Shown one piece after another: positions 1-64,000 of a DNA stretch of 64,000 bases. This DNA comes from Halorientalis sp. LT38. Lineage in GTDB: Archaea > Halobacteriota > Halobacteria > Halobacteriales > Haloarculaceae. Within the stretch, counting starts at the first letter, position 1; every line of letters begins with the position of its first letter. A program made the position numbers and the translations under genes. The stretch lies in the NCBI RefSeq assembly GCF_037031225.1, contig NZ_JAYEZN010000001.1, positions 992,001-1,056,000 on the forward strand. The letters are read 5' to 3'. Below the pieces are notes generated by a model. That model worked only from the letters and a program-made list of their open reading frames with translations. It was not told the DNA's origin and ran no database searches.

Positions 1-1847
1 CGCCCAACTGGTACTCGAGTCTCACCTTCGCCCTCGTCATCGCCGCCGTCACCGGCGTCGCCGTCTTCGACGGCCGCTACGTCCTCGCCGACGCCTGGGA
101 GGGCATCTTCTTCGTCGGCCTCCCGACCGTCGCCGCGAGCCTCGTCACCGCCTCCGTCGACCGGTGGCTCGGCGGCCAGTTCACCCACAACCGCGCGTCG
201 CTTTTGGCGCTGACCTGCGAACTCGTCATCGTCGCGGCGCTGGTCGCGGCCGGCCTCGTGAGCGTCCTCTCCGGGCCCGTACAGTCGCTCGTCCTCGGGG
301 AGGTCGTCGTCGGGCCGCTGGGCCAGGAGTTCGTCTTCGACGCGCTGCTGGTGGCGCTTGCCTCCATCTTCGCGCTGCGGCTGTTCGTGATCGTGGCGGT
401 CTCCCGGCACTCGCTGCCCGTCGCGGCGATCCCGGCCAGCGTCCAGACCGTCGCGGCCGCCGTCCTCCTGTTCATCTACAGCGGGACGCTCCGGTATCTG
501 GAGGTCGGCGGCCCCCTCGCCAACTCCTATCTCTCCCGGACCGAAGAGGCACCACCGGAACTGACGATCATCACCCCCGAGGACTTCGTCCTGCTCGCGG
601 CGACCTGTCTGCTGTACGCCGGGGGCGTCTGGCTGTTCCTCCGGGCGATCGACTCGCCGTGGCGGCGCAGCATGGACGTCTCCGTGCTCGATTTCGTCCG
701 CGGGTTCATCGGCCACATCGCCGAGGGGACCCGCGAACTGGAGGACTTCTTCGAGGAGATCGGCGAGGAGGCCGTCGTGCCGGTGACGGTCCTCTGCTTC
801 CGGACCGACGAGGGGGCCGAGAAGGCCCGGTTCGTCCTGCCGATGATCCACCCCGGCCCGATGGGCGAGATCGGCGGCGGGAACCTCCCCGAACGGGTCG
901 CCCGGCGCGCCGAAGGCCTGGCCTTCCCGCCCCACGCGACCGCGGGCCACGACTTCAACCTCGTGACCGAGCGAGAGGTCGACTCGATCCTCGCGGCCGC
1001 CGAGACCGCCATCGAGGGGATCGAGTACACCGACGAGGCGTCGGTCAGCGTCCGGACCACCGAGGGCGACGCGAAACTGCTCGGGCAGGCCTTCGGCGAC
1101 GACGCGCTCGCGGTGGCGACCTACGCCCCGGGCTTCGCCGACGACGTGGAGTACGCGGTCGGCCTCTCGGCCGCCGCCGAGGCCCGCTCGGCCGGCCTCG
1201 GCGACGTGATGCTCGTCGACGCCCACAACAGCAACGACGGACTCGAGGGCGACGACCTGGGCCACGTCACCCCCGGGAGCCGGCGCTCCTTCGACATGAT
1301 CAGCGGGGCCGGCGAGATCGGTGCCACCCTGACCGACGCCGAGCGCGGCCGGCCGAAACTGGGCGTCGCCTGGGACGAGACCCCCTGGGAACCGACCGAT
1401 GGGATCGGCCCGCTCGGCGTCCGCGTGGCCGTCCTCGAGGTCGGCGACCACCGCACCGCCTACGTGCTCGTCGACGGGAACAACATGGAACCGGGTCTCC
1501 GCGGGAAGCTGATCGACGCCATCTCAGGCGTCGACCACGCCGAAGTGATGACGACGGACACGCACATCGTCAACACCGTCGAGGCCGACAACCAGGTGGG
1601 TGCGGCCATCCCCGAACACGACCTGATCGCCGTCGTCACGGATCTGGTCGACCGCGCGATCCACGACCTCGAACCCGTCGAGGCGGGCATGGCGACCGAA
1701 CGCGCCGAGGTGACCGTCTTCGGCAACGACCGGACGGAGACGCTCGCTGCCCACGCCAACGCGATGATCTCCATGGGCGCGACGCTGGCCGCCGCCGTCA
1801 TCGTCGCCGTCATCACCATCTCGGTGATCCTGTTCGTGCTCGCCTAG
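1..1847 (+). CDS. DUF2070 family membrane protein, 5' end outside window
   Basis: The reading frame is open from base 3, so the start lies upstream; 614 residues are visible. About six hydrophobic segments fill the first ~220 residues. A long soluble region follows, then a C-terminal membrane segment (last ~25 residues, ending SVILFVLA). The soluble part has the features I associate with archaeal DUF2070: an MIHPGPMGEIGGGN stretch, a PHATAGHDFNLV segment and a VDAHNSND segment. The histidine/aspartate-rich motifs suggest a metal-dependent domain, but no function is established for the family. A Met at 204 is internal to a hydrophobic stretch and is not the start. The next gene begins about 100 bases downstream on the same strand. 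In other archaea DUF2070 lies near the prefoldin/L37Ae genes, which are convergent with it here. Confidence 0.85.
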   Translation, partial: PNWYSSLTFALVIAAVTGVAVFDGRYVLADAWEGIFFVGLPTVAASLVTASVDRWLGGQFTHNRASLLALTCELVIVAALVAAGLVSVLSGPVQSLVLGEVVVGPLGQEFVFDALLVALASIFALRLFVIVAVSRHSLPVAAIPASVQTVAAAVLLFIYSGTLRYLEVGGPLANSYLSRTEEAPPELTIITPEDFVLLAATCLLYAGGVWLFLRAIDSPWRRSMDVSVLDFVRGFIGHIAEGTRELEDFFEEIGEEAVVPVTVLCFRTDEGAEKARFVLPMIHPGPMGEIGGGNLPERVARRAEGLAFPPHATAGHDFNLVTEREVDSILAAAETAIEGIEYTDEASVSVRTTEGDAKLLGQAFGDDALAVATYAPGFADDVEYAVGLSAAAEARSAGLGDVMLVDAHNSNDGLEGDDLGHVTPGSRRSFDMISGAGEIGATLTDAERGRPKLGVAWDETPWEPTDGIGPLGVRVAVLEVGDHRTAYVLVDGNNMEPGLRGKLIDAISGVDHAEVMTTDTHIVNTVEADNQVGAAIPEHDLIAVVTDLVDRAIHDLEPVEAGMATERAEVTVFGNDRTETLAAHANAMISMGATLAAAVIVAVITISVILFVLA

Positions 1848-1876
1848 CGGTTACCGATTCTGATAACCCGACGGGA

Positions 1877-1885
1877 CGTTTTAAG
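1877..1885 (+). promoter_or_regulatory. TATA-like box before the surface-protein gene
   Basis: CGTTTTAAG lies 61 nt before the ATG at 1946, in the only AT-rich spot of the 98-base gap after the DUF2070 gene. It would give a leader of about 35 nt. Assignment rests on sequence resemblance only. Confidence 0.4.
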
Positions 1886-1945
1886 CCGGGTCACGCCCGA
1901 GGACCGGGAAACGGCGGAGTCGCGCGACTCCGACGAACGTCGACG

Positions 1946-4081
1946 ATGCACCCTGGCTCACCCCGCCCCGACCCGGAGCCCGCAGCGCCGGCCGATCGGC
2001 TACCGGGTCGGTCGCTCCGGTCGTCGCTGCTGGTCTGTGCACTGGCGATAGCCGTGCTTGCATTCCTGAGCGGCCCGGCCGCGGCCCAGCAGTCGGGAGA
2101 GTGTTTCGGGACGGACGTCACCGAGGGCGTCGCCGGCGAAGAAGTCGAACTCTCGATCAACTGCGGCGGCTACGTCCTCGTCGGCGGTGACAAGCCGGTC
2201 GACGGCGGCGAGAACACGAACTTCTTCGACGTGCTGTACGTCTCCGGCGGCGGTACGACCACCACCGTCAACACCCGGCTGCTGGGCACCGACCGGTCGG
2301 CCTACTCCGGCGGCGTCGTCAGCTACGCCCAGAAGTACGGCCCCGACACCCCGCCCGGCCAGACCAGCGAGTTCTCCGGCCTCACCTTCGAGGACGAGGA
2401 CGGCAACCAGGTCGCCTCGACGCTCGCGGAGTTCGAAGAGCGGCTCGGCGTCTCGCGCCTGCCCCGGCCCCTCCAGCCCGCTCGGTTCCGGTTGCTCGCG
2501 GGACCCAACGCGACCGTCGTCCTCGGCGACGACGGCGTCCCGTACCTCGAGAATCCGCTCGACCGTTCGAACCTCAGGCTGACCGAGCCGAGTTTCGAGG
2601 GTGACCTGGGCGTCGCCATCGCGCCGACCGGCGCGGCCGACGAGGAGTTCGCGCCGACGACGAGCCGCGACGAAGTCGCCGTCGGCGACCGGATTCGGAT
2701 CGACGGGTTCGACACCAGCGGGTTCCGGGGCACGCTCGCCGCCACCGACGCCGAGGGCCTCGACATGCTCCGGGCTGTGAAGGCCTACCCCGAGGGCGTC
2801 AACGTCACCATCGAGCACACCAACCCGGGGACCAACGAACCGCCCGAGCAGTTCTCCTTCGACGGGGCCGAGGCCGACGACCTGTTCGTGAGCTACGAGA
2901 CCGGCGACGAGGAGTTCCACGTCGTCCTCGACACCTCGCCCGGGACGTGGTTCGGCAGCCGAGCGACGCCCGGCGACGAGTTCGAGGTGACCTTCGCCTT
3001 CGAGGGCACCGAAGGCGAGCGGTACCGCTTCCCGGACGGCGGCGGCATGCCCGCGCCCTTCAGCGCCGTCTCGGAGAGCGACTCGAGTCTGGGCGAACAG
3101 TACCCCTACTTCGAGAGCGGCGAGTCGACCGTCGAGTCCACGACGACGTTCACCGTGGTCGAACCACGCATCGAGTACGACCCCGTCCGGTTGACCCGCG
3201 ACGGGGAATTGATCGTCGGTGCGAACGGCCAGCACAGAATCACCGGGACGACGACCTACGCGCCGGGGACCGAACTGTCGATCCAGCTCATCTCCCGTGA
3301 CGACCCGCCGCCGACGACCATCCGGATCGACGACGTCACGATCGCAGAGGACGGGACGTTCCGGACGCCACCGGTCGATTACTCGGTACTGGACCCCGAA
3401 CACGAGGTCGAAGCGGAGCTGTTCCTCCGGAACGAGCTGTACGATCGCCGCCCGGTCGTCATCGCCCAGGACCCCGCGAACCCGGCCGACCTCGAACTCG
3501 CCGACGCGACCGGGGCGCTGACGATCACCGAGGGCGAGACGCTCGCGGGACTCGCCGCCACGGTCCGGAACGTGGGCGTCGACCACGGCAACGCCCGGGT
3601 CCTCCTCGACGTCGACGGGGAACGCTGGGGGAACCAGTCGGTGACCGTCCCGCCCGACCGGAACCGGACGGTCGCCTTCGACGGCGCCCGCCCGTCACTG
3701 CCACCGGGTGAGTACCCCTACACCGTGCGCCTCGCCGACAGTGATCAGACCCGCTCCGGAACGCTCACGATCCGGGCGGCGGCGACTCCGGTCCCGACCG
3801 ACACGCCAACCACGGCGGCGCCCACCCCCGAGCCGACCGGGACGGCGACCGGAACCGACGACCCCCCGACCCGGACGGTGACGCAAGAGCGCGTGCCGAC
3901 GACCGACGGCGGCAACGAATCGGCCGCCGCGGACGACTCCGGCGGGTCGCTCCTGGGCGGCGTTCTCGGCTACCTGGCCGGCGTGGTTCCCTACACCCTC
4001 GGCTCGATGGTGCTGGTGATCACCGGGTACGTCGTCGCGCGCGTCGTCGTCGCCAGACGCGGCGGTGAGAGTGCGTCGTGA
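1946..4081 (+). CDS. BGTF-type haloarchaeal surface protein with C-terminal membrane anchor
   Basis: 711 residues. The ATG at 1946 places a signal-like hydrophobic stretch at residues ~32-50 (LLVCALAIAVLAFLSGPAAA), so the much longer open frame upstream, which overlaps DUF2070 in another frame, is not coding. After the signal come beta-rich domains, then a segment near residues 420-500 (TGTTTYAPGTELSIQL, IAEDGTFRT, VDYSVLDPEHEVE) resembling the BGTF domain of halobacterial surface glycoproteins. A CARDB-like domain and a Thr/Pro-rich linker (TPVPTDTPTTAAPTPEPTG), probably O-glycosylated, follow. The C-terminal ~40 residues form a membrane helix with a positively charged tail (ARRGG). N-x-S/T sequons are frequent. 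It is probably an S-layer-associated envelope protein; its ligand is unknown. Confidence 0.8.
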   Translation: MHPGSPRPDPEPAAPADRLPGRSLRSSLLVCALAIAVLAFLSGPAAAQQSGECFGTDVTEGVAGEEVELSINCGGYVLVGGDKPVDGGENTNFFDVLYVSGGGTTTTVNTRLLGTDRSAYSGGVVSYAQKYGPDTPPGQTSEFSGLTFEDEDGNQVASTLAEFEERLGVSRLPRPLQPARFRLLAGPNATVVLGDDGVPYLENPLDRSNLRLTEPSFEGDLGVAIAPTGAADEEFAPTTSRDEVAVGDRIRIDGFDTSGFRGTLAATDAEGLDMLRAVKAYPEGVNVTIEHTNPGTNEPPEQFSFDGAEADDLFVSYETGDEEFHVVLDTSPGTWFGSRATPGDEFEVTFAFEGTEGERYRFPDGGGMPAPFSAVSESDSSLGEQYPYFESGESTVESTTTFTVVEPRIEYDPVRLTRDGELIVGANGQHRITGTTTYAPGTELSIQLISRDDPPPTTIRIDDVTIAEDGTFRTPPVDYSVLDPEHEVEAELFLRNELYDRRPVVIAQDPANPADLELADATGALTITEGETLAGLAATVRNVGVDHGNARVLLDVDGERWGNQSVTVPPDRNRTVAFDGARPSLPPGEYPYTVRLADSDQTRSGTLTIRAAATPVPTDTPTTAAPTPEPTGTATGTDDPPTRTVTQERVPTTDGGNESAAADDSGGSLLGGVLGYLAGVVPYTLGSMVLVITGYVVARVVVARRGGESAS

Positions 4082-4096
4082 GAGTCCGGCTGACCG

Positions 4097-4339
4097 TCAC
4101 TCGGCGAAGAGGTCGTCGACGGCCGACCGGGCCGCGAGCGCCGCGTCGTCGGCGACCCGCTCCGGGTCGTGCTCGTCCGCCGGCGCGTTGAGGTAGACGT
4201 CCACTTCCAGGACGTCGTCCTCGAAGGTGACGGTCACGTCGAGGTCGTCGACGTTCGACTGCTTGTACCGCGAGAAGACGACCCCTTCTGCGGCCTCGGC
4301 GGCCGTCTCGACGACGTCCTCGTCTGTCGGGTCGCCCAT
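4097..4339 (-). CDS. DUF3194 family protein
   Basis: 80 residues, starting MGDPTDEDVV. The start follows the prefoldin-beta stop after one base, indicating translational coupling. The sequence matches the small archaeal DUF3194 family, commonly encoded next to prefoldin beta: an N-terminal helix (VVETAAEAAEGVVF), then DLDVTVTFEDDVLEVDVYL and a C-terminal helix (ALAARSAVDDLF). Biochemical function is unknown. The context (prefoldin, and farther upstream Pcc1, Rpo12 and L37Ae) suggests a role in protein or RNA quality control. Family membership is inferred from position, size and sequence pattern. Confidence 0.75.
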   Translation of the reverse strand: MGDPTDEDVVETAAEAAEGVVFSRYKQSNVDDLDVTVTFEDDVLEVDVYLNAPADEHDPERVADDAALAARSAVDDLFAE

Positions 4340-4340
4340 C

Positions 4341-4730
4341 TCAGGCGCCGCCGGCACCGGGACCCATCGGGCCGCCACCGCCGCCCGCGCCGCCGAGCAG
4401 CTGCTGGAGCTCCTGCTGGAGTTCCTCGAACTGCTGCTGGACGCGTTCTTCCTGCTTTTCGAGCGTGTCGACGCGGACTTCGAGGCTCTCGACGGACTCC
4501 TCGAGGTCCTCCTTGGCCTCGCCGTACTCGGTCTTGACGAGGAGTTCGCCGACCTCGCGGTACATCGTCGTGTCCTCGTCGACGTCGTCGAGCTCCTCGA
4601 GCGCCGTCTGGGACTCGGTGAGCTGGGTCTCGGCCTGCTGTTTCTGGGCGGCGACCTGCTGTGCGGTCTCCTGGAGGTCCTGTAGCTCCTCGATTTTCTC
4701 CTGTGCTTCCGGCGGCAAATTACCCTGCAT
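4341..4730 (-). CDS. pfdB: prefoldin subunit beta
   Basis: 129 residues from [17 protein letters not shown], a typical prefoldin-beta N-terminus. An in-frame start 39 bases upstream (4769) would add a non-conserved extension and is rejected. The protein has two long heptad-rich helices around a short beta-hairpin region ([21 protein letters not shown]), as expected for a prefoldin tentacle. It ends in a Gly/Pro-rich tail ([17 protein letters not shown]). With prefoldin alpha, encoded elsewhere, it should form the hexameric ATP-independent holdase that hands nascent proteins to the thermosome. The DUF3194 gene follows with one base between. Confidence 0.93.
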
Positions 4731-4880
4731 ACTCCGACGGTCGGCACCCGGAGTGAAAAACCCACGCATCTCAGCACCGGCGGGGTCACGGGGACGGACG
4801 ACGGGCAGGTCGGTCGCGAGACGGCCCGGACGGGCGACCTGGGCGTCTCCGCGGGGCGGTTCGGGGTTCCCCAGAGCGGC

Positions 4881-5279
4881 TCAGGATTCTGCGCGTTCGG
4901 GTCCGTCCACTGCTTCGACGTGTTCGGCCCACTTCTCCACCGTCGGCTGGCCCCAGTAGCGGGCGGTGTGGCTCCGCGGATCGTAGTCGACGATCCCCGC
5001 GTCGTCGAGTTTCGGCAGGTGCCGGTGGTGCAGATCGATCGCGAGGCGGTCGCGGTCGACCGCGTCGTCCTCGGACGCGAGGGCGTCGATCAGGTCCGAA
5101 AGCTCAGTGACTTCGACGCCCGAGCGACGCAGATAGAGGCACACCCGACGCCGACGCGAGTCGGAGAGCAACTCGAAGACCTCGTCGATCGGCGGCGTCA
5201 CCGCCGCGCGGTTCGTCCCGAGCGGGTTCGTCACGTTCGGGGAACCCACCGTTCCTTCGGACTGATGGTCGTCTCTCAT
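4881..5279 (-). CDS. winged-helix transcriptional regulator (DUF7344-like)
   Basis: 132 residues. A winged-helix-like core starts near residue 30 (IDEVFELLSDSRRRRVCLYL), continues through an acidic segment with VTELSDLIDALASED, and ends with LAIDLHHRHLPKLDDAGIVDYD followed by an aromatic wing (RSHTARYWG). This arrangement is typical of the numerous small ArsR-like haloarchaeal regulators annotated DUF7344. No ligand-binding cysteines or sensor domain are visible. It lies just downstream of, and co-directional with, the large PAS/BAT sensor-regulator, with 54 bases between. Both genes sit inside an otherwise conserved translation cluster. The target is unknown. Confidence 0.8.
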   Translation of the reverse strand: MRDDHQSEGTVGSPNVTNPLGTNRAAVTPPIDEVFELLSDSRRRRVCLYLRRSGVEVTELSDLIDALASEDDAVDRDRLAIDLHHRHLPKLDDAGIVDYDPRSHTARYWGQPTVEKWAEHVEAVDGPERAES

Positions 5280-5333
5280 GGAGGCTACACTGCAACGTCG
5301 GACCCCGGTGGCATGAGGGCGATACCTAACTGT

Positions 5334-8300
5334 CTAGGGTGGCCCGTCGTCGAAGAACGCGGCCAGGAGTTTCCGCTCGGCGTGGCGGAGGTGCTGGTGC
5401 AGGGTCGGCGAGGTGATGCCGAGCGAGTCGGCCACCTCCTCGGCCGTGCTGTCGCGGGGCCAGTCGAAGTACCCGCCGAAGTACGCCGCCGATAGCGCGG
5501 CCTGCTGGCGATCCGTGAGGTCGTCCGCGAGGTCCTCACAGGTCGTTTCCGCGGGGTCGGGCGGACTCGTGCTCTCGCGTTTCGCCGCGAGCGTGACGCC
5601 CCCGAACCGGTCGTCCAGCCGTTCGGTCAACCCGCGCAGGTCGAAGCCGCTGGGCGCGGACGCGTCGACCGTCGTCAGCCCCGCTCTGGACTCGACGTCG
5701 ACCGGTTCGACCCCGACGCTGTAGAGAAAGGCGGTGAGCGACGACCCGACGCGGGCCTCGAAGACGGCGTGCTCGTCGGTCTCGGTGACCAGTCTGAGGT
5801 GATCCGGCGTCGGGACGTGCTCGGCGGCCGCGATGTCGCGGACCGCCTCGGGGCTGGCCCCGGAGATGGCCGCGTAGGTGAGCCGCTCGTCGTCCGCGGC
5901 GGCCGCGGAGCCGAGCAACCGGCAGGTGCAGTCGAGTTCGGCCGAGACCGTCGAGAAGAAGGTGTCGGGCCGGTCCAGCTCGAAGGTGACGGCCAGTCGC
6001 TCGTCGGACTCGATGAGCTTTCGGTTCTGGGTGGCGCTGATCGCGAACCCGACCATCTCGCCGAGCAGTTCGAAGGCCGTGATCTCGCGGTCGCTGAACG
6101 CGCCCCGCCGGTCGGCGTAGACGATGAGCAGGCCGTGTGTCACCCCCCGGTGGTTGAACGGGATCGTCGCGATCGAGCGGAAGTCGTACTCCATGGCCTG
6201 CTCGCGGAACGGCTCGGACAGGGGGTCCGAGGTCACGTCGTGGGTGACCGTCACCTCGCCCGTCTCGAAGGTTTTGGCCGCCGGACCGGCCCTTTCGTGG
6301 TCCATCTCGACCGGAATATCGACCGCGTCGAGGTACCCGGCGCCGTCCCCGGCCCAGGCCTTGGGTTCGACGACCGCCTCGCCGGGTCGCTCCACGCCAG
6401 TGAACGCGAAGCGATACAGCGACGAGCCGCCCAGGCGCTCACAGACGGTCTCCTCGATCTCCTCGGCGGTCGCCGCCGAGGCCAGCGCGCGGATGGTCTC
6501 CTGGACGAGTTCGTTGATGCGATTCAACGTCTCCAGTTCGTCGCGCTGGGTCCGCAACTGGCGTTCGTGCTCCTTCCGGTCGGTCACGTCGCGGACGACG
6601 CCGACGGTCCCCGCGAACTCGCCGTCTTCTGGCGGGAGCAGCGAGAACCGGTTCTCGATGGCGATCTCGTCGCCGGCGGCCGTCCGGAACCGTCCCTCGA
6701 CGGTGCCCACCGAGCGCTCCCCGTCGAGCAGCGCCGCGCGCTCGCGCTGGGCCTCCCTGAGGAAGTCCTCGTCGACGAGCGTCCCGTCGCCGAGGCTCCC
6801 GACGTTCGTGCCGTAGAACTCCTCCGGATCGTAGCCGAACTTCTCCTCGGCGGCGTCGTTGACCATCCGGAGCCGGTTGTCCGCGTCGGTCATGTAGACC
6901 CCGTCGCTCATGGTCTCGACCAGGGTCTCGTACCGCCGAAGTTCCTCGGTCCGTTCGCGGAGCTTCTCCTCGCGTTCGGCCCGTCGGAACGCGGACTCCA
7001 CGTCGGCCGCGAACAGGCGCCCGAGTTCGCGGTCGGTGTCGTCGAAGGCGTCCGTCTCGGTCGACCCGATCCCGATGATGCCGTAGCCCTCGACGGGGAG
7101 CAAGAGCGCGCTCCGCATCGGATCGTAGTCGAACGCCGTCTCCAGGTCGTGGAAGTCGTCGATCACGACGGGCTCGCCCCGTTCGTAGGTGCGCCCGACG
7201 AACCCCTCGCCGACCTCGTAGGTGGGCAGCGACTGGTCGAACCGCTCCTCGTCGGTGTCGACCGCGACGGGTTCGAGCCGGCCGTCTTCGGTCTCGAGCC
7301 GGACGCCGGTCGAGGAGAACTCGAAGTGGCGCTGTGAGACGGCGGCGGCCGCCTCGGCCACCTCCCGGCGGGTCTCGGCCGCCATCAGATCCCGGGTGCC
7401 GCGGTGGAGCCGTTCGAGCAACTCCGCGCGCTCGCGTCGTTCACTGACGTCCCGCACCAGTCCGATCGTCGCGTACTCGTCGTCGGAGACGGTCGAGAAC
7501 CGCCCCTCGATCGGCAGCCGGCTCCCGTCCGCCCGGAGCAAGTCGCACTCCATGGTCGTGACCGTCTCTCCCGTCTCTTTGAGCGCCGTGGAGAGCTGCC
7601 GGCCGCGTTCGGCCGTCTCGGGGTCGACGAACTCGGAGACGTGCCGGCCAAGGAGTTCGTCCCGGTCCGCGCCCACCATCGACGTCATCGCGTCGTTGAC
7701 CTTGCGGACGTACCGGTCGTCGTCGACGAGATACACGCCATCGCCCAGCGTCTCCAGGAGCGACTTGTACCGCTCGAGGTCGCGTTCGCGCTCGCGCCGA
7801 TCGCTGATGTCGCGCACCAGCCCGATGGTGGCGTACTCCTCGTCCGTCGTGACTGAAAAGCGCCCCTCGACCGGCAGGCGCGTCCCGTCCTTCCGGACGA
7901 GCTCGCACTCGATGGTCTCGACGGTCCGGTCGGTCTCCAGCAGGGACTCGGCCAGCTCCCGGCCGCGTTCGGCGGTCTCGGCGTCCAGGAACTCGGCGTA
8001 GTGCATCCCGAGCAGTTCCTCGCGGTCGTAGCCCGTCAGCGTCGCCATCGCGTCGTTGACCTTCGCGAGGCGCAGGTCCTCGTCGAGGACGTAGACGCCG
8101 TCCCCCACCGTCTCCAGCAGCGACTTGTATCGCTCCAGATCGCGCTCGCGGGCCTTTCGCTCGCTGACGTCCCGCGCGGTTCCCACGAGGCCCCAGACTT
8201 CGCCGTCCTCGTACAGGGGTGCGGCCGTGACCTCGTGGGGGACCGGTCCGTCCTCGGCCGTCTCGACGTCCAGGACCAGCGAGACCTCCTCGCCACACGC

Positions 8301-8570
8301 GACCCGACCGAGCGCGGTGGCCGCCCGCTCGCGGTCGTACTCCGGGATCAGCGTCAGCGGATCCATCTCGGCGAGTTCCTCGTCGGACTTGCCCACGATC
8401 TCGCCGAAGCGGGCGTTCCAGTCGACGAGCAGCCCCGACCGATCGAGCACGTACAGCGAGTCGGTCAGCGTGTCGAGGATGGCCTTCGAGGCGTGGTCCG
8501 GTTCGGGCCACTGCTCGCGCTTTTCCGGATCGACCCACCACTCCCCCGAGTGTCGCGCCGCTCGGCTCAT
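5334..8570 (-). CDS. multi-PAS/GAF sensor with BAT domain and C-terminal HTH_10
   Basis: 1078 residues. I take the ATG at 8570 (MSRAARHSGEWW), preceded at about 8 nt by GGGAGG; the longer start at 8588 adds six residues. Domain order: PAS1 (~25-145), PAS2 (~150-265), PAS3 (~270-390), GAF1 (~395-530), PAS4 (~555-680), GAF2 (~690-840), a bacterioopsin-activator-type beta region (~860-1000) and an HTH_10 domain in the last ~65 residues (LTDRQQAALSAAYFGGYFDW, then EEVADSLGITSPTLHQHLRH). There is no histidine-kinase module, so signals probably act directly on the DNA-binding domain. PAS2 and PAS3 are near duplicates. No haem or flavin ligand can be assigned. Bat itself regulates bop, but no opsin gene is nearby. 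Confidence 0.88.
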   Translation of the reverse strand: MSRAARHSGEWWVDPEKREQWPEPDHASKAILDTLTDSLYVLDRSGLLVDWNARFGEIVGKSDEELAEMDPLTLIPEYDRERAATALGRVACGEEVSLVLDVETAEDGPVPHEVTAAPLYEDGEVWGLVGTARDVSERKARERDLERYKSLLETVGDGVYVLDEDLRLAKVNDAMATLTGYDREELLGMHYAEFLDAETAERGRELAESLLETDRTVETIECELVRKDGTRLPVEGRFSVTTDEEYATIGLVRDISDRRERERDLERYKSLLETLGDGVYLVDDDRYVRKVNDAMTSMVGADRDELLGRHVSEFVDPETAERGRQLSTALKETGETVTTMECDLLRADGSRLPIEGRFSTVSDDEYATIGLVRDVSERRERAELLERLHRGTRDLMAAETRREVAEAAAAVSQRHFEFSSTGVRLETEDGRLEPVAVDTDEERFDQSLPTYEVGEGFVGRTYERGEPVVIDDFHDLETAFDYDPMRSALLLPVEGYGIIGIGSTETDAFDDTDRELGRLFAADVESAFRRAEREEKLRERTEELRRYETLVETMSDGVYMTDADNRLRMVNDAAEEKFGYDPEEFYGTNVGSLGDGTLVDEDFLREAQRERAALLDGERSVGTVEGRFRTAAGDEIAIENRFSLLPPEDGEFAGTVGVVRDVTDRKEHERQLRTQRDELETLNRINELVQETIRALASAATAEEIEETVCERLGGSSLYRFAFTGVERPGEAVVEPKAWAGDGAGYLDAVDIPVEMDHERAGPAAKTFETGEVTVTHDVTSDPLSEPFREQAMEYDFRSIATIPFNHRGVTHGLLIVYADRRGAFSDREITAFELLGEMVGFAISATQNRKLIESDERLAVTFELDRPDTFFSTVSAELDCTCRLLGSAAAADDERLTYAAISGASPEAVRDIAAAEHVPTPDHLRLVTETDEHAVFEARVGSSLTAFLYSVGVEPVDVESRAGLTTVDASAPSGFDLRGLTERLDDRFGGVTLAAKRESTSPPDPAETTCEDLADDLTDRQQAALSAAYFGGYFDWPRDSTAEEVADSLGITSPTLHQHLRHAERKLLAAFFDDGPP

Positions 8571-8729
8571 CGCTGCTGCCTCCCGCATGCGAGCGTCGCC
8601 GCTACCGTCGACGACGATAGTTCGAACATACGGGCCACTAGACGATCAATTTGATAAGCGTATCGCCGAGGATCGGCCCCCGATTCTCGTGCTCCGGGTT
8701 CCCCGCGGACACGGCGGGATCGCCGGCCT

Positions 8730-8990
8730 TCAGGCCGAGGACATGGCGGCCGCGTCGGCGGCCTCGCCGACGCCGACGAGCGTCGCCCAGGTGTTGATCC
8801 CGGCCCGGAGCGCGACCAGATCGTCGGCTCCGACCGTCACCGTCACCGTCGATCCGTCGCGGTCGAGGGCGGCCTCGGTTCGGTCGCCAGCGATCGCGCC
8901 GACCTCGGGGCGGACGCTGGCCTCGACGATCCGGGCGCGAGATTCGTCCTCGAAAGAAAACTCGAGGACGGCGTCGTGGGCGCGGGCCAC
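8730..8990 (-). CDS. pcc1: KEOPS complex subunit Pcc1
   Basis: 86 residues with a GTG start one base after the rpoP stop, so probably coupled. The fold signature is an N-terminal strand (HDAVLEFSFED), a helix (ARIVEASVRPEVG), two strands (DGSTVTVTVGADD) and the typical LRAGINTWATLVGVGE helix. Pcc1 is the dimerising subunit of KEOPS, which installs threonylcarbamoyl on A37 of ANN-decoding tRNAs together with Kae1, Bud32 and Cgi121. Those partners are not in the window. The size matches the family. Downstream, the conserved neighbours (prefoldin beta, DUF3194) are separated from it by the two regulator genes. Confidence 0.85.
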   Translation of the reverse strand: MARAHDAVLEFSFEDESRARIVEASVRPEVGAIAGDRTEAALDRDGSTVTVTVGADDLVALRAGINTWATLVGVGEAADAAAMSSA

Positions 8991-8991
8991 G

Positions 8992-9126
8992 CTAGTTGAC
9001 GTCGACTTCCTTGACGTCGCGGCTCCGCTCTTTCAGCAGGACGCGGTGGCCGCAGTACGGACAGCGCACGCCGCCGTACTCGTCCAGTTCGACGTCGCGC
9101 TTACAGCGGGAACACTTGTAGCTCAT
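8992..9126 (-). CDS. rpoP: DNA-directed RNA polymerase subunit P (Rpo12)
   Basis: 44 residues, [10 protein letters not shown] to VKEVDVN, the full length of archaeal Rpo12. Two CxxC knuckles (CSRC near residue 5, CPYC near residue 22) bind one zinc, and the basic segment [15 protein letters not shown] is characteristic. Rpo12 is a small structural subunit of archaeal RNA polymerase, homologous to eukaryotic Rpb12, that helps assembly around Rpo3. The ATG overlaps the stop of the L37Ae gene (ATGA, 4-base overlap), so the two are translationally coupled. Confidence 0.93.
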
Positions 9127-9401
9127 TCTTCGTCGTCGGCCAGCGCCGCGCGGATCGAGCGCGTGACCGTCTTGCCGCCGGGGGTCTCCGGGCGGTACGT
9201 GCCGCCGGCGAACTTGTAGCCGCAGCGACCGCACTCCCAGATGCCGGTGCCCTGGCGCTCGACGCCGTCCTGCCCGCATTCGGGGCACTCGTGGTCGTCG
9301 TTCATGTCGTCCTCGATGTCCGCGACGCGGCGGCGAGCGACGCGGCCGTAGCGAGCGCCGAACCGGCCGGCGCTCCCCGTTCGTGCCTTGTCTTTGGCCA
9401 T
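9123..9401 (-). CDS. rpl37ae: 50S ribosomal protein L37Ae (eL43)
   Basis: 92 residues starting [20 protein letters not shown], a basic N-terminus typical of eL43. A C4 zinc finger follows ([22 protein letters not shown]), then the conserved [20 protein letters not shown] block. The longer frame reaching 9506 lacks conservation and is rejected. The gene opens the L37Ae-Rpo12-Pcc1 run and is coupled to rpoP by a 4-base overlap. A 118-base gap separates it from the upstream DUF2103 gene and probably contains its own promoter. Confidence 0.93.
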
Positions 9402-9519
9402 AGTACCGTTCACTCGTGCGAGCGCGTTCATAAACCCTGCGTGTTCGATCGAAATCCGGCGACCCGGGGCCGGGAGGACCCCGCCCCATCGCGCCCGCCC
9501 GACCACCCTCTCGTCGCTC

Positions 9520-10245
9520 TCACTCCCGCAGGCCGGCCTCGTCGAGGGCCTCGTTGAGGTCCGCCCGGACCCGTTCGCCCAGCTCGCGGTCGCCAGCGGT
9601 CGTGACCACCCGGTTCTCCTGGACGCTCGAGCCGTCGCGGATCAGCAGGCGGACGTTCCCGTTCGCGTCGGCCCGCGTGGCCTTCGCCCGGACGCCGCCC
9701 CGCGATCCCGACCCGCTCGCGTCGATGGGACCCGGGATGATCTTCTTGACGTGGGGGTGGCCCGCGACCGTCTCGATGGCCCGCTGGCCCGCCCGCTCAC
9801 CGATCAGCGTGGTGTGGGAACCGCCGAGGATGTCGGCCGTCGAGGCCTCGACGACCTCCAGGGCTGGCCGGCCCTTCCGCTCGACGACGGCCGAGACCGG
9901 GTCCTCGTCGGGGACGCGGTAGAACTCGTAGTGGACCTCGCCGCGGACCGCCCGGAGCACGGTTCGATCGCCCGTCGCGTACACCTCTTCCGGGCGTTTG
10001 CGGCGGATCTCGTCTGCGATCAGGCCGGCGAAGTTGCGCAGCTCGATCACGTCCGTCTCGCCGTCTTCGGCCTCCGGCGTCGTCGTGATCGTCCGCTGGC
10101 CGACGACCTCGTCTTCGAGCAGCGTCGTCACCGTCGCCCGATCCCGGGCGAGCTCGAGGACCACGGTGTCGGCGTTGCCCGTCCGGCAGACCAGGCAGTA
10201 ATCGCCCGGTCGCGCGAGGTCAGCGGCGCACTGCCGGCACTCCAT
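9520..10245 (-). CDS. DUF2103 family predicted metal-binding protein
   Basis: 241 residues from [20 protein letters not shown]. The ATG at 10245 puts two CxxC pairs at the very N-terminus (CRQC, CLVC), a treble-clef-like zinc ribbon; upstream in-frame sequence is unlike the family. The remainder includes [20 protein letters not shown] and [20 protein letters not shown], and a conserved [12 protein letters not shown] segment seen in archaeal DUF2103 proteins. The function is not known. Position between truD and L37Ae/Rpo12 suggests RNA metabolism or translation. It is separated from truD by about 50 bases and probably co-transcribed with it. Confidence 0.75.
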
Positions 10246-10295
10246 GCGTGTCTCTGGGCGGCTCTCCCGGATAAGCCGGACGGTTCGGAACCCGC

Positions 10296-11672
10296 TCACC
10301 CCAGTTCGGCGGGATCGACCTTCAGGTACTCCCGGAGCAGGACCGTCGCGTAGCTCCCCTTCGGCAGCGAGAAGGCGAAGGTCAGCGGCTCGCGCTCGAC
10401 CGTCAGGTCGGTTCGCACAAGCACCGCGCGCCGCGTCCCCGTCGAGTGGAACTCCCCGGGCAGGTCGAAGTCACCGGGTTCGATCCCGACCTCGTCGAGC
10501 ACGTCGCGTTCGATCTCGCCGGGCTCGCCGTCCCCCAGTTCGGTCTCCGTGCCGACGAGCGGTGCGGTGACGAACGCCCGCCCGCGCTCGCAGTGGCGGG
10601 TCACCGTCTCCACCCTGTCGGCGTCGACACGCTGGAGCCGGTCGGTGTCGGGGACGGTGATCTCCGGCGGCGCGTCGCTGTCCGTGAAACAGACCACGTC
10701 GCCCGCGACGGGCCGATCGAAAGGAAGGCCGCGCTCCAGCCGCTCTGAGAGGATCCGATTGAAGACGTACGACTGGGCGGCGTTGACCAGCAACTGCTGG
10801 AGGTTGGTCGGCATGGTCTCCAGGGCCGCACGGAAGTCGTCTGGCTCGGACGCGTCGCGGTCGACCAGTTCGTGCAGCATCGCCCGTTCGTACCCGAGGT
10901 ATCGGGGCATCTCGTCCAGGGCGTCCGCCCAGTCACCGCCGCGCTCGGCGACCTCGTCGACGCGTTCGCGCGCCGCCTGCGTCTCCTCGGGTTCGCGCTC
11001 GGAGGGGCCGCCCACGTAGGCGAGAACCGCGTCGCGCCAGTCCTCGCTGACGACGGCCAGACCGACCTCGTGGGTGACGGGACGCTGGCTGCCGAAGCGC
11101 TGCTGGCCGAAGTAGTTGGGGACCGCGACGGTGACGGGACCGTCTCCCGGCGCGCTATCGTCGCCAGCCGACCCGGCGAACGCAACGAGGTCGGCGGTGA
11201 TCGCCGCGACGGCGTCGGGGCGGTCGGGGTCGCGGACGGTCACCTCGAAGGCGTTGCCCGCCAGGTCGCCGAAGTAGATACGGCGGCCGGTTCGACCCAG
11301 CACCTCGATGTCCGCGTCGCCGACCTCGACGGCCGCGACTTCGTCGGGATCGGCGTCGGCGACGGAGAACAACTGGGTCGTCACGGCCCGCTTGTCCTTC
11401 GTGCCCGCCCAGGAGATTCGTTCGCGGCTGGCGCCGAGGCCGTCCGACAGCGCGCTCGCGAAGTCGTTGGTGTCCCACCCCGAGAGGGTCGCGCGCAGGA
11501 GGACGTGGGGATACGCGCCGGGGTCGGCGTCGATCGGCTCGGGATCGAACGCTTCGATCTCGGTGACCCGGAAGTCCGCCGGCTCGGCGCGCAGACGGCC
11601 GCCGACGCCGTCCGCGTCGCTCACGTAGTAGTCCATCCCGACGGCGCGCTCGACCGGCTGGGCGTCCCGCAT
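10296..11672 (-). CDS. truD: tRNA pseudouridine(13) synthase TruD
   Basis: 458 residues, usual for archaeal TruD, which catalyses U13 to pseudouridine in tRNA. Motif I is [13 protein letters not shown] with the catalytic Asp at about residue 93. A second family motif, [21 protein letters not shown], lies near residue 195, followed by the TruD-specific insertion (helical, [16 protein letters not shown]). The C-terminus is the typical [17 protein letters not shown]. The ATG at 11672 gives the start [19 protein letters not shown]. It lies between a phosphoribosyltransferase (106 bases upstream) and DUF2103 (50 bases downstream), all on the minus strand. Confidence 0.95.
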
Positions 11673-11778
11673 CAGCGTCCGGCCCCCTGCTCGGTTGTCA
11701 TGGCGCGGGGTTCGTGCCGACCCGCCAAAAGCCTGGAGATCCGCGTCGGTGAATCGCGAGTCGCGGTGGACGCGCCGG

Positions 11779-12417
11779 TCAGGCCCGCTGTTCCCCGGTG
11801 TCGAGGTAGGTCATCGCCTCCTCGTCGGGGACCTGCGAGAAATCGCGGTAGTGACGGCCGACAGCTTGGAAGTTCCGCGGACGTTCGAGGCAGATCACCC
11901 GGTCAGCCTCCGCCGCGAGGGCGTCGACGGTATCCGGGGGGCCGACCGGGACCGCGAAGATCACCTCGGCCGCCCCGGCCTCGCGGACCTGTCGGAGGCA
12001 GGCCCGGGCCGTCGCGCCGGTCGCGACGCCGTCGTCGACCACCACGACCGTCTGTCCCGTGAGATCACCGAGCGTCTCGCCCTGACGGTACGCGATGGCC
12101 TTCTGGCGGGCGGCGACGGTCGTGTTCGCCCACGCATCGCGGATGTACGCTCCGCTCACCCCGAGACGGTCGATAGCGTCCTCGTTGTACCAGGTGCTCC
12201 CGTCGCTGGCGACGGCGCCGATCGCGAACTCCGCGTTGCCCGGGGCGCCGATTTTCTTGGCCACGACGACGTCGAGCGGGGCGTCGAGCGCGTCCGCGAC
12301 CGCACGGCCAAGGGGCAGTCCCCCGCGCGGAATCGCCAGGACGAGGTCGGTGGCGACGCCCTCCGCGGCGAGTCGCTCCCCGAGGCGCTCGCCCGCCGCG
12401 GTTCTGTTCGCGAACAT
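11779..12417 (-). CDS. phosphoribosyltransferase family protein
   Basis: 212 residues from [20 protein letters not shown]. An upstream in-frame start at 12492 gives a non-conserved extension. The type I PRTase fold is evident: an early [20 protein letters not shown] segment, [16 protein letters not shown], and the PRPP loop [16 protein letters not shown] around residue 130. This subfamily is often annotated simply as phosphoribosyltransferase and in bacteria is related to comF-like or erythromycin-esterase-associated domains. The acceptor base or other substrate cannot be told from the sequence. It sits between pth2 and truD, but gaps of ~100 bases on each side leave room for independent promoters. 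Confidence 0.85.
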
Positions 12418-12514
12418 GGTCCGGACAGAGGACGGCCACGAGCAAAGCTCTCCGTGCCGACTCCAGTCGCTCGCGTGCCGGGACGTGGCCACCCGTCTGC
12501 GAGACGGCTGCCGA

Positions 12515-12853
12515 TCAGAACAGGGACAGTTCGCCGGTCACGCGGTCGACGGCGTCCTCGTTCCCGGGGCCGACCGCCAGCGCCGTGACCGTACCGGGTT
12601 CCAGCTGAGTGTGCCCCGCGTCCCGGACGATGGCGTTGGGCAGCCCCTCGCGTTCGGCTTTGTCGGCCAGCTCGAACAGCTGCTGTTCGCTCTCTCCTTT
12701 CAGGACGACCTTCTTCTGGCCGCCGCCTTTCCACTCCTTGCGGGTCCGGTCCGGCGTGTCCTCGTACGCCGAGAGGGAGGCGTGGGCCACCTGCGCGGCG
12801 AGTTTTCCCTGTCCCATTCCGACGTCGGTGCGCGCGACGATCGCCTGTTTCAT
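12515..12853 (-). CDS. pth2: peptidyl-tRNA hydrolase Pth2
   Basis: 112 residues, normal for archaeal/eukaryotic Pth2, which releases peptides from peptidyl-tRNA. It has the family start ([20 protein letters not shown]), the conserved [10 protein letters not shown] helix, [15 protein letters not shown] and the C-terminal [29 protein letters not shown] blocks. No signal or extra domain is present. It is the first gene of the minus-strand run and is divergent from dcd, with 89 bases between the starts. Confidence 0.95.
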
Positions 12854-12910
12854 ACGACCTCGAAGCGCGGGGTGGGCAATAGGTCTGACCGTCGGCGTCG
12901 CGGACCCAAT

Positions 12911-12919
12911 AACTTTAGA
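12911..12919 (+). promoter_or_regulatory. TATA-like box of dcd
   Basis: AACTTTAGA centred about 28 nt before the dcd ATG (12943), fitting a leaderless haloarchaeal transcript. It lies in the 89-base divergent gap between pth2 and dcd. Confidence 0.5.
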
Positions 12920-12942
12920 CGGCCGACTCCGCTGGTTGGGGT

Positions 12943-13533
12943 ATGATCCTCTCGGACGCGGACATCCTCGCCCGGCTCGCCGAGGGCGACCTCGTGATCG
13001 AGCCGCTCGAAGACGTGGATCTCCAGGTCCAGCCCGCGAGCGTCGACCTGCGGCTGGGTCGGGAGTTCCTGGAGTTCCAGCACGCGAACATCCCCTGCAT
13101 CCACCCCAACAGCGAGCAGGAGGTCGCCGAGTACGTCGACGAGACCCACGTCGACGAGGGCCAGGAGTTCATCCTCCACCCCGGTGACTTCGTGCTCGGG
13201 ACGACCATCGAGCGCGTCGAGATCCCGGCGGACCTGATCGCCCACGTCGAAGGTCGCTCGTCGCTCGGCCGCCTCGCGATCGTCGTCCACGCGACCGCCG
13301 GGCTCTGTGACCCGGGATACGAGGGCCAGATCACGCTCGAGCTCTCGAACCTCGGGACGGCCCCGGTCGCGCTGACCCCCGGCATGCGCATCTCGCAGTT
13401 GACCTTCACGGAGCTGAAGACACCGGCCGACCGGCCATACGGGGAAGAGCGCGGCTCGAAGTATCAGGGGCAGTCGGGGCCGCAGGCGTCGAAGATTCAG
13501 GGGGATCACGAGTTCGGAGGCGACCAGGTCTAA
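12943..13533 (+). CDS. dcd: dCTP deaminase
   Basis: 196 residues; converts dCTP to dUTP (possibly on to dUMP if bifunctional) for thymidylate synthesis. Conserved elements: [10 protein letters not shown] near residue 30, [20 protein letters not shown] at 101-120 (nucleotide binding), [12 protein letters not shown] with the likely catalytic Glu at ~133, and the C-terminal [14 protein letters not shown] lid. I cannot tell mono- from bifunctional DCD-DUT. The last codons (EFGGDQV plus stop) form the start of a 74-bp tandem repeat that continues downstream. Confidence 0.93.
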
Positions 13534-13557
13534 CGCGACGGATAGTGGTCCGTCGCG
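13534..13557 (+). terminator. perfect 9-bp hairpin right after the dcd stop (copy 1)
   Basis: CGCGACGGA-TAGTGG-TCCGTCGCG, a perfect 9-bp stem with a 6-nt loop, directly after TAA. No T-run follows, so a classical terminator is doubtful. An mRNA 3'-end stabiliser or recombination hotspot is equally possible. Confidence 0.5.
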
Positions 13558-13607
13558 GGAGACCCCGTCGGCGAGAACGAGCAGAGTTCGGAGGCGACCA
13601 GGTCTAA

Positions 13608-13631
13608 CGCGACGGATAGTGGTCCGTCGCG
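13608..13631 (+). terminator. same 9-bp hairpin in the second repeat unit (copy 2)
   Basis: Identical to the hairpin 74 bases upstream. Again there is no U-tract; the role is unknown. Confidence 0.45.
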
Positions 13632-13705
13632 GGAGACCCCGTCGGCGAGAACGAGCAGAGTCCGGAGGCGAACAGGTCTGAGCGCCGAAAACAGAACCTC
13701 CCGAG

Positions 13706-16700
13706 TTAGAACTGCCGTCGCGCAAGTGCCAGCCCCGCGACGGCGATCGCGAAGAGCGCGGCGATCGGCGAGAAGCCGGGGCCGTCGCCGGCCGTGCTCG
13801 CGGGCTGCTCACCGTCGGTCGCGACGGTCTCCTCGTCGTTTTCGCTGGTGGGAGTTGTCTCTGTCTCGGTCGGGGTGGCCGACGTCGAATCGGTCGCCGT
13901 CGTCGAGTCGTGTGCGTCGACCGGGACGGACACGCCGACCGTGCCAGCGGCGGTCCCGTCGACCGCGAGCGCATAGGTCCCCGTTCGCTCGAACTCGACG
14001 GGGAGCGTGATCGTTCGGGACTCGCCGCCGGGGACGCGCACGGTCTCGTTCGCCAGTTCGGTTCCGTTGGCGGTGACCGCGACCGTTCGCGACCCGGTCA
14101 CGGGGCCGTCGTTCGCGACCGTGACGGACACGCCGACCGGGTCGGCCCGCGCGGCGGTCGAGCGGTTCACGGTTGCGTTCGTCACCGAGAGGTTCGCGGC
14201 CGCGTCCGTCGCGACGGCGAAGACCGAGAGCCCGGGCGCGGTCGCCTCGAAGCGGTGCATCCCGCTCGCGGTGCCCACGTGACTGGTCGGCCGTTCCGAC
14301 CACGTCCCGCCGGTCTGACGAAGCAGCGTGACCGATTCGGGATCGGTGCCCCGATCTGCGAGCGTCTCGGCGTCGACGCCGAACCGGAAGGTCGCATCGG
14401 AGACGTCCGCGTCGGAGACGGTGTGCGAGACCGTGAGGAAGCCGACCGGCGCGTCGAGTGCCGGGGCACCGTCGGGCGCGGCCGCCGTCGCGGCCACTTC
14501 GAGTTCGTAGTCCGTGGCCGCCGCGGTCAGCGCCAGTTCGTTCAGACGGAACCGCTCGCCCGAGTCGGCGACGGCGAACGAGACCTCGACGGTCTGGCCG
14601 GGGTTGGCGCGCGAGACGGTGGCCCGCTGGCTGCTGGGGCTCGTCGGGAGGACGGAGACGTCCGCCGACGGCGGGGCGGGCGCGGTGTCGCCGCCCGACC
14701 CGCCGGAACTTCCGCCGCCGGAGCCGCCACCGCCACCACCGGATCCGCCGCCACCGCTACGGGTCTCGACCTGATCGATGGTGACCGTCGCCGACTCGCC
14801 AGTTGTGCCGTCCGTTCCGGTGTCGTCGGTCGCCGTCGTCACCGTCGCGCGGACCTGGCCGTCGGCCCCGACTCTCCGCACCGCGCGGTACGTGTAGGGT
14901 CCCGACCCGGACCGGTCGAAGGACTCGATGGTCAGCGCCGTCGAGATCGCGCCGTCGAGATCGACCCCGAGCGCATCGAGCGATTCGGTGGACTCGACGG
15001 TGACCGAGACGCGCTGGTTCGACAGCGCTGACAGCGAGAACGACGTGATGGACGGCGGGGTGTCCACGGCGACGGCGTCCGTCGTCGCCCGACCCTCGTT
15101 GCCCGCGTCGTCCGTTGCGATTACGGGGATCGCGTGGTTGCCGTCCGCCGCCCGGCTCTGCGCGCCGACGGTCACGGTCGCGTTCGCCGTGCCGTCGCCG
15201 TCGGCGTCGGTGAGCGTGACGGTCCCGGCCCCGAGAGCGGACGCGTCGGCGCGAACGGTCGCGACGCCGCTCAGGGCGTCCGTCGCGGTGGCGGTGATCG
15301 CCAGCCGGTCGCCGTTTCCGAGCGTGCCGTTCACGTCGAGGGATCGGGCCGCTACGGAGAGCGAGGGCGGCGCGGTGTCGAGCGTGACCGTCGGAGTCGT
15401 GTCCTCGGCTTCGTTACCGGCCGCGTCGGTCGCCGTGATCTGCACCGCGTGCGGGCCGTCGGCGGCCGCGTCGCGCTCGTCGACGGTCAGGGTCGCCCCG
15501 TAGGTGCCGTCGCCGTCGGGATCGGTCAGGGTGACCGTCCCACCGCCGAACGCCGAGGCGTTCGCACGCACCGCGGCCACGCCTGACGTCGCGTCGGTCA
15601 CGTTCACCGCGACGGTGAGCGGGTCGCCGTCTCCGACCGGCCCGCCGTCGAGTCGCAGATCGCCCAGCACGGGGGCGGTCGTATCCACGACGATCCGTCC
15701 CGACTGCGCGCTCGCGCCGTCGTTACCCGATTCGTCGACCGCGGCGTCGAGCGTCGCCGTGTACGTCCCGTCGGCCTCGGCGTCCCAGGTGGCCGCGTAG
15801 CGCCCGTCGGTGGCCGAGAAGTCGTCCGCGGTCAGCGTCGTCTTCGCAGGGCCATCGACGGTCGCCGTGATCGAGGAAAGGGGCTCCGACGTGTCGAAGC
15901 CGACCGCGACGCGCTGTCCGGTCGGGTTCTCCACCGTGAAGTTCGAGATCCTCGGCGCCGTGTCCAGCGCGACCGTGGGCGTCTCCGCCGTCCCCCGGTT
16001 TCCGGCCGCGTCGGTCGCCGCGATCTCGACGCCGTAGTCGCCGTCAGTCGTTGCGTTGGGGCCGTCGACGGCGACAGTGGCGTCGTAGGTCCCGTCCGCG
16101 TCGCCGTCGGTCAACGTCACCGTCCCCGCGCCGAACGCCGTGGCGTTCGCCGTGACGGTCCCGACGCCCGCGATGGCGTCCGAGACGGTCGCACCGATCG
16201 CGAGGGCGTCGCCGTCGCCCACGGTCCCGTCGTCGTCCGCGGCGTCCGCGAGAGTCGGGGCCGACAGCTCGGGCGGGGTTGTGTCGACGACGACTGTCTC
16301 CGACTCGCCGCTGGCTCCGTCCTTGCCCGCGTCGTCGACCGCCGCGTCGAGCGTCCCGGTGTACTCCCCGTCACTGCCGGGAGTCCAGGTCACTACGTAG
16401 CGCCCGTCCGTGGCAGTGAAGTTCGCCTCGGTCAGCGTCGTCGATTCCGGTCCGTCGACGCTCGCGGTGATCGAGGCGAGCGACTCGGAGGCGTCCAGGC
16501 CGAGTTCGAGGACCCGGCCGTCGGGATTGGTCACCGAGACGTTCGTGATCCGGGGCGGCGTGTCGAGGGAGAGCGTTCCAGTCGTCGTGATCCGGTCGTT
16601 CCCGGCGGCATCGGTGGCCCTGACGGGCACGTCGTAGTCACCGTCGGTCCGTGCCCCGTCGCCGACGACGGCGACTGTCGCGTCGTAGGTCCCGTCGCCG

Positions 16701-18841
16701 TTCCCGTCCGTGAGGGCGACGGTTCCGGCCCCGAACGCCGACGCGTTCGCCGTCACTGTCGCGAGCCCCGAGTGTTCGTCCGCCACCGTGGCTCCGATCG
16801 CGACTGCGTCGCCGTCGCCGACGATGCCGTCCCCGTCGGTCGCGTCCGTCGCGGTGACGCCTGCGGAGGTCGGTGCCGCGGCGTCAACCTGCACCTCGCC
16901 GGTCTCGTTCGCGTCGGTGTTGCCTGCCCGGTCGGTCGCAGTGACCGTCAGTGCGGTCGAACCGGTGGTCGCGCTCTCGCCGACCGCGATGGTGGCGTCG
17001 TACGTTCCGTTCCCGTCGTCGTCCGTGAGGGAGACGGTGCCGGCACCGAGTGCGGCAGCGTCCACGTCGACGGACTCGACACCGATGTCGTCCGTGACCG
17101 GGGCCGCGACCTCGAGTTCGTCGCCGACGCCGAGCCAGCCGTCGGAGGGGGCCGTGACGGTCGCGTTCCCAATTTCGGGGGCGGTGCCCTCGACGGCACC
17201 GACCGCGCCAGTGGCGTTCACCAGCCCCCAGCCGGTCGCGACGGACGGTTCGGTCCCGCTGATGGCCGTCGACGTTCCCAGCATGGCGGATTCGACCGCC
17301 GCGGGCGTCAGGCTGGCGTTGGCCCCGAGCGCCAGCGCGGCGACGCCGGCGGCGTGCGGTGCGGCGGCGGAGGTGCCGTAGAAACAGCAGCCGGCGTCGG
17401 TCGAGACGCCGTCGGGCGCGACCACCTCGGGCTTCAGGCGGCCGTCCACCGTCGGCCCCTGCGAGGAGTACCCCGCGAGGGAGAGGGAGTCGTCGTGGAC
17501 CGCGCCGACCGAGAGCACGTCCGGGCTGGCCGCCGGGATGAGCAGGCTCTGGCGGGCTTCACTCGGGTCGAATCGCGCGCCGCCGAAGGTGAAGACGTTG
17601 AACTCAGCATCGGTCTCGCCCGACTGGTGGACGATCCGGAGTCGCGGATTCGAATCGCTCGCGCTCACGGTGACCCGCTCCCAGGGACCGAACGTCGAGC
17701 CGTCCTGGGTGTTCGTCGACCGGTCGAGGACGGTGCCGCCCTCGTCGACGAGTTCCACGTCGTAGTCCTGGTCGCGCGCGTCCCAGTCGGTCCAGCTGAC
17801 GAAGACCGTCGCCGACCCACTGCCCGGCGGCTGGACTCCCACGGACTCTCCCCCGTCGACGTCGAGGACGCCGTCGCCGTCCGCGTCGCGCCAGGAGCCG
17901 TTCCAGTGGCGGCCGTTGGCGTAGTTGCCCGACGAGGTGACCCAGACGCCGCCGTCGGCGACGAACTCGCCGATCTTCCGGTCGATGTCGTCGGTCCCGT
18001 CGAGCGGGCCGGCCGTGTTGGCCCACGCCAGCGACATCGACACCACGTTCGCGTCGGTCGACGACCCCAGCCAGTCGACGGCGCGTTTCAGGTCCGTCCC
18101 TGTCCGAATGCGGACCAGCACCACGTCCGCACCCGGGGCCGTGCGAGCGGCCAGTTCGGCCGTCTTCGTCCCGTGCGAGCCCGCGCCGCCCTCGATTCCG
18201 TCGCCCGAGAAGTCCCGGGTCTCGACGACCTGGTCGCCGAATTCGGGGTTGTCGAGGTCGTAGCCGCCGGTGTCGACGATCGCGACGGTGGCGTTCGTCC
18301 CGTCGTAGCCCGCCTCGTGGACCGAGACGGCGTTCATCGACGACAGCCCCGCCACGCTCGTCGGCTCGACCGGCGTCGGCGGCCGGATCACCCGGACCGA
18401 CGCGTCGTCCGCGACCTGTTCCAGTGCCGCCACCGGGAGTCTGACCTGGAGTTCGTTCTCGTACCCGGAGTCGAGGCGGCCACCGGCCGTCCTGACGGCA
18501 GCGGCCGCACCCTCGGCACCGCCGTCTTGGGCGACGACCGTCGCCTCGACGACCGTCTCGTCGCCCGATTCGCGAGCGACGGGACCGGTCGCGGTCGCCG
18601 GTGAGCCGCCGCGATCGGAGAGCAGATCGCCGTTGATCCGGGGGTGGGCGGACGAGTTCGAATCGGTCGCGGCCGTCCCGTTCTCGTCTTCCAGTTGCGT
18701 CTCGTTCCCGTCACCGGACGCAGCGTCGCCGCCGTCGAGCACTGAGACGCTGGCGACCGGCGCGGCTCCCGCCGCGCCCGCGAGGAGTCCGGCGAACAGT
18801 ACGACGCCGACGACGACCGACCACCGATGAGTTGCGACCAT
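13706..18841 (-). CDS. secreted subtilisin-like serine protease with tandem Ig-like repeats and PGF-CTERM anchor
   Basis: 1711 residues from the ATG at 18841 (MVATHRWSVVVGVVLFAGLL), which puts a signal peptide at the N-terminus; a GTG at 18874 would add 11. The S8 catalytic domain covers roughly residues 170-555: Asp in AIVDTGGYD (~190), His in GSHGTKTAE (~223), oxyanion Asn in VTSSGNYAN (~306) and Ser in YGTSAAAPHAAG (~491). A long region (~560-1330) of about seven repeated beta-sandwich units follows (VGDGDALAIGATVSD, VTLTDGDADGTYDATV, ITATDAAGN patterns). Then come a Gly/Ser linker, a PGF-pre-PGF-like domain (RATVSRANPGQTVEVSFAV) and the C-terminal sorting tail DGPGFSPIAALFAIAVAGL-ARRQF, the expected archaeosortase A substrate. 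It is probably lipid-anchored on the S-layer face. Confidence 0.9.
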   Translation of the reverse strand: MVATHRWSVVVGVVLFAGLLAGAAGAAPVASVSVLDGGDAASGDGNETQLEDENGTAATDSNSSAHPRINGDLLSDRGGSPATATGPVARESGDETVVEATVVAQDGGAEGAAAAVRTAGGRLDSGYENELQVRLPVAALEQVADDASVRVIRPPTPVEPTSVAGLSSMNAVSVHEAGYDGTNATVAIVDTGGYDLDNPEFGDQVVETRDFSGDGIEGGAGSHGTKTAELAARTAPGADVVLVRIRTGTDLKRAVDWLGSSTDANVVSMSLAWANTAGPLDGTDDIDRKIGEFVADGGVWVTSSGNYANGRHWNGSWRDADGDGVLDVDGGESVGVQPPGSGSATVFVSWTDWDARDQDYDVELVDEGGTVLDRSTNTQDGSTFGPWERVTVSASDSNPRLRIVHQSGETDAEFNVFTFGGARFDPSEARQSLLIPAASPDVLSVGAVHDDSLSLAGYSSQGPTVDGRLKPEVVAPDGVSTDAGCCFYGTSAAAPHAAGVAALALGANASLTPAAVESAMLGTSTAISGTEPSVATGWGLVNATGAVGAVEGTAPEIGNATVTAPSDGWLGVGDELEVAAPVTDDIGVESVDVDAAALGAGTVSLTDDDGNGTYDATIAVGESATTGSTALTVTATDRAGNTDANETGEVQVDAAAPTSAGVTATDATDGDGIVGDGDAVAIGATVADEHSGLATVTANASAFGAGTVALTDGNGDGTYDATVAVVGDGARTDGDYDVPVRATDAAGNDRITTTGTLSLDTPPRITNVSVTNPDGRVLELGLDASESLASITASVDGPESTTLTEANFTATDGRYVVTWTPGSDGEYTGTLDAAVDDAGKDGASGESETVVVDTTPPELSAPTLADAADDDGTVGDGDALAIGATVSDAIAGVGTVTANATAFGAGTVTLTDGDADGTYDATVAVDGPNATTDGDYGVEIAATDAAGNRGTAETPTVALDTAPRISNFTVENPTGQRVAVGFDTSEPLSSITATVDGPAKTTLTADDFSATDGRYAATWDAEADGTYTATLDAAVDESGNDGASAQSGRIVVDTTAPVLGDLRLDGGPVGDGDPLTVAVNVTDATSGVAAVRANASAFGGGTVTLTDPDGDGTYGATLTVDERDAAADGPHAVQITATDAAGNEAEDTTPTVTLDTAPPSLSVAARSLDVNGTLGNGDRLAITATATDALSGVATVRADASALGAGTVTLTDADGDGTANATVTVGAQSRAADGNHAIPVIATDDAGNEGRATTDAVAVDTPPSITSFSLSALSNQRVSVTVESTESLDALGVDLDGAISTALTIESFDRSGSGPYTYRAVRRVGADGQVRATVTTATDDTGTDGTTGESATVTIDQVETRSGGGGSGGGGGGSGGGSSGGSGGDTAPAPPSADVSVLPTSPSSQRATVSRANPGQTVEVSFAVADSGERFRLNELALTAAATDYELEVAATAAAPDGAPALDAPVGFLTVSHTVSDADVSDATFRFGVDAETLADRGTDPESVTLLRQTGGTWSERPTSHVGTASGMHRFEATAPGLSVFAVATDAAANLSVTNATVNRSTAARADPVGVSVTVANDGPVTGSRTVAVTANGTELANETVRVPGGESRTITLPVEFERTGTYALAVDGTAAGTVGVSVPVDAHDSTTATDSTSATPTETETTPTSENDEETVATDGEQPASTAGDGPGFSPIAALFAIAVAGLALARRQF

Positions 18842-18906
18842 CTCTGCGAATCCGTGTCCGGTGTTCACCACCACCCCTCATTATTGTTTGTACTTTGACT
18901 ATTTTG

Positions 18907-18925
18907 TAGATATATAATATTTTTT
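18907..18925 (-). promoter_or_regulatory. AT-rich promoter region of the subtilase gene
   Basis: The minus strand reads AAAAAATATTATATATC here, the most AT-rich stretch in this part of the window. It lies 30-80 bases upstream of the two possible subtilase starts. The wider divergent gap (18842-19112) is AT-rich on the subtilase side and GC-rich on the thiR side. Confidence 0.5.
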
Positions 18926-19076
18926 GGTATTCAGTTACTTACCAGTCGGTATCAGTCTGGTCTGAATGAGTCTCTCTCAGCTTCGTACCGGTATACTGTC
19001 TTCAATTCCGATAGTAGTAGTATTCTGATAGCATCGCGAATTCGTGGGTCGGTGGCGTCCGCGCCGTGCGGCAGGG

Positions 19077-19083
19077 TTTTTAT
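19077..19083 (+). promoter_or_regulatory. TATA-like box of the ThiN-domain regulator gene
   Basis: TTTTTAT within GGGTTTTTATGCC, 30 nt before the ATG at 19113, so the transcript is probably leaderless. A T-rich box in a GC-rich surrounding supports it. Confidence 0.5.
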
Positions 19084-19112
19084 GCCGGCGCGGGACTGAG
19101 TTGCGACAACGA

Positions 19113-20009
19113 ATGAGATTCATCGAGGAGGTGGTGGTCGAAGAGTTCCTGCCGACGTTCCGGTCGATGCTGGCCGAGGCGCTGCGGGAGCGCGGGCTGA
19201 CCCAGAGCGAGGTAGCCGAACTCCTCGGGATCAGCCAGAGCGCGGTCTCGAAGTACGTCCACGGCGAGGTCGCGCGAAACGAGCGGCTGCTGACCGACGA
19301 GCGACTGGTGGACCTCGTCGAGCGGCTGGGCCACGGGCTGACCGAGGGCGAGATGAGCCCCGTCCAGGCGCTGGTCGAGACGGAGGTGGTCATCCGCCAG
19401 CTCGAACAGGGGGACGTGCTGGCCCAGCTCCACCAGGAAGCGGTGCCGGAACTCGCGTCCTACGGCGGCGCCTTCGAGGTCCACGACCCCGACAGCGACG
19501 TCCGGGTGGCCGAGCAGGCGCTGGCCTCGGTCCGGCGTGGGCTCACCGTGGTCGAGAACACCGCCGACTTCGCCCGGTACATCCCCGCGGTCGGGACGAA
19601 CCTCGTCGAAGCGCTGCCTGACGCCGGCGGCATCGAGGACGTGGTCGCGGTCCCCGGCCGGATCATCGAGCTGAAGGGCCGGCCGGAGGTCCCCGCCGAA
19701 CCCGAGTTCGGCGTCAGCGAGTACGTCGCGAGCGTGCTGCTGACCGCCCGCGAACACGGCAGCGACGCGCGCGCGGCCGTCAACGTCCGATACGACCCCA
19801 CGCTGCTCGACGCACTCGAAGCCGCCGGGCACAGTGCGATCGAGTTCGACGCCGAGAAAGGGATCGAATCGGCCATTCCCGCCGCGCTCGAACGCGAGCC
19901 CGACGCCGACGTGCTCTACCAGACCGGCGGATTCGGGATCGAGCCCGTCATCTACGTCCTCGGCCCGGACGCGCCGACGGTCGCCGAGCGGCTGCGGGAC
20001 GCCCTCTGA
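19113..20009 (+). CDS. HTH-ThiN thiamine-responsive regulator (ThiR-like)
   Basis: 298 residues from MRFIEEVVVEEFLPTFRSML; an upstream GTG/ATG extension to 19044 would overlap the promoter. The N-terminal ~85 residues carry an Xre-like HTH (ALRERGLTQSEVAELLGISQ, then SAVSKYVHGEVARNE). The C-terminal ~170 residues form a ThiN-type domain (VAEQALASVRRGLTVVENTA, IPAVGTNLVEALPDA, DVVAVPGRIIELKGRP, GFGIEPVIYVLG). ThiN in ThiDN makes thiamine phosphate. When joined to an HTH in archaea it acts as the ThiR repressor, sensing thiamine phosphates and controlling thi4/thiC. Thi4 is encoded 7 kb away and is a plausible target. The gene overlaps the next by one base (TGATG). Confidence 0.82.
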   Translation: MRFIEEVVVEEFLPTFRSMLAEALRERGLTQSEVAELLGISQSAVSKYVHGEVARNERLLTDERLVDLVERLGHGLTEGEMSPVQALVETEVVIRQLEQGDVLAQLHQEAVPELASYGGAFEVHDPDSDVRVAEQALASVRRGLTVVENTADFARYIPAVGTNLVEALPDAGGIEDVVAVPGRIIELKGRPEVPAEPEFGVSEYVASVLLTAREHGSDARAAVNVRYDPTLLDALEAAGHSAIEFDAEKGIESAIPAALEREPDADVLYQTGGFGIEPVIYVLGPDAPTVAERLRDAL

Positions 20010-20680
20010 TGGCCGACGCCGACCGGGTCCGGGACTTCTACGGCCGATGGGCGCACCTGTACGACCGGCTGGCGACCGCTCCCGGTGTCCGCTCCTGGCG
20101 GCGTCGGGCCGCCGCGGCCCTCGACCTCGAACCGGGCGACACCGTCGTGGAGATGGGCTGTGGCACCGGCGCGAACTTCCCCTCGCTGTGCGAGCGGGTC
20201 GGCCCCGAGGGACGCGTCGTCGGCGTCGACCTGACGCCGGCGGTGCTCGAGCGGGCACGGGCGCGCAGCGCCGACCGCGGCTGGGCGAACGTCCACTGCT
20301 GTCTCGGGGACGCCACGCGGCCCCCCGTCTCCGGCCCCGTCGACGCCGTCCTCGGCACGTTCGTCCTCGGGATGTTCCCGGACCCGGCGGCGGCAATCGC
20401 GGAGTGGTGCGAGCTGTGTCGACCGGGCGGCCGCGTCGCCGTCTGCAACTTCCAGCGGAGCCCGCATCCACTCGCCTGGCCGCTGAACCGCGCGTTCGGG
20501 GCGTTCGTCTGGGCGTCGTCGCCCGGGTGGGAGCGTCCCGACGGCCCGGTGACGACGGCGTTCGAAGACCGGGTGGCCGCCGGCCGGACGGCGCTCGCCG
20601 CCCGCACCGAGGATCGCCGGTTCGAGCGCTTCGCGGGCGGCTATCTCGGCCTGCTCACTGGCCGAGTACCTGCCGAATAG
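20009..20680 (+). CDS. class I SAM-dependent methyltransferase
   Basis: 223 residues. The N-terminus (DFYGRWAHLYDRLAT) and motif I VVEMGCGTGANF (~residue 47), acidic motif II VVGVDLTPAVLERAR and motif IV VDAVLGTFVLGMF mark a UbiE/Coq5-like Rossmann methyltransferase. The substrate is unknown; members near this shape methylate quinones, lipids or small molecules. The ATG shares a base with the stop of the ThiN-domain regulator, so the two are translationally coupled, which hints at a link with thiamine or cofactor metabolism but does not prove one. A T6 tract follows the stop. Confidence 0.85.
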   Translation: MADADRVRDFYGRWAHLYDRLATAPGVRSWRRRAAAALDLEPGDTVVEMGCGTGANFPSLCERVGPEGRVVGVDLTPAVLERARARSADRGWANVHCCLGDATRPPVSGPVDAVLGTFVLGMFPDPAAAIAEWCELCRPGGRVAVCNFQRSPHPLAWPLNRAFGAFVWASSPGWERPDGPVTTAFEDRVAAGRTALAARTEDRRFERFAGGYLGLLTGRVPAE

Positions 20681-20686
20681 GAACGC

Positions 20687-20692
20687 TTTTTT
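20687..20692 (+). terminator. oligo-T terminator after the methyltransferase
   Basis: T6 tract 7 bases after the stop at 20680 and before the next start at 20716. Oligo-T tracts terminate archaeal RNA polymerase. The same AT-rich spot could also serve as the promoter of the following gene. Confidence 0.45.
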
Positions 20693-20715
20693 CCGTGGTT
20701 TCGGTTCGTGTGTAT

Positions 20716-22029
20716 ATGTCGCTCGCCCACCGACTCGCGCCGCTCGCGGTCGCCCTCCTCCTCGTCCTCGCGGGGTGTGGGGCCGGCCCGAGCGACGGGA
20801 CGGCGACGGAACCGACGGACGCTGAATCGCCGGCGGCCGCCGACACGCCAGCCGCGACCGACGACCCGAACCAGACGGCCACTCCGACGGGCACCGACAC
20901 GCCCGCCGAACCCGCGAACCGGAGCGACGACGGTGGGGGCAACGAGACGGCCGCGTACAGCGTACAGGTCCAGAACGGGACGCTGCCGTTCGACGCGAAC
21001 CGGACGTTAGTGCGAACGCAGTCGCTGCTAGGGACCGACGTGGAGCCCCGTCCCGTGCGGATCCAGAACCTGAGCGAGTGGCGCCGGACGCTTCCCCGCA
21101 TCGGGGCGAGTCCGCTCAACGCCGCGCTGGGCTTCGAGAACGTCTCCGTGAACTGGAGCCAGCCCACCGGCGCGACGAGAGGGACGGGCTACGTCGCCAT
21201 CCACCCCGGTGCAGGCGCGCCCGGGGCGACCGAGCGCGTGCTCGCACACGAGTTCACCCACATGGTCCAGTACCAGGCGAACCAGCTCCCGTGGCTCGAC
21301 CGGTTCCGGACCGAGCGGGTGCTCACCGACCAGGCGAAGGTCTACCGCGCCCTGCAGGAGGGCGCCGCAGTCTTCACCGCAGACGCCTACGCTGATCGGT
21401 ACCTGGACGTGCAGAACAACTCCGCGTTCATCCGCGAACAGTACGAACAGGGCGGGGCCTCCTATCAGTCCGCGCTGGCACCGTACCTGTTCGGCTCGCA
21501 GTACGTGGCCCAGCAGGTGGACACACCGGCGAACCTCACGGCCGTCTACCAGAACCCGCCGCGGACGACCGAGCAGTTGCTCCACAACTACACCCGGGCC
21601 GAGGAACCGGAGGCGAACCTGACCGTCACCACGACGAGGACGGGCGCCGACTGGCGGTTCCTGGGCAACAACACGCTGGGCGAGCTGACGGTTCGGCACT
21701 CGCTCGGCACGGAACTGTCGCGCGACCGGGCCACCGCCGCGGCGACGGGCTGGGGCAGTGACGAGCTCCACGTGTTCCAGAACACGAGCGCCGTGGACCG
21801 CTACGGCTGGGCCTGGATCTTCCAGTGGGACAACAGCAACGAGGCCGACGAGGCCGCAGCCGCGCTCGAGGAGTACGAGAGCATCCGGGAGACCGACCAG
21901 GGCGTCGACTTCGAGACGCGGCGCATCGGCGACGAGACGACTGCCCTCGTGTTCGGCGACCCGCAGTTCGTCGAGGCGGCCAGCGTGGACGGGACTACGG
22001 CGAACGTGACCGTCGCAGTCGGCTCTTGA
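20716..22029 (+). CDS. lipoprotein zinc metalloprotease-like protein (HExxH)
   Basis: 437 residues from MSLAHRLAPLAVALLLVLAG with a lipobox (LAGC, Cys ~21), so probably a membrane-anchored exported lipoprotein. A Thr/Pro/Asp-rich linker (~25-85) precedes the catalytic region. There, VLAHEFTHMVQYQ provides HEFTH (about residue 178) and LQEGAAVFTADAY, ~40 residues later, provides the likely third zinc ligand Glu, a gluzincin-like arrangement. Many N-x-S/T sequons are present (NETAAYS, NQTA, NNTLG). I cannot place it in a named peptidase family. The substrate is unknown. Another HExxH exported protein is encoded at 24-26 kb. Confidence 0.72.
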   Translation: MSLAHRLAPLAVALLLVLAGCGAGPSDGTATEPTDAESPAAADTPAATDDPNQTATPTGTDTPAEPANRSDDGGGNETAAYSVQVQNGTLPFDANRTLVRTQSLLGTDVEPRPVRIQNLSEWRRTLPRIGASPLNAALGFENVSVNWSQPTGATRGTGYVAIHPGAGAPGATERVLAHEFTHMVQYQANQLPWLDRFRTERVLTDQAKVYRALQEGAAVFTADAYADRYLDVQNNSAFIREQYEQGGASYQSALAPYLFGSQYVAQQVDTPANLTAVYQNPPRTTEQLLHNYTRAEEPEANLTVTTTRTGADWRFLGNNTLGELTVRHSLGTELSRDRATAAATGWGSDELHVFQNTSAVDRYGWAWIFQWDNSNEADEAAAALEEYESIRETDQGVDFETRRIGDETTALVFGDPQFVEAASVDGTTANVTVAVGS

Positions 22030-22047
22030 CCGGCGACCGCACCGATT

Positions 22048-22812
22048 TTACGGCCGGTATAGCTCCGCGTGGTCCTCGCAGAATTCAGGCTCGCGCAGTT
22101 GCGCCTCGATCACGCCGGGCTGGCGGTGTGGGTTCGCCAGCCGACACCCCTCCTGCTCGCAGAAGGCCTCGCCCGTCGCGAGATAGTGGTAGGCCTGCAG
22201 CACGTACCCCCGCAGCGCCTCGGTCGTCCGGGGGTCGTCCTCGACCAGGAACTCGCCCTCGACCTCGGCTTCGAGGACTTCGCGGGGCGGCGCGTCGCCG
22301 CTGACCATCGCCGTGCGCTGTTTCACCCTGTAGTACTGCTCGGGTTTGGCGGGCGCCTCGTACAGGCCGGGTACCGAGACGAGCGCCGGCTGGCCGAGGA
22401 CGTTCACGCGCTTGTGCCAGCGGCCGTCGTGGTCGCCCCAGGTCCCCAGGACGCGATCGAGCAGCGGGACGTGCAGGTGCGAGAGCGACCGCTCAGCGGC
22501 CGGCAGAAGCTCCCGGAGTGCCTCCTGAACGGCCAGGCCGTCGTAGATGACGCCCCCGGCGCGTTCCGGGTGTTCGAGCGCGCGTTCCTCGTAGCGGACG
22601 ATCCCCAGCATCGTGTTCCCCGTCTCCCGGTCGTAGGGGTCTAGGACGCGAGCCTCGGCGAAGGCCTCGGCGAGGTCGTCGTCGGAGCGCACGTCGAGAA
22701 AGCGGTCGCGGACGGTGACCTCGGCCGCGACGCGCTCGTCGAGCCACTCCGCGATCGCGTCGGCGTCGGCCTCGGTCGTGGGCGCGCGGTAGAGGGTGAC
22801 GCAGTCGACCAT
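22048..22812 (-). CDS. DUF6775-like putative metallopeptidase (archaemetzincin-related)
   Basis: 254 residues. The central block DRVLGTWGDHDGRWHKRVNV, followed by GQPALVSVPGLYEAPAKPEQYY, matches what I know of haloarchaeal DUF6775 proteins, described as putative metallopeptidases related to archaemetzincins. The C-terminal CEQEGC ... FCEDH motif could bind zinc. A canonical HExxHxxGxxH helix is not seen, so catalysis is uncertain. It has a strong ribosome binding site: GGAGGT five bases before the ATG (22816-22821 on the minus strand). It is convergent with the lipoprotein protease, with 18 bases between the stops. Confidence 0.6.
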   Translation of the reverse strand: MVDCVTLYRAPTTEADADAIAEWLDERVAAEVTVRDRFLDVRSDDDLAEAFAEARVLDPYDRETGNTMLGIVRYEERALEHPERAGGVIYDGLAVQEALRELLPAAERSLSHLHVPLLDRVLGTWGDHDGRWHKRVNVLGQPALVSVPGLYEAPAKPEQYYRVKQRTAMVSGDAPPREVLEAEVEGEFLVEDDPRTTEALRGYVLQAYHYLATGEAFCEQEGCRLANPHRQPGVIEAQLREPEFCEDHAELYRP

Positions 22813-22815
22813 AAT

Positions 22816-22821
22816 ATACCT
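22816..22821 (-). promoter_or_regulatory. unusually good Shine-Dalgarno for the DUF6775-like gene
   Basis: The minus strand reads GGAGGTATATT then ATG. Most genes in the window have no clear Shine-Dalgarno, so this start is well supported and the mRNA should carry a leader. Confidence 0.6.
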
Positions 22822-22864
22822 CCGAGTGCGCCCGAGTTACGGGTTTTGGGTCACCCGGGTCGCC

Positions 22865-24148
22865 TCAGGCGTCCGTCGTCGGTGTCGAGTCGGCGGTCGT
22901 CCCTGCGGCCTCGCCCTCACCGAAGGCCCGAACGCGTCCGTCGGCGCTGCCCACGACGAGCAGGTCGCCGGTCACGGCGAGGGAATGGTTGTCCCGGTAG
23001 CCACCGGTGTCGGTCCAGATGGCCGTCCCATCCGCGAGCGCTCTGGCCTCGAGGACGTCGCCGGCCGCGACGTAAACGACCCCGTCGGCGACGGCGGTCC
23101 CGTAGACGCCGCGCTCGCCGTAACTGCGACACCACAGTCGCTCGCCGTCGCTCCGGTCGTGGACGTAGAGGGTTCCGCCTGCGACGGCGTCCCGCTCAGA
23201 CTCGGTCCGCACCGACCCGACGACGATCGCGCTGTCCGTCACCACCGGGGTCCGGAGCTCCTCGGTCTCTCCCTCGAAGGTCCACAGCCGATCACCGGTC
23301 GCGAGGTCGAAGCCGAGTACGCGTCCCATCTCGCCGACGAACACCGTGCCGTCGCGGACGGCGACCGACCCGTGCGGGGCGACGTCATCGACCTCCCAGT
23401 CGACCGTCCCGTCCGCCGTGTCGACCGCACGCAGCGGGTCGTCGCCGAACACCAGCGTCCCGTCCGCGGCCGCACCGACCGCGTCCCCGTCGACGACCCA
23501 GCGCTCGTCGCCGGTCCCGACCTCCACCGCGTAGACGCCGTCGGGGCCGCTGGCGAACACCGCCCCGTCGGCGGCCACGACGTTCCCGTTCCGATCGAAC
23601 GAACCGACGGCGTGGACCCATCGGCGCTCGCCGGTCGCGGCGTCGACGCCGTGGAGGCCGTCCGTTCCGGGGACGACGACGATGCGGTCGTCCGACGGCC
23701 CGACGACCGCCGGGACGCCGCCCGAGTCGAGGGCGTCGTACCGCCAGTCGACCACGCCGGTGGCGGGGTCCAGTGCGGCCAGCGCGCGCCCCTGGTACGT
23801 TCCGACGTAGACGGTCCCCGCGTCGACGACGGGATAGCTGTGGCCGATCGCACCCTGCCCGTCGGCCGGTTCCGCCTGGAACTCCCAGCCGCGGACGACG
23901 GACTCGCGCGGCCCGGGCGCGCTCGTGTGGCCCGTGTTCCCCGCGTCGCGGTGTCGCATCGGCCAGTCCCCCGCTTCGGTCACCGCGAGTGCGTCGTCCG
24001 CGGCGTCGCCGACCGTCGATTCGAAGCCCGTACTCTCCTCGCAGCTATCGTCGCTCACGGTCCGCGTGCAGCCCGCCACCCCCACGGCGCCAGCGACCGC
24101 GACGCTCTGCAGTACCCGTCGACGACTCGGTGTCCCTTCGATCCCCAT
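22865..24148 (-). CDS. PQQ-type beta-propeller lipoprotein (Tat substrate)
   Basis: 427 residues. The N-terminus SRRRVLQSVAVAGAVGVAGC combines a twin-arginine motif with a lipobox, so a Tat-exported, lipid-anchored protein is likely. The rest is repeated PQQ_2/WD-like blades: VYVGTYQGRALAALDPATGV, VVVPGTDGLHGVDAATGERR, VFASGPDGVYAVEVGTGDER, VFVGEMGRVLGFDLATGDRL, YVHDRSDGERLWC, VYVAAGDVLEARALADGT and VVGSADGRVRAFGEG, about 7-8 blades. No PQQ-dehydrogenase catalytic residues are evident. It is probably a BamB-like scaffold or binding protein; the partner is unknown. Confidence 0.85.
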   Translation of the reverse strand: MGIEGTPSRRRVLQSVAVAGAVGVAGCTRTVSDDSCEESTGFESTVGDAADDALAVTEAGDWPMRHRDAGNTGHTSAPGPRESVVRGWEFQAEPADGQGAIGHSYPVVDAGTVYVGTYQGRALAALDPATGVVDWRYDALDSGGVPAVVGPSDDRIVVVPGTDGLHGVDAATGERRWVHAVGSFDRNGNVVAADGAVFASGPDGVYAVEVGTGDERWVVDGDAVGAAADGTLVFGDDPLRAVDTADGTVDWEVDDVAPHGSVAVRDGTVFVGEMGRVLGFDLATGDRLWTFEGETEELRTPVVTDSAIVVGSVRTESERDAVAGGTLYVHDRSDGERLWCRSYGERGVYGTAVADGVVYVAAGDVLEARALADGTAIWTDTGGYRDNHSLAVTGDLLVVGSADGRVRAFGEGEAAGTTADSTPTTDA

Positions 24149-24253
24149 CTCGTGACGTATCGCCCGATCCCACGGATGAGTGTTTCTATCAGACAGGTAG
24201 TCGACTCCCCACGAGAGATTCGCTCCGGGCCCGAAACGACCGTTCGGAGTACG

Positions 24254-26266
24254 TCAGAAGGGCCGGGATCGCAGCGCCCGGACCGCCAGAAGTGCGGTGG
24301 CGAGCACGGCGACGGAAACGCCGAACCCGGCGCCGTCGGCGGCGGTCGCGCTGGCTCCGTCACCCGGCTCGGTCGCGGGCGCCTCGACGGTCACCGTCGT
24401 CGAGGCGTTCCCGGCCGTGTAGCGGTGGACCCCGACGCCCGGCGCGTCGGCGAAGGCGACCGTTCGATCGGCGCCCGGCTGGACGACGACCGAGCGCGTG
24501 TCGATCACCGTGTCGTTCCGGCGGAGGGTGATGGTCCCGGCGGCCGGGACCGGTGCGTCGTTGCCGACCGCCGCCGTCAGACCGACCCGGTCGCCGGCAT
24601 CGATGCGTGACGCGTTCGAGCGCAGGTCGGCGACCGTCGGCGCGGCCGGCTCGCTGACCCCGACGGTCACCGACTCCGTCCCGACCGCGAGCGTGTAGGT
24701 CCCCGTTTCGTCGAAGGCGTGTGAGAAGGTCAGTGTGCGGCCCTCGTCGGGGTCGAGCGACCCGGTCCGCCGAGAGACGGCCTCACCGTCGACCGTCAGT
24801 GCGGCGTCGAACGTCCCGCTCGCGTCCCCGGTGTTCTCGACCAGCACCGTCAGGGAGAGCCGCTCGTCGGTGGCGAGTTGGACCGGCGCTCCGGCTTCGA
24901 GGGAGCCGTTGCGGTAGGGGCCGTCCACGCGATAGCGGTCGGCGGCCGGCCCGAGAGAGTACTCGAAGCGTGGGGCAGCGCCCTCGAAGGCACGCTGGTG
25001 TTCGATCTCGCTCCACGTCGACGGTCGCGCGTCGGTCGTGGTGTACCGGTGGGTGAGGTCGCCGACCGTCGAACCGCCGGTCGCGCTCGCGAACTGCCGG
25101 AGGTCCGGACCGGTCACGGGATCGCCCGCCGCGTTCACGCGTCGGAACACGCCCTGGAGGGTGCGGCCGTCGGTCGCCAGTCGGGTCCGCCGGTCGAGTT
25201 CGCCGGCGACGAGCGCGCCGCGGAGATACGGCGTCATCTCCGTCCAGGTGCCCGGTTGCGAGAGAATCGTGTCGCGCTCGGAGCGGCGTTCACCGAGTGC
25301 CAGCCGGTCTCGGAATTCGTCGTAGTCGATCAGGCCCTGTTCGAGTGTGATGAGTGCCGCGTAGTAGGAGGCACTGGCTTCGGTGAACCAGCGGGCCTCG
25401 GCCTCCGTCAGGTAGTCCTGGCGCGTGTGGACGTACTCGTGGACCCAGACGTTGTCCGCCGTGTCGACCATCTCGGTATCGCGCACCCAGAAGGCGTCGT
25501 CGCCGGTCTGGAGCCCCTGGACGGACCAGCCGACGCCGGTGGTCGGCGCGGCGAACATGAACACGCTGTCGTCGCGGTCGCCGACGCGCAGGCGGTCCGC
25601 GGCGTCGATCGTCGACTCGAAGATCCGGTCGGGTGACTCCCGGAGCTCCGCCGCCTCGGGTACGATCAGCCTGAACCGCTGGCCGTGGGCGAGCCGAGTG
25701 GACTCGCTGTAGGGGCCCAGATAGGAGATGGACTCGCTGGCGACGCCCTCCCCGGGGACGGTCGTTCGGCGGTCGAGGGTGACGTTCCCGCCGCGCCAGC
25801 TCCAGGAGACGGAGACCTGCGGCGTGCGGACGATGGCCCACGGGCCGGCGTCGACGAAGACGAGGTCGCCCCGGCCGGAGAGCGGGCCCTGGGCCTCGCG
25901 CGTCTCGTTGACCGACAGCCGGTAGGTCACGCTCGGATCTTCGGTCCGGCCGTCCCACTCGTAGCCGTCGCCCGCCGCCGAGAAGCCGTCGGTGTCGATC
26001 ACCGTCGTGCGGTCCGGGAGGCCGGTCTCCAGTTCGACCAGATTCTCGGGCGGGTCGAATCGTGCAGTGACCGTGATCTCGCCGGGCTGATTCGGCGTCA
26101 GCCGAAGCGACTTCGTGAGGATCAGTTGCTCCTCCTGTGCCCCGTCGACCGTGGCATTCGTCGCGGTCGATCCCGTGGTTTCGGCGCTCGCGCCGCCACT
26201 CGCACCGAGACCGACTGCGAGAGCCACCAGAAGACAACAACACAGCACGTGTCGTCGACGTTTCAT
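24254..26266 (-). CDS. exported HExxH metallopeptidase-like protein with CARDB-type domains and C-terminal anchor
   Basis: 670 residues from the ATG at 26266 (MKRRRHVLCCCLLVALAVGL), a signal peptide with three consecutive Cys in the hydrophobic core, cleaved probably after ASA. A long N-terminal beta region (~40-240) precedes WVHEYVHTRQDYLTEAEARW (~270-290), where HEYVH and the following WFTEASASYYAA with Glu give an M61/gluzincin-like zinc site. After ~residue 430 come two CARDB-like domains (LSLTVLVENTGDASGTFDAA; GDRVGLTAAVGNDAPVPAAG). The C-terminus GAGFGVSVAVLATALLAVRA with a basic tail resembles a PGF-CTERM sorting signal, with GAGF in place of PGF. It is probably a surface-anchored protease. 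The substrate is unknown. Confidence 0.75.
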   Translation of the reverse strand: MKRRRHVLCCCLLVALAVGLGASGGASAETTGSTATNATVDGAQEEQLILTKSLRLTPNQPGEITVTARFDPPENLVELETGLPDRTTVIDTDGFSAAGDGYEWDGRTEDPSVTYRLSVNETREAQGPLSGRGDLVFVDAGPWAIVRTPQVSVSWSWRGGNVTLDRRTTVPGEGVASESISYLGPYSESTRLAHGQRFRLIVPEAAELRESPDRIFESTIDAADRLRVGDRDDSVFMFAAPTTGVGWSVQGLQTGDDAFWVRDTEMVDTADNVWVHEYVHTRQDYLTEAEARWFTEASASYYAALITLEQGLIDYDEFRDRLALGERRSERDTILSQPGTWTEMTPYLRGALVAGELDRRTRLATDGRTLQGVFRRVNAAGDPVTGPDLRQFASATGGSTVGDLTHRYTTTDARPSTWSEIEHQRAFEGAAPRFEYSLGPAADRYRVDGPYRNGSLEAGAPVQLATDERLSLTVLVENTGDASGTFDAALTVDGEAVSRRTGSLDPDEGRTLTFSHAFDETGTYTLAVGTESVTVGVSEPAAPTVADLRSNASRIDAGDRVGLTAAVGNDAPVPAAGTITLRRNDTVIDTRSVVVQPGADRTVAFADAPGVGVHRYTAGNASTTVTVEAPATEPGDGASATAADGAGFGVSVAVLATALLAVRALRSRPF

Positions 26267-26405
26267 CAACTACCTGGTGGGATAGCGCGAACTTAGTTCC
26301 GATGGCAGGCTCGACGGCCAAGTGGCTGTACTCGCGTGGCCGTTAATGCGGTGCGCAGTTCGGGTACGGAGAACGGTTGCGGAGCTGTGCGGTGGTCAGG
26401 AGCAT

Positions 26406-26426
26406 CCGCGGCGCTTTGCGCCGCGG
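26406..26426. repeat. perfect 9-bp hairpin CCGCGGCGC-TTT-GCGCCGCGG
   Basis: Perfect inverted repeat with a 3-nt loop in the gap upstream of the structured repeat. A further 8-bp stem (CTCGGCGC/GCGCCGAG) lies at 26523-26549. Confidence 0.7.
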
Positions 26427-26560
26427 TTCACCGGAAGACGGTTCACCTCACCTCGTTCCGCTCGGTTCGGTGACTGCGACTTCCGAGCACCCACTCGTTC
26501 CCTGCGGTCACTCGCGGGAACACTCGGCGCGAGTGAAACGAGCGCCGAGGGAGTGTTTCC

Positions 26561-26676
26561 CCAAGTTTTTGCGATAGTGAGGGACCTCCGGTCCCTCATA
26601 CCATGCGAACGGGCGCTTCGCGCCCGTGAGCAGATGGGGGGTTCGCCAGCGGCGAACCCCCGACGTAAAAAGTGGG
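26561..26676 (+). repeat. structured intergenic repeat, copy 1 (~116 bp, three hairpins)
   Basis: Bounded by a T-tract (CCAAGTTTTT, 26561) and an A-tract (AAAAAGTGGG, 26667-26676), an imperfect terminal inversion. Three stems lie between: 26578-26598 (9 bp, loop TCC), 26609-26627 (8 bp, loop TTC) and 26637-26661 (11 bp, loop AGC). The linker TACCATGCGA between hairpins 1 and 2 and GAGCAGA after hairpin 2 are identical in the second copy at 49885-49999. Seven bases separate it from the thi4 stop, on the opposite strand. No coding function. Confidence 0.85.
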
Positions 26677-26682
26677 TGCCGG

Positions 26683-29600
<2,918 letters not shown>

Positions 29601-29604
<4 letters not shown>

Positions 29605-32099
29605 CGTCGGGCGAGCCAGTCCTCGATGCTCGATCCCGTCCGGTCGACGGCCCCTTCCAGGTGCGCCGTGTCGATCGGTTCGTCCGCCCGCATCGCCGCC
29701 CGGGCGGCGTTCTCCGCGATCAACTCGAGGTCGCTCGCCGCGTACCCCTCCGTCCGATCGACGACGGTCGTCCAGTCCAGTCCGTCGGCCAGCGGCCGGT
29801 CACGGAGGTGGACGCCGAGGATCTCGCGGCGCGCCTCGGCGTCCGGCGGCGGGACCTCGATCCGCTCGTCGAACCGGCCCGAGCGTCGGATCGCGCCGTC
29901 GATGTCCTCGAGCAGGTTCGTCGCACCGACGACCACCACGTCGTCGCCCACGTCCTCGAGTTCGGCGAGCAACTGATTGACCATCTGCTGTTCGCTGGTG
30001 TTCATCCCGCCCGTCCGCGAGCCCGCGATGGCGTCGATCTCGTCGACGAACAGGACGCAGGGCGCGTTGGCCGCGGCGATGGAAAACAGGTCCGCGACGT
30101 TCTGGGCCGGCTTGCCCATCCACTTGCTCGTCAGATCGGCGGGGGTCACCGAGAGGAAGTTGTGGCCGAGTTCGCCCGCGAGCGCGGTGGCGAGGTACGT
30201 CTTCCCGCAGCCCGGCGGGCCGTACAGGAGGAGGCCGTCGAGCACGTCCAGCCCGTAGTCGGCGAACCGGTCGGGGTCGTTCAGGGGCTCGATCACCGTC
30301 TCGCGCAGGCGGTCCTTGAGGTCGGCCATCCCGCCCACGTCGGCGAAGTCGAGGGCCGGATCCGGGTCGACCAGCGAGCGGGCGTTGAGGTCCGCGTCCG
30401 CCGGCTGCTCGACGTGATCGTCCGCGTCGGTCGGCCCGCTCCAGTCCGGGATCGAGGAGGACGCGTCCTCGGCGGCCGCGAGCAGGTGCGACTCGCCGAT
30501 GGCCTCGCCGGCCCGCAGCGCCTTCCGCGCGGCGTTCTCCGCGATCAGTTCGAGGTCGCTGGCCGCGTAGCCCGCGGTCGCCTCGACGACCCCCTCGAGA
30601 TCGATCTCGTCGGCGGTCGGCCGGCCGGCGAGGTGGACCTCGACGATCTCCCGCCGGGCGTCGGCGTCCGGCGGTGGCACCTCGACGCGCTCGTCGAATC
30701 GGCCCGAACGGCGGATGGCGGGGTCGACGTCGTCCACGAGGTTGGTCGCGCCCATCACGACCACGTCGTCCTCGCTCGCGTCCTCCAGTTCGGTCAGCAA
30801 CTGATTGACCATCTGCTGTTCGCTCGAGTTCATGTTCGCGTCGCCGTCCCGGGTCCCCGCGATGGCGTCGATCTCGTCGATGAAGAGCAAGCAGGGCTGG
30901 TTCGCGCGGGCGATCTCGAACAGTTCCTTCACCTTCTGGGCCGGTTCGCCCATGTACTTGCTCGTCAGGTCGGCCGGGCTGATCTCCACGAAGTCGTGGC
31001 CGACCTCGCCGGCCAGCGCCTCCGCGATGTACGTCTTCCCGCAGCCGGGCGGCCCGTGCAGGAGGACGCCGTTCACGACGCCGACGCCGTACTCCTCGAA
31101 CGTCTCGGGATCCTCGAGTGGGCGGATCACCTTGTGTCGCAGCGTCTCCTTGAGCGTCCTCATCCCGCCGACGTCGCCGAAGCCGCGCTCGACCTGCCGC
31201 TCGACCAGTGACGAGGCGTCCATGTCGACGCCCTCCGGCTGGACGATCTCGTCTTCGCCGTCGCCCCCGGCACCGTCTCCACCACCGAACGACCGGTCTG
31301 GCGAGCGACCATCGGGACCATCACCTGCGTCGTCGCCACCGCCGGCGCCCGCCCTGTCGTCCCGAGAGAGCTGTTTCTGCACCCGGTCGAGCGAGAGGTC
31401 GTAGCCGTACTCCGCGAGTCGCGTCGGGTCGTCGGCGACGAACTCCGAGAGCCAGCCGTGGCGCTTGAACTCGGCCTCGTCGGCCTCGGGGTCGCGGAAG
31501 GCGAGCATGATGGAGTGGTCGGCGTCGTCGCTCCGGTACTCCGCGAGCCAGAAGGGGAGGTAGACGCGGGTCACCTCCGTCACTTCGTCGAATCCCGCCG
31601 GATCGAACTCGCCGGGCAGCCCGTAGTTCTCCCGGAGTTTCCGGAGGAAGACGTCCGCCTGGTCGCCGCGGCCGGCGTCGCGCTGGCGCGCCCAGTCGGC
31701 GACCCGTTCGGGCAGGAGGGTCCCGGCGGTGTCGTTGTCGACCTGGAACTGCAACAGGACCGAGGGGCCCAGTCCCTCGCCGTCGCCGAAGTCGTAGTCA
31801 CCGGTCGCGACGTTCAGCAGTTCGTCCGTCTCCCCGGCGTAGCGGGAGACGTGGGCGTCGTTGTCGGCCCAGAGGCCGTCGAGGAAGACGGTGTCCTCGC
31901 GCTCTTCGGTCCCGAACCACTGGCCTTTGCCCGTCTCGTACCGGAACGAAACCCGGAAGGCCGGATAGAAGACGCGGTGGAGGCGTTCCAGCCGTTCGTC
32001 CTCGCCGAAGGGCGTGAGGGTTCGGTCTTCGAGCGTCTCGCGGACCCGGTCGGCGTCGGGGAGTCGCCGGTCGACGTAGACGTAGGGCGGCAGCGACAT
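29601..32099 (-). CDS. double-AAA ATPase with unrecognised N-terminal module
   Basis: 832 residues; the ATG at 32099 shares one base with the stop of the upstream ligase gene (a GTG one codon earlier is possible). Residues 1-245 form a module I do not recognise, with aromatic-rich blocks (VFYPAFRVSFRYETGKGQWF; VTRVYLPFWLAEYRSDD). A Gly/Asp-rich linker (~250-290) leads to two classical AAA domains. D1 has Walker A GPPGCGKT (~350), Walker B LLFIDEID and a GATN/SGRFDE sensor region. D2 has Walker A (~628), Walker B VLFVDEID and SGRFDE arginine finger. Both look catalytically complete. The AAA part resembles Cdc48/VAT, but the Cdc48 N domain is missing, so cofactor or substrate choice must differ. 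The last residues lack an HbYX proteasome motif. Confidence 0.85.
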
Positions 32100-32845
32100 C
32101 ACAGATCACCGGATCGGATGGCGTCCTCGGCGGCTCGCAGGGCGGCGTCGCGGTCGAACTCCTCGACGACCGCTTCCAGTTCCGCGCGGGAGGCGTCGGC
32201 CAGGTCGCGTGCGTGCTCGTTGATCCCCGGGACCGCGCGGATGATGTTGTCGATGATCGGGACCGTCGCGGTCTGGGCCGAACGGGAGAGCGGGTTCAGG
32301 TCGATTACGAGTTCGGTCTTGTCCATCTCGGCCAGGGCTTCGGCGCGGTCGCCGTCCTCCAGGGGGACCAGCACCACGTCGGCGTCGCCGATGCCGTCGG
32401 CGTCGACCTTCGCGCGCTCGTGGTCGAGGCCGGGGATGCGGCCGTCCGCGTCGAGGCCCTTGACCTCGTCCGCCCCGTGTTCGCGGAGGTACTCGGCGAT
32501 GCGCTCCATCCGTTCTTCGGTCCGGTTGAACAGGTTGACCTCGAGGTCCGCGCCGGTCGCCGCAGCCAGTTCGACGAGTTCGCCGGGCACGAGCGCGGCG
32601 GCGTTGCCGTTGACCGAGAGGACGGGGTGCTCGGCCAGCAGGAGGTGGGCTGCGGCGGCCCGCTCGGCGGCGTCGGCGCTCTCGGTCGTGCGCTCGCCGA
32701 GGAGGTAGTCGTAGGCCTCGCCACGGCCCTGGGCGATCAGTCCCTGCCGGGAGGTGATCCCCCGGTCGACCCCCGCCTCGATCCGGTGTCGCGTCAACAG
32801 CGACTCGTACCGGGGGTGGCTCTCGGGCACGTCGATTTCTTCCAT
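32099..32845 (-). CDS. 4-phosphopantoate--beta-alanine ligase (archaeal phosphopantothenate synthetase)
   Basis: 248 residues from MEEIDVPESHPRYESLLTRH, a normal family start; the longer frame to 33049 is rejected. It ligates 4-phosphopantoate and beta-alanine using ATP, the second step of the archaeal route to phosphopantothenate. Family blocks: GVDRGITSRQGLIAQGRGEA, VLSVNGNAAALVPGELVELA, NLFNRTEERMERIAEYL, VDADGIGDADVVLVPLEDGD and DLNPLSRSAQTATVPIIDN. Pantoate kinase, which supplies the substrate, is encoded 3.1 kb upstream on the same strand, with the YegP-repeat gene between. The AAA ATPase gene is coupled directly downstream. Confidence 0.92.
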   Translation of the reverse strand: MEEIDVPESHPRYESLLTRHRIEAGVDRGITSRQGLIAQGRGEAYDYLLGERTTESADAAERAAAAHLLLAEHPVLSVNGNAAALVPGELVELAAATGADLEVNLFNRTEERMERIAEYLREHGADEVKGLDADGRIPGLDHERAKVDADGIGDADVVLVPLEDGDRAEALAEMDKTELVIDLNPLSRSAQTATVPIIDNIIRAVPGINEHARDLADASRAELEAVVEEFDRDAALRAAEDAIRSGDL

Positions 32846-32868
32846 ACGAGTAACGTATCCTCGGGTGC

Positions 32869-32874
32869 AAAAAA
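32869..32874 (-). terminator. oligo-T tract after the YegP-repeat gene
   Basis: The minus strand carries T6 about 30 nt beyond the stop at 32904 and ~25 nt before the next ATG (32845). It may terminate transcription or lie within the promoter region of the ligase gene. Confidence 0.4.
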
Positions 32875-32903
32875 TCGCCCGGTGGCCGGCCGTCCGCTCG
32901 CGG

Positions 32904-35903
32904 TCAGGCCTGCGTCTCTGTGGCGGCGTCGGGCCCGAACTCCCGGAGGCCGCCCAGTGCCTCCCGGGCCTCGCGGCGGGTGGGGTATGTCCGCATGCTC
33001 TCGGCGACGGTCGACCCGTCGGTGTCGACCAGCCGCCAGCGCCACCCACCGGATCGCTCGGCCCCCTGCGCCGCGACGTCGTCGGCCGACTCGGCCGCCG
33101 CCTCGGTGTCCTCGTGGAGCTCGAAGGTCGGCGACTCGATCTCCAGCAGACTGGCCGCGGTCAGCAGTTCGCGGATCGACGCGAGCGCGCGCTCGGCCTC
33201 GCCCCGCGAGTCGAAGGTGGGGCCGCTGCGCCCGACGGTGTTGCCGGCGGTATCGACGAACCGCCAGATCCAGCCACCGGTGGACCGTCGAGTCGTCGCG
33301 GATCGCGACCCGTCGGGTCGATCGCTCCCATCGAGTTCGGTGATCTCGAAGGCCGCCAGGTCGAAGTCGAGCAGGCCGGCGCCGCCCGCGATCTCGCGGG
33401 CGCGGGTGAGGTCGGCGCGAGCGCCCTCCCGGTCGTCGGTCGTCCGGGCGCCGACCGCCAGGGTGTCCCGGTCCGGGCCGACAAGCCGCCAGCGCCAGCC
33501 CTCGTCGCTCTCCTCGAGGCGGAACGCGGCGGGGTCGACGGCGAACACGCTCGCGCCGCCGGCGTTGTCCCGGACCAGCCGGGCGGTCGAGGCCACCGCG
33601 TCGCGGGAGGGGAAGGTCTCGGTGCCGACCGACAGGACGTTTCGATCGCGGTCGACGAGTTCCCACTCCCAGGCCTCGCCCTCCTCGCCGTCGGTGACCG
33701 AAAAGCGGATCGCGAGGTCCTCGACGGTGTGGACGGCCGCGTCGGCCGCGAACCCGGCGACGGTCCGGGCGGACTCCGACGCGGACTCCCGGTCGGTGAA
33801 GCCGCCGACGCTCCGGGCGACGACGCTCCCGTCGGGATGGATCAGCCGCCAGCGCCACTGCCGGGGCTCCTCGTCGCCGACGTACACCTGGAAGACGGCG
33901 GCGTCCATCCGCCGGGCGTCGGCGTCCGGGGCCAGCAGCGAGAGCGAGTCCATGGCGTCCCGGGCCGCCTCGTCGTCCCCGTAGCGGCCGGGACTGGTCG
34001 CCAGCGTCTGCCCGGTGGCGTCGACGAGCCGCCAGTGCCACTCCGCGTCGGCCTCGGCGTCCGAGGCGGCGCCGTTCGTCCCGCTCCCTTCGGCCCGGTA
34101 CAGTTCGAGGGCGGCGCTGTCGATCTCGACCAGATCTGCCTCCGGGGCGTGTTCTTTCATCGTGTTCATCGCAGACGCGGCGTCCTCGCGGGAGGCGTGT
34201 TCCTGCCCGCTGTCGGAGACGACGCTCCCGTCGGCGTCGATCAGCCGCCAGTTCCAGGCCCCCTCGTCGGCCTCGTAGAGGTGGAAGGCCGCGCTGTCGA
34301 ACTCGATGCGGTCGGCCGTCTCGACCTCCTCGCGGATCCGCTCGACGGCGGCTTCGGCCGCCTCCGGGTCCTCGAAGGTCGCACTCGCCGGACTCCGGGC
34401 GACGGTCGTCCGGTCCTCCGTGACCAGCCGCCAGGCCCAGACGTCGCCCTCCGGGTAGATCTCGTACTCCGCGTCGTCGAGTTCGACGACCGCGGTCGTC
34501 TCGACGACGTCCTTCACCCGCCGCACGACCGACCGGCCGCTCTCCTCGGAGGGCACCGCGCCCTCGCTCCGGGCGACGATCTCGTCCTCGGTGTCGACCA
34601 GCCGCCAGCACCACCCACCCTCCTCGGCCTCGACGATCTCGTAGGCGGGCGAGCCGGCCTCGATGAAGGGGACGTCGATCGCCCCGTCCATGATCCGGCG
34701 CACCGCGGCCTCGACGGCGTCGCGGTCCTGGTACTCGTCGCTGGCGACCGCGATCGTCTCGTCGTCGGCGTCGACCAGTTCCCAGCGCCAGGTCCCCTCG
34801 TCCTCGATCAGTTCGAAGCCGACCCCTTCGACGTCCATCACCGGCGAGGCCGTCGCGACCTCCCGGATCTCGGCCACCGAGGCCTCCGCGCCCTCGCGGT
34901 CCTCGTAGGCCGTCGGGCTCTCGCCGAGGACGCCCCGGTCCTCGTCGACCAGTCGCCAGCGCCAGTCGGCTCCGTCGGCGTACACCTCGAAGGCCCCCTC
35001 GTCGACGTCCAGGAGCGAGGCGCCCGGGCCGTGTTCTTTCAGGAGATTGACGCCGTTCTCGGCCTTCTCGCGGTCGGCGTATCGGCCGTCGCTGTCGGCC
35101 AGGACGACGCCGTCCTCGTCGACCAGCGTCCAGCGGACGCCCGACTCGTCCCGGTAGAGGCGGAACGCGGCGGTGTTTATCTCCAGCAGGCTCGCGCCGG
35201 CGACCGTCGTCTTGATCCCCTCGAGAGCGGTCTCGGCGTCGGACTGGGTCTCGAACTGCGCGGTGCCGTCGGCCACGGCCGCCTGCTCGACGAACCACCA
35301 GCGCCACCCCGCCTCGTCGGGGAAGACGGCGAAGACGCCGTCCCGGGTCGCCTCGCCCATCAGGACGTCCGAGACCCGCGGTTCGGACTCCACTTCGGCG
35401 ATCCAGCCCATGTCCGCCGCGTCCTCCTCGGGCAGGAAGTAGCTGCGCCGGCCTGTCACCACTGGAACGAGCGCGGCGACCAGCGCCAGGATCGCCAGCC
35501 CGCCGCCGTAGCCCGCGAGGAATAGCTGTCCCTGCGCCCGCGAGAGTCCCCACTGGTTCGGGAAGATCTGGAGGAAGTAGCCCACCGAGGCCACGGAGAC
35601 GAGCGCGCCCAGTACCGCGACCGGGACCGCCAGCCGCCGCAGCGGCAGGTGGAGGACCGTCCCGAGCAGGAAGGCCGGCAGGCCGGCCAGCGCGAGGATC
35701 AGGGCGAGTTCGGTGACCGCGACCGCGGAGAGGCCCAGCAGGCCGGCGCGCCCGAGGAGCAACGCGGCGAGACCGGAGAGAATCGCCACCAGCCCCGCGA
35801 CCAGTATCCAGTAGCCGTACACCGCCGGTTTGGTCCGGGCTTCCCCCACGTACTCGTCGTAGACCCCGTAGAGGACGCCACCCGGTTGCGATCCGGTTGC
35901 CAT
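32904..35903 (-). CDS. membrane protein with 13 tandem YegP/HVO_2922-like (DUF1508) repeats
   Basis: 999 residues from the ATG at 35903 (MATGSQPGGVLYGVYDEYVG). Four to five membrane helices span ~30-175. The remaining ~800 residues are about 13 tandem units of ~55-65 residues. Each begins with a strand ending F/Y-x-I/L/V-Y, then a WRWRLVD-type strand, DGxVVA-S, a loop (YxDREAAE) and a helix (EAAVxxIREVA). Small single YegP/HVO_2922 proteins of this type dimerise by strand exchange, so 13 in series could build a long beta-rich rod. Topology (repeats inside or outside) is unclear; there is no signal peptide beyond the helices. It sits between the two archaeal CoA enzymes. No enzymatic motif is seen. 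Function unknown. Confidence 0.8.
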   Translation of the reverse strand: MATGSQPGGVLYGVYDEYVGEARTKPAVYGYWILVAGLVAILSGLAALLLGRAGLLGLSAVAVTELALILALAGLPAFLLGTVLHLPLRRLAVPVAVLGALVSVASVGYFLQIFPNQWGLSRAQGQLFLAGYGGGLAILALVAALVPVVTGRRSYFLPEEDAADMGWIAEVESEPRVSDVLMGEATRDGVFAVFPDEAGWRWWFVEQAAVADGTAQFETQSDAETALEGIKTTVAGASLLEINTAAFRLYRDESGVRWTLVDEDGVVLADSDGRYADREKAENGVNLLKEHGPGASLLDVDEGAFEVYADGADWRWRLVDEDRGVLGESPTAYEDREGAEASVAEIREVATASPVMDVEGVGFELIEDEGTWRWELVDADDETIAVASDEYQDRDAVEAAVRRIMDGAIDVPFIEAGSPAYEIVEAEEGGWCWRLVDTEDEIVARSEGAVPSEESGRSVVRRVKDVVETTAVVELDDAEYEIYPEGDVWAWRLVTEDRTTVARSPASATFEDPEAAEAAVERIREEVETADRIEFDSAAFHLYEADEGAWNWRLIDADGSVVSDSGQEHASREDAASAMNTMKEHAPEADLVEIDSAALELYRAEGSGTNGAASDAEADAEWHWRLVDATGQTLATSPGRYGDDEAARDAMDSLSLLAPDADARRMDAAVFQVYVGDEEPRQWRWRLIHPDGSVVARSVGGFTDRESASESARTVAGFAADAAVHTVEDLAIRFSVTDGEEGEAWEWELVDRDRNVLSVGTETFPSRDAVASTARLVRDNAGGASVFAVDPAAFRLEESDEGWRWRLVGPDRDTLAVGARTTDDREGARADLTRAREIAGGAGLLDFDLAAFEITELDGSDRPDGSRSATTRRSTGGWIWRFVDTAGNTVGRSGPTFDSRGEAERALASIRELLTAASLLEIESPTFELHEDTEAAAESADDVAAQGAERSGGWRWRLVDTDGSTVAESMRTYPTRREAREALGGLREFGPDAATETQA

Positions 35904-35984
35904 AGGTTCGCTTGCCGGTTGGTCCACTCGGTACCTTAAACGTGTGGTTGGTTCACACGTCCCTTCGAAGCCGGCGTTGGACCC

Positions 35985-36812
35985 TCACTCCAGCAAACGG
36001 GCTCCCGCCGGGTCGATCCGGCAGGTCGAGGGGTCGTACCCGGCCGCGGAGAGTCCGCCGTCGACGGAGAACACCGTCTGGCCCAGCATCGCCATCGAGG
36101 CGTCGCCGCCGGCCTCGTTCACGTCGAGGATGACGTCCCGCACGTCGGGCGTGAGCAGTTCGGCCTCGCGGGCGAACTGCCGCGCGGCGCGCATGAACGT
36201 CGGGACCGTCGGTTCTTCGACGACCATCGAGAGGGCGCGCTTGCCGGCCTGGTCGAGCAGGTCCGTCCCCCCGGAGATGACCTCCTCGGTCGAGAGCTCG
36301 CCGAGGGTGTGGTACTCCACGGGTCCGCGCGCGGGAATCGCGTCGAGCAGATTGTCCTGCGGCCCGCCGGGCTCCAGCCGGATCGGGACCCCGCCGTGGG
36401 CCTGGGCCACGACGTCGCCCAGCCCGGTCCCGGCCTGGACCTCCGCGCCGTGGGCGATCGTGACCAGTTCGTTCGTCGAGAGCCGGCGGTCGAAGGCCTC
36501 GTTGACCGCCAGTGCGGTGCCGAGCGCCATCGCGCCGGAGACGCCGAAGCCCGAGCCGATGGGGAGTGGCGTCTGGCCGTCCACCCGGGCGGTGGCCTGC
36601 AGGGTGTCCAGCACCGTCTCGACGGCGTCCATATCGACCGGCACGTCGTTACAGCGGACGCTGGTCTCCTCTGCCGGTCGGACGGTGACCGTCACGCCGT
36701 CGGTCAGCGTCAGGCCCGCGCCCTGCGAGCCCGCCTTCGTGGGGTCGTCGTCCCGGTGGATCGTGAAGAAGCCCGTCACGTGCCCGGGGACGAACGCCTC
36801 GACTTCCGTCAT
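35985..36812 (-). CDS. pantoate kinase (archaeal GHMP kinase)
   Basis: 275 residues. Phosphorylates pantoate with ATP, the first dedicated archaeal step to phosphopantothenate. The start EVEAFVPGHVTGFFTIHRDD and the GHMP ATP loop LPIGSGFGVSGAMALGTALA (~82-101) fit the family; HGAEVQAGTGLGDVVAQAHG follows at ~121-140 and a C-terminal Gly-rich block (AMLGQTVFSVDGGL). Its product is used by the ligase encoded at 32.1-32.8 kb. The YegP-repeat gene lies in between, 81 bases downstream, with the same orientation, so one transcript is possible. Confidence 0.9.
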   Translation of the reverse strand: MTEVEAFVPGHVTGFFTIHRDDDPTKAGSQGAGLTLTDGVTVTVRPAEETSVRCNDVPVDMDAVETVLDTLQATARVDGQTPLPIGSGFGVSGAMALGTALAVNEAFDRRLSTNELVTIAHGAEVQAGTGLGDVVAQAHGGVPIRLEPGGPQDNLLDAIPARGPVEYHTLGELSTEEVISGGTDLLDQAGKRALSMVVEEPTVPTFMRAARQFAREAELLTPDVRDVILDVNEAGGDASMAMLGQTVFSVDGGLSAAGYDPSTCRIDPAGARLLE

Positions 36813-36851
36813 GCTCCCCCGTCGGACCCCCGTCCGAATAAACCCCGGTCG

Positions 36852-38567
36852 TTACGGCTCGATCAGTCGCTCCAGATCCGTCGGGCGCTCCTCGGGCTGC
36901 TCGGACTCCGGCACCGTGACGGTGAGCACCGTCCCGGACGGCTCGTTGGCCCGGAACGACACCTCCCCGCCCGCGATCTCGGTCCCCCACTTGATCAGCC
37001 AGAGCCCCAGGCCGCTCCCGTGCTGGAGCGCGTCCTCGCTGCCGCGCTCGATGACCGACCGTTCGTACTCGTCGATACCCGGCCCGTCGTCGGCGAACTC
37101 GATGGCCACGGACCCGTCCAGCCGTTCGACGCTCACGCGGACCCGTGGGTTCGGGTCGTCGTTGTGCGCGACGGCGTTGTCGAGGATGTTCAGGAACACC
37201 GTCTCGAGGATGTCGTCGACGTACACGCCGTCCGGAACGGGTTCGCACTCGACGGTCGCGTCGGGATACCGGTCCGCCGTCCGCCCGAGACAGCCGGCCA
37301 GAAGGCCCGAGAGTTCCGAGGGGGCCGAGTGTCCCCTGCTCCGCTCGAAGAGGTCCAGGATCTTCCGGGCCTTCTCGGCCGTCTCCTCGATGCCGTACGC
37401 GCCGTCGGTGATCGCGGCGACGTCACCGAGGTCGCCGTCGGACTCGAGCAGTTCGGCGTGGCTGATGATGAGGTTCGTCTGCGTCCGGATGTTGTGCCGG
37501 AAGAGCCTGTTGAGAACCTCGTGGCGCTGCTGGTTCCGGACGTGGTCGCCGATGTCGTGGAAGGAGATGATCGTGCCGACGGTCCGATCGTGACTGTCCG
37601 TGATCTCCGTCCGCGTCATGTCGTAGAGCGTGTCCGTGTACGGGCTCTGGATCGTTCCCTGGCCGGCGCGGAACGCCTCCCAATCGCGCGTCTCGCAGCG
37701 TCGGAACAGGTCGCGGGCGCGCTCCCCAAGGACCTGCTCCGTGCCGACGCCGAAGATCTCCCGCGCGCTGTCGTTCATGTCGACCACGAACCCGTGGTCG
37801 TCGACGACGATCACGCCTTCCCGCAACTGGTCGATGAAGAGGCGACGGGCGTGCTGGCTGGCCGACGGCGTCGTGCTGAACAGCTGGAACTGCGTGACGG
37901 CGCCGAGATACGCCACGCCGGAGACGAGGAAGGCGATCGGCGTCGGGTCGAACGCCGGGAACGAGATCACGCCGCCGAGAAAGAGCGCGTTGCTCACCCA
38001 CGGGGCCAGCGTGCCCAGGAGGATCGCCGCGCTCTGGCCGCGGAACTGCCGCGACTCGGACCGTATGAAGTCGAGCAGCGGGATCGATCCAAGGACCCCC
38101 AGCAGGTACGTGTACGCCATGATGACCCAGATCCAGGGGCCGATCGTCCGGTTCAGGAACGTCTCGCCCCGGAAGACGACGAGTTCCGACGCGGTGTACA
38201 GTAGTTCGTGCGATCTGCTCGTCAGCGCGAGTACCACCGTGATCGCCGGCACGATCGAGAGCGCGAGGACGAACCGCGGCGTGACGTACTGATCGCGACC
38301 GGTGTACTCGAGCGAGAACAGCAGCCAGGCGACCGGGATGATGACGACGCCGATCCAGAGCAACTCGCTCCACAGCAACTTTCCTTCGAAGGTCGTCGAC
38401 TGGAGGTCGAACAGGGAGAAGGTCACCCACAGACACTGGCCGACGAACATCCCCATTAGCGGCAGCGCGCCGGGTTCGTCCCGTTCACGCCAGGCGATGA
38501 GCGTGGCGGTGACGCCGACGCCGAGGGTGATCGCGTAGACGGCCGAAAGTGTGTCGATGCTCCACAC
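36852..38567 (-). CDS. 7TM-PAS sensor histidine kinase
   Basis: 571 residues with a GTG start (38567); no better upstream start is in frame. Seven hydrophobic segments fill ~1-235 with the conserved ELLWIGVVIIPVAWLLFSLE-type module, then PAS (~245-345, GVIVVDDHGFVVDMNDSARE). A haloarchaeal HisKA variant follows (VLNRLFRHNIRTQTNLIISH, His ~358), and a HATPase domain with NILDNAVAHND, DDGPGIDEYERSVI and GSGLGLWLIKWGTEIAGG. No response regulator is adjacent. It is related in layout to the kinase at 27.8 kb but divergent in sequence. The signal is unknown. Confidence 0.9.
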   Translation of the reverse strand: MWSIDTLSAVYAITLGVGVTATLIAWRERDEPGALPLMGMFVGQCLWVTFSLFDLQSTTFEGKLLWSELLWIGVVIIPVAWLLFSLEYTGRDQYVTPRFVLALSIVPAITVVLALTSRSHELLYTASELVVFRGETFLNRTIGPWIWVIMAYTYLLGVLGSIPLLDFIRSESRQFRGQSAAILLGTLAPWVSNALFLGGVISFPAFDPTPIAFLVSGVAYLGAVTQFQLFSTTPSASQHARRLFIDQLREGVIVVDDHGFVVDMNDSAREIFGVGTEQVLGERARDLFRRCETRDWEAFRAGQGTIQSPYTDTLYDMTRTEITDSHDRTVGTIISFHDIGDHVRNQQRHEVLNRLFRHNIRTQTNLIISHAELLESDGDLGDVAAITDGAYGIEETAEKARKILDLFERSRGHSAPSELSGLLAGCLGRTADRYPDATVECEPVPDGVYVDDILETVFLNILDNAVAHNDDPNPRVRVSVERLDGSVAIEFADDGPGIDEYERSVIERGSEDALQHGSGLGLWLIKWGTEIAGGEVSFRANEPSGTVLTVTVPESEQPEERPTDLERLIEP

Positions 38568-38610
38568 TTTTCGTTTTCGAGGGAGCGTTACCGCATAACT
38601 CTGTCGGGTA

Positions 38611-38623
38611 TCTTATAATAAAG
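38611..38623 (-). promoter_or_regulatory. TATA-like box of the histidine kinase gene
   Basis: The minus strand reads CTTTATTATAAGA about 45-55 nt upstream of the GTG at 38567, leaving a short leader of about 20 nt. It is the most AT-rich part of the gap to the UbiA gene. Confidence 0.5.
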
Positions 38624-38649
38624 GAGTAAGTCTGGGGTAAATTAAACGT

Positions 38650-39588
38650 TCAGATCAGTGGGACAAACAGCCAGAGGAGGACAAACGTCACGAAGTGTTC
38701 AGATTCGACGACCTGTGAGAGCGCGGAACTGTTGTCCCAGCGACCGATCAGGCCGATCGCGACGAGGGAGTACCCCGTGGCGACGAACAGGGGAACGACG
38801 AGGGACGAGGACAGGCGACCGCCGAGAGCTGCGACGACGAGCAGCCCCGCCGTCAGGAGGTTCACCAGGTAGAGCGCGCGCCGGGTCCCGTCGACGCCGT
38901 AGCGCACTGGAATGGTGTCCACGCCGATCACTTCGTCGCCGACCCGGTCGGGGATGTTCGAGACCTCCGCGAGGACGAAGACCCGGAGGAAGAAGTACGC
39001 GAACACCACGAAAGCGGCGAGGGAGAACCCCTCCGCGGCGAAGGCGAGGGGCAGGAAGGTCAGCGTGACGGCCCACGCCACCGCGATCATCGTCGTGTTC
39101 AGCAGGAATTGCTCTTTCAGCCGGTAGAAGGTCTCGCTGACGCCGTCGAACCAGCTCGAGGCGTAGAAGATCCAGAACGCCCCCGGAAGGAGCGTCAGCG
39201 CGAGCGCGATCGGGCCGCCCAGCACCGCGAGGGTGACCGCCAGCCCGTAGGCCATCGCCGCCAGCGGATAGAGGAACCGTTCGTATCGCCGGACGAATTC
39301 GGCCTTTCGACGGTCGGTGAGCGCGTCCGTCTCAACGTCGGTGATCCGATCGGTCGCGTACACGGCGAAGGTCACCAACCCGACGACGAGCGGCGCGGGA
39401 TTCGCCGGCAGTTCCAGCAGCAACATCGCGACGCCGACCTCCGTCATCGCGAGGACGGCGACGTACAGCGAACTGTACTTGAACGCCCGCCACTTCCGAT
39501 CCAGCGCCCGCCACGCCCGCCGTATCGCTCGGTCGTAACGCGGCGGCGATCGGTCGATCTCTCCGGTCCTGAACTCTTTTTCTGTCAT
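38650..39588 (-). CDS. UbiA family prenyltransferase
   Basis: 312 residues from the ATG at 39588 (MTEKEFRTGEIDRSPP); a GTG three codons earlier is an alternative. Eight to nine hydrophobic segments. The first Asp-rich motif is YATDRITDVETD (~96-107), the second VSNIPDRVGDE (~210-220), which bind the prenyl diphosphate through Mg2+. The family attaches prenyl chains to quinone, haem or lipid headgroups; the acceptor here cannot be assigned. It is not the archaeal digeranylgeranylglyceryl phosphate synthase by any feature I recognise. It stands alone, with its own TATA box. Confidence 0.85.
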   Translation of the reverse strand: MTEKEFRTGEIDRSPPRYDRAIRRAWRALDRKWRAFKYSSLYVAVLAMTEVGVAMLLLELPANPAPLVVGLVTFAVYATDRITDVETDALTDRRKAEFVRRYERFLYPLAAMAYGLAVTLAVLGGPIALALTLLPGAFWIFYASSWFDGVSETFYRLKEQFLLNTTMIAVAWAVTLTFLPLAFAAEGFSLAAFVVFAYFFLRVFVLAEVSNIPDRVGDEVIGVDTIPVRYGVDGTRRALYLVNLLTAGLLVVAALGGRLSSSLVVPLFVATGYSLVAIGLIGRWDNSSALSQVVESEHFVTFVLLWLFVPLI

Positions 39589-39609
39589 TGGTATCACATT
39601 GCAGGAAAA

Positions 39610-39622
39610 GAAATATTTATTT
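39610..39622 (-). promoter_or_regulatory. TATA-like box of the UbiA-family gene
   Basis: AAATAAATATTTC on the minus strand, 22-34 nt before the ATG at 39588, in an AT-rich pocket (39600-39740) unlike its surroundings. Confidence 0.55.
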
Positions 39623-39696
39623 CCCTCCTGCCGGTAGATATTAGAGTTCTGGTATGTTTAAATTACGGGGTCAGTGTCGAATCCACCCCGGATTGG

Positions 39697-39710
39697 GCGA
39701 TAGCTATCGC
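39697..39710. repeat. perfect 14-bp palindrome GCGATAGCTATCGC
   Basis: A perfect palindrome in the AT-rich gap between the UbiA gene and the small protein gene at 39810-40106. Its spacing from either start does not fit a core promoter. It could be a dimeric regulator site. Confidence 0.4.
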
Positions 39711-39809
39711 TAAGATAACATATTTTCACCGCACAGATACCCCGTTATTCGGACCGGTCGGTCGGGTCCCAATCGGTCCTCGAAAAAGCGCCGGCTTCGA
39801 CCTGCGCCG

Positions 39810-40106
39810 TCAGTCCTGCGACGCCGAGGCGTCGCCTTCGTCGCTGGTGTCGGCGGATTCGTCGTCGTCCATCCCGGCCGCCGCCCCAAGTTTCGCCCTG
39901 ATATCCCGGATGCGGGATTTCGGGAGGTCCTCGGTCAGGCACGTGACGAACGACTCGACCAGATCGGCTCGGACTCTGAGTTCGACGTGCTCCGTCCGCC
40001 CGTCGACGACGACGGCGTCGAGTTCCCACTCTCCCTGGTCGGGGTCGGTCATGCGGACGTCGACCCACTCCCCTTCGGTCCCGTCGGTTGCTGCTAGCGT
40101 GGACAT
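39810..40106 (-). CDS. small haloarchaeal protein of unknown function
   Basis: 98 residues taking the ATG at 40106 (MSTLAATDGTEGEWVDVRMT). The longer frame to 40187 has an atypical Arg/His-rich start. The protein has a beta-rich first half (EWVDVRMTDPDQGEWELDAV; HVELRVRADLVESFVTCLTE), a basic helix (LPKSRIRDIRAKLG) and an acidic tail. No known domain is recognised. It is divergent from the UPF0175/PIN pair and has the acidic bias of a genuine haloarchaeal protein. Confidence 0.6.
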   Translation of the reverse strand: MSTLAATDGTEGEWVDVRMTDPDQGEWELDAVVVDGRTEHVELRVRADLVESFVTCLTEDLPKSRIRDIRAKLGAAAGMDDDESADTSDEGDASASQD

Positions 40107-40230
40107 ACCCACCTGGATACGACGGAATACGGCATAACTGTATCCGCAGTGGGGTGCTAGCACCGTTCGATGGTGGAATCGGGACACCGTGGGGGAAGGT
40201 TCATTGTGTGCGTCCTAGTACTCCGTAAAC

Positions 40231-40533
40231 ATGCCGACGATCAGCGCGCGGCTGTCGGAAGACGAGCTGGAGGAACTGGAGGCCGTCGCCGAGTTGCTGG
40301 ACGACGACCGGAGCACGACGATCCGGAAGGCCCTCGAGGAGGGACTGGCGGAGTTGCGGACCCGGGAGGCCGTCGGGCGCTACCAGCAGGGCGACGTGGC
40401 GGTCACCGAGGCGGCACGGATCTCGGGCCTGTCGGTCGCCGAGTGGCTCGAGGTGGCTCGCGAGCGCAACCTGACCACGCAGTTGACGCCCGCGGACTTC
40501 CGCCGGGACGCCGACAACGCGAGGGAGCTGTGA
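40231..40533 (+). CDS. UPF0175 family antitoxin-like protein
   Basis: 100 residues. An N-terminal ribbon-helix-helix-like part (TISARLSEDELEELEAVAEL, then DRSTTIRKALEEGLAELR) is followed by the UPF0175 hallmark (GRYQQGDVAVTEAARISGLS, then VAEWLEVARERN). UPF0175 proteins are commonly antitoxins or DNA-binding partners of PIN-domain toxins. The stop overlaps the GTG of the next gene by 4 bases (GTGA), typical of a toxin-antitoxin operon. The promoter should lie in the 124-base divergent gap to the small protein gene. Confidence 0.82.
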   Translation: MPTISARLSEDELEELEAVAELLDDDRSTTIRKALEEGLAELRTREAVGRYQQGDVAVTEAARISGLSVAEWLEVARERNLTTQLTPADFRRDADNAREL

Positions 40534-41057
40534 CGCGCATCTACGTCGACGCGACCACGCTCGTCTCGCTGGGCCAGGTCGGCGAACTCGAACTGCTCGG
40601 TGCCTTCGACGGCACCGTGGCGATCCCCGACGCTGTTCGCACCGAGGTGACCGAGGAGCCGGCCCGGACGAACCTCGACCGTTTCGTCGACGACCGGGAC
40701 GTCCTGACCGGCCCGGTCGAGACCGACTGGACCGAGGACGCGCTGCGGGTTCTCGACGCAACCGAGCCCGGGAGCGACGTCCGCGTCCTCGAAGCCGTCC
40801 TCGGGGCGACCGACGAGGCCGCCGGCGAGGACGACATCGCCGTGGGGCTGATCTCCGACGACCGCCGACTCCGGACCGTCGCCGAGGGATTCGGCGCCAC
40901 CGTCACCGGCACGTTCGGCGTGGTGGTTCGAGCGGCCATCTCCGACAAGTACTTCTCACAGTCACAGGCCAAACGCGTCGTTCGGCGGATCGACAGCCAC
41001 GGCCTCCACCTCACCGGCGAGTTGCGCGAGCAGGCGGTCGGCGAAGCCGACGGCTGA
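40530..41057 (+). CDS. PIN-domain toxin-like ribonuclease
   Basis: 175 residues with a GTG start inside the antitoxin stop (4-base overlap). PIN features: first Asp in IYVDATTLVSLGQ (Asp 7), IPDAVRTEVTEEP with acidic residue at ~40, GEDDIAVGLISDDRRLRTVA (~100-120, two to three acids), and GTFGVVVRAAISDKYF. This resembles DUF3368-like PIN proteins. Paired with UPF0175 it is expected to be an RNase toxin neutralised by the upstream protein. RNA target unknown. The 3' neighbour aspS is convergent. Confidence 0.8.
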   Translation: MTRIYVDATTLVSLGQVGELELLGAFDGTVAIPDAVRTEVTEEPARTNLDRFVDDRDVLTGPVETDWTEDALRVLDATEPGSDVRVLEAVLGATDEAAGEDDIAVGLISDDRRLRTVAEGFGATVTGTFGVVVRAAISDKYFSQSQAKRVVRRIDSHGLHLTGELREQAVGEADG

Positions 41058-41063
41058 GCCGAC

Positions 41064-41098
41064 TCAGGGGCTCACTCGCTGACGGTCTCGCGGGAACA
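41064..41098 (-). repeat. downstream copy of the aspS 3' end (VFPRDRQRVSP-stop)
   Basis: Read on the minus strand this encodes TVFPRDRQRVSP followed by TGA, versus [14 protein letters not shown] at the true aspS end (41153-41187). A 23-nt core is identical in both copies, 89 bases apart. It has no start or upstream gene body and is a duplicated tail, not a gene. Confidence 0.85.
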
Positions 41099-41152
41099 CC
41101 GTCACTTCGCTACGCTCGTGACGAGCTCCCGCTCGACTGCCAGCGATCAGTC

Positions 41153-42457
41153 CTACGGACTGAGTCGCTGACGGTCTCGCGGGAACAGAACCGCCTCCCG
41201 GATGTTCCCCAGCCCGAGCATCGTCATGATGAGACGCTCGCCGCCGAGGCCCCACCCGGCGTGGGGCGGCATGCCGTACTTGAACATCTTGGTGTAGTAC
41301 TCGAAGGCCTCGGGGTCGAGGCCCTGCTGTTCGAAGCCTTCGACGAGGCGGTCGTAGCGGTGTTCACGCTGGCCCCCGGAGACCAGTTCCATCGACGGGT
41401 GCATCATGTCGAAGCCCGTCGAGACCTCCGCGTCGTCGTCGTGGTCCTTGATGTAGAAGGGCTTGATCTCGCTGGGCCAGTCGGTGATGAAGTAGTGTTC
41501 GCCGACCTCCTGGCCGAGCGCGTGTTCGGCCTCCGTCGAGAGGTCGTCGCCCCAGACGAGCACCTCGTCGATCTCGCCCGTCGCGTTGATCCGGTCGAGA
41601 GCGTCCTCGTAGCTGATGCGCGGGAAGTCGCCCTCGGGGACCTCGAATTCGTCTTGGAGATCCAGCGCTTCCAGTTGCTCCTGGCAGTTCTCTGCGACGC
41701 CCTCGTAGGCGGCCTTGACGATCTGCTCGCAGGCGTCCATGGCCTGGGTGTGGTCGTAGAAGGCCGACTCGAAGTCGATGGAGGTCGCCTCGTTGAGGTG
41801 GCGGGGCGTGTTGTGCTCCTCGGCGCGGAAGATCGGACCGATCTCGAAGACGCGTTCGAGGCCGGAGCCGACCATCAGCTGCTTGAACAGCTGCGGGCTC
41901 TGGTTCATGAAGGCCTCCTGGCCGAAGTAGGTGATCGGGAACAGCTCGGTCCCGCCCTCGGTCCCCGTGGCGACGATCTTCGGGGTGTTGATCTCGGTAC
42001 AGCCGAGGTCGCGGAAGGCGTCGCGGACCGACTCGAGGGCGGCGGCGCGGATCTCGAAGATGGCCTTCACTTCGGGTTTGCGGAGGTCGAGCGTCCGGTT
42101 GTCCAGCCGGGTCGGGAGTTCGGCGTCGACCTTGCCGGAGGGGTCCAGCGGCAGTTCGGGGTCCGCCGGGGCGACCACGTCGACCGATTCGGGGACGATC
42201 TCGACGCCCGTGGGCGCGCGGTCTTCCTCCTCGACCGCGCCGGTGACGGCGACCACGCTCTCGCGGTGGACGTCCAGGCCCGTCTCGACGAGGTCGTCGT
42301 CCATCTCGTCTTTCTCGAACTTGACCTGGATCTTCCCGGTCGCGTCCCGTACGATGATGAAGGCGATGCCGCCGAGGTCCCGGATCTCGTGGACCCAGCC
42401 GGCGACCGTGACGGTCTGGCCCGGCTCGGCGTCCGCGGTGTAGGTGCGGTCGTCCAT
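41153..42457 (-). CDS. aspS: aspartate--tRNA ligase, archaeal type, probably non-discriminating
   Basis: 434 residues, usual archaeal length. N-terminal OB-fold anticodon domain ([19 protein letters not shown], ~20-38), then class II core: motif 1 region ([20 protein letters not shown]), motif 2 ([20 protein letters not shown]) and motif 3 ([20 protein letters not shown]). The residue aligned with the D-AspRS Trp is His (~23), and RAPTG has Pro (~82) where discriminating enzymes have Lys. Both fit a non-discriminating enzyme charging tRNA-Asp and tRNA-Asn. A GatB gene lies at 50-51.6 kb. Its last codons are duplicated 89 bases downstream. Confidence 0.93.
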
Positions 42458-42540
42458 GCAGTCCGGTATCGGCGGCCGGGACTTAAGCCCCGCCGTTTCC
42501 CGTCACGGCGTGGAGCCGCCGCCGCTGTCCGGGACGGTAC

Positions 42541-42548
42541 ACTTTTTG
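42541..42548 (+). promoter_or_regulatory. TATA-like box of the Lrp-family gene
   Basis: ACTTTTTG, 23-30 nt before the ATG at 42571 and in the 113-base divergent gap to aspS. Confidence 0.4.
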
Positions 42549-42570
42549 TCCGGTACCCAGTCCCCTCGCT

Positions 42571-43050
42571 ATGAGCGACCGCGACGACATCGTCGAACTC
42601 GACGCGCTCGACCGCCACATCGTCTATCGCCTCCAGGAGAACGCCCGCAAGACCTCCGCGAGCACGATCGCCGAGGAGACGAACGTCGCCGCCAGCACCG
42701 TCCGCAACCGCATCAGCCAGCTCGAGGAGAAGGGCGTCATCGAGGGCTACTACCTCGACGTGAACTACGAACGGGCCGGCTTCCAGCTACACACGCTCAT
42801 CGTCTGCAACGCCGAGATCCCCGAACGGGAGTCGCTCTCGCGGCGAGCCCTGGAGATCGAGGGCGTCGTCGCCGTCCGCGAGGTGATGACCGGCAGCGAG
42901 AACGTCCACGTCGAAGTGGTCGGGCGCGACGGCGACGACCTCAGCCGGATCGGCCAGGAACTGGACGCCCTCGGCCTGGAGGTCGTCGACGAGGACATCA
43001 TCCGCAACGAGTACGTCCACCCCTACGAGGGGTTCTCGCCCGACGAGTGA
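42571..43050 (+). CDS. Lrp/AsnC family transcriptional regulator
   Basis: 159 residues. N-terminal HTH (LDALDRHIVYRLQENARKTS, then STIAEETNVAASTVRNRISQ), hinge EEKGVIEGYYLDVNYERAGF, and a C-terminal AsnC/RAM-like ligand domain (~70-145) with GVVAVREVMTGSENVHVEVV. It would bind amino acids or related metabolites as octamer or dimer. A permease of the APC family follows 270 bases downstream on the same strand and is the obvious candidate target. An oligo-T tract follows the stop. Confidence 0.88.
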   Translation: MSDRDDIVELDALDRHIVYRLQENARKTSASTIAEETNVAASTVRNRISQLEEKGVIEGYYLDVNYERAGFQLHTLIVCNAEIPERESLSRRALEIEGVVAVREVMTGSENVHVEVVGRDGDDLSRIGQELDALGLEVVDEDIIRNEYVHPYEGFSPDE

Positions 43051-43069
43051 GGGCATATCGGGTCCGGTC

Positions 43070-43074
43070 TTTTT
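43070..43074 (+). terminator. oligo-T tract after the Lrp-family gene
   Basis: T5 20 bases after the stop at 43050, suggesting the permease is transcribed separately. An inverted repeat, GGGCCCC (43175-43181) and GGGGCCC (43199-43205), lies in the remaining gap. Confidence 0.4.
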
Positions 43075-43319
43075 CTGCCCATCGATTGCGGATTCGACAA
43101 ATACATCGGTCCATTTATCCCGACTCGACAGATAGGTCCGAGTAACCGGCGGACGAATCGCGGTCGTGGGTCGCGGGCCCCAACCGCTTATCGAACTCGG
43201 GGCCCAACAGCCGACGAAGCCCATTCCGGGCAGATGGGTGACCCAACGGGAGGGTCCAGCCCGGTCCCCCGCACCCGTTCGCGAACGCGACCGCGTTTTC
43301 CACGCCGACGTTCCAACCA

Positions 43320-45533
43320 ATGCCAAAAGAACTCGAACGCGACCTCGGACTCCCCGCTGTCATCGCGATCAGCGTGGGCGCCATGATCGGCAGCGGGATC
43401 TTCATCCTCCCCGGCATCGCGCTGAAGACGGCCGGTCCGGCGGTCATCCTCGCCTACCTGGTGGCGGGCATCCTCGTCTTGCCCGCGGCGCTGAGCAAAG
43501 CCGAGATGGCCACCGCCATGCCCGAAGCCGGCGGGACCTACATCTACATCGAACGCGGGATGGGGCCGCTTTTGGGCACCATCGCCGGCGTCGGCACCTG
43601 GTTCTCGCTCGCGTTCAAGGGCGCGCTCGCCCTGGTCGGCGGCGTCCCCTACCTCCTCTACCTGTTCGACCTGCCCGTCAAACCGGTCGCGCTGGTCCTC
43701 GCTGCCCTGCTCGTCGCGGTCAACCTCGTGGGCGCCAAACAGACCGGTCGCCTCCAGATCGGCATCGTCGTGGTGATGCTCGCGGCGATGGTCTGGTTCG
43801 TGGCGGGGGGCCTCCCGCCGGTCGCCGACAGTACCTACTACGGCGGCTTCTTCGCCGAGGGCGCGACCGGCCTCCTCGCGGCCACCGGCCTCGTCTTCGT
43901 CTCCTACGCGGGCGTGACGAAGGTCGCGAGCGTCGCCGAGGAGATCGAGAACCCCGATCGGAACATCCCGCTGGGTATCCTGGCCTCGCTCGGGTTCACG
44001 ACGGTCCTCTACGTCCTGATCGTGGTCGTGATGGTCGGCGTCACCGATCCGTCGCAGCTGAGCGACTCCCCGGTCCCGATGATCGACGCGGCGGAAGCGA
44101 CGCTCGACTTGCCGGGCGTCGTCGCCGTAATCCTCGCTGCCGTGCTCGCGCTGATCAGCACTGCCAACGCGGGCATCCTCTCCTCGTCGCGCTACCCCTT
44201 CGCGATGGCCCGCGACAAGCTCGCGCCCCCTTCACTTACCGAGATCCACGAGAAGTGGGGGACGCCCTCGAAGGCGATCACGCTGACGGGCGCCGTGATG
44301 CTCGTGCTCATCGCGTTCGTCCCGGTCGAGGAGATCGCCAAGCTCGCGAGCGCCTTCCAGATCGTCGTCTTCGCCCTGGTCAACGGCGCCGTCGTGGCCT
44401 TCCGCGAGGGCGACGTCGGCGAGTACGACCCCAGTTTCGAGTCGCCGCTGTACCCCTGGACCCAGATCGCGGGCATCCTCGGCGGCCTCGCCCTCATCGG
44501 GTTCATGGGGACGATCCCGCTGGTCGGCGCGGTCGTCATCACCGTCGGGTCGATGCTGTGGTACTACTACTACGCTCGCGAGAACGTGGCCCGGGAGGGC
44601 GCGGCCACGGACGTCGTCCGCCGCGCGATCGGCCAGGGGGCCGTCGAGCGGACGAAGTCGACCTTCGAGAAGATCGACGGCTACGAGGTCCTCGTCGCGA
44701 TCGACGAGGACACGAGCGAGGCGCGCGAGCGCTCGCTCGTCCGGATCGCCGCCGACATCGCCCGGGAGAACGACGGCAGCGTCACCGTCGTCCAGTTCGA
44801 CGAGGTGCCCGACCAGGCCCCGCTCGAACAGGTGTCGGGGACCCAGTCGGCCGCCGACGAGGCCTTCGAGCGCTACACCGCGGACCTCAGCGAGGAGTTC
44901 GAGGTCCCGATCCACTACGGCGAGATCGTCAGCCACGACGCCAAGCGGGCCATCGTCAACTTCGCCGCCGACGAGAACGCGGACATCCTCCTGCTCGAGC
45001 GCGAGGACGACCCCCTCTACGCGTCGGTGTTCGGGACGAACGTGGAGTGGATCACCCGGAAGGCAGACTGCGACGTGTTGCTGATCGAGGAGCGCGACCT
45101 CGGCGACATCCACTCGATCACGGTCGTCACCGACCGCGGTCCGTTCGACCCACAGAAGATCACCGTCGCGAACGCGCTGGCGACCGAGACGGGGTCCCGG
45201 ATCGACCTGCTCTATCCCGTCGACGGCGACGCGACGGGCGCACAGCGGGAGACGCTGGACGAGTACCTCGCGGAGCTCGAGGCCCTCTGTTCGGTGCCGG
45301 TCTACCGGTCGGTCGTCGAGAGCGACGAGCCTGCGCGGGAGTTCGTCGACGCGACCGACCCGGCCGACGTCTTGATCATCGGCACCGACGGCGGCCGCAT
45401 CCGGAGCAACCTGTTCGGCCGCCCGGCCGACCGCATCGTCGACAGCGTGGACTGCACGGCCATCCAGATCCAGCCGGCGGACTCCGAGCGGCCGGGCCTC
45501 CTGCGACGCGTCGTCGAGCGCATCGTCTTCTGA
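43320..45533 (+). CDS. APC-family amino acid permease fused to C-terminal Usp domains
   Basis: 737 residues. The first ~430 carry 12 hydrophobic segments with the APC signature VIAISVGAMIGSGIFILPGI, GGTYIYIERGMGPLLGTIAG and an NAGILSSSRYPFAMARD segment. From ~455 two Usp-like alpha/beta domains follow: YEVLVAIDEDTSEARERSLV ... DVLLIEERDL and HSITVVTDRGPFDPQKITVA ... TAIQIQPADS. The soluble domain probably gates or reports transport in response to nucleotides or energy state. An Lrp regulator gene precedes it. Substrate probably an amino acid, not further predictable. Convergent with the GGGP synthase gene. Confidence 0.9.
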   Translation: MPKELERDLGLPAVIAISVGAMIGSGIFILPGIALKTAGPAVILAYLVAGILVLPAALSKAEMATAMPEAGGTYIYIERGMGPLLGTIAGVGTWFSLAFKGALALVGGVPYLLYLFDLPVKPVALVLAALLVAVNLVGAKQTGRLQIGIVVVMLAAMVWFVAGGLPPVADSTYYGGFFAEGATGLLAATGLVFVSYAGVTKVASVAEEIENPDRNIPLGILASLGFTTVLYVLIVVVMVGVTDPSQLSDSPVPMIDAAEATLDLPGVVAVILAAVLALISTANAGILSSSRYPFAMARDKLAPPSLTEIHEKWGTPSKAITLTGAVMLVLIAFVPVEEIAKLASAFQIVVFALVNGAVVAFREGDVGEYDPSFESPLYPWTQIAGILGGLALIGFMGTIPLVGAVVITVGSMLWYYYYARENVAREGAATDVVRRAIGQGAVERTKSTFEKIDGYEVLVAIDEDTSEARERSLVRIAADIARENDGSVTVVQFDEVPDQAPLEQVSGTQSAADEAFERYTADLSEEFEVPIHYGEIVSHDAKRAIVNFAADENADILLLEREDDPLYASVFGTNVEWITRKADCDVLLIEERDLGDIHSITVVTDRGPFDPQKITVANALATETGSRIDLLYPVDGDATGAQRETLDEYLAELEALCSVPVYRSVVESDEPAREFVDATDPADVLIIGTDGGRIRSNLFGRPADRIVDSVDCTAIQIQPADSERPGLLRRVVERIVF

Positions 45534-45569
45534 AAATCCCGCGGGGGATCGGACCCCTCTGTCACCGCG

Positions 45570-46289
45570 TCAGTCCTGCACCGGCGTTTTCGCGTCCTTC
45601 GCGCCCTCGACGGTCTCGCGCACTGCGTCGGCCCCCTCGTCGTGGACCAGGTCGCCGACGACGATCACGTCCGAGTGGCTGGCCATCTGCCGCGCGGAGT
45701 CGTAGTCGTGGATGCCGCCGCCGTAGAAGAGGGTCGCGTCGTCGAGCGCGTCGTGAGCGGCCTGGACCTTCTCAGTGTCGCCGAGCGTCCCGGAGTACTC
45801 GACGTAGACGATCTCCTGGCCGAGCAGGTGTTCGGCCGCCTCGGCGTAGGCGGCCACCTCGTCGGCCTCGAGGTCGCAGTTGGCCTGCGTGTACGTCGCG
45901 ACGGAGGCCTCTGGGTTCAGCACGATGTACGCCTCGGTGAAGGTGCGGGACCAGTCGACATCGTCGTCGAGGCGGATCCACTCCTTGTGCGCGCCGGTGA
46001 TCCAGGTCACGTCGCCGGCGTTCATCACGACGGGGATGAGGTAGCCGTCGTGGCGGTCGCTGTGGACGACGGAGGCGGGATTGGACGGTTCGATGTAGAC
46101 CGGCACGTCGTACTTCCCGCAGGCGTCGACGACCCGCGCCATCTTCTCCTCGGTCATGCCCGTAGTACCGCCCACCTCGATGGCGTCGGTCCCGGTCGCG
46201 GCGACGTCCTCGAACGTCTCGCCGTCGACCAGGGACTTGTCCGGGTCGATCTTCAGCACGTGGTCCCACTCCGTCCATGGCCCGCTCAT
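45570..46289 (-). CDS. geranylgeranylglyceryl phosphate synthase
   Basis: 239 residues from the ATG at 46289 ([20 protein letters not shown]); a longer start at 46316 adds nine unconserved residues. A (beta/alpha)8 prenyltransferase joining geranylgeranyl diphosphate to sn-glycerol-1-phosphate, the first ether bond of archaeal lipids. Motifs: [48 protein letters not shown] and [20 protein letters not shown]. The Tyr-rich VYVEYSG strand and phosphate-binding GGGI agree with group I enzymes. The next upstream gene, topA, ends 70 bases away. Confidence 0.92.
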
Positions 46290-46359
46290 ACCCGGCCAAA
46301 TCCAATCGACCCTCAAAACTACTTCGGAAAGCCAGCCGAGCCGGGTCGGTCGGACCAGT

Positions 46360-48897
46360 TCAGTCCGCGGCCTCGGCGCCGGCCTGCTGTTGCCACTCCC
46401 GGATCTGGTCGGCGCTGACCCCCTGGACCGTCGTCGCGACGTCGTCGGGGTCCACCGTCTTCAGGTCGTCGAGCGTCTCGATCTCGGCCTCTTCCAGTTT
46501 CTCGGCGGTGCGCTCGCCAAGCCCGTCCAGGTCGACGAGGTCGTCGACGGCCTGGCGGGCCTGGTACTCCCGGTAGTTGCAGATCGGACAGCCCAGTTCC
46601 CACGGCTCGTCGCCGTTGTGGACGATCAGCTCGGGCAGGTCGTGTTCCTCACAGCGCTCGTCGGTCACCTCGATCTCGCCGCGGCGGGGCAGCGGGAGCG
46701 AGTAGTCGCAGTCGGGATAGCGCGTACAGCCCACGAGTCGCGAGCCGTTCCGGAGCTGTTTGATGGCGAGTTCGCCGCCCGCTTCGGCGGTTTCACCGCC
46801 TTCGCCTCGCGTCGTCTCCGACGACGCGCCCTCCCCACAATCGGGACAGTCACCGATCACCTCGTCCTCGCTCTCGTCGGCCTCGTCGGCCTTGCACTGG
46901 GGACAGCCGTGGACAAATGTATCACGGCCGGCCAGCATCTTGACGTGCGAGAGGCCGTGCTCCTCGCACTCCTCGTCCAGCACCTGCGGTTTGCCCGTGC
47001 TGGGCAGCGGGAGGGTGTATCGGCAGTCGGGGAAGCCGTCGCAGCCGACGAAGTGGGAGCCGTGGCGGCTCTGCCGGATCAGCAGGTCGTGGTCGCTCTC
47101 GGGGCATGGTCCGAGCGTCCGGTCGGCCTTCAGCGACTGCTGGAGGTGGTCGCCCACCTCCTCGCGGGACTCGTGGAGTTCCTCGAACACGCGGTCGAGC
47201 ATCTCCCGCGACTCGGCGGTCACGTCGTCCAGCGTCGCCTCGCCGCTGGCGATGGCCGCCATGTCCGCCTCCAGTTCCGCGGTCATGTCCTCGCTGACGA
47301 CGTGGTCGGCGAACTCCTCGGCGGCCTCGACGACCGCCTTCGCGAGCGTCGTCGGGCGCGGCGGGTCGTTCTCGATATAATTGCGGTCGTAGAGCTTCTC
47401 GATGACGTTGTGTCGCGTCGCCTTCGTCCCGATCCCCATGTCCTCCATGCGCTCGATCAGCCGCGACTGGCCGTAGCGGCGCGGCGGCTGGGTCTGCTTC
47501 GCTTCGAGTTCCACGTCCGAGACGGCGAGTTCCGCACCCTCCTCCACGTCGGGCACGAAGTTCTCGCTCGCGCTGGAGTAGGGGTAGACCGCGTGGTAGC
47601 CCGGTTCGACCAGGCGCTTGCCGTTGGCCTTCAGCTGACAGCCGTTGGCGTCGGCGACGACACGCAGGTGTTCCCAGGTCGCGGCCTCGGCGACGGTCGC
47701 GAAGAACCGGCGGACGACGAGTTCGTACACCTCCCACTCGTCGTCGTCGAGTTCGCTCCGGTTCGGGAGCTCCCCCGTCGGGTGGATCGGCGGGTGGTCG
47801 GTCGTCTCCTCGTCGCCGCGGGTCGGTTCGATCTCGTCCAGGTTGAGCAGCCCCGCCGCGTCCTCGCCGAACGCGCCCGTTTCGGTAAAGGCCTCCAGCA
47901 GTTCCTCCGGGTCGAGGTCGTCGGGGTAGACCGTGTTGTCCGTCCGCGGGTACGTCAGGTAGCCGGCGGTGTACAGCTCCTCGGCGATGCTCATCGCCCG
48001 CTGGGCGGAGTAGCCCAGCGAGCCCGCGGCGCTGATGAACTGCGTGGTGTTGAACGGGGCGGGCGGCTCGTCGGTGCGGGTCCGACGGCGGACCTCGGTG
48101 ACCGTCGCCGCGTCGGCGTCGAGCAGGCGCTCGTGGGCCTCGTCGGCGGCGGCCTCGTCCCAGATGCGGTCGGCCTCCTTGCCGTCGTCGTCCCAGAAGT
48201 ACTGCGCCTCGAAGGACTGCCCCTCCTCGGTCAGGTCGGCGAACAGCTCCCAGTAGTCGTCGGGCTCGAAGGCCTCGATCTCGCGCTCGCGGTCGACGAT
48301 CAGCTTCAGCGTCGGCGACTGCACCCGGCCGACGGAGATGAAGTCCTCGCCCAGTTGCCGCGCCGAGAGGGAGAGGAAACGGGTCAGGGCCGCGCCCCAG
48401 ATCAGGTCGATGATCTGTCGGGCCTCGCCCGCGGCCGCAAGGTCGAAGTCCAGGTCGTCGGGTTCGGCGAAGGCGTCTTTGACCTCGCGCTCGGTGATGG
48501 AGGAGAACCGAACGCGCTGGATCGGCACGCCGGTCTCGTCGCGGATGATCTCGTAGGCCTCCTTCCCGATGAGTTCGCCCTCGCGGTCGTAGTCCGTCGC
48601 GATGACGGCCTCGTCGGCCCGCTTCGCGAGTTCGCGTAGCGTCCGGACGATGTTTTCCTTCGTGGGCGATTTCGTGATGTCGGCGTCGATCAGTTCGACG
48701 GGTTCGACGTCGCGCCAGTCGTTGTACTCGGGCGGGAAGTCGACGCCGACGACGTGGCCCGAGAGGCCGACGACGCGTTTGTCGCCCCAGCGGTAGACGT
48801 TGACGCCGTTGCGGCGCTCGGCCTCGGCGCTGTCCTCGCTGAGGATCTCGGCGATGCGTCGCGCGGCGTTGTCCTTCTCCGTGATGATCAGTTCCAC
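46360..48897 (-). CDS. topA: DNA topoisomerase I (type IA)
   Basis: 845 residues with a GTG start (GTG GAA CTG ATC), [19 protein letters not shown] being the TOPRIM start. The TOPRIM acid motif is [11 protein letters not shown] (~101-111). The active-site Tyr is ~316 in [10 protein letters not shown]. The C-terminal ~200 residues contain four zinc-finger-like modules (CPESDHD ... [13 protein letters not shown] ... GCPQC; CPDCGEG ... [13 protein letters not shown] ... GCPIC). They are followed by a helix-hairpin-helix tail ([36 protein letters not shown]). It relaxes negative supercoils. The extra HhH tail is common in haloarchaeal TopA. Confidence 0.94.
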
Positions 48898-49072
48898 GCG
48901 ATCACACCTCCCGACACCTGGGTGGTCATCGGTCCACGATAAGTTCAGGTCGGTTCTAAAGCTTTCGGCAATAGGAGTGTCGAAACCGCCGGACTGCGCG
49001 GGTACGCGCTCCCGCGCGGGTGCGCTCGCGCTCGCTCAACACTTTTTGCCCTCCCCCGTCACGATCCATCCG

Positions 49073-49840
49073 ATGCTCCGGCGTCTGCTGGCGTGGCTCC
49101 CCGGCGCGGCCGACGAGCGCGGCGACGGCCCGGATCCCCAAGCCCGTGCCGACCGGATCCGCGAGATCGGACGCGATCCGCTCCAACACGGCCAGGCGGG
49201 GACCGACGAGGTGCTCGACGCGCTCGAAGACCGCTCTCCGCTCGTCCGCGCGACGGCTGCGGAGATCCTGGGGTCGGTCGAGGTCTACCACGAACTCGTC
49301 CCGGCCGACCCGCTGATCGGCCGGCTGGACGACCCGGACCGCGAGGTTCGCCTCGCGGCCGCGCGGGCGCTGACGATCACGACCGACGCGACGGCGGTCG
49401 ACGACGTGCTCCCCTACGCGCTCGACGACGATCCCGGCGTCCGGGCCGCGGGCGCGGTCGGGCTCTACCACGCCCTGACTCGGGTCACCTACGAGTTCAC
49501 GCCCGCCCAGGTCGAAGCGCTGCTGGACTCAGTCGCGGCCGCGGGCGAGTCCAGGGGATCGAACCCCGAGGACGCCGACCTGGGCCGCGAGTACCTCCTG
49601 GCGACCCTCGACCGCGGCGCGGCCCCGCAGGACCTGACCGATCTGGACGCCGAACGGACGGCGACGCTCGTGGCCGCGCTCGACGACGAGTCGGCAGCGG
49701 TCAGAGCGCAGGCGGCGACGCTGCTCGGCCTGGTCGAGAACGATGCGGCGCGGCAGGCGCTTCGCGACGCGCGTGAGAACGACCCTGACGAGCGGGTCAG
49801 AGACGCGGCCGCGGACGGTCTGCGAAACGATACCGGCTGA
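49073..49840 (+). CDS. HEAT-repeat protein
   Basis: 255 residues from the ATG at 49073; the frame is open further upstream into non-conserved sequence. After a basic N-terminus (MLRRLLAWLPGAADER) there are about six HEAT/PBS-lyase-like repeats of ~30 residues: EVLDALEDRSPLVRATAAEI, PLIGRLDDPDREVRLAAARA, DVLPYALDDDPGVRAAGAVG, TLVAALDDESAAVRAQAATL, ALRDARENDPDERVRDAAAD. No catalytic motif. Such repeats bind other proteins; the partner is unknown. It is divergent from topA and followed by the displaced gatB tail and the structured repeat. Confidence 0.8.
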   Translation: MLRRLLAWLPGAADERGDGPDPQARADRIREIGRDPLQHGQAGTDEVLDALEDRSPLVRATAAEILGSVEVYHELVPADPLIGRLDDPDREVRLAAARALTITTDATAVDDVLPYALDDDPGVRAAGAVGLYHALTRVTYEFTPAQVEALLDSVAAAGESRGSNPEDADLGREYLLATLDRGAAPQDLTDLDAERTATLVAALDDESAAVRAQAATLLGLVENDAARQALRDARENDPDERVRDAAADGLRNDTG

Positions 49841-49846
49841 GAACGA

Positions 49847-49883
49847 CTAGTCGTCCAGTTCCGCCCGCAGCAACTGGTTCACG
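49847..49883 (-). repeat. displaced copy of the gatB 3' end (VNQLLRAELDD-stop)
   Basis: On the minus strand the frame reads KVVVNQLLRAELDD then TAG. The true gatB ends VNQLLREALEE then TAG (50036-50071). The 13-nt core CAACTGGTTCACG occurs in both copies, 189 bases apart. The structured repeat (49885-49999) lies between. It has no gene body of its own. Confidence 0.85.
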
Positions 49884-49884
49884 A

Positions 49885-49999
49885 CCACCTTTTTCTCCTC
49901 GGGTCGCCGACGGCGACCCCTCTCTGCTCACGGGCCGCGGAGCGGCCCGTTCGCATGGTATGAGGGAGCGGAGCTCCCTCACTAGTCGAAAAACGTGGG
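49885..49999 (-). repeat. structured intergenic repeat, copy 2 (~115 bp, three hairpins)
   Basis: Inverse orientation to copy 1 (26561-26676). Stems: 49961-49981 (9 bp, TGAGGGAGC/GCTCCCTCA), 49930-49950 (9 bp, ACGGGCCGC/GCGGCCCGT) and 49901-49919 (8 bp, GGGTCGCC/GGCGACCC). Linkers identical to copy 1 are TACCATGCGA between the first two stems and GAGCAGA after the second. Ends are a T-tract and an A-tract (CCACCTTTTT at 49885, AAAAACGTGGG to 49999). Stem differences from copy 1 are paired, keeping the hairpins. It sits just 3' of gatB. Confidence 0.85.
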
Positions 50000-50035
50000 C
50001 GAAAAAGCGCTCGCTCCCACTGGTCGCTCGCGGTG

Positions 50036-51553
50036 CTATTCCTCTAGCGCTTCCCGCAACAACTGGTTCACGTCGCCGGGGTCGGCGCTCCCGCCGGTCT
50101 TCTGCATCACCTGGCCGACGAGGAAGTTGATCGCGCCGTCGTCGCCGCCGTGGTAGTCCTCGACGGCGCCGGGGTTCTCCTCGATCGCTTCGGTGACCGC
50201 GTCGGCGACCTCGTCGCCGCTGGTCTTGCCCAGGTCCTCCGCCTCGACGACGGTATCGGGGTCTTTGCCGTCGTCGAGCATCGACCGGAGGACGGTCTCG
50301 CGGGCGTTCTTGGCCGTGATCTCGTCCTCGGCGACGAGTTCGACGAGACGCGTCACCTCGTCCAGGCGGTCGTCGATTTCCGTGATCTCCATGTCGCGGT
50401 AGTTGAGTTCGCCGAGCAGGTTGTCCGCGACCCAGGTCGCCGCGAGGTCGGGGTCGTACTCCCCGGCGAGGTCCTCGAAGAAGTCCGCGACCTGTTTGGT
50501 GCTGGTGAGCTTCGAGGCCGCCTCGTCGCTGAGGCCGTACTCGTCGGCGAAGCGCTCGCGGCGAGCGTCGGGCAGTTCCGGGATCGCGATCTGCTCCTTC
50601 CAGTCGGCCACCTGCAGCGGGGGCAGGTCGGCCTCCCGGAAGTAGCGGTAATCTTTCTCTTCTTCCTTCGAGCGCATCGAGACCGTGTTACCGTGGGTCT
50701 CGTTGAAGTGACGGGTCTCCTGCTCGACGGCGCGGCCGGACTCGACGAGTTTCTTCTGGCGCGAGCGCTCGAAGGAGAGGGCCTTCTCCGCGCCCTTGTG
50801 GCTGGAGATGTTCTTGACCTCCGTGCGGTTCGCGTCCGCAAGGACTGTATCGTCGATCTCGCCGTCGCCGTCGACCTCATCGGCGGGGACCAGCGAGAGG
50901 TTGGCGTCGATGCGCAGCGAGCCGTCGCGGCTGGGGTCGAAGACGCCCAGGTACTCGAGGACCTCCTCGAGTTTCTCGAGGAAGGAGCGGACCTCCGCGG
51001 GCTCGCGGAAGTCGGGTTCCGTGACGATCTCCATCAGCGGCGTGCCGGCGCGGTTGTAGTCGATCAGGGTGTAGTCGGCGCGCTCGATGGAGACAGTGCG
51101 GCTCTCCAGGCCCTCCGTGCCCTCTCGGACGTGCTTGATGCTGCCTGGGTCCTCTTCGAGGTGGGCCCGGCGGATGGCGACGGTGCGGCGCTGCCCGTCG
51201 ACAGAGAACTCCAGGTCGCCGTCCTGGCAGATCGGCGCGTCGTACTGGGTGATCTGGAAGTTCTTGGGCAGGTCGGGGTAGTAGTAGTTCTTCCGGTGGA
51301 AGGCGGTCTCCTCGGGGATTTCGGCGTCGATGGCCTTCCCGACTTTGACGGCGGCCTCGACGGCCCCCTCGTTGAGGACCGGCAGGGCGCCGGGGAGGCC
51401 GAGACAGACGGGGCAGGTGTGGGTGTTCGGCTCGTCGTCGCCGTCGGCCGTCGAACAGCCACAGAAGATCTTCGTCGCCGTCTCGAGCTGGACGTGCACC
51501 TCCAGCCCGATCACGGCGACGTGCTCCCCCGTTTCGGCAGCCTGTGCTGTCAT
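50036..51553 (-). CDS. gatB: Asp-tRNA(Asn)/Glu-tRNA(Gln) amidotransferase subunit B
   Basis: 505 residues. GatB holds the kinase-like site activating misacylated Asp-tRNA-Asn or Glu-tRNA-Gln for amidation. N-terminal GLEVHVQLETATKIFCGCST and THTCPVCLGLPGALPVLN carry the zinc-binding Cys. RKNYYYPDLPKNFQITQYDA, RAHLEEDPGS and DYNRAGTPLMEIVTEPDFR follow. The C-terminal ~130 residues form the helical YqeY-like tail domain (NYRDMEITEIDDRLDEVTRL). GatA and GatC are not in the window. The termination region has an extra copy downstream with the structured repeat in between. Confidence 0.94.
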   Translation of the reverse strand: MTAQAAETGEHVAVIGLEVHVQLETATKIFCGCSTADGDDEPNTHTCPVCLGLPGALPVLNEGAVEAAVKVGKAIDAEIPEETAFHRKNYYYPDLPKNFQITQYDAPICQDGDLEFSVDGQRRTVAIRRAHLEEDPGSIKHVREGTEGLESRTVSIERADYTLIDYNRAGTPLMEIVTEPDFREPAEVRSFLEKLEEVLEYLGVFDPSRDGSLRIDANLSLVPADEVDGDGEIDDTVLADANRTEVKNISSHKGAEKALSFERSRQKKLVESGRAVEQETRHFNETHGNTVSMRSKEEEKDYRYFREADLPPLQVADWKEQIAIPELPDARRERFADEYGLSDEAASKLTSTKQVADFFEDLAGEYDPDLAATWVADNLLGELNYRDMEITEIDDRLDEVTRLVELVAEDEITAKNARETVLRSMLDDGKDPDTVVEAEDLGKTSGDEVADAVTEAIEENPGAVEDYHGGDDGAINFLVGQVMQKTGGSADPGDVNQLLREALEE

Positions 51554-51680
51554 TACCCGCGGTTCGAGAGCCGCCGGCTAAAGGCTAACGACCCGCGCGA
51601 GTCCCGCGTCGCCATCCCACACCACCGGCGGCGCCGATCGCGAACACGGCTTTCTTTGCCGTCCTCCGCGTACGTCCGGT

Positions 51681-51992
51681 ATGGCCACCGACACGCTCCG
51701 CCGTCTGGGATACGGCTGGCTGCTCGTCCAGGGAGTCGTCGCCGCCCTCGCACCGAAGACGAGCGTCCGCCTGAACGCCCGTCTGTGGGGCATCGCCTTC
51801 GAGAACACCGGCGAACTGGAGCCCCGTCCGTGGTACGTCCGGTCGGTCCGCGCCGCGGGCGTCGGGATGCTCGCCGCCGGCGGCGTCGGACTCCTGCTCG
51901 AAGATCGGGCCGCCGAGAGCGACGCCGAAGCAGCCGGTGACGTCGACGGCGAGTCCGTCGACCCGATCACGATCGATCCGGACGACGCCTGA
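51681..51992 (+). CDS. small membrane protein of unknown function
   Basis: 103 residues with two probable membrane helices: LGYGWLLVQGVVAALA (~9-24) and VRAAGVGMLAAGGVGLLL (~56-73). A short loop (KTSVRLNARLWGIAFENTGE) lies between them and an acidic tail follows. No family is recognised. It is flanked by gatB (divergent) and a Usp gene (convergent). The codon and residue bias looks normal for a genuine gene. Confidence 0.6.
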   Translation: MATDTLRRLGYGWLLVQGVVAALAPKTSVRLNARLWGIAFENTGELEPRPWYVRSVRAAGVGMLAAGGVGLLLEDRAAESDAEAAGDVDGESVDPITIDPDDA

Positions 51993-52016
51993 CCGCGACG
52001 TCGCGAGTTCGGTCGG

Positions 52017-52754
52017 TCAGTCGTCGCCGTCTTCGGTGTCGTCACCGTCGTCACCGGCGGCTCCCTTCGGGCGGACGACGAGGACCGCGCCGAGCGACGC
52101 CTCGGCGACCCGTTCTTCGAAGTCGCCGAAGACCAGTTCCCGCCAGTCGGTCGCTCGCTCCCCGAGGACGGTGGCGTCGGTCCCGGCGGCCAGTTCGCCG
52201 ATGGTCCGGACCGGCCGGTCGGTCTCGATCCGCTCGGCGTCGATCCGATCGGGGTCGACGCCGCCGGCCTCCATCGCCGTGCGTGCCCGGTCGAGTAGAT
52301 TGAGCGTGTCTTCGTCCCCGCCGTCGATCTCCCGGAGGCGGACGTCGATGTCGCGTCCGGCGACCAGCGCCGCGACGGTCTCGCCGATCCGCTCGGCGGC
52401 GACGGCGCCGTGGAGCGCGACCAGCAGGTCCGTCGCGTCCATCGACGGGTTCAGGTGGACGACCACGTCGGCCTTGGTCTCGGCCGCCACCCGATCGAAG
52501 GTCTGTTCGCTGTCGTGCGTGAAGACGAGCCGCGTCGTCACGTCGGCGCCCGCGGTTTCGAGCGCCTCCTCGATGTCGTCGAGTTTGTCCCGCGCCCGGT
52601 CCTCGAAGGAGAGCCGGGCCTGGTCGGGCGAGGTCTGCTCGGGGATGACGTGATACCCCAGCACGGTGACTTTCGCCGGTGCCAGCAGTTCGATGACGCC
52701 CTGCGGAACTGTCTCGCTCTCGAGGAGTTCGACGGGGACGAGTGCGTGAACCAT
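52017..52754 (-). CDS. universal stress protein-like protein (two Usp-like halves)
   Basis: 245 residues. The first ~130 residues follow a Usp/Rossmann-like pattern ([51 protein letters not shown]). The second half (IGETVAALVAGRDIDVRLRE ... GERATDWRELVFGDFEERVA ... GAVLVVRP) repeats a weaker alpha/beta layout. It ends in an acidic tail. The ATP-binding G-2xG-9xG-S/T motif is not obvious, so it may be a non-nucleotide Usp. Its ATG shares a base with the permease stop, so the permease and Usp are translated together. Confidence 0.75.
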   Translation of the reverse strand: MVHALVPVELLESETVPQGVIELLAPAKVTVLGYHVIPEQTSPDQARLSFEDRARDKLDDIEEALETAGADVTTRLVFTHDSEQTFDRVAAETKADVVVHLNPSMDATDLLVALHGAVAAERIGETVAALVAGRDIDVRLREIDGGDEDTLNLLDRARTAMEAGGVDPDRIDAERIETDRPVRTIGELAAGTDATVLGERATDWRELVFGDFEERVAEASLGAVLVVRPKGAAGDDGDDTEDGDD

Positions 52755-54181
52755 CAGAGGACACCTCGTAACTCAACGTCCCTGGCGTAGTAATAGTACC
52801 ACCCGGCCGCGACCACCATCAATCCGAGGCCGACGATCTGCGAGAGCCGTTGCATCAGCAGGATCAGCGCGAAACTCGCGAGCGCACCCAGGATCGGCAC
52901 GACCGGATACCCAGGGACGCGGAAGTCGGGGTCGTACCAATCCGGTTCGTCACGCCGGAGCGCGAGCAGGGCCACGCACATCAGCCCGTACATCACGAGG
53001 TGGAGGAAGGAGGCGACCTCCGCGAGCACCTCCACTTCGCCGCTCGCGACGAGGACGACCACGGGGACGCCGGCGAGCAACAGTGCGACGTGCGGCGTGC
53101 CGTACCGGAGGTTGACGACGCCGGCCTTGCGGGGAAAGAGAGCGTCGCGGCTCAGCGCGAAGATGGCCCGCGAGGAGCTCATGATCGACGCGTTGGCCGA
53201 GGAGATGGTCGCCAGGAGTCCCGCGACCAGGATGGCGACGGCGCCGGGCGCGCCGAGGAGGTTCCGCGCCACCTCGACCATCGCCGTCTCGCCGAAGCCG
53301 GCGAGACGCTGGCTCTCGAAGGCGCTGGTGGCGACGAACACCGTCGCGACGTAGAACACGCCGACGATCACCACCGAGCCGACCATCGCCAGCGGGAGGT
53401 TTCGGCTCGGCTCCTCGATCTCGCCCGCCACCGTCGCGACCTGCGCGAAGCCGAGGTAGGAGGTGAACACGAGCGCCGCGGTCGTGAAGATCGGCAAGGG
53501 CCCGAACGGGGCGAACGCCTCCGGCGTGCTGACGCGACCGAAGACGCCGAGCGCGTCGAGGCCGCCGTAGCTCAGAAAGAGCGTCAGGATCACGAGCAAG
53601 AGACCGACGACGCCGTTCTGGAGCTTCGCGGTGTTCTCGGTCCCGGTCATCGACAGCGCAGTGAGGAAGACGCCGAACAGGAGGCCGGACGCGATCACGG
53701 GGTCGAAGCCGATGGCCACGCCGACCTCCGAGAGGACCGCCGCGACGTAGCTGCCGAAGCCGACCAGGTAAAAGGCAGAGGCGAAGACGAGGCCGAGCCA
53801 CAGGGAGATACCGACGACGGTTCCGGCGAGCGTCCCCAGCCCGCGCGAGATGAAGTAGTACCCGCCGCCGCTGCGGGGCATCGCCGTCGCGAGTTCGGCG
53901 GTCGGAATCGCGACCAGGAGCGCGACGACCGCGCCGATGGCGAACGAAGCGGCCGCCGCCGGTCCGGCCTCCCCCGCGGCGATTCCCGGGAAGACGAAGA
54001 TACCCGCGCCGATCATCGTCCCGATACCGATGGAGAGCGCGCCCGACAGCGACAGGGTCCGCTCGAGTTCGACGCCGTCGGCCTCGTCGACCGACGGATC
54101 GCCGTCCGAGACCGGTGCGGTCGGCTCCGGGGTCTCGCCGCCACGATTGACCCCGCCCGGCGGCTCCGGCTCCGTGGACAT
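52754..54181 (-). CDS. APC-family amino acid permease
   Basis: 475 residues. After a hydrophilic N-terminal ~45 residues, 12 hydrophobic segments follow. APC signature: [20 protein letters not shown], then [58 protein letters not shown] ([10 protein letters not shown]) and [20 protein letters not shown]. Substrate class is amino acids or related amines; not more specific. It is coupled to the downstream Usp gene by a one-base overlap. The other permease in the window (43.3 kb) carries Usp domains fused to it. Confidence 0.9.
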
Positions 54182-54279
54182 GTCATCGAGTACAGAGTGA
54201 ACGCCCTAATGTCTGGGGGAAATTCCCACCGGGCGGGCACAACGGCGTGTCGGCAGGCTCTAGACTAATGGCCGGTGGA

Positions 54280-54298
54280 GCGGGGTGGCGAACCCCGC
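54280..54298. repeat. 7-bp hairpin GCGGGGT-GGCGA-ACCCCGC
   Basis: A perfect stem in the 221-base divergent gap between the permease and the coiled-coil gene. It is not adjacent to either start. Function unknown. Confidence 0.4.
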
Positions 54299-54368
54299 CA
54301 GCGTCAGGTCATGTACTGGCCGGTTTTCCCGGACCGGATCCTATCAGAAAGGATGTGAATGTCTGACG

Positions 54369-54379
54369 TAACTTTATGG
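54369..54379 (+). promoter_or_regulatory. TATA-like box of the smc operon
   Basis: TAACTTTATGG, 24-34 nt before the ATG at 54403. It is the only good TATA candidate ahead of the coiled-coil/smc/scpA run. Confidence 0.5.
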
Positions 54380-54402
54380 CGTCAGGGGCGGGTTTGCTTG
54401 GT

Positions 54403-54729
54403 ATGGCGAGCGGCAACCGCGTCGAGGAACTCGAATCGCGCGTCAAAGAACTGGAAGCGACGGTCGACGGGCTGACGGACGAACTCGTCGAGTGCAAGGT
54501 TCGCATCCGCGAACTGGAGAACGTCGTCGACGACCAGGTCGGCCTGGACACCATCGACGGCAGCGGCGTCGGCTCGTCGACCCCGCCCCGGGAGCGCGAG
54601 GCCGACTCGGAGTCCGAAGCCGACGCCGAGCGCGCTCAGCCCGCCGAGCCGGCCGAAGCGCCTAAATCGGAGGCCCCCGAGGCAGAAGACGACGCGGAGT
54701 CCGAATCCAGCGACATCATCATCGCCTGA
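54403..54729 (+). CDS. small coiled-coil protein upstream of smc (DUF7518-like)
   Basis: 108 residues from the ATG at 54403 (MASGNRVEELESRVKELEAT); an upstream ATG at 54376 falls in the TATA region. The first ~50 residues are a single regular coiled coil with Leu/Val heptads (VDGLTDELVECKVRIRELEN). The rest is an acidic, Pro/Glu/Ala-rich disordered tail ending DIIIA. It resembles the haloarchaeal proteins named DUF7518, encoded before smc. It is 24 bases upstream of smc and almost surely co-transcribed. A role with SMC is plausible but unproven. Confidence 0.7.
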   Translation: MASGNRVEELESRVKELEATVDGLTDELVECKVRIRELENVVDDQVGLDTIDGSGVGSSTPPREREADSESEADAERAQPAEPAEAPKSEAPEAEDDAESESSDIIIA

Positions 54730-54753
54730 CGGGCTCCGGCAACGAGCACCCCC

Positions 54754-57700
54754 ATGCACATCAAAGAGCTCGTCCTCGACAATTTCAAGAGTTTCGGCCG
54801 GAAGACCCGAATCCCGTTTTACGAGGATTTCACTACCGTGAGCGGCCCGAACGGCTCGGGCAAGTCGAACATCATCGACTCGATCCTGTTCGCGCTCGGA
54901 CTCGCCCGCACCTCGGGCATCCGGGCCGAGAAGCTGACCGACCTCATTTACAACCCCGGTCACCACGACGGCGATCGCGAGAGCGACGAGGAACGCGAGG
55001 CCAGCGTCGAGGTCATCCTCGACAACGCCGACGGGACCCTGGAACGGGGGACCGTCGTCAACGCCGCCGGCACCGAAGACGTGGGCGACTGCGAGGAGAT
55101 TTCCATCAAGCGCCGCGTCAAGGAGACCGAGGACAACTACTACTCGTATTACTACATCAACGGCCGCTCGGTCAACCTCTCGGACATCCAGGACCTGCTC
55201 GCGCAGGCCGGCGTCACCCCCGAGGGCTACAACGTCGTCATGCAGGGCGACGTGACCGAGATCATCAACATGACCCCGGGCGCGCGCCGCGAGATCATCG
55301 ACGAGATCGCGGGCGTCGCCCAGTTCGACGCCAAGAAGGAGGACGCCTTCGAGGAGCTGGAAGTCGTCGAGGAACGCATCGAGGAGGCCCAGCTCCGCAT
55401 CGACGAGAAGCGGGACCGCCTCGAACAACTGGAAGACGAGCGCGAGACCGCCCTCGAGTACCAGGACCTCCGGGACGAGAAACAGGAGTACGAGTCCTTC
55501 CGGAAAGCCGCCGAGCTCGAGGACAAGCGCAGCGAACTCGAGGCCGTCCGCGAGGAGATCGAAGAACTGGAGGGCGAACTCGACGACCTCCAGCGCGAAC
55601 TCGACGAGCGCCAGGGGACGGTCCTCCGCCTGGAGGAGGACCTCGAGGACCTCAACGCCGAGATCGAGCGCAAGGGCGAGGACGAGCAGTTGCGGATCAA
55701 ACGCGAGATCGAGGAGGTCAAAGGCGAGATCTCCCGGCTCGAAGACGCCGTCGCGAGCGCCGAGGAGAAAATCGAGGACGCAGAAAACGAGCGCCGCCAG
55801 GCGTTCGTCCAGATCGACCGGAAACAGGAGTCGATCGACGAGCTCGAGAGCGACATCCGCGAGACGAAAGTCGCCAAGTCGGGCGTCAAGGCCGACATCC
55901 AGGAGAAGGAGGGCGAACTCGAGGACCTCCAGGAGCGCATCGACGAGGTCGGCGAGGAGTTCGAGGAGGTCAAGGCCGAACTCGACGAGAAGCGCGCAGC
56001 CATCGAGGGCAAAAAGAGCGAGAAAAACGACCTCCAGCGCGAGCAGGACCGCCTGCTCGACGAGGCGCGCCGACGCTCGAACCAGCAGCGCGAGAAGGAG
56101 GAGGCCATCGAGGAGGCCGAAGCCCGCCTCCCCGAGATCCAGGCCGAGATCTCCGATCTGGAGACCGAACTGGAGAAGGCCGAACAGAACCAGACGACCA
56201 TCGCGGGCGTCGTCGAGGACCTCAAGGCCGAGAAACGCGAACTGCAGTCTGACTTGGACGAGATCGAGGACGAGATCTCGGCCAAACAGCAGGAGTACGC
56301 CGAACTCGAGGCGAAGGCGGGCCAGGACGGCGACTCCTCCTACGGCCGGGCGGTGACGACGATCCTGAACGGCGGGATGGACGGCGTCCACGGCACGGTC
56401 GGCCAGCTGGGCGGCGTCGACCCCGAGTACGCGACTGCCTGTGAGACCGCCGCGGGCGGTCGGCTCGCCCACGTCGTCGTCGACGACGACGGCATCGGCC
56501 AGCAGTGCATCGAGTACCTCAAGTCGCGCAACGCGGGGCGGGCGACCTTCCTGCCCATCACGAAGATGAGCCAGCGCTCGCTGCCGAGCCTGCCGAGCCA
56601 CGACGGCGTGGTGGACTTCGCGTACAACCTGGTCGACTTCGACCCCGAGTACGCGGGCATCTTCTCGTACGTGCTGGGCGACACGGTGATCGTCGACGAG
56701 ATGGACACCGCCCGCGACCTGATGGGCAAGTTCCGGATGGTCACGCTGGAGGGCGACCTCGTCGAGAAATCCGGCGCCATGACCGGCGGTTCCTCGAAGG
56801 GGACCCGCTACTCCTTCTCCGGCGGGCAGGGCCAGCTGGAGCGGGTCGCCGCGCGGATCAACGACCTCGAGGACGAGCGGCAGTCGATCCGCTCCGATCT
56901 TCGAGACGTCGAGAACCGGCTCGACGACGCGCGCGACCGCAAGTCCGACGCGACCGATCAGGTCCGCGAGATCGAGAGCGAGATCGAGGATCTGGAGGGC
57001 GAGTACGAGGAGACCGAACAGCGGATCGAGCGCCTGGAGGCCGAGCTGGAGGAGATCGAGGCCGACCGGCAGGAGGTCTCCGACCGGATGGACGAACTCG
57101 AAGGCGAGATCGAGGCCCGCACCGCCGAGATCGAGGAGATCGAAGCCGAGATCGCAGAGCTAGAGAGCGAGATCGAGGACTCCGAACTCCCGAAGCTGAC
57201 GAGTCAGGCCGACGAGGTCCGCGAGGCGATCGACGACCTCGAGGACCGCCGGGACGACCTCGACGCCGACCTCAACGAGCTCCAGCTCGAGAAACAGTAC
57301 GCGGAAGAGGCCATCGAGGAGCTCCACGACGACATCGAGGCCGCCCAGAACCGCAAGGCCGAGCAGGAAGAGCGCATCGAAGAACTCGAGGGGAAGATCG
57401 ACGAGCAGGAGGAACTGCTCGAAGAGAAGGAGGAAGCGGTCGCCGACCTCGAAGAGGAACTCGCGGACCTCAAGGAAGAGCGCCAGGAGCACAAGGACGA
57501 ACTGAAGGCGGCCAAGGAACGCCGCGACGAGCAGCAGTCGAAGGTCACGAGCGTCGAGGACGACCTCGCGGACCTCCGCGAGGACGAGGAGCGCCTCGAC
57601 TGGGAGGTCTCCGAACTCGAGAGCGAGGTCGGGGACTACGACCCCGAGGACGTGCCGGACCACGACGAGGTCGAGGCCGAGATCGAACGCCTCGAAGGCG

Positions 57701-58347
57701 AGATGGAGAAACTCGAACCCGTCAACATGCTCGCCATCGAGGAGTACGACGAGGTGGCCGACGACCTCGAGGACCTGGAGGACAAGAAGGGGACGCTCGT
57801 CGAGGAGGCGGAGGGCATCCGCGAGCGGATCGAGACCTACGAGCAGCGCAAGAAGGCGACCTTCATGGATGCCTACGAGGGCATCAACGAGCAGTTCGAG
57901 GACATCTTCGAGCGCCTCTCGAACGGGACCGGGACGCTGCACCTCGAAAACGAGGAAGACCCCTTCGAGGACGGGCTGACGATGAAGGCCCAGCCCAAGG
58001 ACAAGCCGATCCAGCGGCTGGCGGCGATGTCCGGCGGGGAGAAGTCCCTGACGGCGCTGGCCTTCATCTTCGCCATCCAGCGGTACAACCCGGCGCCGTT
58101 CTACGCGCTGGACGAGGTCGACGCCTTCCTCGACGCCGCCAACGCCGAGATGGTGGGCGAGATGGTCGACGAACTCGCCGGCGAGGCGCAGTTCGTCGTG
58201 GTCTCCCACCGCTCGGCCCTGCTGGAGCGGTCCGAGCGAGCCATCGGCGTCACGATGCAGGAGGACAACGTCTCCGCCGTGACCGGGATCGATCTGAGCG
58301 AGATCGGTGGCGGGGACGGAGATGAAGAGGTGCCAGCGGATGACTAG
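54754..58347 (+). CDS. smc: chromosome segregation protein SMC
   Basis: 1197 residues. Head: N-terminal MHIKELVLDNFKSFGRKTRI with Walker A GPNGSGKSN (~31-39). Two long coiled coils (~165-520 and ~670-1010) flank the hinge (~530-665, starting YGRAVTTILNGGMDGVHGTV, with the VLGDTVIVDEMDTARDL segment). C-terminal head: signature MSGGEKSLTAL (~1092), Walker B FYALDEVDAFLD (~1119) and the D-loop AANAEMVGEMV. All catalytic motifs are intact. SMC works with ScpA in chromosome organisation. The scpA start lies inside the last codons (8-base overlap). Confidence 0.96.
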   Translation: MHIKELVLDNFKSFGRKTRIPFYEDFTTVSGPNGSGKSNIIDSILFALGLARTSGIRAEKLTDLIYNPGHHDGDRESDEEREASVEVILDNADGTLERGTVVNAAGTEDVGDCEEISIKRRVKETEDNYYSYYYINGRSVNLSDIQDLLAQAGVTPEGYNVVMQGDVTEIINMTPGARREIIDEIAGVAQFDAKKEDAFEELEVVEERIEEAQLRIDEKRDRLEQLEDERETALEYQDLRDEKQEYESFRKAAELEDKRSELEAVREEIEELEGELDDLQRELDERQGTVLRLEEDLEDLNAEIERKGEDEQLRIKREIEEVKGEISRLEDAVASAEEKIEDAENERRQAFVQIDRKQESIDELESDIRETKVAKSGVKADIQEKEGELEDLQERIDEVGEEFEEVKAELDEKRAAIEGKKSEKNDLQREQDRLLDEARRRSNQQREKEEAIEEAEARLPEIQAEISDLETELEKAEQNQTTIAGVVEDLKAEKRELQSDLDEIEDEISAKQQEYAELEAKAGQDGDSSYGRAVTTILNGGMDGVHGTVGQLGGVDPEYATACETAAGGRLAHVVVDDDGIGQQCIEYLKSRNAGRATFLPITKMSQRSLPSLPSHDGVVDFAYNLVDFDPEYAGIFSYVLGDTVIVDEMDTARDLMGKFRMVTLEGDLVEKSGAMTGGSSKGTRYSFSGGQGQLERVAARINDLEDERQSIRSDLRDVENRLDDARDRKSDATDQVREIESEIEDLEGEYEETEQRIERLEAELEEIEADRQEVSDRMDELEGEIEARTAEIEEIEAEIAELESEIEDSELPKLTSQADEVREAIDDLEDRRDDLDADLNELQLEKQYAEEAIEELHDDIEAAQNRKAEQEERIEELEGKIDEQEELLEEKEEAVADLEEELADLKEERQEHKDELKAAKERRDEQQSKVTSVEDDLADLREDEERLDWEVSELESEVGDYDPEDVPDHDEVEAEIERLEGEMEKLEPVNMLAIEEYDEVADDLEDLEDKKGTLVEEAEGIRERIETYEQRKKATFMDAYEGINEQFEDIFERLSNGTGTLHLENEEDPFEDGLTMKAQPKDKPIQRLAAMSGGEKSLTALAFIFAIQRYNPAPFYALDEVDAFLDAANAEMVGEMVDELAGEAQFVVVSHRSALLERSERAIGVTMQEDNVSAVTGIDLSEIGGGDGDEEVPADD

Positions 58348-59389
58348 CGAGGACGACCGAAGGGAGTCCTCGGAGAAATCGAGCGGGGAGCGCAGCGACC
58401 CGCGAGATAGCGACGACGGAATCCCGCTGAACATCGCAGGCCACGAGGACCGGGAGCGGCCCGACGGAGCGTCGTCGATGCTGGGTGGTGACGACGGCGA
58501 GTCGGATAGCAGTGAGGACGAAGCCGACGGAAGCGACGACGAGGCTCGCGCCGAACAGCCCGGACTCGGTGCGGGCTTCGAGGGTCCCGAACCGCCGGAG
58601 GAAGACGACGTGCAGCCAGTCGAGGTGCTGGTCCAGCTGGCCAAGGACGGCGAGATCGAACCGTGGGACATCGACATCGTGACGGTGACCGACAAGTTCC
58701 TCGACCGCCTGGACGAGGCGGACCTCCAGACCTCCGGGCGGGCGCTGTTCTACGCGAGCGTCCTGTTGCGGATGAAAAGCGACGCAATGTTGAACGACGA
58801 CGCGGACGAAGAACCCGAGCCCGAGCCATGGGAGGCGGCGGCGATGGGCGAGGACACGCCGATCGACCCGGAGGCGGACCCGTTCGCGTCGCTGGAGAAG
58901 GAGATGGACCGTCGGCTCGACCGCAAGCGGGCCCGGGGGATGCCCCAGACGCTGGACGAACTCGTTCGCGATCTGCGTGAAGCGGAGCGCGACACCTGGT
59001 GGAAGGAGTCCAGGGAGTACGACACCAGCGGGAGTCCGGGGACCTACCAGCGCGGGACGCAGGAACTCGACTACCGGGCCGGCGACGAGTTCCGGATGGA
59101 CGACGAGCCGACGGCGGCGGACGTGACCGGGACCGCCCACGGCGAGGACATCGACGCGATCATCGACGACGTGTACGGGGCCTGCCTGGAACAGTGGGAG
59201 GCCGGGCGCGACGAGGTGCTCTACGCCGAGATCGAGCACGCGGGCGGGAGCCGGGTCGAGACCTTCCTCGGACTGCTCTTTCTCTCCCACCGGGGACAGG
59301 TGTACCTCCAGCAGGACGATCTCTTCGGCGACCTCTGGGTGCAGGACCCCAACGGGCCCGAGGCCTCGGAAGAAGCCGTCGCGGACTGA
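58340..59389 (+). CDS. scpA: segregation and condensation protein A (kleisin)
   Basis: 349 residues from the ATG at 58340, which overlaps the smc stop by 8 bases; a start at 58307 would overlap more. An acidic disordered N-terminus (~1-85) precedes the kleisin N-domain (PVEVLVQLAKDGEIEPWDID, IVTVTDKFLDRLDEADLQTS, GRALFYASVLLRMKSDA). The C-terminal winged helix is at ~270-340 (AGGSRVETFLGLLFLSHRGQ). ScpA bridges SMC heads. ScpB is not encoded nearby. The middle (~180-260) is charged and weakly conserved. Confidence 0.9.
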   Translation: MTSEDDRRESSEKSSGERSDPRDSDDGIPLNIAGHEDRERPDGASSMLGGDDGESDSSEDEADGSDDEARAEQPGLGAGFEGPEPPEEDDVQPVEVLVQLAKDGEIEPWDIDIVTVTDKFLDRLDEADLQTSGRALFYASVLLRMKSDAMLNDDADEEPEPEPWEAAAMGEDTPIDPEADPFASLEKEMDRRLDRKRARGMPQTLDELVRDLREAERDTWWKESREYDTSGSPGTYQRGTQELDYRAGDEFRMDDEPTAADVTGTAHGEDIDAIIDDVYGACLEQWEAGRDEVLYAEIEHAGGSRVETFLGLLFLSHRGQVYLQQDDLFGDLWVQDPNGPEASEEAVAD

Positions 59390-59477
59390 CGGTTCAGCGC
59401 GGTAATTCGTGGGGCTCGTCATCTCAACCGGCCAAGAACGGGTGATTAACCGTCTCCACGTCGAACCGGGACGTGCA

Positions 59478-59699
59478 ATGGCAAACAACGAACTCGGCCC
59501 GCTCGGCTGGTTCTCGGCCGCGGGCTTCGTGATCCTGAGTCTGTTGTACGTCGTCGACATGCAGGGCATCGCGCAGTGGCCGGTGTCGCTACCCGTCACC
59601 GGCGCGCTCGCACTGCTGGCCGCCGCGGGCGCGATCCTGTTCTGGTACGGGAACGACCCGACCGCGGCCGAAGAGCCGACCACGACCAGAACGAACTGA
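59478..59699 (+). CDS. small two-helix membrane protein
   Basis: 73 residues from the ATG at 59478 (MANNELGPLGWFSAAGFVIL); a longer frame from 59409 is rejected. Two membrane helices: ~9-27 and ~36-57 (VTGALALLAAAGAILFWY), with a short loop (VVDMQGIAQWPVSLP). A hydrophilic Thr-rich tail follows. No family assigned. It follows scpA by 88 bases and precedes a T6 tract, so it may be the last gene of the smc transcript. Confidence 0.6.
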   Translation: MANNELGPLGWFSAAGFVILSLLYVVDMQGIAQWPVSLPVTGALALLAAAGAILFWYGNDPTAAEEPTTTRTN

Positions 59700-59712
59700 C
59701 CGATCGGCCCCG

Positions 59713-59718
59713 TTTTTT
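59713..59718 (+). terminator. oligo-T terminator after the smc-scpA run
   Basis: T6 (CCCCGTTTTTTCC) 14 bases after the stop at 59699, with GC-rich sequence before it. A good candidate for the 3' end of the smc transcript. Confidence 0.55.
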
Positions 59719-59778
59719 CCGTTGCGTCCCCGTCGGCGAAAGAGCTATGTAGGACCATGACATATGGTAGCAGTACAC

Positions 59779-59886
59779 ATGACGCCGACGAAATTCCAGG
59801 AGCGCCTGGCCGAGACCGAGGGCCGAGTCGACACCGAGCAGTTCCTCCAGGCGCTCCAGTACGTCCGCGACGACGGGCGCAAGTGA
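59779..59886 (+). CDS. putative 35-residue protein
   Basis: A short frame beginning MTPTKFQERLAETEGRVDTE and ending in ALQYVRDDGRK then TGA. An in-frame ATG at 59764 would make it 40 residues. The composition (acidic, amphipathic helix with EQFLQALQYVRDD) looks like a real haloarchaeal microprotein rather than noise. No family is recognised. A weak AT-rich stretch (AGCTATGTAGGACC) lies just upstream. Not confirmed as coding. Confidence 0.4.
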   Translation: MTPTKFQERLAETEGRVDTEQFLQALQYVRDDGRK

Positions 59887-59997
59887 GGGCGTGGGCGGCG
59901 CCGGGCGGGACGGTGCGGAGCGGCGGTTCGATTACTCGCGGCTGGTGCTCTCCGGGCCAGAGCGACGCGGGTGGCGGCCGCGTCGCGGCCCGACGGT

Positions 59998-60007
59998 AAC
60001 TTAATCC
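59998..60007 (+). promoter_or_regulatory. TATA-like box of the PhzF-like gene
   Basis: AACTTAATCC, 24-33 nt before the ATG at 60031. Confidence 0.5.
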
Positions 60008-60030
60008 GACCGGTGGGCGAACGCGCTGGC

Positions 60031-60930
60031 ATGGACACCCGACAGGCGCTTCTGGTCGACGCGTTCACCGACGAGCCGCTCGCGGGCAACGCCGCAGGCG
60101 TCGTGCCCGACGGGGACGGCCTCGACGACGAGCAGATGCAGGCCGTCGCCGCGGAACTCGGCGCGAGCGAGACGGTCTTCCTCCGCGAGTCCGACGCGGC
60201 CGACCGCGCGATCCGCTACTTCACGCCGAAAACTGAGGTCGACATGTGCGGCCACGCGACGATCGCGAGCCACGCGTACCTCTACGAGCGCGGCGAGATC
60301 GACGCGGGCGAACACACCCTCGAGACCGAGGCGGGCGTCCTCGACATCGAAGTCACCGACGACGGCGGCGTCTGGATGACCCAGAACCAGCCGGAGATCC
60401 GCCGGGTCGACCTTGACTACGACCGCGTGGCCGACGCGCTCGGGATCGACGTCGCGGCCCTGGAGGACGTGGGCGCGGACCTCCCGCTCGCGCGCAGCAC
60501 GACCGGCCTCCCCTTCCTGGTCGTGCCGGTGAACTTCATGGAGCACCTGAGCGCGCTCGACCCCGATATGCGCGCCATCGAGGACCTGAGTCACGAATTC
60601 GACACCGCGGGCGTCTACGCCTTTACCTTCGACACGCTAGAGCAGGAATCGACCTTGCACGGCCGGATGTTCGCCCCGAAGGAAGGCGTCCCGGAGGACC
60701 CGGTGACCGGCACCGCCAGCGGGGCAGTGGGGGCCTACCTGCGCGAGTTCGAAGCCTTCGACGATCTGCCCGACGAGATGATCTTCGAGCAGGGATACTT
60801 CGTCGACCGGCCGGGGACGGTGTACGTCGAAGTCGGCGCCGAGATCCGCGTGGGTGGGTGGGCAGTGACCGCACTCGACGGCGACCTCGTGGTCCCGGAC
60901 ACCGAATCGGACGACATCATCGAGGTGTAG
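60031..60930 (+). CDS. PhzF family isomerase-like protein
   Basis: 299 residues from the ATG at 60031 (MDTRQALLVDAFTDEPLAGN). The two-lobed diaminopimelate-epimerase-like fold has the typical AVAAELGASETVFLRES (catalytic Glu in the first lobe), YFTPKTEVDMCGHATIASHA, and EDPVTGTASGAVGAYL in the second lobe. PhzF proper isomerises a phenazine precursor, but no phenazine genes are nearby, and most archaeal members have unknown substrates. It stands alone with its own TATA box. Confidence 0.88.
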   Translation: MDTRQALLVDAFTDEPLAGNAAGVVPDGDGLDDEQMQAVAAELGASETVFLRESDAADRAIRYFTPKTEVDMCGHATIASHAYLYERGEIDAGEHTLETEAGVLDIEVTDDGGVWMTQNQPEIRRVDLDYDRVADALGIDVAALEDVGADLPLARSTTGLPFLVVPVNFMEHLSALDPDMRAIEDLSHEFDTAGVYAFTFDTLEQESTLHGRMFAPKEGVPEDPVTGTASGAVGAYLREFEAFDDLPDEMIFEQGYFVDRPGTVYVEVGAEIRVGGWAVTALDGDLVVPDTESDDIIEV

Positions 60931-61110
60931 GAACCCCTTACCCTGCGGGCCGATTCCTCCGGGCCCTGAGAGTGCGAGTAGTCCCACGATACCAACGGAC
61001 GGCGAGGGGTGACGAGGGGTATGGCAAACGCCAGACGAGGGCGGTCCGGCGACCGTTCAGCCGGGGTGAGATACGCTGGCACGCGTCGCGCGGTTGGCGC
61101 GGTTCGGAAC

Positions 61111-61120
61111 CTTCTTTATC
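61111..61120 (+). promoter_or_regulatory. TATA-like box of ppsA
   Basis: CTTCTTTATC, 28-37 nt before the ATG at 61148, in a 217-base gap after the PhzF-like gene. A weak Shine-Dalgarno-like GGTGAGG precedes the start. Confidence 0.5.
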
Positions 61121-61147
61121 GGTGTTCTGTACTTCCCAGGTGAGGAC

Positions 61148-63421
61148 ATGGCTGTACTCTGGCTGGACGAAATCGGGGCAGACGACCTCGAGTCGGTTGG
61201 CGGGAAGGCGGCCTCGTTAGGGGAACTTACGGCCGCAGGCCTGCCAGTTCCCCCGGGGTTCGTCGTCACGGCGGGGACCTACCGACGATTTATCGAGGAG
61301 ACAGGCATCGACGAACAACTGTTCGAGGCGGTCGACGTGGACGCCGAGGACTCGAAGGCGCTGGCCGAAGCCGAGGCGCGCGCCCAGGAACTCATTCTGG
61401 AGACGGAGATGCCCGAGGATCTCCGCGAGGAGATCCTGGCCTCCTACGAGGAGATCGGCGAGGGCGAGGCCTTCGTCGCGGTCCGCTCCTCGGCGACCGC
61501 CGAGGACCTGCCCGACGCGTCCTTCGCCGGTCAACAGGAGACGTTTCTGAACATCACCGGCGAGGACCTCCTGGACAAGGTCAAGCGCTGCTGGGCCTCC
61601 CTGTTTACCCAGCGAGCGACCTACTACCGCCAGGAGCAGGGCTTCGCCCACGACAAGGTCGACATCGCGGTCGTCGTCCAGCAGATGGTCGAGGCCGAGA
61701 AGTCCGGCGTGATGTTCACCTCGCACCCCTCGACCGGTGAGAAGCAGGTCATCATCGAGGCCGCCTGGGGTCTGGGCGAGGGCGTCGTCTCCGGCTCCGT
61801 CACCCCGGACAACTACGTGATCGACCGGGCCAACGGTGCGGTGACCGACGTCGAGGTCGCCGACAAGAAGACGATGTACTCCAAGGATCCGGAGACCGGC
61901 GAGACCGACGAGCGGCCGGTGCCCGAGGAGAAACGCAACGAGCGCGTCATCGACGACGGCGAGATCGACAGGCTCGTCGAACTCGGCGAGCAGGTCGAGG
62001 ACCACTACGACACGCCCCAGGACGTCGAGTGGGCCATCTTCGAGGGTGACGTCTACATGCTGCAGTCGCGCCCGATCACCACTATCGCCGAGGGCGAGGG
62101 GACGGCCGCGACCGCCGACGGAAGCGGCGCGACGGCCGCCCAGAAAGACGAGGAAGACGTCCTGCTCTCGGGACTCGGCGCGAGCCCGGGGATCGCGTCC
62201 GGTGCCGTCCGGATCGTCGACAAGCTCGACCAGCTCGACAAGGTCGGCGAGGGCGACATCATCGTCACCGAGATGACCACGCCCGACATGGTGCCGGCGA
62301 TGAAACGCGCCGCCGGCATCGTCACGAGCGAGGGCGGGATGACCTCCCACGCCGCAATCGTCGCGCGCGAACTGGGTGCCCCCGCGGTCGTCGGGACCGG
62401 CGGGGCGACCGAGGCCCTCGAGGACGATCAGGTCGTCACCATCGACGGCGACAAGGGGACCATCCGCGAGGGCCGGGAGGCAGAAGAGGAGACCGAGCCC
62501 ATCGAGGAGGTCCGCCCCCAGGCCCCCGTCAAGCCGATGACGGCGACGGAGGTCAAGGTCAACGTCTCGATCCCCGAGGCCGCAGAGCGTGCGGCCGCGA
62601 CCGGCGCGGACGGCGTCGGCCTGCTCCGGATCGAGCACATGATCCTGTCGACGAACAAGACGCCCCAGCGGTACATCGACGACCACGGTGAGGAGGCCTA
62701 CGTCCAGGAGATCGTCGACGGCGTCCGCGGGGTCGCAGACGAGTTCTACCCGCGCCCGGTCCGGGTCCGGACGCTCGACGCGCCGACCGACGAGTTCCGC
62801 CAGCTCGACGGCGGCGAGGACGAGCCCGAGGAACACAACCCGATGCTGGGCTACCGCGGCATCCGCCGCAGCCTGGACCGCCCGGACGTGTTCAAACACG
62901 AACTCGAGGCGTTCCGCCAGCTCTACGACATGGGCTACGACAACGTCGAGATCATGTTCCCGCTGGTCAACGACGCCGACGACGTCCTGCGGGCCAAGGC
63001 GCTCATGCAGGAGGCCGGCATCGACCCCGAGAAGCGTTCCTGGGGCGTGATGATCGAGACGCCCGCCGCGGCGCTGGGCGTCGAGTCGATGGCCGAAGCC
63101 GGCATCGACTTCGCCTCCTTCGGCACGAACGACCTGACCCAGTACACGCTCGCGGTCGACCGCAACAACGGCAACGTGGCCGACCGGTTCGACGAACTCC
63201 ACCCCGCCGTCCTCGACCTCATCAGCCAGACCATCGAGGCCTGTCGCGAACACGACGTCAACACGTCGATCTGCGGCCAGGCCGGCTCCAAGCCCCGGAT
63301 GGTGCAGCACCTCGTCAACGAAGGTGCGACCTCCATCTCGGCCAACATCGACGCCGTGCGCGACGTCCAGCACGAGGTCAAGCGCGTCGAGCAGAAACTC
63401 CTGCTCGATTCGGTGCGCTAA
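61148..63421 (+). CDS. ppsA: phosphoenolpyruvate synthase
   Basis: 757 residues from MAVLWLDEIGADDLESVGGK. PEP synthase converts pyruvate and ATP to PEP, AMP and phosphate, a gluconeogenic step. N-terminal ATP-grasp domain (VGGKAASLGELTAAGLPVPP; FVAVRSSATAEDLPDASFAG; VMFTSHPSTGEKQVIIEAAW). The phosphohistidine domain has GGMTSHAAIVARELGAPAVV with His ~401. The C-terminal PEP-utilising TIM barrel contains LLRIEHMIL, GYRGIRRSLDRPDVF and SICGQAGSKP. It is complete. The SDR gene is convergent, 28 bases downstream. Confidence 0.95.
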   Translation: MAVLWLDEIGADDLESVGGKAASLGELTAAGLPVPPGFVVTAGTYRRFIEETGIDEQLFEAVDVDAEDSKALAEAEARAQELILETEMPEDLREEILASYEEIGEGEAFVAVRSSATAEDLPDASFAGQQETFLNITGEDLLDKVKRCWASLFTQRATYYRQEQGFAHDKVDIAVVVQQMVEAEKSGVMFTSHPSTGEKQVIIEAAWGLGEGVVSGSVTPDNYVIDRANGAVTDVEVADKKTMYSKDPETGETDERPVPEEKRNERVIDDGEIDRLVELGEQVEDHYDTPQDVEWAIFEGDVYMLQSRPITTIAEGEGTAATADGSGATAAQKDEEDVLLSGLGASPGIASGAVRIVDKLDQLDKVGEGDIIVTEMTTPDMVPAMKRAAGIVTSEGGMTSHAAIVARELGAPAVVGTGGATEALEDDQVVTIDGDKGTIREGREAEEETEPIEEVRPQAPVKPMTATEVKVNVSIPEAAERAAATGADGVGLLRIEHMILSTNKTPQRYIDDHGEEAYVQEIVDGVRGVADEFYPRPVRVRTLDAPTDEFRQLDGGEDEPEEHNPMLGYRGIRRSLDRPDVFKHELEAFRQLYDMGYDNVEIMFPLVNDADDVLRAKALMQEAGIDPEKRSWGVMIETPAAALGVESMAEAGIDFASFGTNDLTQYTLAVDRNNGNVADRFDELHPAVLDLISQTIEACREHDVNTSICGQAGSKPRMVQHLVNEGATSISANIDAVRDVQHEVKRVEQKLLLDSVR

Positions 63422-63449
63422 CTTCGACAGCCAGGGTTTTCGCCCGCCG

Positions 63450-64000
63450 TCACATCGTCCCGAACAGCTCGAACTTGTCCCGCCGGTAGAGGTCGATCTC
63501 GCTCGCCATCGAGGGCGACTGCTCGGCGGCGAAGACGATCGCTTCGGCGATCTCTTCGGGTTCGCTCACCTCCCCTTCGTCGAACCGTTCCGCGAAGGTC
63601 TCGCCATAGACGCCGCCGAACTCCGTGCGCACCTCCGAGGGGTTGACGACCGTGACGGCGACGTCGTCGTCGCCGACCTGCGCGGAGACGCTCTTGGCGA
63701 AGCCGCGGGTCCAGAACTTGCTCGCGGCGTAGACCGGGTTGGACGGCCGGGGGAACTTCCCCGCGAAGCTCCCGAGGTAGACGAGCGTGCCGCTGGACTC
63801 CCGGAGGTGCGGGAGCGCTTCCCTGGTCGCGAAGAACATCCCGTCGCAGTTGACGGCCATCATCGTGCGGTACTGCTCGGTGCTCATGTCTTCGATCTTC
63901 GCGCCGCGGGCGAGGCCGGCGTTGTTCACGAGCAGGTCGAGGCCGCCGAACTCGTCGACGGTCGCCTCGATCAGCGCCCCGACGGCGTCCTCGTCGGTGA
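63450..64000 (-). CDS. SDR family oxidoreductase, 5' end outside window
   Basis: The frame runs off the window at base 64000, so the N-terminal nucleotide-binding GxxxGxG part is not visible; about 183 residues are. Visible features: VNNAGLARG, the NNAG strand of classical short-chain dehydrogenases, GTLVYLGSFAGKFPRPSNPV with catalytic Ser, and YAASKFWTRGFAKSV (YxxxK). VVNPSEVRTEF follows. An NAD(P)-dependent oxidoreductase; substrate unknown. It is convergent with ppsA. Confidence 0.88.
   Translation of the reverse strand, partial: TDEDAVGALIEATVDEFGGLDLLVNNAGLARGAKIEDMSTEQYRTMMAVNCDGMFFATREALPHLRESSGTLVYLGSFAGKFPRPSNPVYAASKFWTRGFAKSVSAQVGDDDVAVTVVNPSEVRTEFGGVYGETFAERFDEGEVSEPEEIAEAIVFAAEQSPSMASEIDLYRRDKFELFGTM

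Follow-up and report, generated by a model that had tools for sequence, protein, structure and literature searches.

Two intergenic stretches of about 115 bp in the window (the whole 64,000 nucleotides of Halorientalis sp. LT38 DNA analyzed here) resemble each other, one at 26561-26676 and the other, in reverse orientation, at 49885-49999, and they raise the question of what recurs. The original prediction saw either a non-autonomous mobile element (MITE/REP-like) or an RNA 3'-end module. We report that the locus probably holds a non-autonomous, ~60-bp twin-hairpin mobile element that inserted into a pre-existing bidirectional terminator and may have been moved in trans by a Y1-type transposase; its anatomy and its mobility are well supported.

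Direct reading found both copies at these positions, with paired stem changes and unchanged linkers between them and with opposing T- and A-tracts flanking both, as predicted. In copy 1, stem 1 (TGAGGGACC/GGTCCCTCA) is followed by the linker TACCATGCGA, stem 2 (ACGGGCGC/GCGCCCGT), GAGCAGA, and an 11-bp stem 3; copy 2, read on the minus strand, has stem 1 TGAGGGAGC/GCTCCCTCA, stem 2 ACGGGCCGC/GCGGCCCGT, linkers identical to those of copy 1, and a stem 3 of 8 bp. The predicted 115-bp boundaries had to be given up: the stretch is composite, and the repeat comprises only 26575-26634 (plus strand, TAG...GAGCAGA, 60 bp) and 49923-49984 (minus strand, 62 bp), following the plan TAG-hairpin 1-ACCATGCGA-hairpin 2-GAGCAGA (60 to 62 bp in the window). 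Boundaries of copy 1 were transferred from an exact 60-bp insertion in a tnpB gene (L087 versus L324) and from core-less thi4 terminators of relatives, and copy 2 was delimited in the same way. Direct reading, covariation, and folding all identify hairpin 1 of copy 1 (26578-26598, plus strand; 9-bp stem, 3-nt loop) and hairpin 2 (26609-26627, plus strand), the latter lengthened by TGC/GCA across a GA/GA internal loop (26605-26632). None of 200 dinucleotide shuffles folded as well as the core of either copy (z, -5.8 to -6.4), and both strands of the unit folded alike as DNA. The unit is too short to code, in line with the prediction.

Copy 1 lies at the 3' end of a Thi4-type thiazole synthase gene (26683-27528, minus strand, translated from 27528; named by eye from the sequence), the protein of which was searched for in 39 genomes and matched along most of its length in nearly every one. 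In five Halorientalis relatives (L220, L221, L223, L224, and L226), a T5-hairpin-A5 terminator stands right behind the thi4 stop codon, its hairpin is G-rich, and hairpins 1 and 2 are absent. The LT38 genome shares this terminator structure, but an extra ~60 bp separates its hairpin foot from its A-tract; it alone is filled, against the five empty relatives. The parts of this terminator-like structure around copy 1 are a left arm, CCCAAGTTTTTGC (26560-26572; counterpart in the unit-free L223 thi4 end, GCAAAAACTTGGGG), the 11-bp stem 3, GGGGGTTCGCC/GGCGAACCCCC (26637-26661; also present in the five core-less relatives), and a right arm, GACGTAAAAAGTGGG (26662-26676; read directly and seen in thi4 orthologues), which on the minus strand is the T-tract directly after the thi4 stop codon. 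Around copy 2, direct reading gives a terminator hairpin (stem 3, 8 bp) at 49901-49919 and a T-tract at 49989-49993 (minus strand) with its partner A-tract at 49890-49894. A strict scan of the window for additional terminators of this type found none.

A second gene repeats the pattern. The NADH dehydrogenase gene is filled in LT38 (L330), L284, and L048 and empty in L335, L339, L341, L342, L348, and L350, with the empty L339 and the filled L284 belonging to one genus; empty orthologous sites, named in the original prediction as support, were thus found at both gene ends. At thi4 and at NADH dehydrogenase, a T-tract follows the stop codon on each strand with a hairpin between, the sequence anatomy of an archaeal bidirectional terminator. 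Because stem 3 and the T/A-tracts are present without the unit at orthologous sites, they are host derived and lie outside the repeat as a putative bidirectional terminator; the idea that the T/A-tracts form a closing stem of the element was rejected on the same evidence. Filled and empty terminators alternate between genera and within one genus, so some sites are independent insertions, and this alternation also weakens the case that paired changes between orthologous sites prove selection at those sites.

Evidence of exact insertion came from tnpB genes, several of which hold the unit within their 3' end (overlapping that end in L087, L092, L118, L154, and others). When the flanks of the L087 copy (Natrialba chahannaoensis) were joined, they gave a contiguous match of 122/123 nt to an uninterrupted tnpB of Halorussus aquaticus, and L087 and L324 differ in alignment by exactly 60 bp behind CCCCA, where host bases are neither duplicated nor missing. 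The ends of the unit (TAGTGAGGG... and, reversed, TCTGCTCACGGG...) do not match. The unit enters as a precise block, lacks terminal inverted repeats, and neither duplicates its target nor removes host bases. In the flank before TCTGC, position -5 was C in 119/141 cases and position -2 a pyrimidine in 139/141, with -1 free; the orientation of insertion is constant, the unit following a C-rich target (loose consensus, CNNYN^TCTGC) on the strand opposite to that read in the original prediction. Two kinds of site recur: gene 3' ends with T-tract/hairpin/A-tract terminators, and the palindromic 3' ends of tnpB in IS200/IS605-type elements. Of the predicted MITE/REP-like element, mobility stands on the exact filled/empty tnpB pair and the empty orthologous sites. 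The MITE assignment does not, since a MITE shares terminal inverted repeats with a transposon and usually has a target duplication, and the unit has neither.

The unit is far from confined to two copies. BLAST found further copies in the same 3.58-Mb genome (E values down to 4e-22), a two-stem pattern matched there eight times (versus none for a reversed-pattern control), and a covariance model built from 66 cores gave 28 matches at E <= 0.01, the weakest of which were merely related hairpin pairs; the genome thus holds at least eight clear copies plus weaker ones. As these copies are only about 82 to 85% alike, recent transposition within this genome is not demonstrated. An exact core pattern matched at least 120 loci, nearly all of them haloarchaeal among the matches listed, and the covariance model found the unit in 47/58 relatives and, at E <= 1e-4, in 196/242 sampled Halobacteria genomes, and many copies were among what the original prediction had named as support. 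The copies within LT38, the folding of the core, and the paired changes over the cores (below) put the repeat far beyond chance, and the two copies are not chance palindrome clusters. Unit length across the family is 60 to 66 bp. The unit also occurs on a few plasmids; carriage by viruses was considered and set aside, as a search of viral contigs and phages found none. A literature search found no paper describing the sequence of the unit. Exact termini, a preferred target, and filled/empty pairs are now at hand for a very small unit that is nearly ubiquitous in Halobacteria. In the metagenome-assembled genome QS_8_65_32 (L039, L043, L054, L055, L062, L081, and L151), a near-constant AGCCGAGCG..CGGGGGCTT stretch follows the unit and CGAGAGAGC-type hairpin modules often precede it, which suggests that these flanking modules and the unit make up larger composite repeats.

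Paired stem changes had led the original prediction to propose selection on a folded RNA or single-stranded DNA and a statistical test of covariation. In the 66 cores, both members of a pair had changed in 111 cells; shuffles gave 22.5 +/- 4.1 such cells, and sliding the partners gave no more than 21. Since the search pattern itself dictated hairpin 2, this strong signal comes from hairpin 1 plus the last pair of hairpin 2. A further covarying pair, of T or C with A or G, joins the terminal base of the unit to the hairpin 1 foot (columns 5-30: TA, 53; CG, 12; other, 1).

Strong covariation could also be the mark of an RNA with a function at mRNA 3' ends (a terminator, a stabilizer, or a processed small RNA) that is selected for RNA structure and recurs by function and not by transposition. 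In keeping with this, most T/A-tract sites have the unit 35 to 68 nt away from the sense gene's stop codon, the unit is found in that context in sense 32 times versus 8 in antisense, and it occupies the same gene in different genera. Base pairing speaks differently: the unit stems held 5 G-T pairs versus 8 A-C mismatches among 1,122 cells, whereas the acceptor and T stems of 19 haloarchaeal tRNAs held 11 G-T in 228 (4.8%), a comparison limited to the G-T rate because the tRNA filter favors standard pairs. The deficit relative to tRNA holds for hairpin 1 alone (P = 4e-4). An RNA made from one strand should tolerate G-U, so a G-T pair as rare as A-C argues for maintenance at the DNA level over RNA selection; covariation is present, and the wobble intermediates expected of a structured RNA are no commoner than A-C. 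Rfam searches at the gathering score, covering the window and 15 related loci, matched only a tRNA. Of the two predicted targets of selection, the folded RNA is therefore disfavored and hairpin-forming DNA is the better fit, and the strand symmetry points to arms kept alike by hairpin-forming DNA or by hairpin-templated repair.

Orientation and position have an explanation of their own. Outside T/A-tract contexts strand bias is absent (41 versus 41), and the C-rich target, lying where the terminator hairpin has its 3' foot, accounts for the fixed order terminator hairpin-unit and hence for a sense-strand bias limited to T/A-tract contexts; we rejected sense-strand polarity as functional proof for this reason. 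The unit is, moreover, absent from most orthologous terminators and cleanly interrupts tnpB genes. We accordingly regard an RNA module as quite unlikely. The association with 3' ends foreseen in the original prediction is real, but it stems from the terminator that was entered and is not a property of the repeat, and once in a terminator, the unit probably does no more than extend the structure behind the T-tract in a way that is tolerated. Paired stem changes between repeats do not on their own make a case for a functional RNA.

Overlap with tnpB 3' ends (in L087, L092, L118, and L154, among others) initially led us to favor another reading, in which the unit is the omega RNA scaffold of IS1341-type TnpB surviving as solo remnants. 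Haloarchaeal omega RNAs are expressed from tnpB 3' ends (PMC12558985), which is where these copies lie. Thirty sampled TnpB loci, however, lacked a convincing copy, the tnpB copy is an insertion missing from a near-identical tnpB, and LT38 carries at least eight clear copies with TnpB not detected. The reading was dropped on the strength of the 30 loci and the exact empty tnpB, and we now hold it to be very improbable. The omega RNA (reRNA) of IS200/IS605 TnpB shares with the unit its place at the tnpB 3' end in several elements and differs in that the unit is an insertion there, absent from other TnpBs and present in a genome in which none was detected. The 3' ends of tnpB can accordingly hold foreign hairpins that are open to misreading as part of a guide RNA.

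Having set aside an RNA role, we return to the mobile twin-hairpin element and how it may move. IS200/IS605 Y1 enzymes rely on guide pairing with the cleavage site. Two subterminal hairpins, a target in one flank, the lack of duplication, and a terminal base paired to the hairpin 1 foot together resemble Y1 single-strand transposition of this family, the last feature recalling its guide-to-cleavage-site pairing. The unit would thus most likely travel as hairpin-bearing single-stranded DNA by means of an IS200/IS605-type Y1 (HUH) transposase acting in trans, with hairpins 1 and 2 as the putative right- and left-end recognition hairpins, respectively. Perfect Watson-Crick stems in both strands would follow if the DNA hairpin is the recognized substrate or if hairpin-templated repair equalizes the arms.

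Candidate movers were sought by profile. At the thresholds used, neither a Y1 transposase (PF01797) nor TnpB (PF07282) was detected in LT38, and the unit is therefore probably inert in this genome now; other Halorientalis genomes hold 1 to 8 Y1 and 8 to 39 TnpB. Copy number was only weakly related to Y1 or TnpB counts across all 58 genomes and not significantly so in complete ones (for Y1, taking genomes of 90% or higher completeness, rho = 0.18, P = 0.26), and ten genomes carry at least five unit copies yet no Y1. A search for an autonomous parent sharing the ends of the unit came up empty: the 30 TnpB loci lacked a convincing copy, and the Y1 loci tested gave weak scores only. In a further alternative, palindrome-driven copying, no transposase is involved, and the unit spreads when hairpin-rich sites recombine, and templates switch between them, at replication forks. 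Such copying is favored by the lack of any detected enzyme in the host, by stems that are perfectly palindromic with changes on both sides and almost no intermediates, by linkers common to modules with different hairpins, and by insertion that often adjoins another hairpin; the exact ends, fixed unit, and target preference are, by contrast, typical of an end-recognizing enzyme, and we judge palindrome-driven copying unlikely. Together with the defined ends and the preferred target, the filled/empty pairs make the movement of transposase-free repeats, described as enigmatic for small mobile repeats (PMC3119063), directly testable.

Among known elements, those nearest to the unit come from Haloquadratum, namely PATEs and SMR-A repeats. 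PATEs (palindrome-associated transposable elements) of Haloquadratum walsbyi are non-coding, without terminal inverted repeats or target duplication, and have near-end palindromes homologous to IS605-type transposon ends, with mention of a 4- to 5-bp target sequence at one end (PMC3119063). Our unit likewise lacks terminal inverted repeats and, as judged from L087 versus L324, target duplication, is too short to code, and has hairpins beginning 3 nt and 7 nt from its ends. It differs in size, consisting solely of two hairpins and a linker in 60 to 66 bp, whereas PATEs of stated length are much longer (489 bp; PMC10544981, with 52-bp terminal-only forms arising by deletion within a repeated palindrome). 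The right end of tnpB holds a similar GCGAACGG..CCGTGAGC hairpin, and no insertion sequence with matching ends was found among the TnpB and Y1 loci tested. SMR-A small mobile repeats of H. walsbyi are ~110 bp long with prominent terminal inverted repeats and an enigmatic mobilizer, and small mobile repeats of Haloquadratum attack the near-terminal palindromes of IS605-type elements (PMC3119063). Both SMR-A and our unit are very short, non-coding, and without target duplication, and the unit similarly inserts in the tnpB 3' palindromes of IS605-type elements; unlike SMR-A, it is 60 to 66 bp long, carries no inverted repeat at its termini, and frequently occupies the terminators of host genes. 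With REP/REPIN/BIME repeats (moved by RAYTs, which are Y1 transposases) it shares intergenic hairpin pairs, non-autonomy, and a presumed IS200/IS605-type mover. Its two hairpins are, in contrast, unlike and not inverted copies of each other; the constant GTAG or CGTC foot tag of REP/REPIN is absent, the end varying (TAG/TCG/CCG/CAG) in step with the hairpin foot; and no RAYT is linked to it, with no Y1 detected in LT38 and no clear correlation over complete relatives.

Other twin-hairpin families behave in the same way. In the filled tnpB (L087 versus L324), the zinc-ribbon part holds a second twin-hairpin insert, 51 bp long, in frame, and unrelated to the first, with the plan GTCAGAC-TAC-GTCTGAC-GGGCAGC-AAAATCGC-GT-GCGATTTT. 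A Y1-bearing element of a Halorientalis genome (L328 versus L327) has a 57-bp twin-hairpin insert with the linker TCGCACA within its end palindrome, and this linker family has two more members (L329 and L118), with stems wholly different between members. Sibling families of 51 and 57 bp thus also insert cleanly in IS200/IS605 genes and ends, in agreement with the targets described for the Haloquadratum small mobile repeats (PMC3119063). Tentatively, these may belong to a haloarchaeal class of 50- to 66-bp twin-hairpin mobile units (with four or more linker families observed) that spread by an undescribed mechanism, either an HUH enzyme acting in trans on two unlike hairpins or transposase-free, replication-linked hairpin copying, and that would fill terminators and TnpB guide-RNA ends across the class. 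If so, twin-hairpin units would rank with the shortest DNA segments for which exact block insertion has been shown. In LT38 itself, loci L305, L308, L309, and L311 represent a related family with a similar hairpin 1, the linker GGCAGC, a hairpin CGGCGC..GCGCCG, and the end GACGAAG or a variant.

The surroundings of copy 2 hold a further oddity. Upstream lies gatB (GatB-like amidotransferase subunit, named by eye from the sequence; 50036-51553, minus strand), and a second copy of the gatB 3' end (GTGAACCAGTTGCTGCGGG...TAG; 49847-49882, minus strand) was read directly on the far side, an arrangement repeated in L138; gatB-like 3' fragments occur in L254 and L265 as well. At least four genomes, including L138, L254, and L265, have a terminator-like block between the gatB 3' end (50036-50070) and the second gatB-like 3' end (49847-49882; GTGAACCAGTTGYTGCGGG...stop), and several Halorientalis relatives lack both block and second end. 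The arrangement looks like an integration or recombination scar at gatB.
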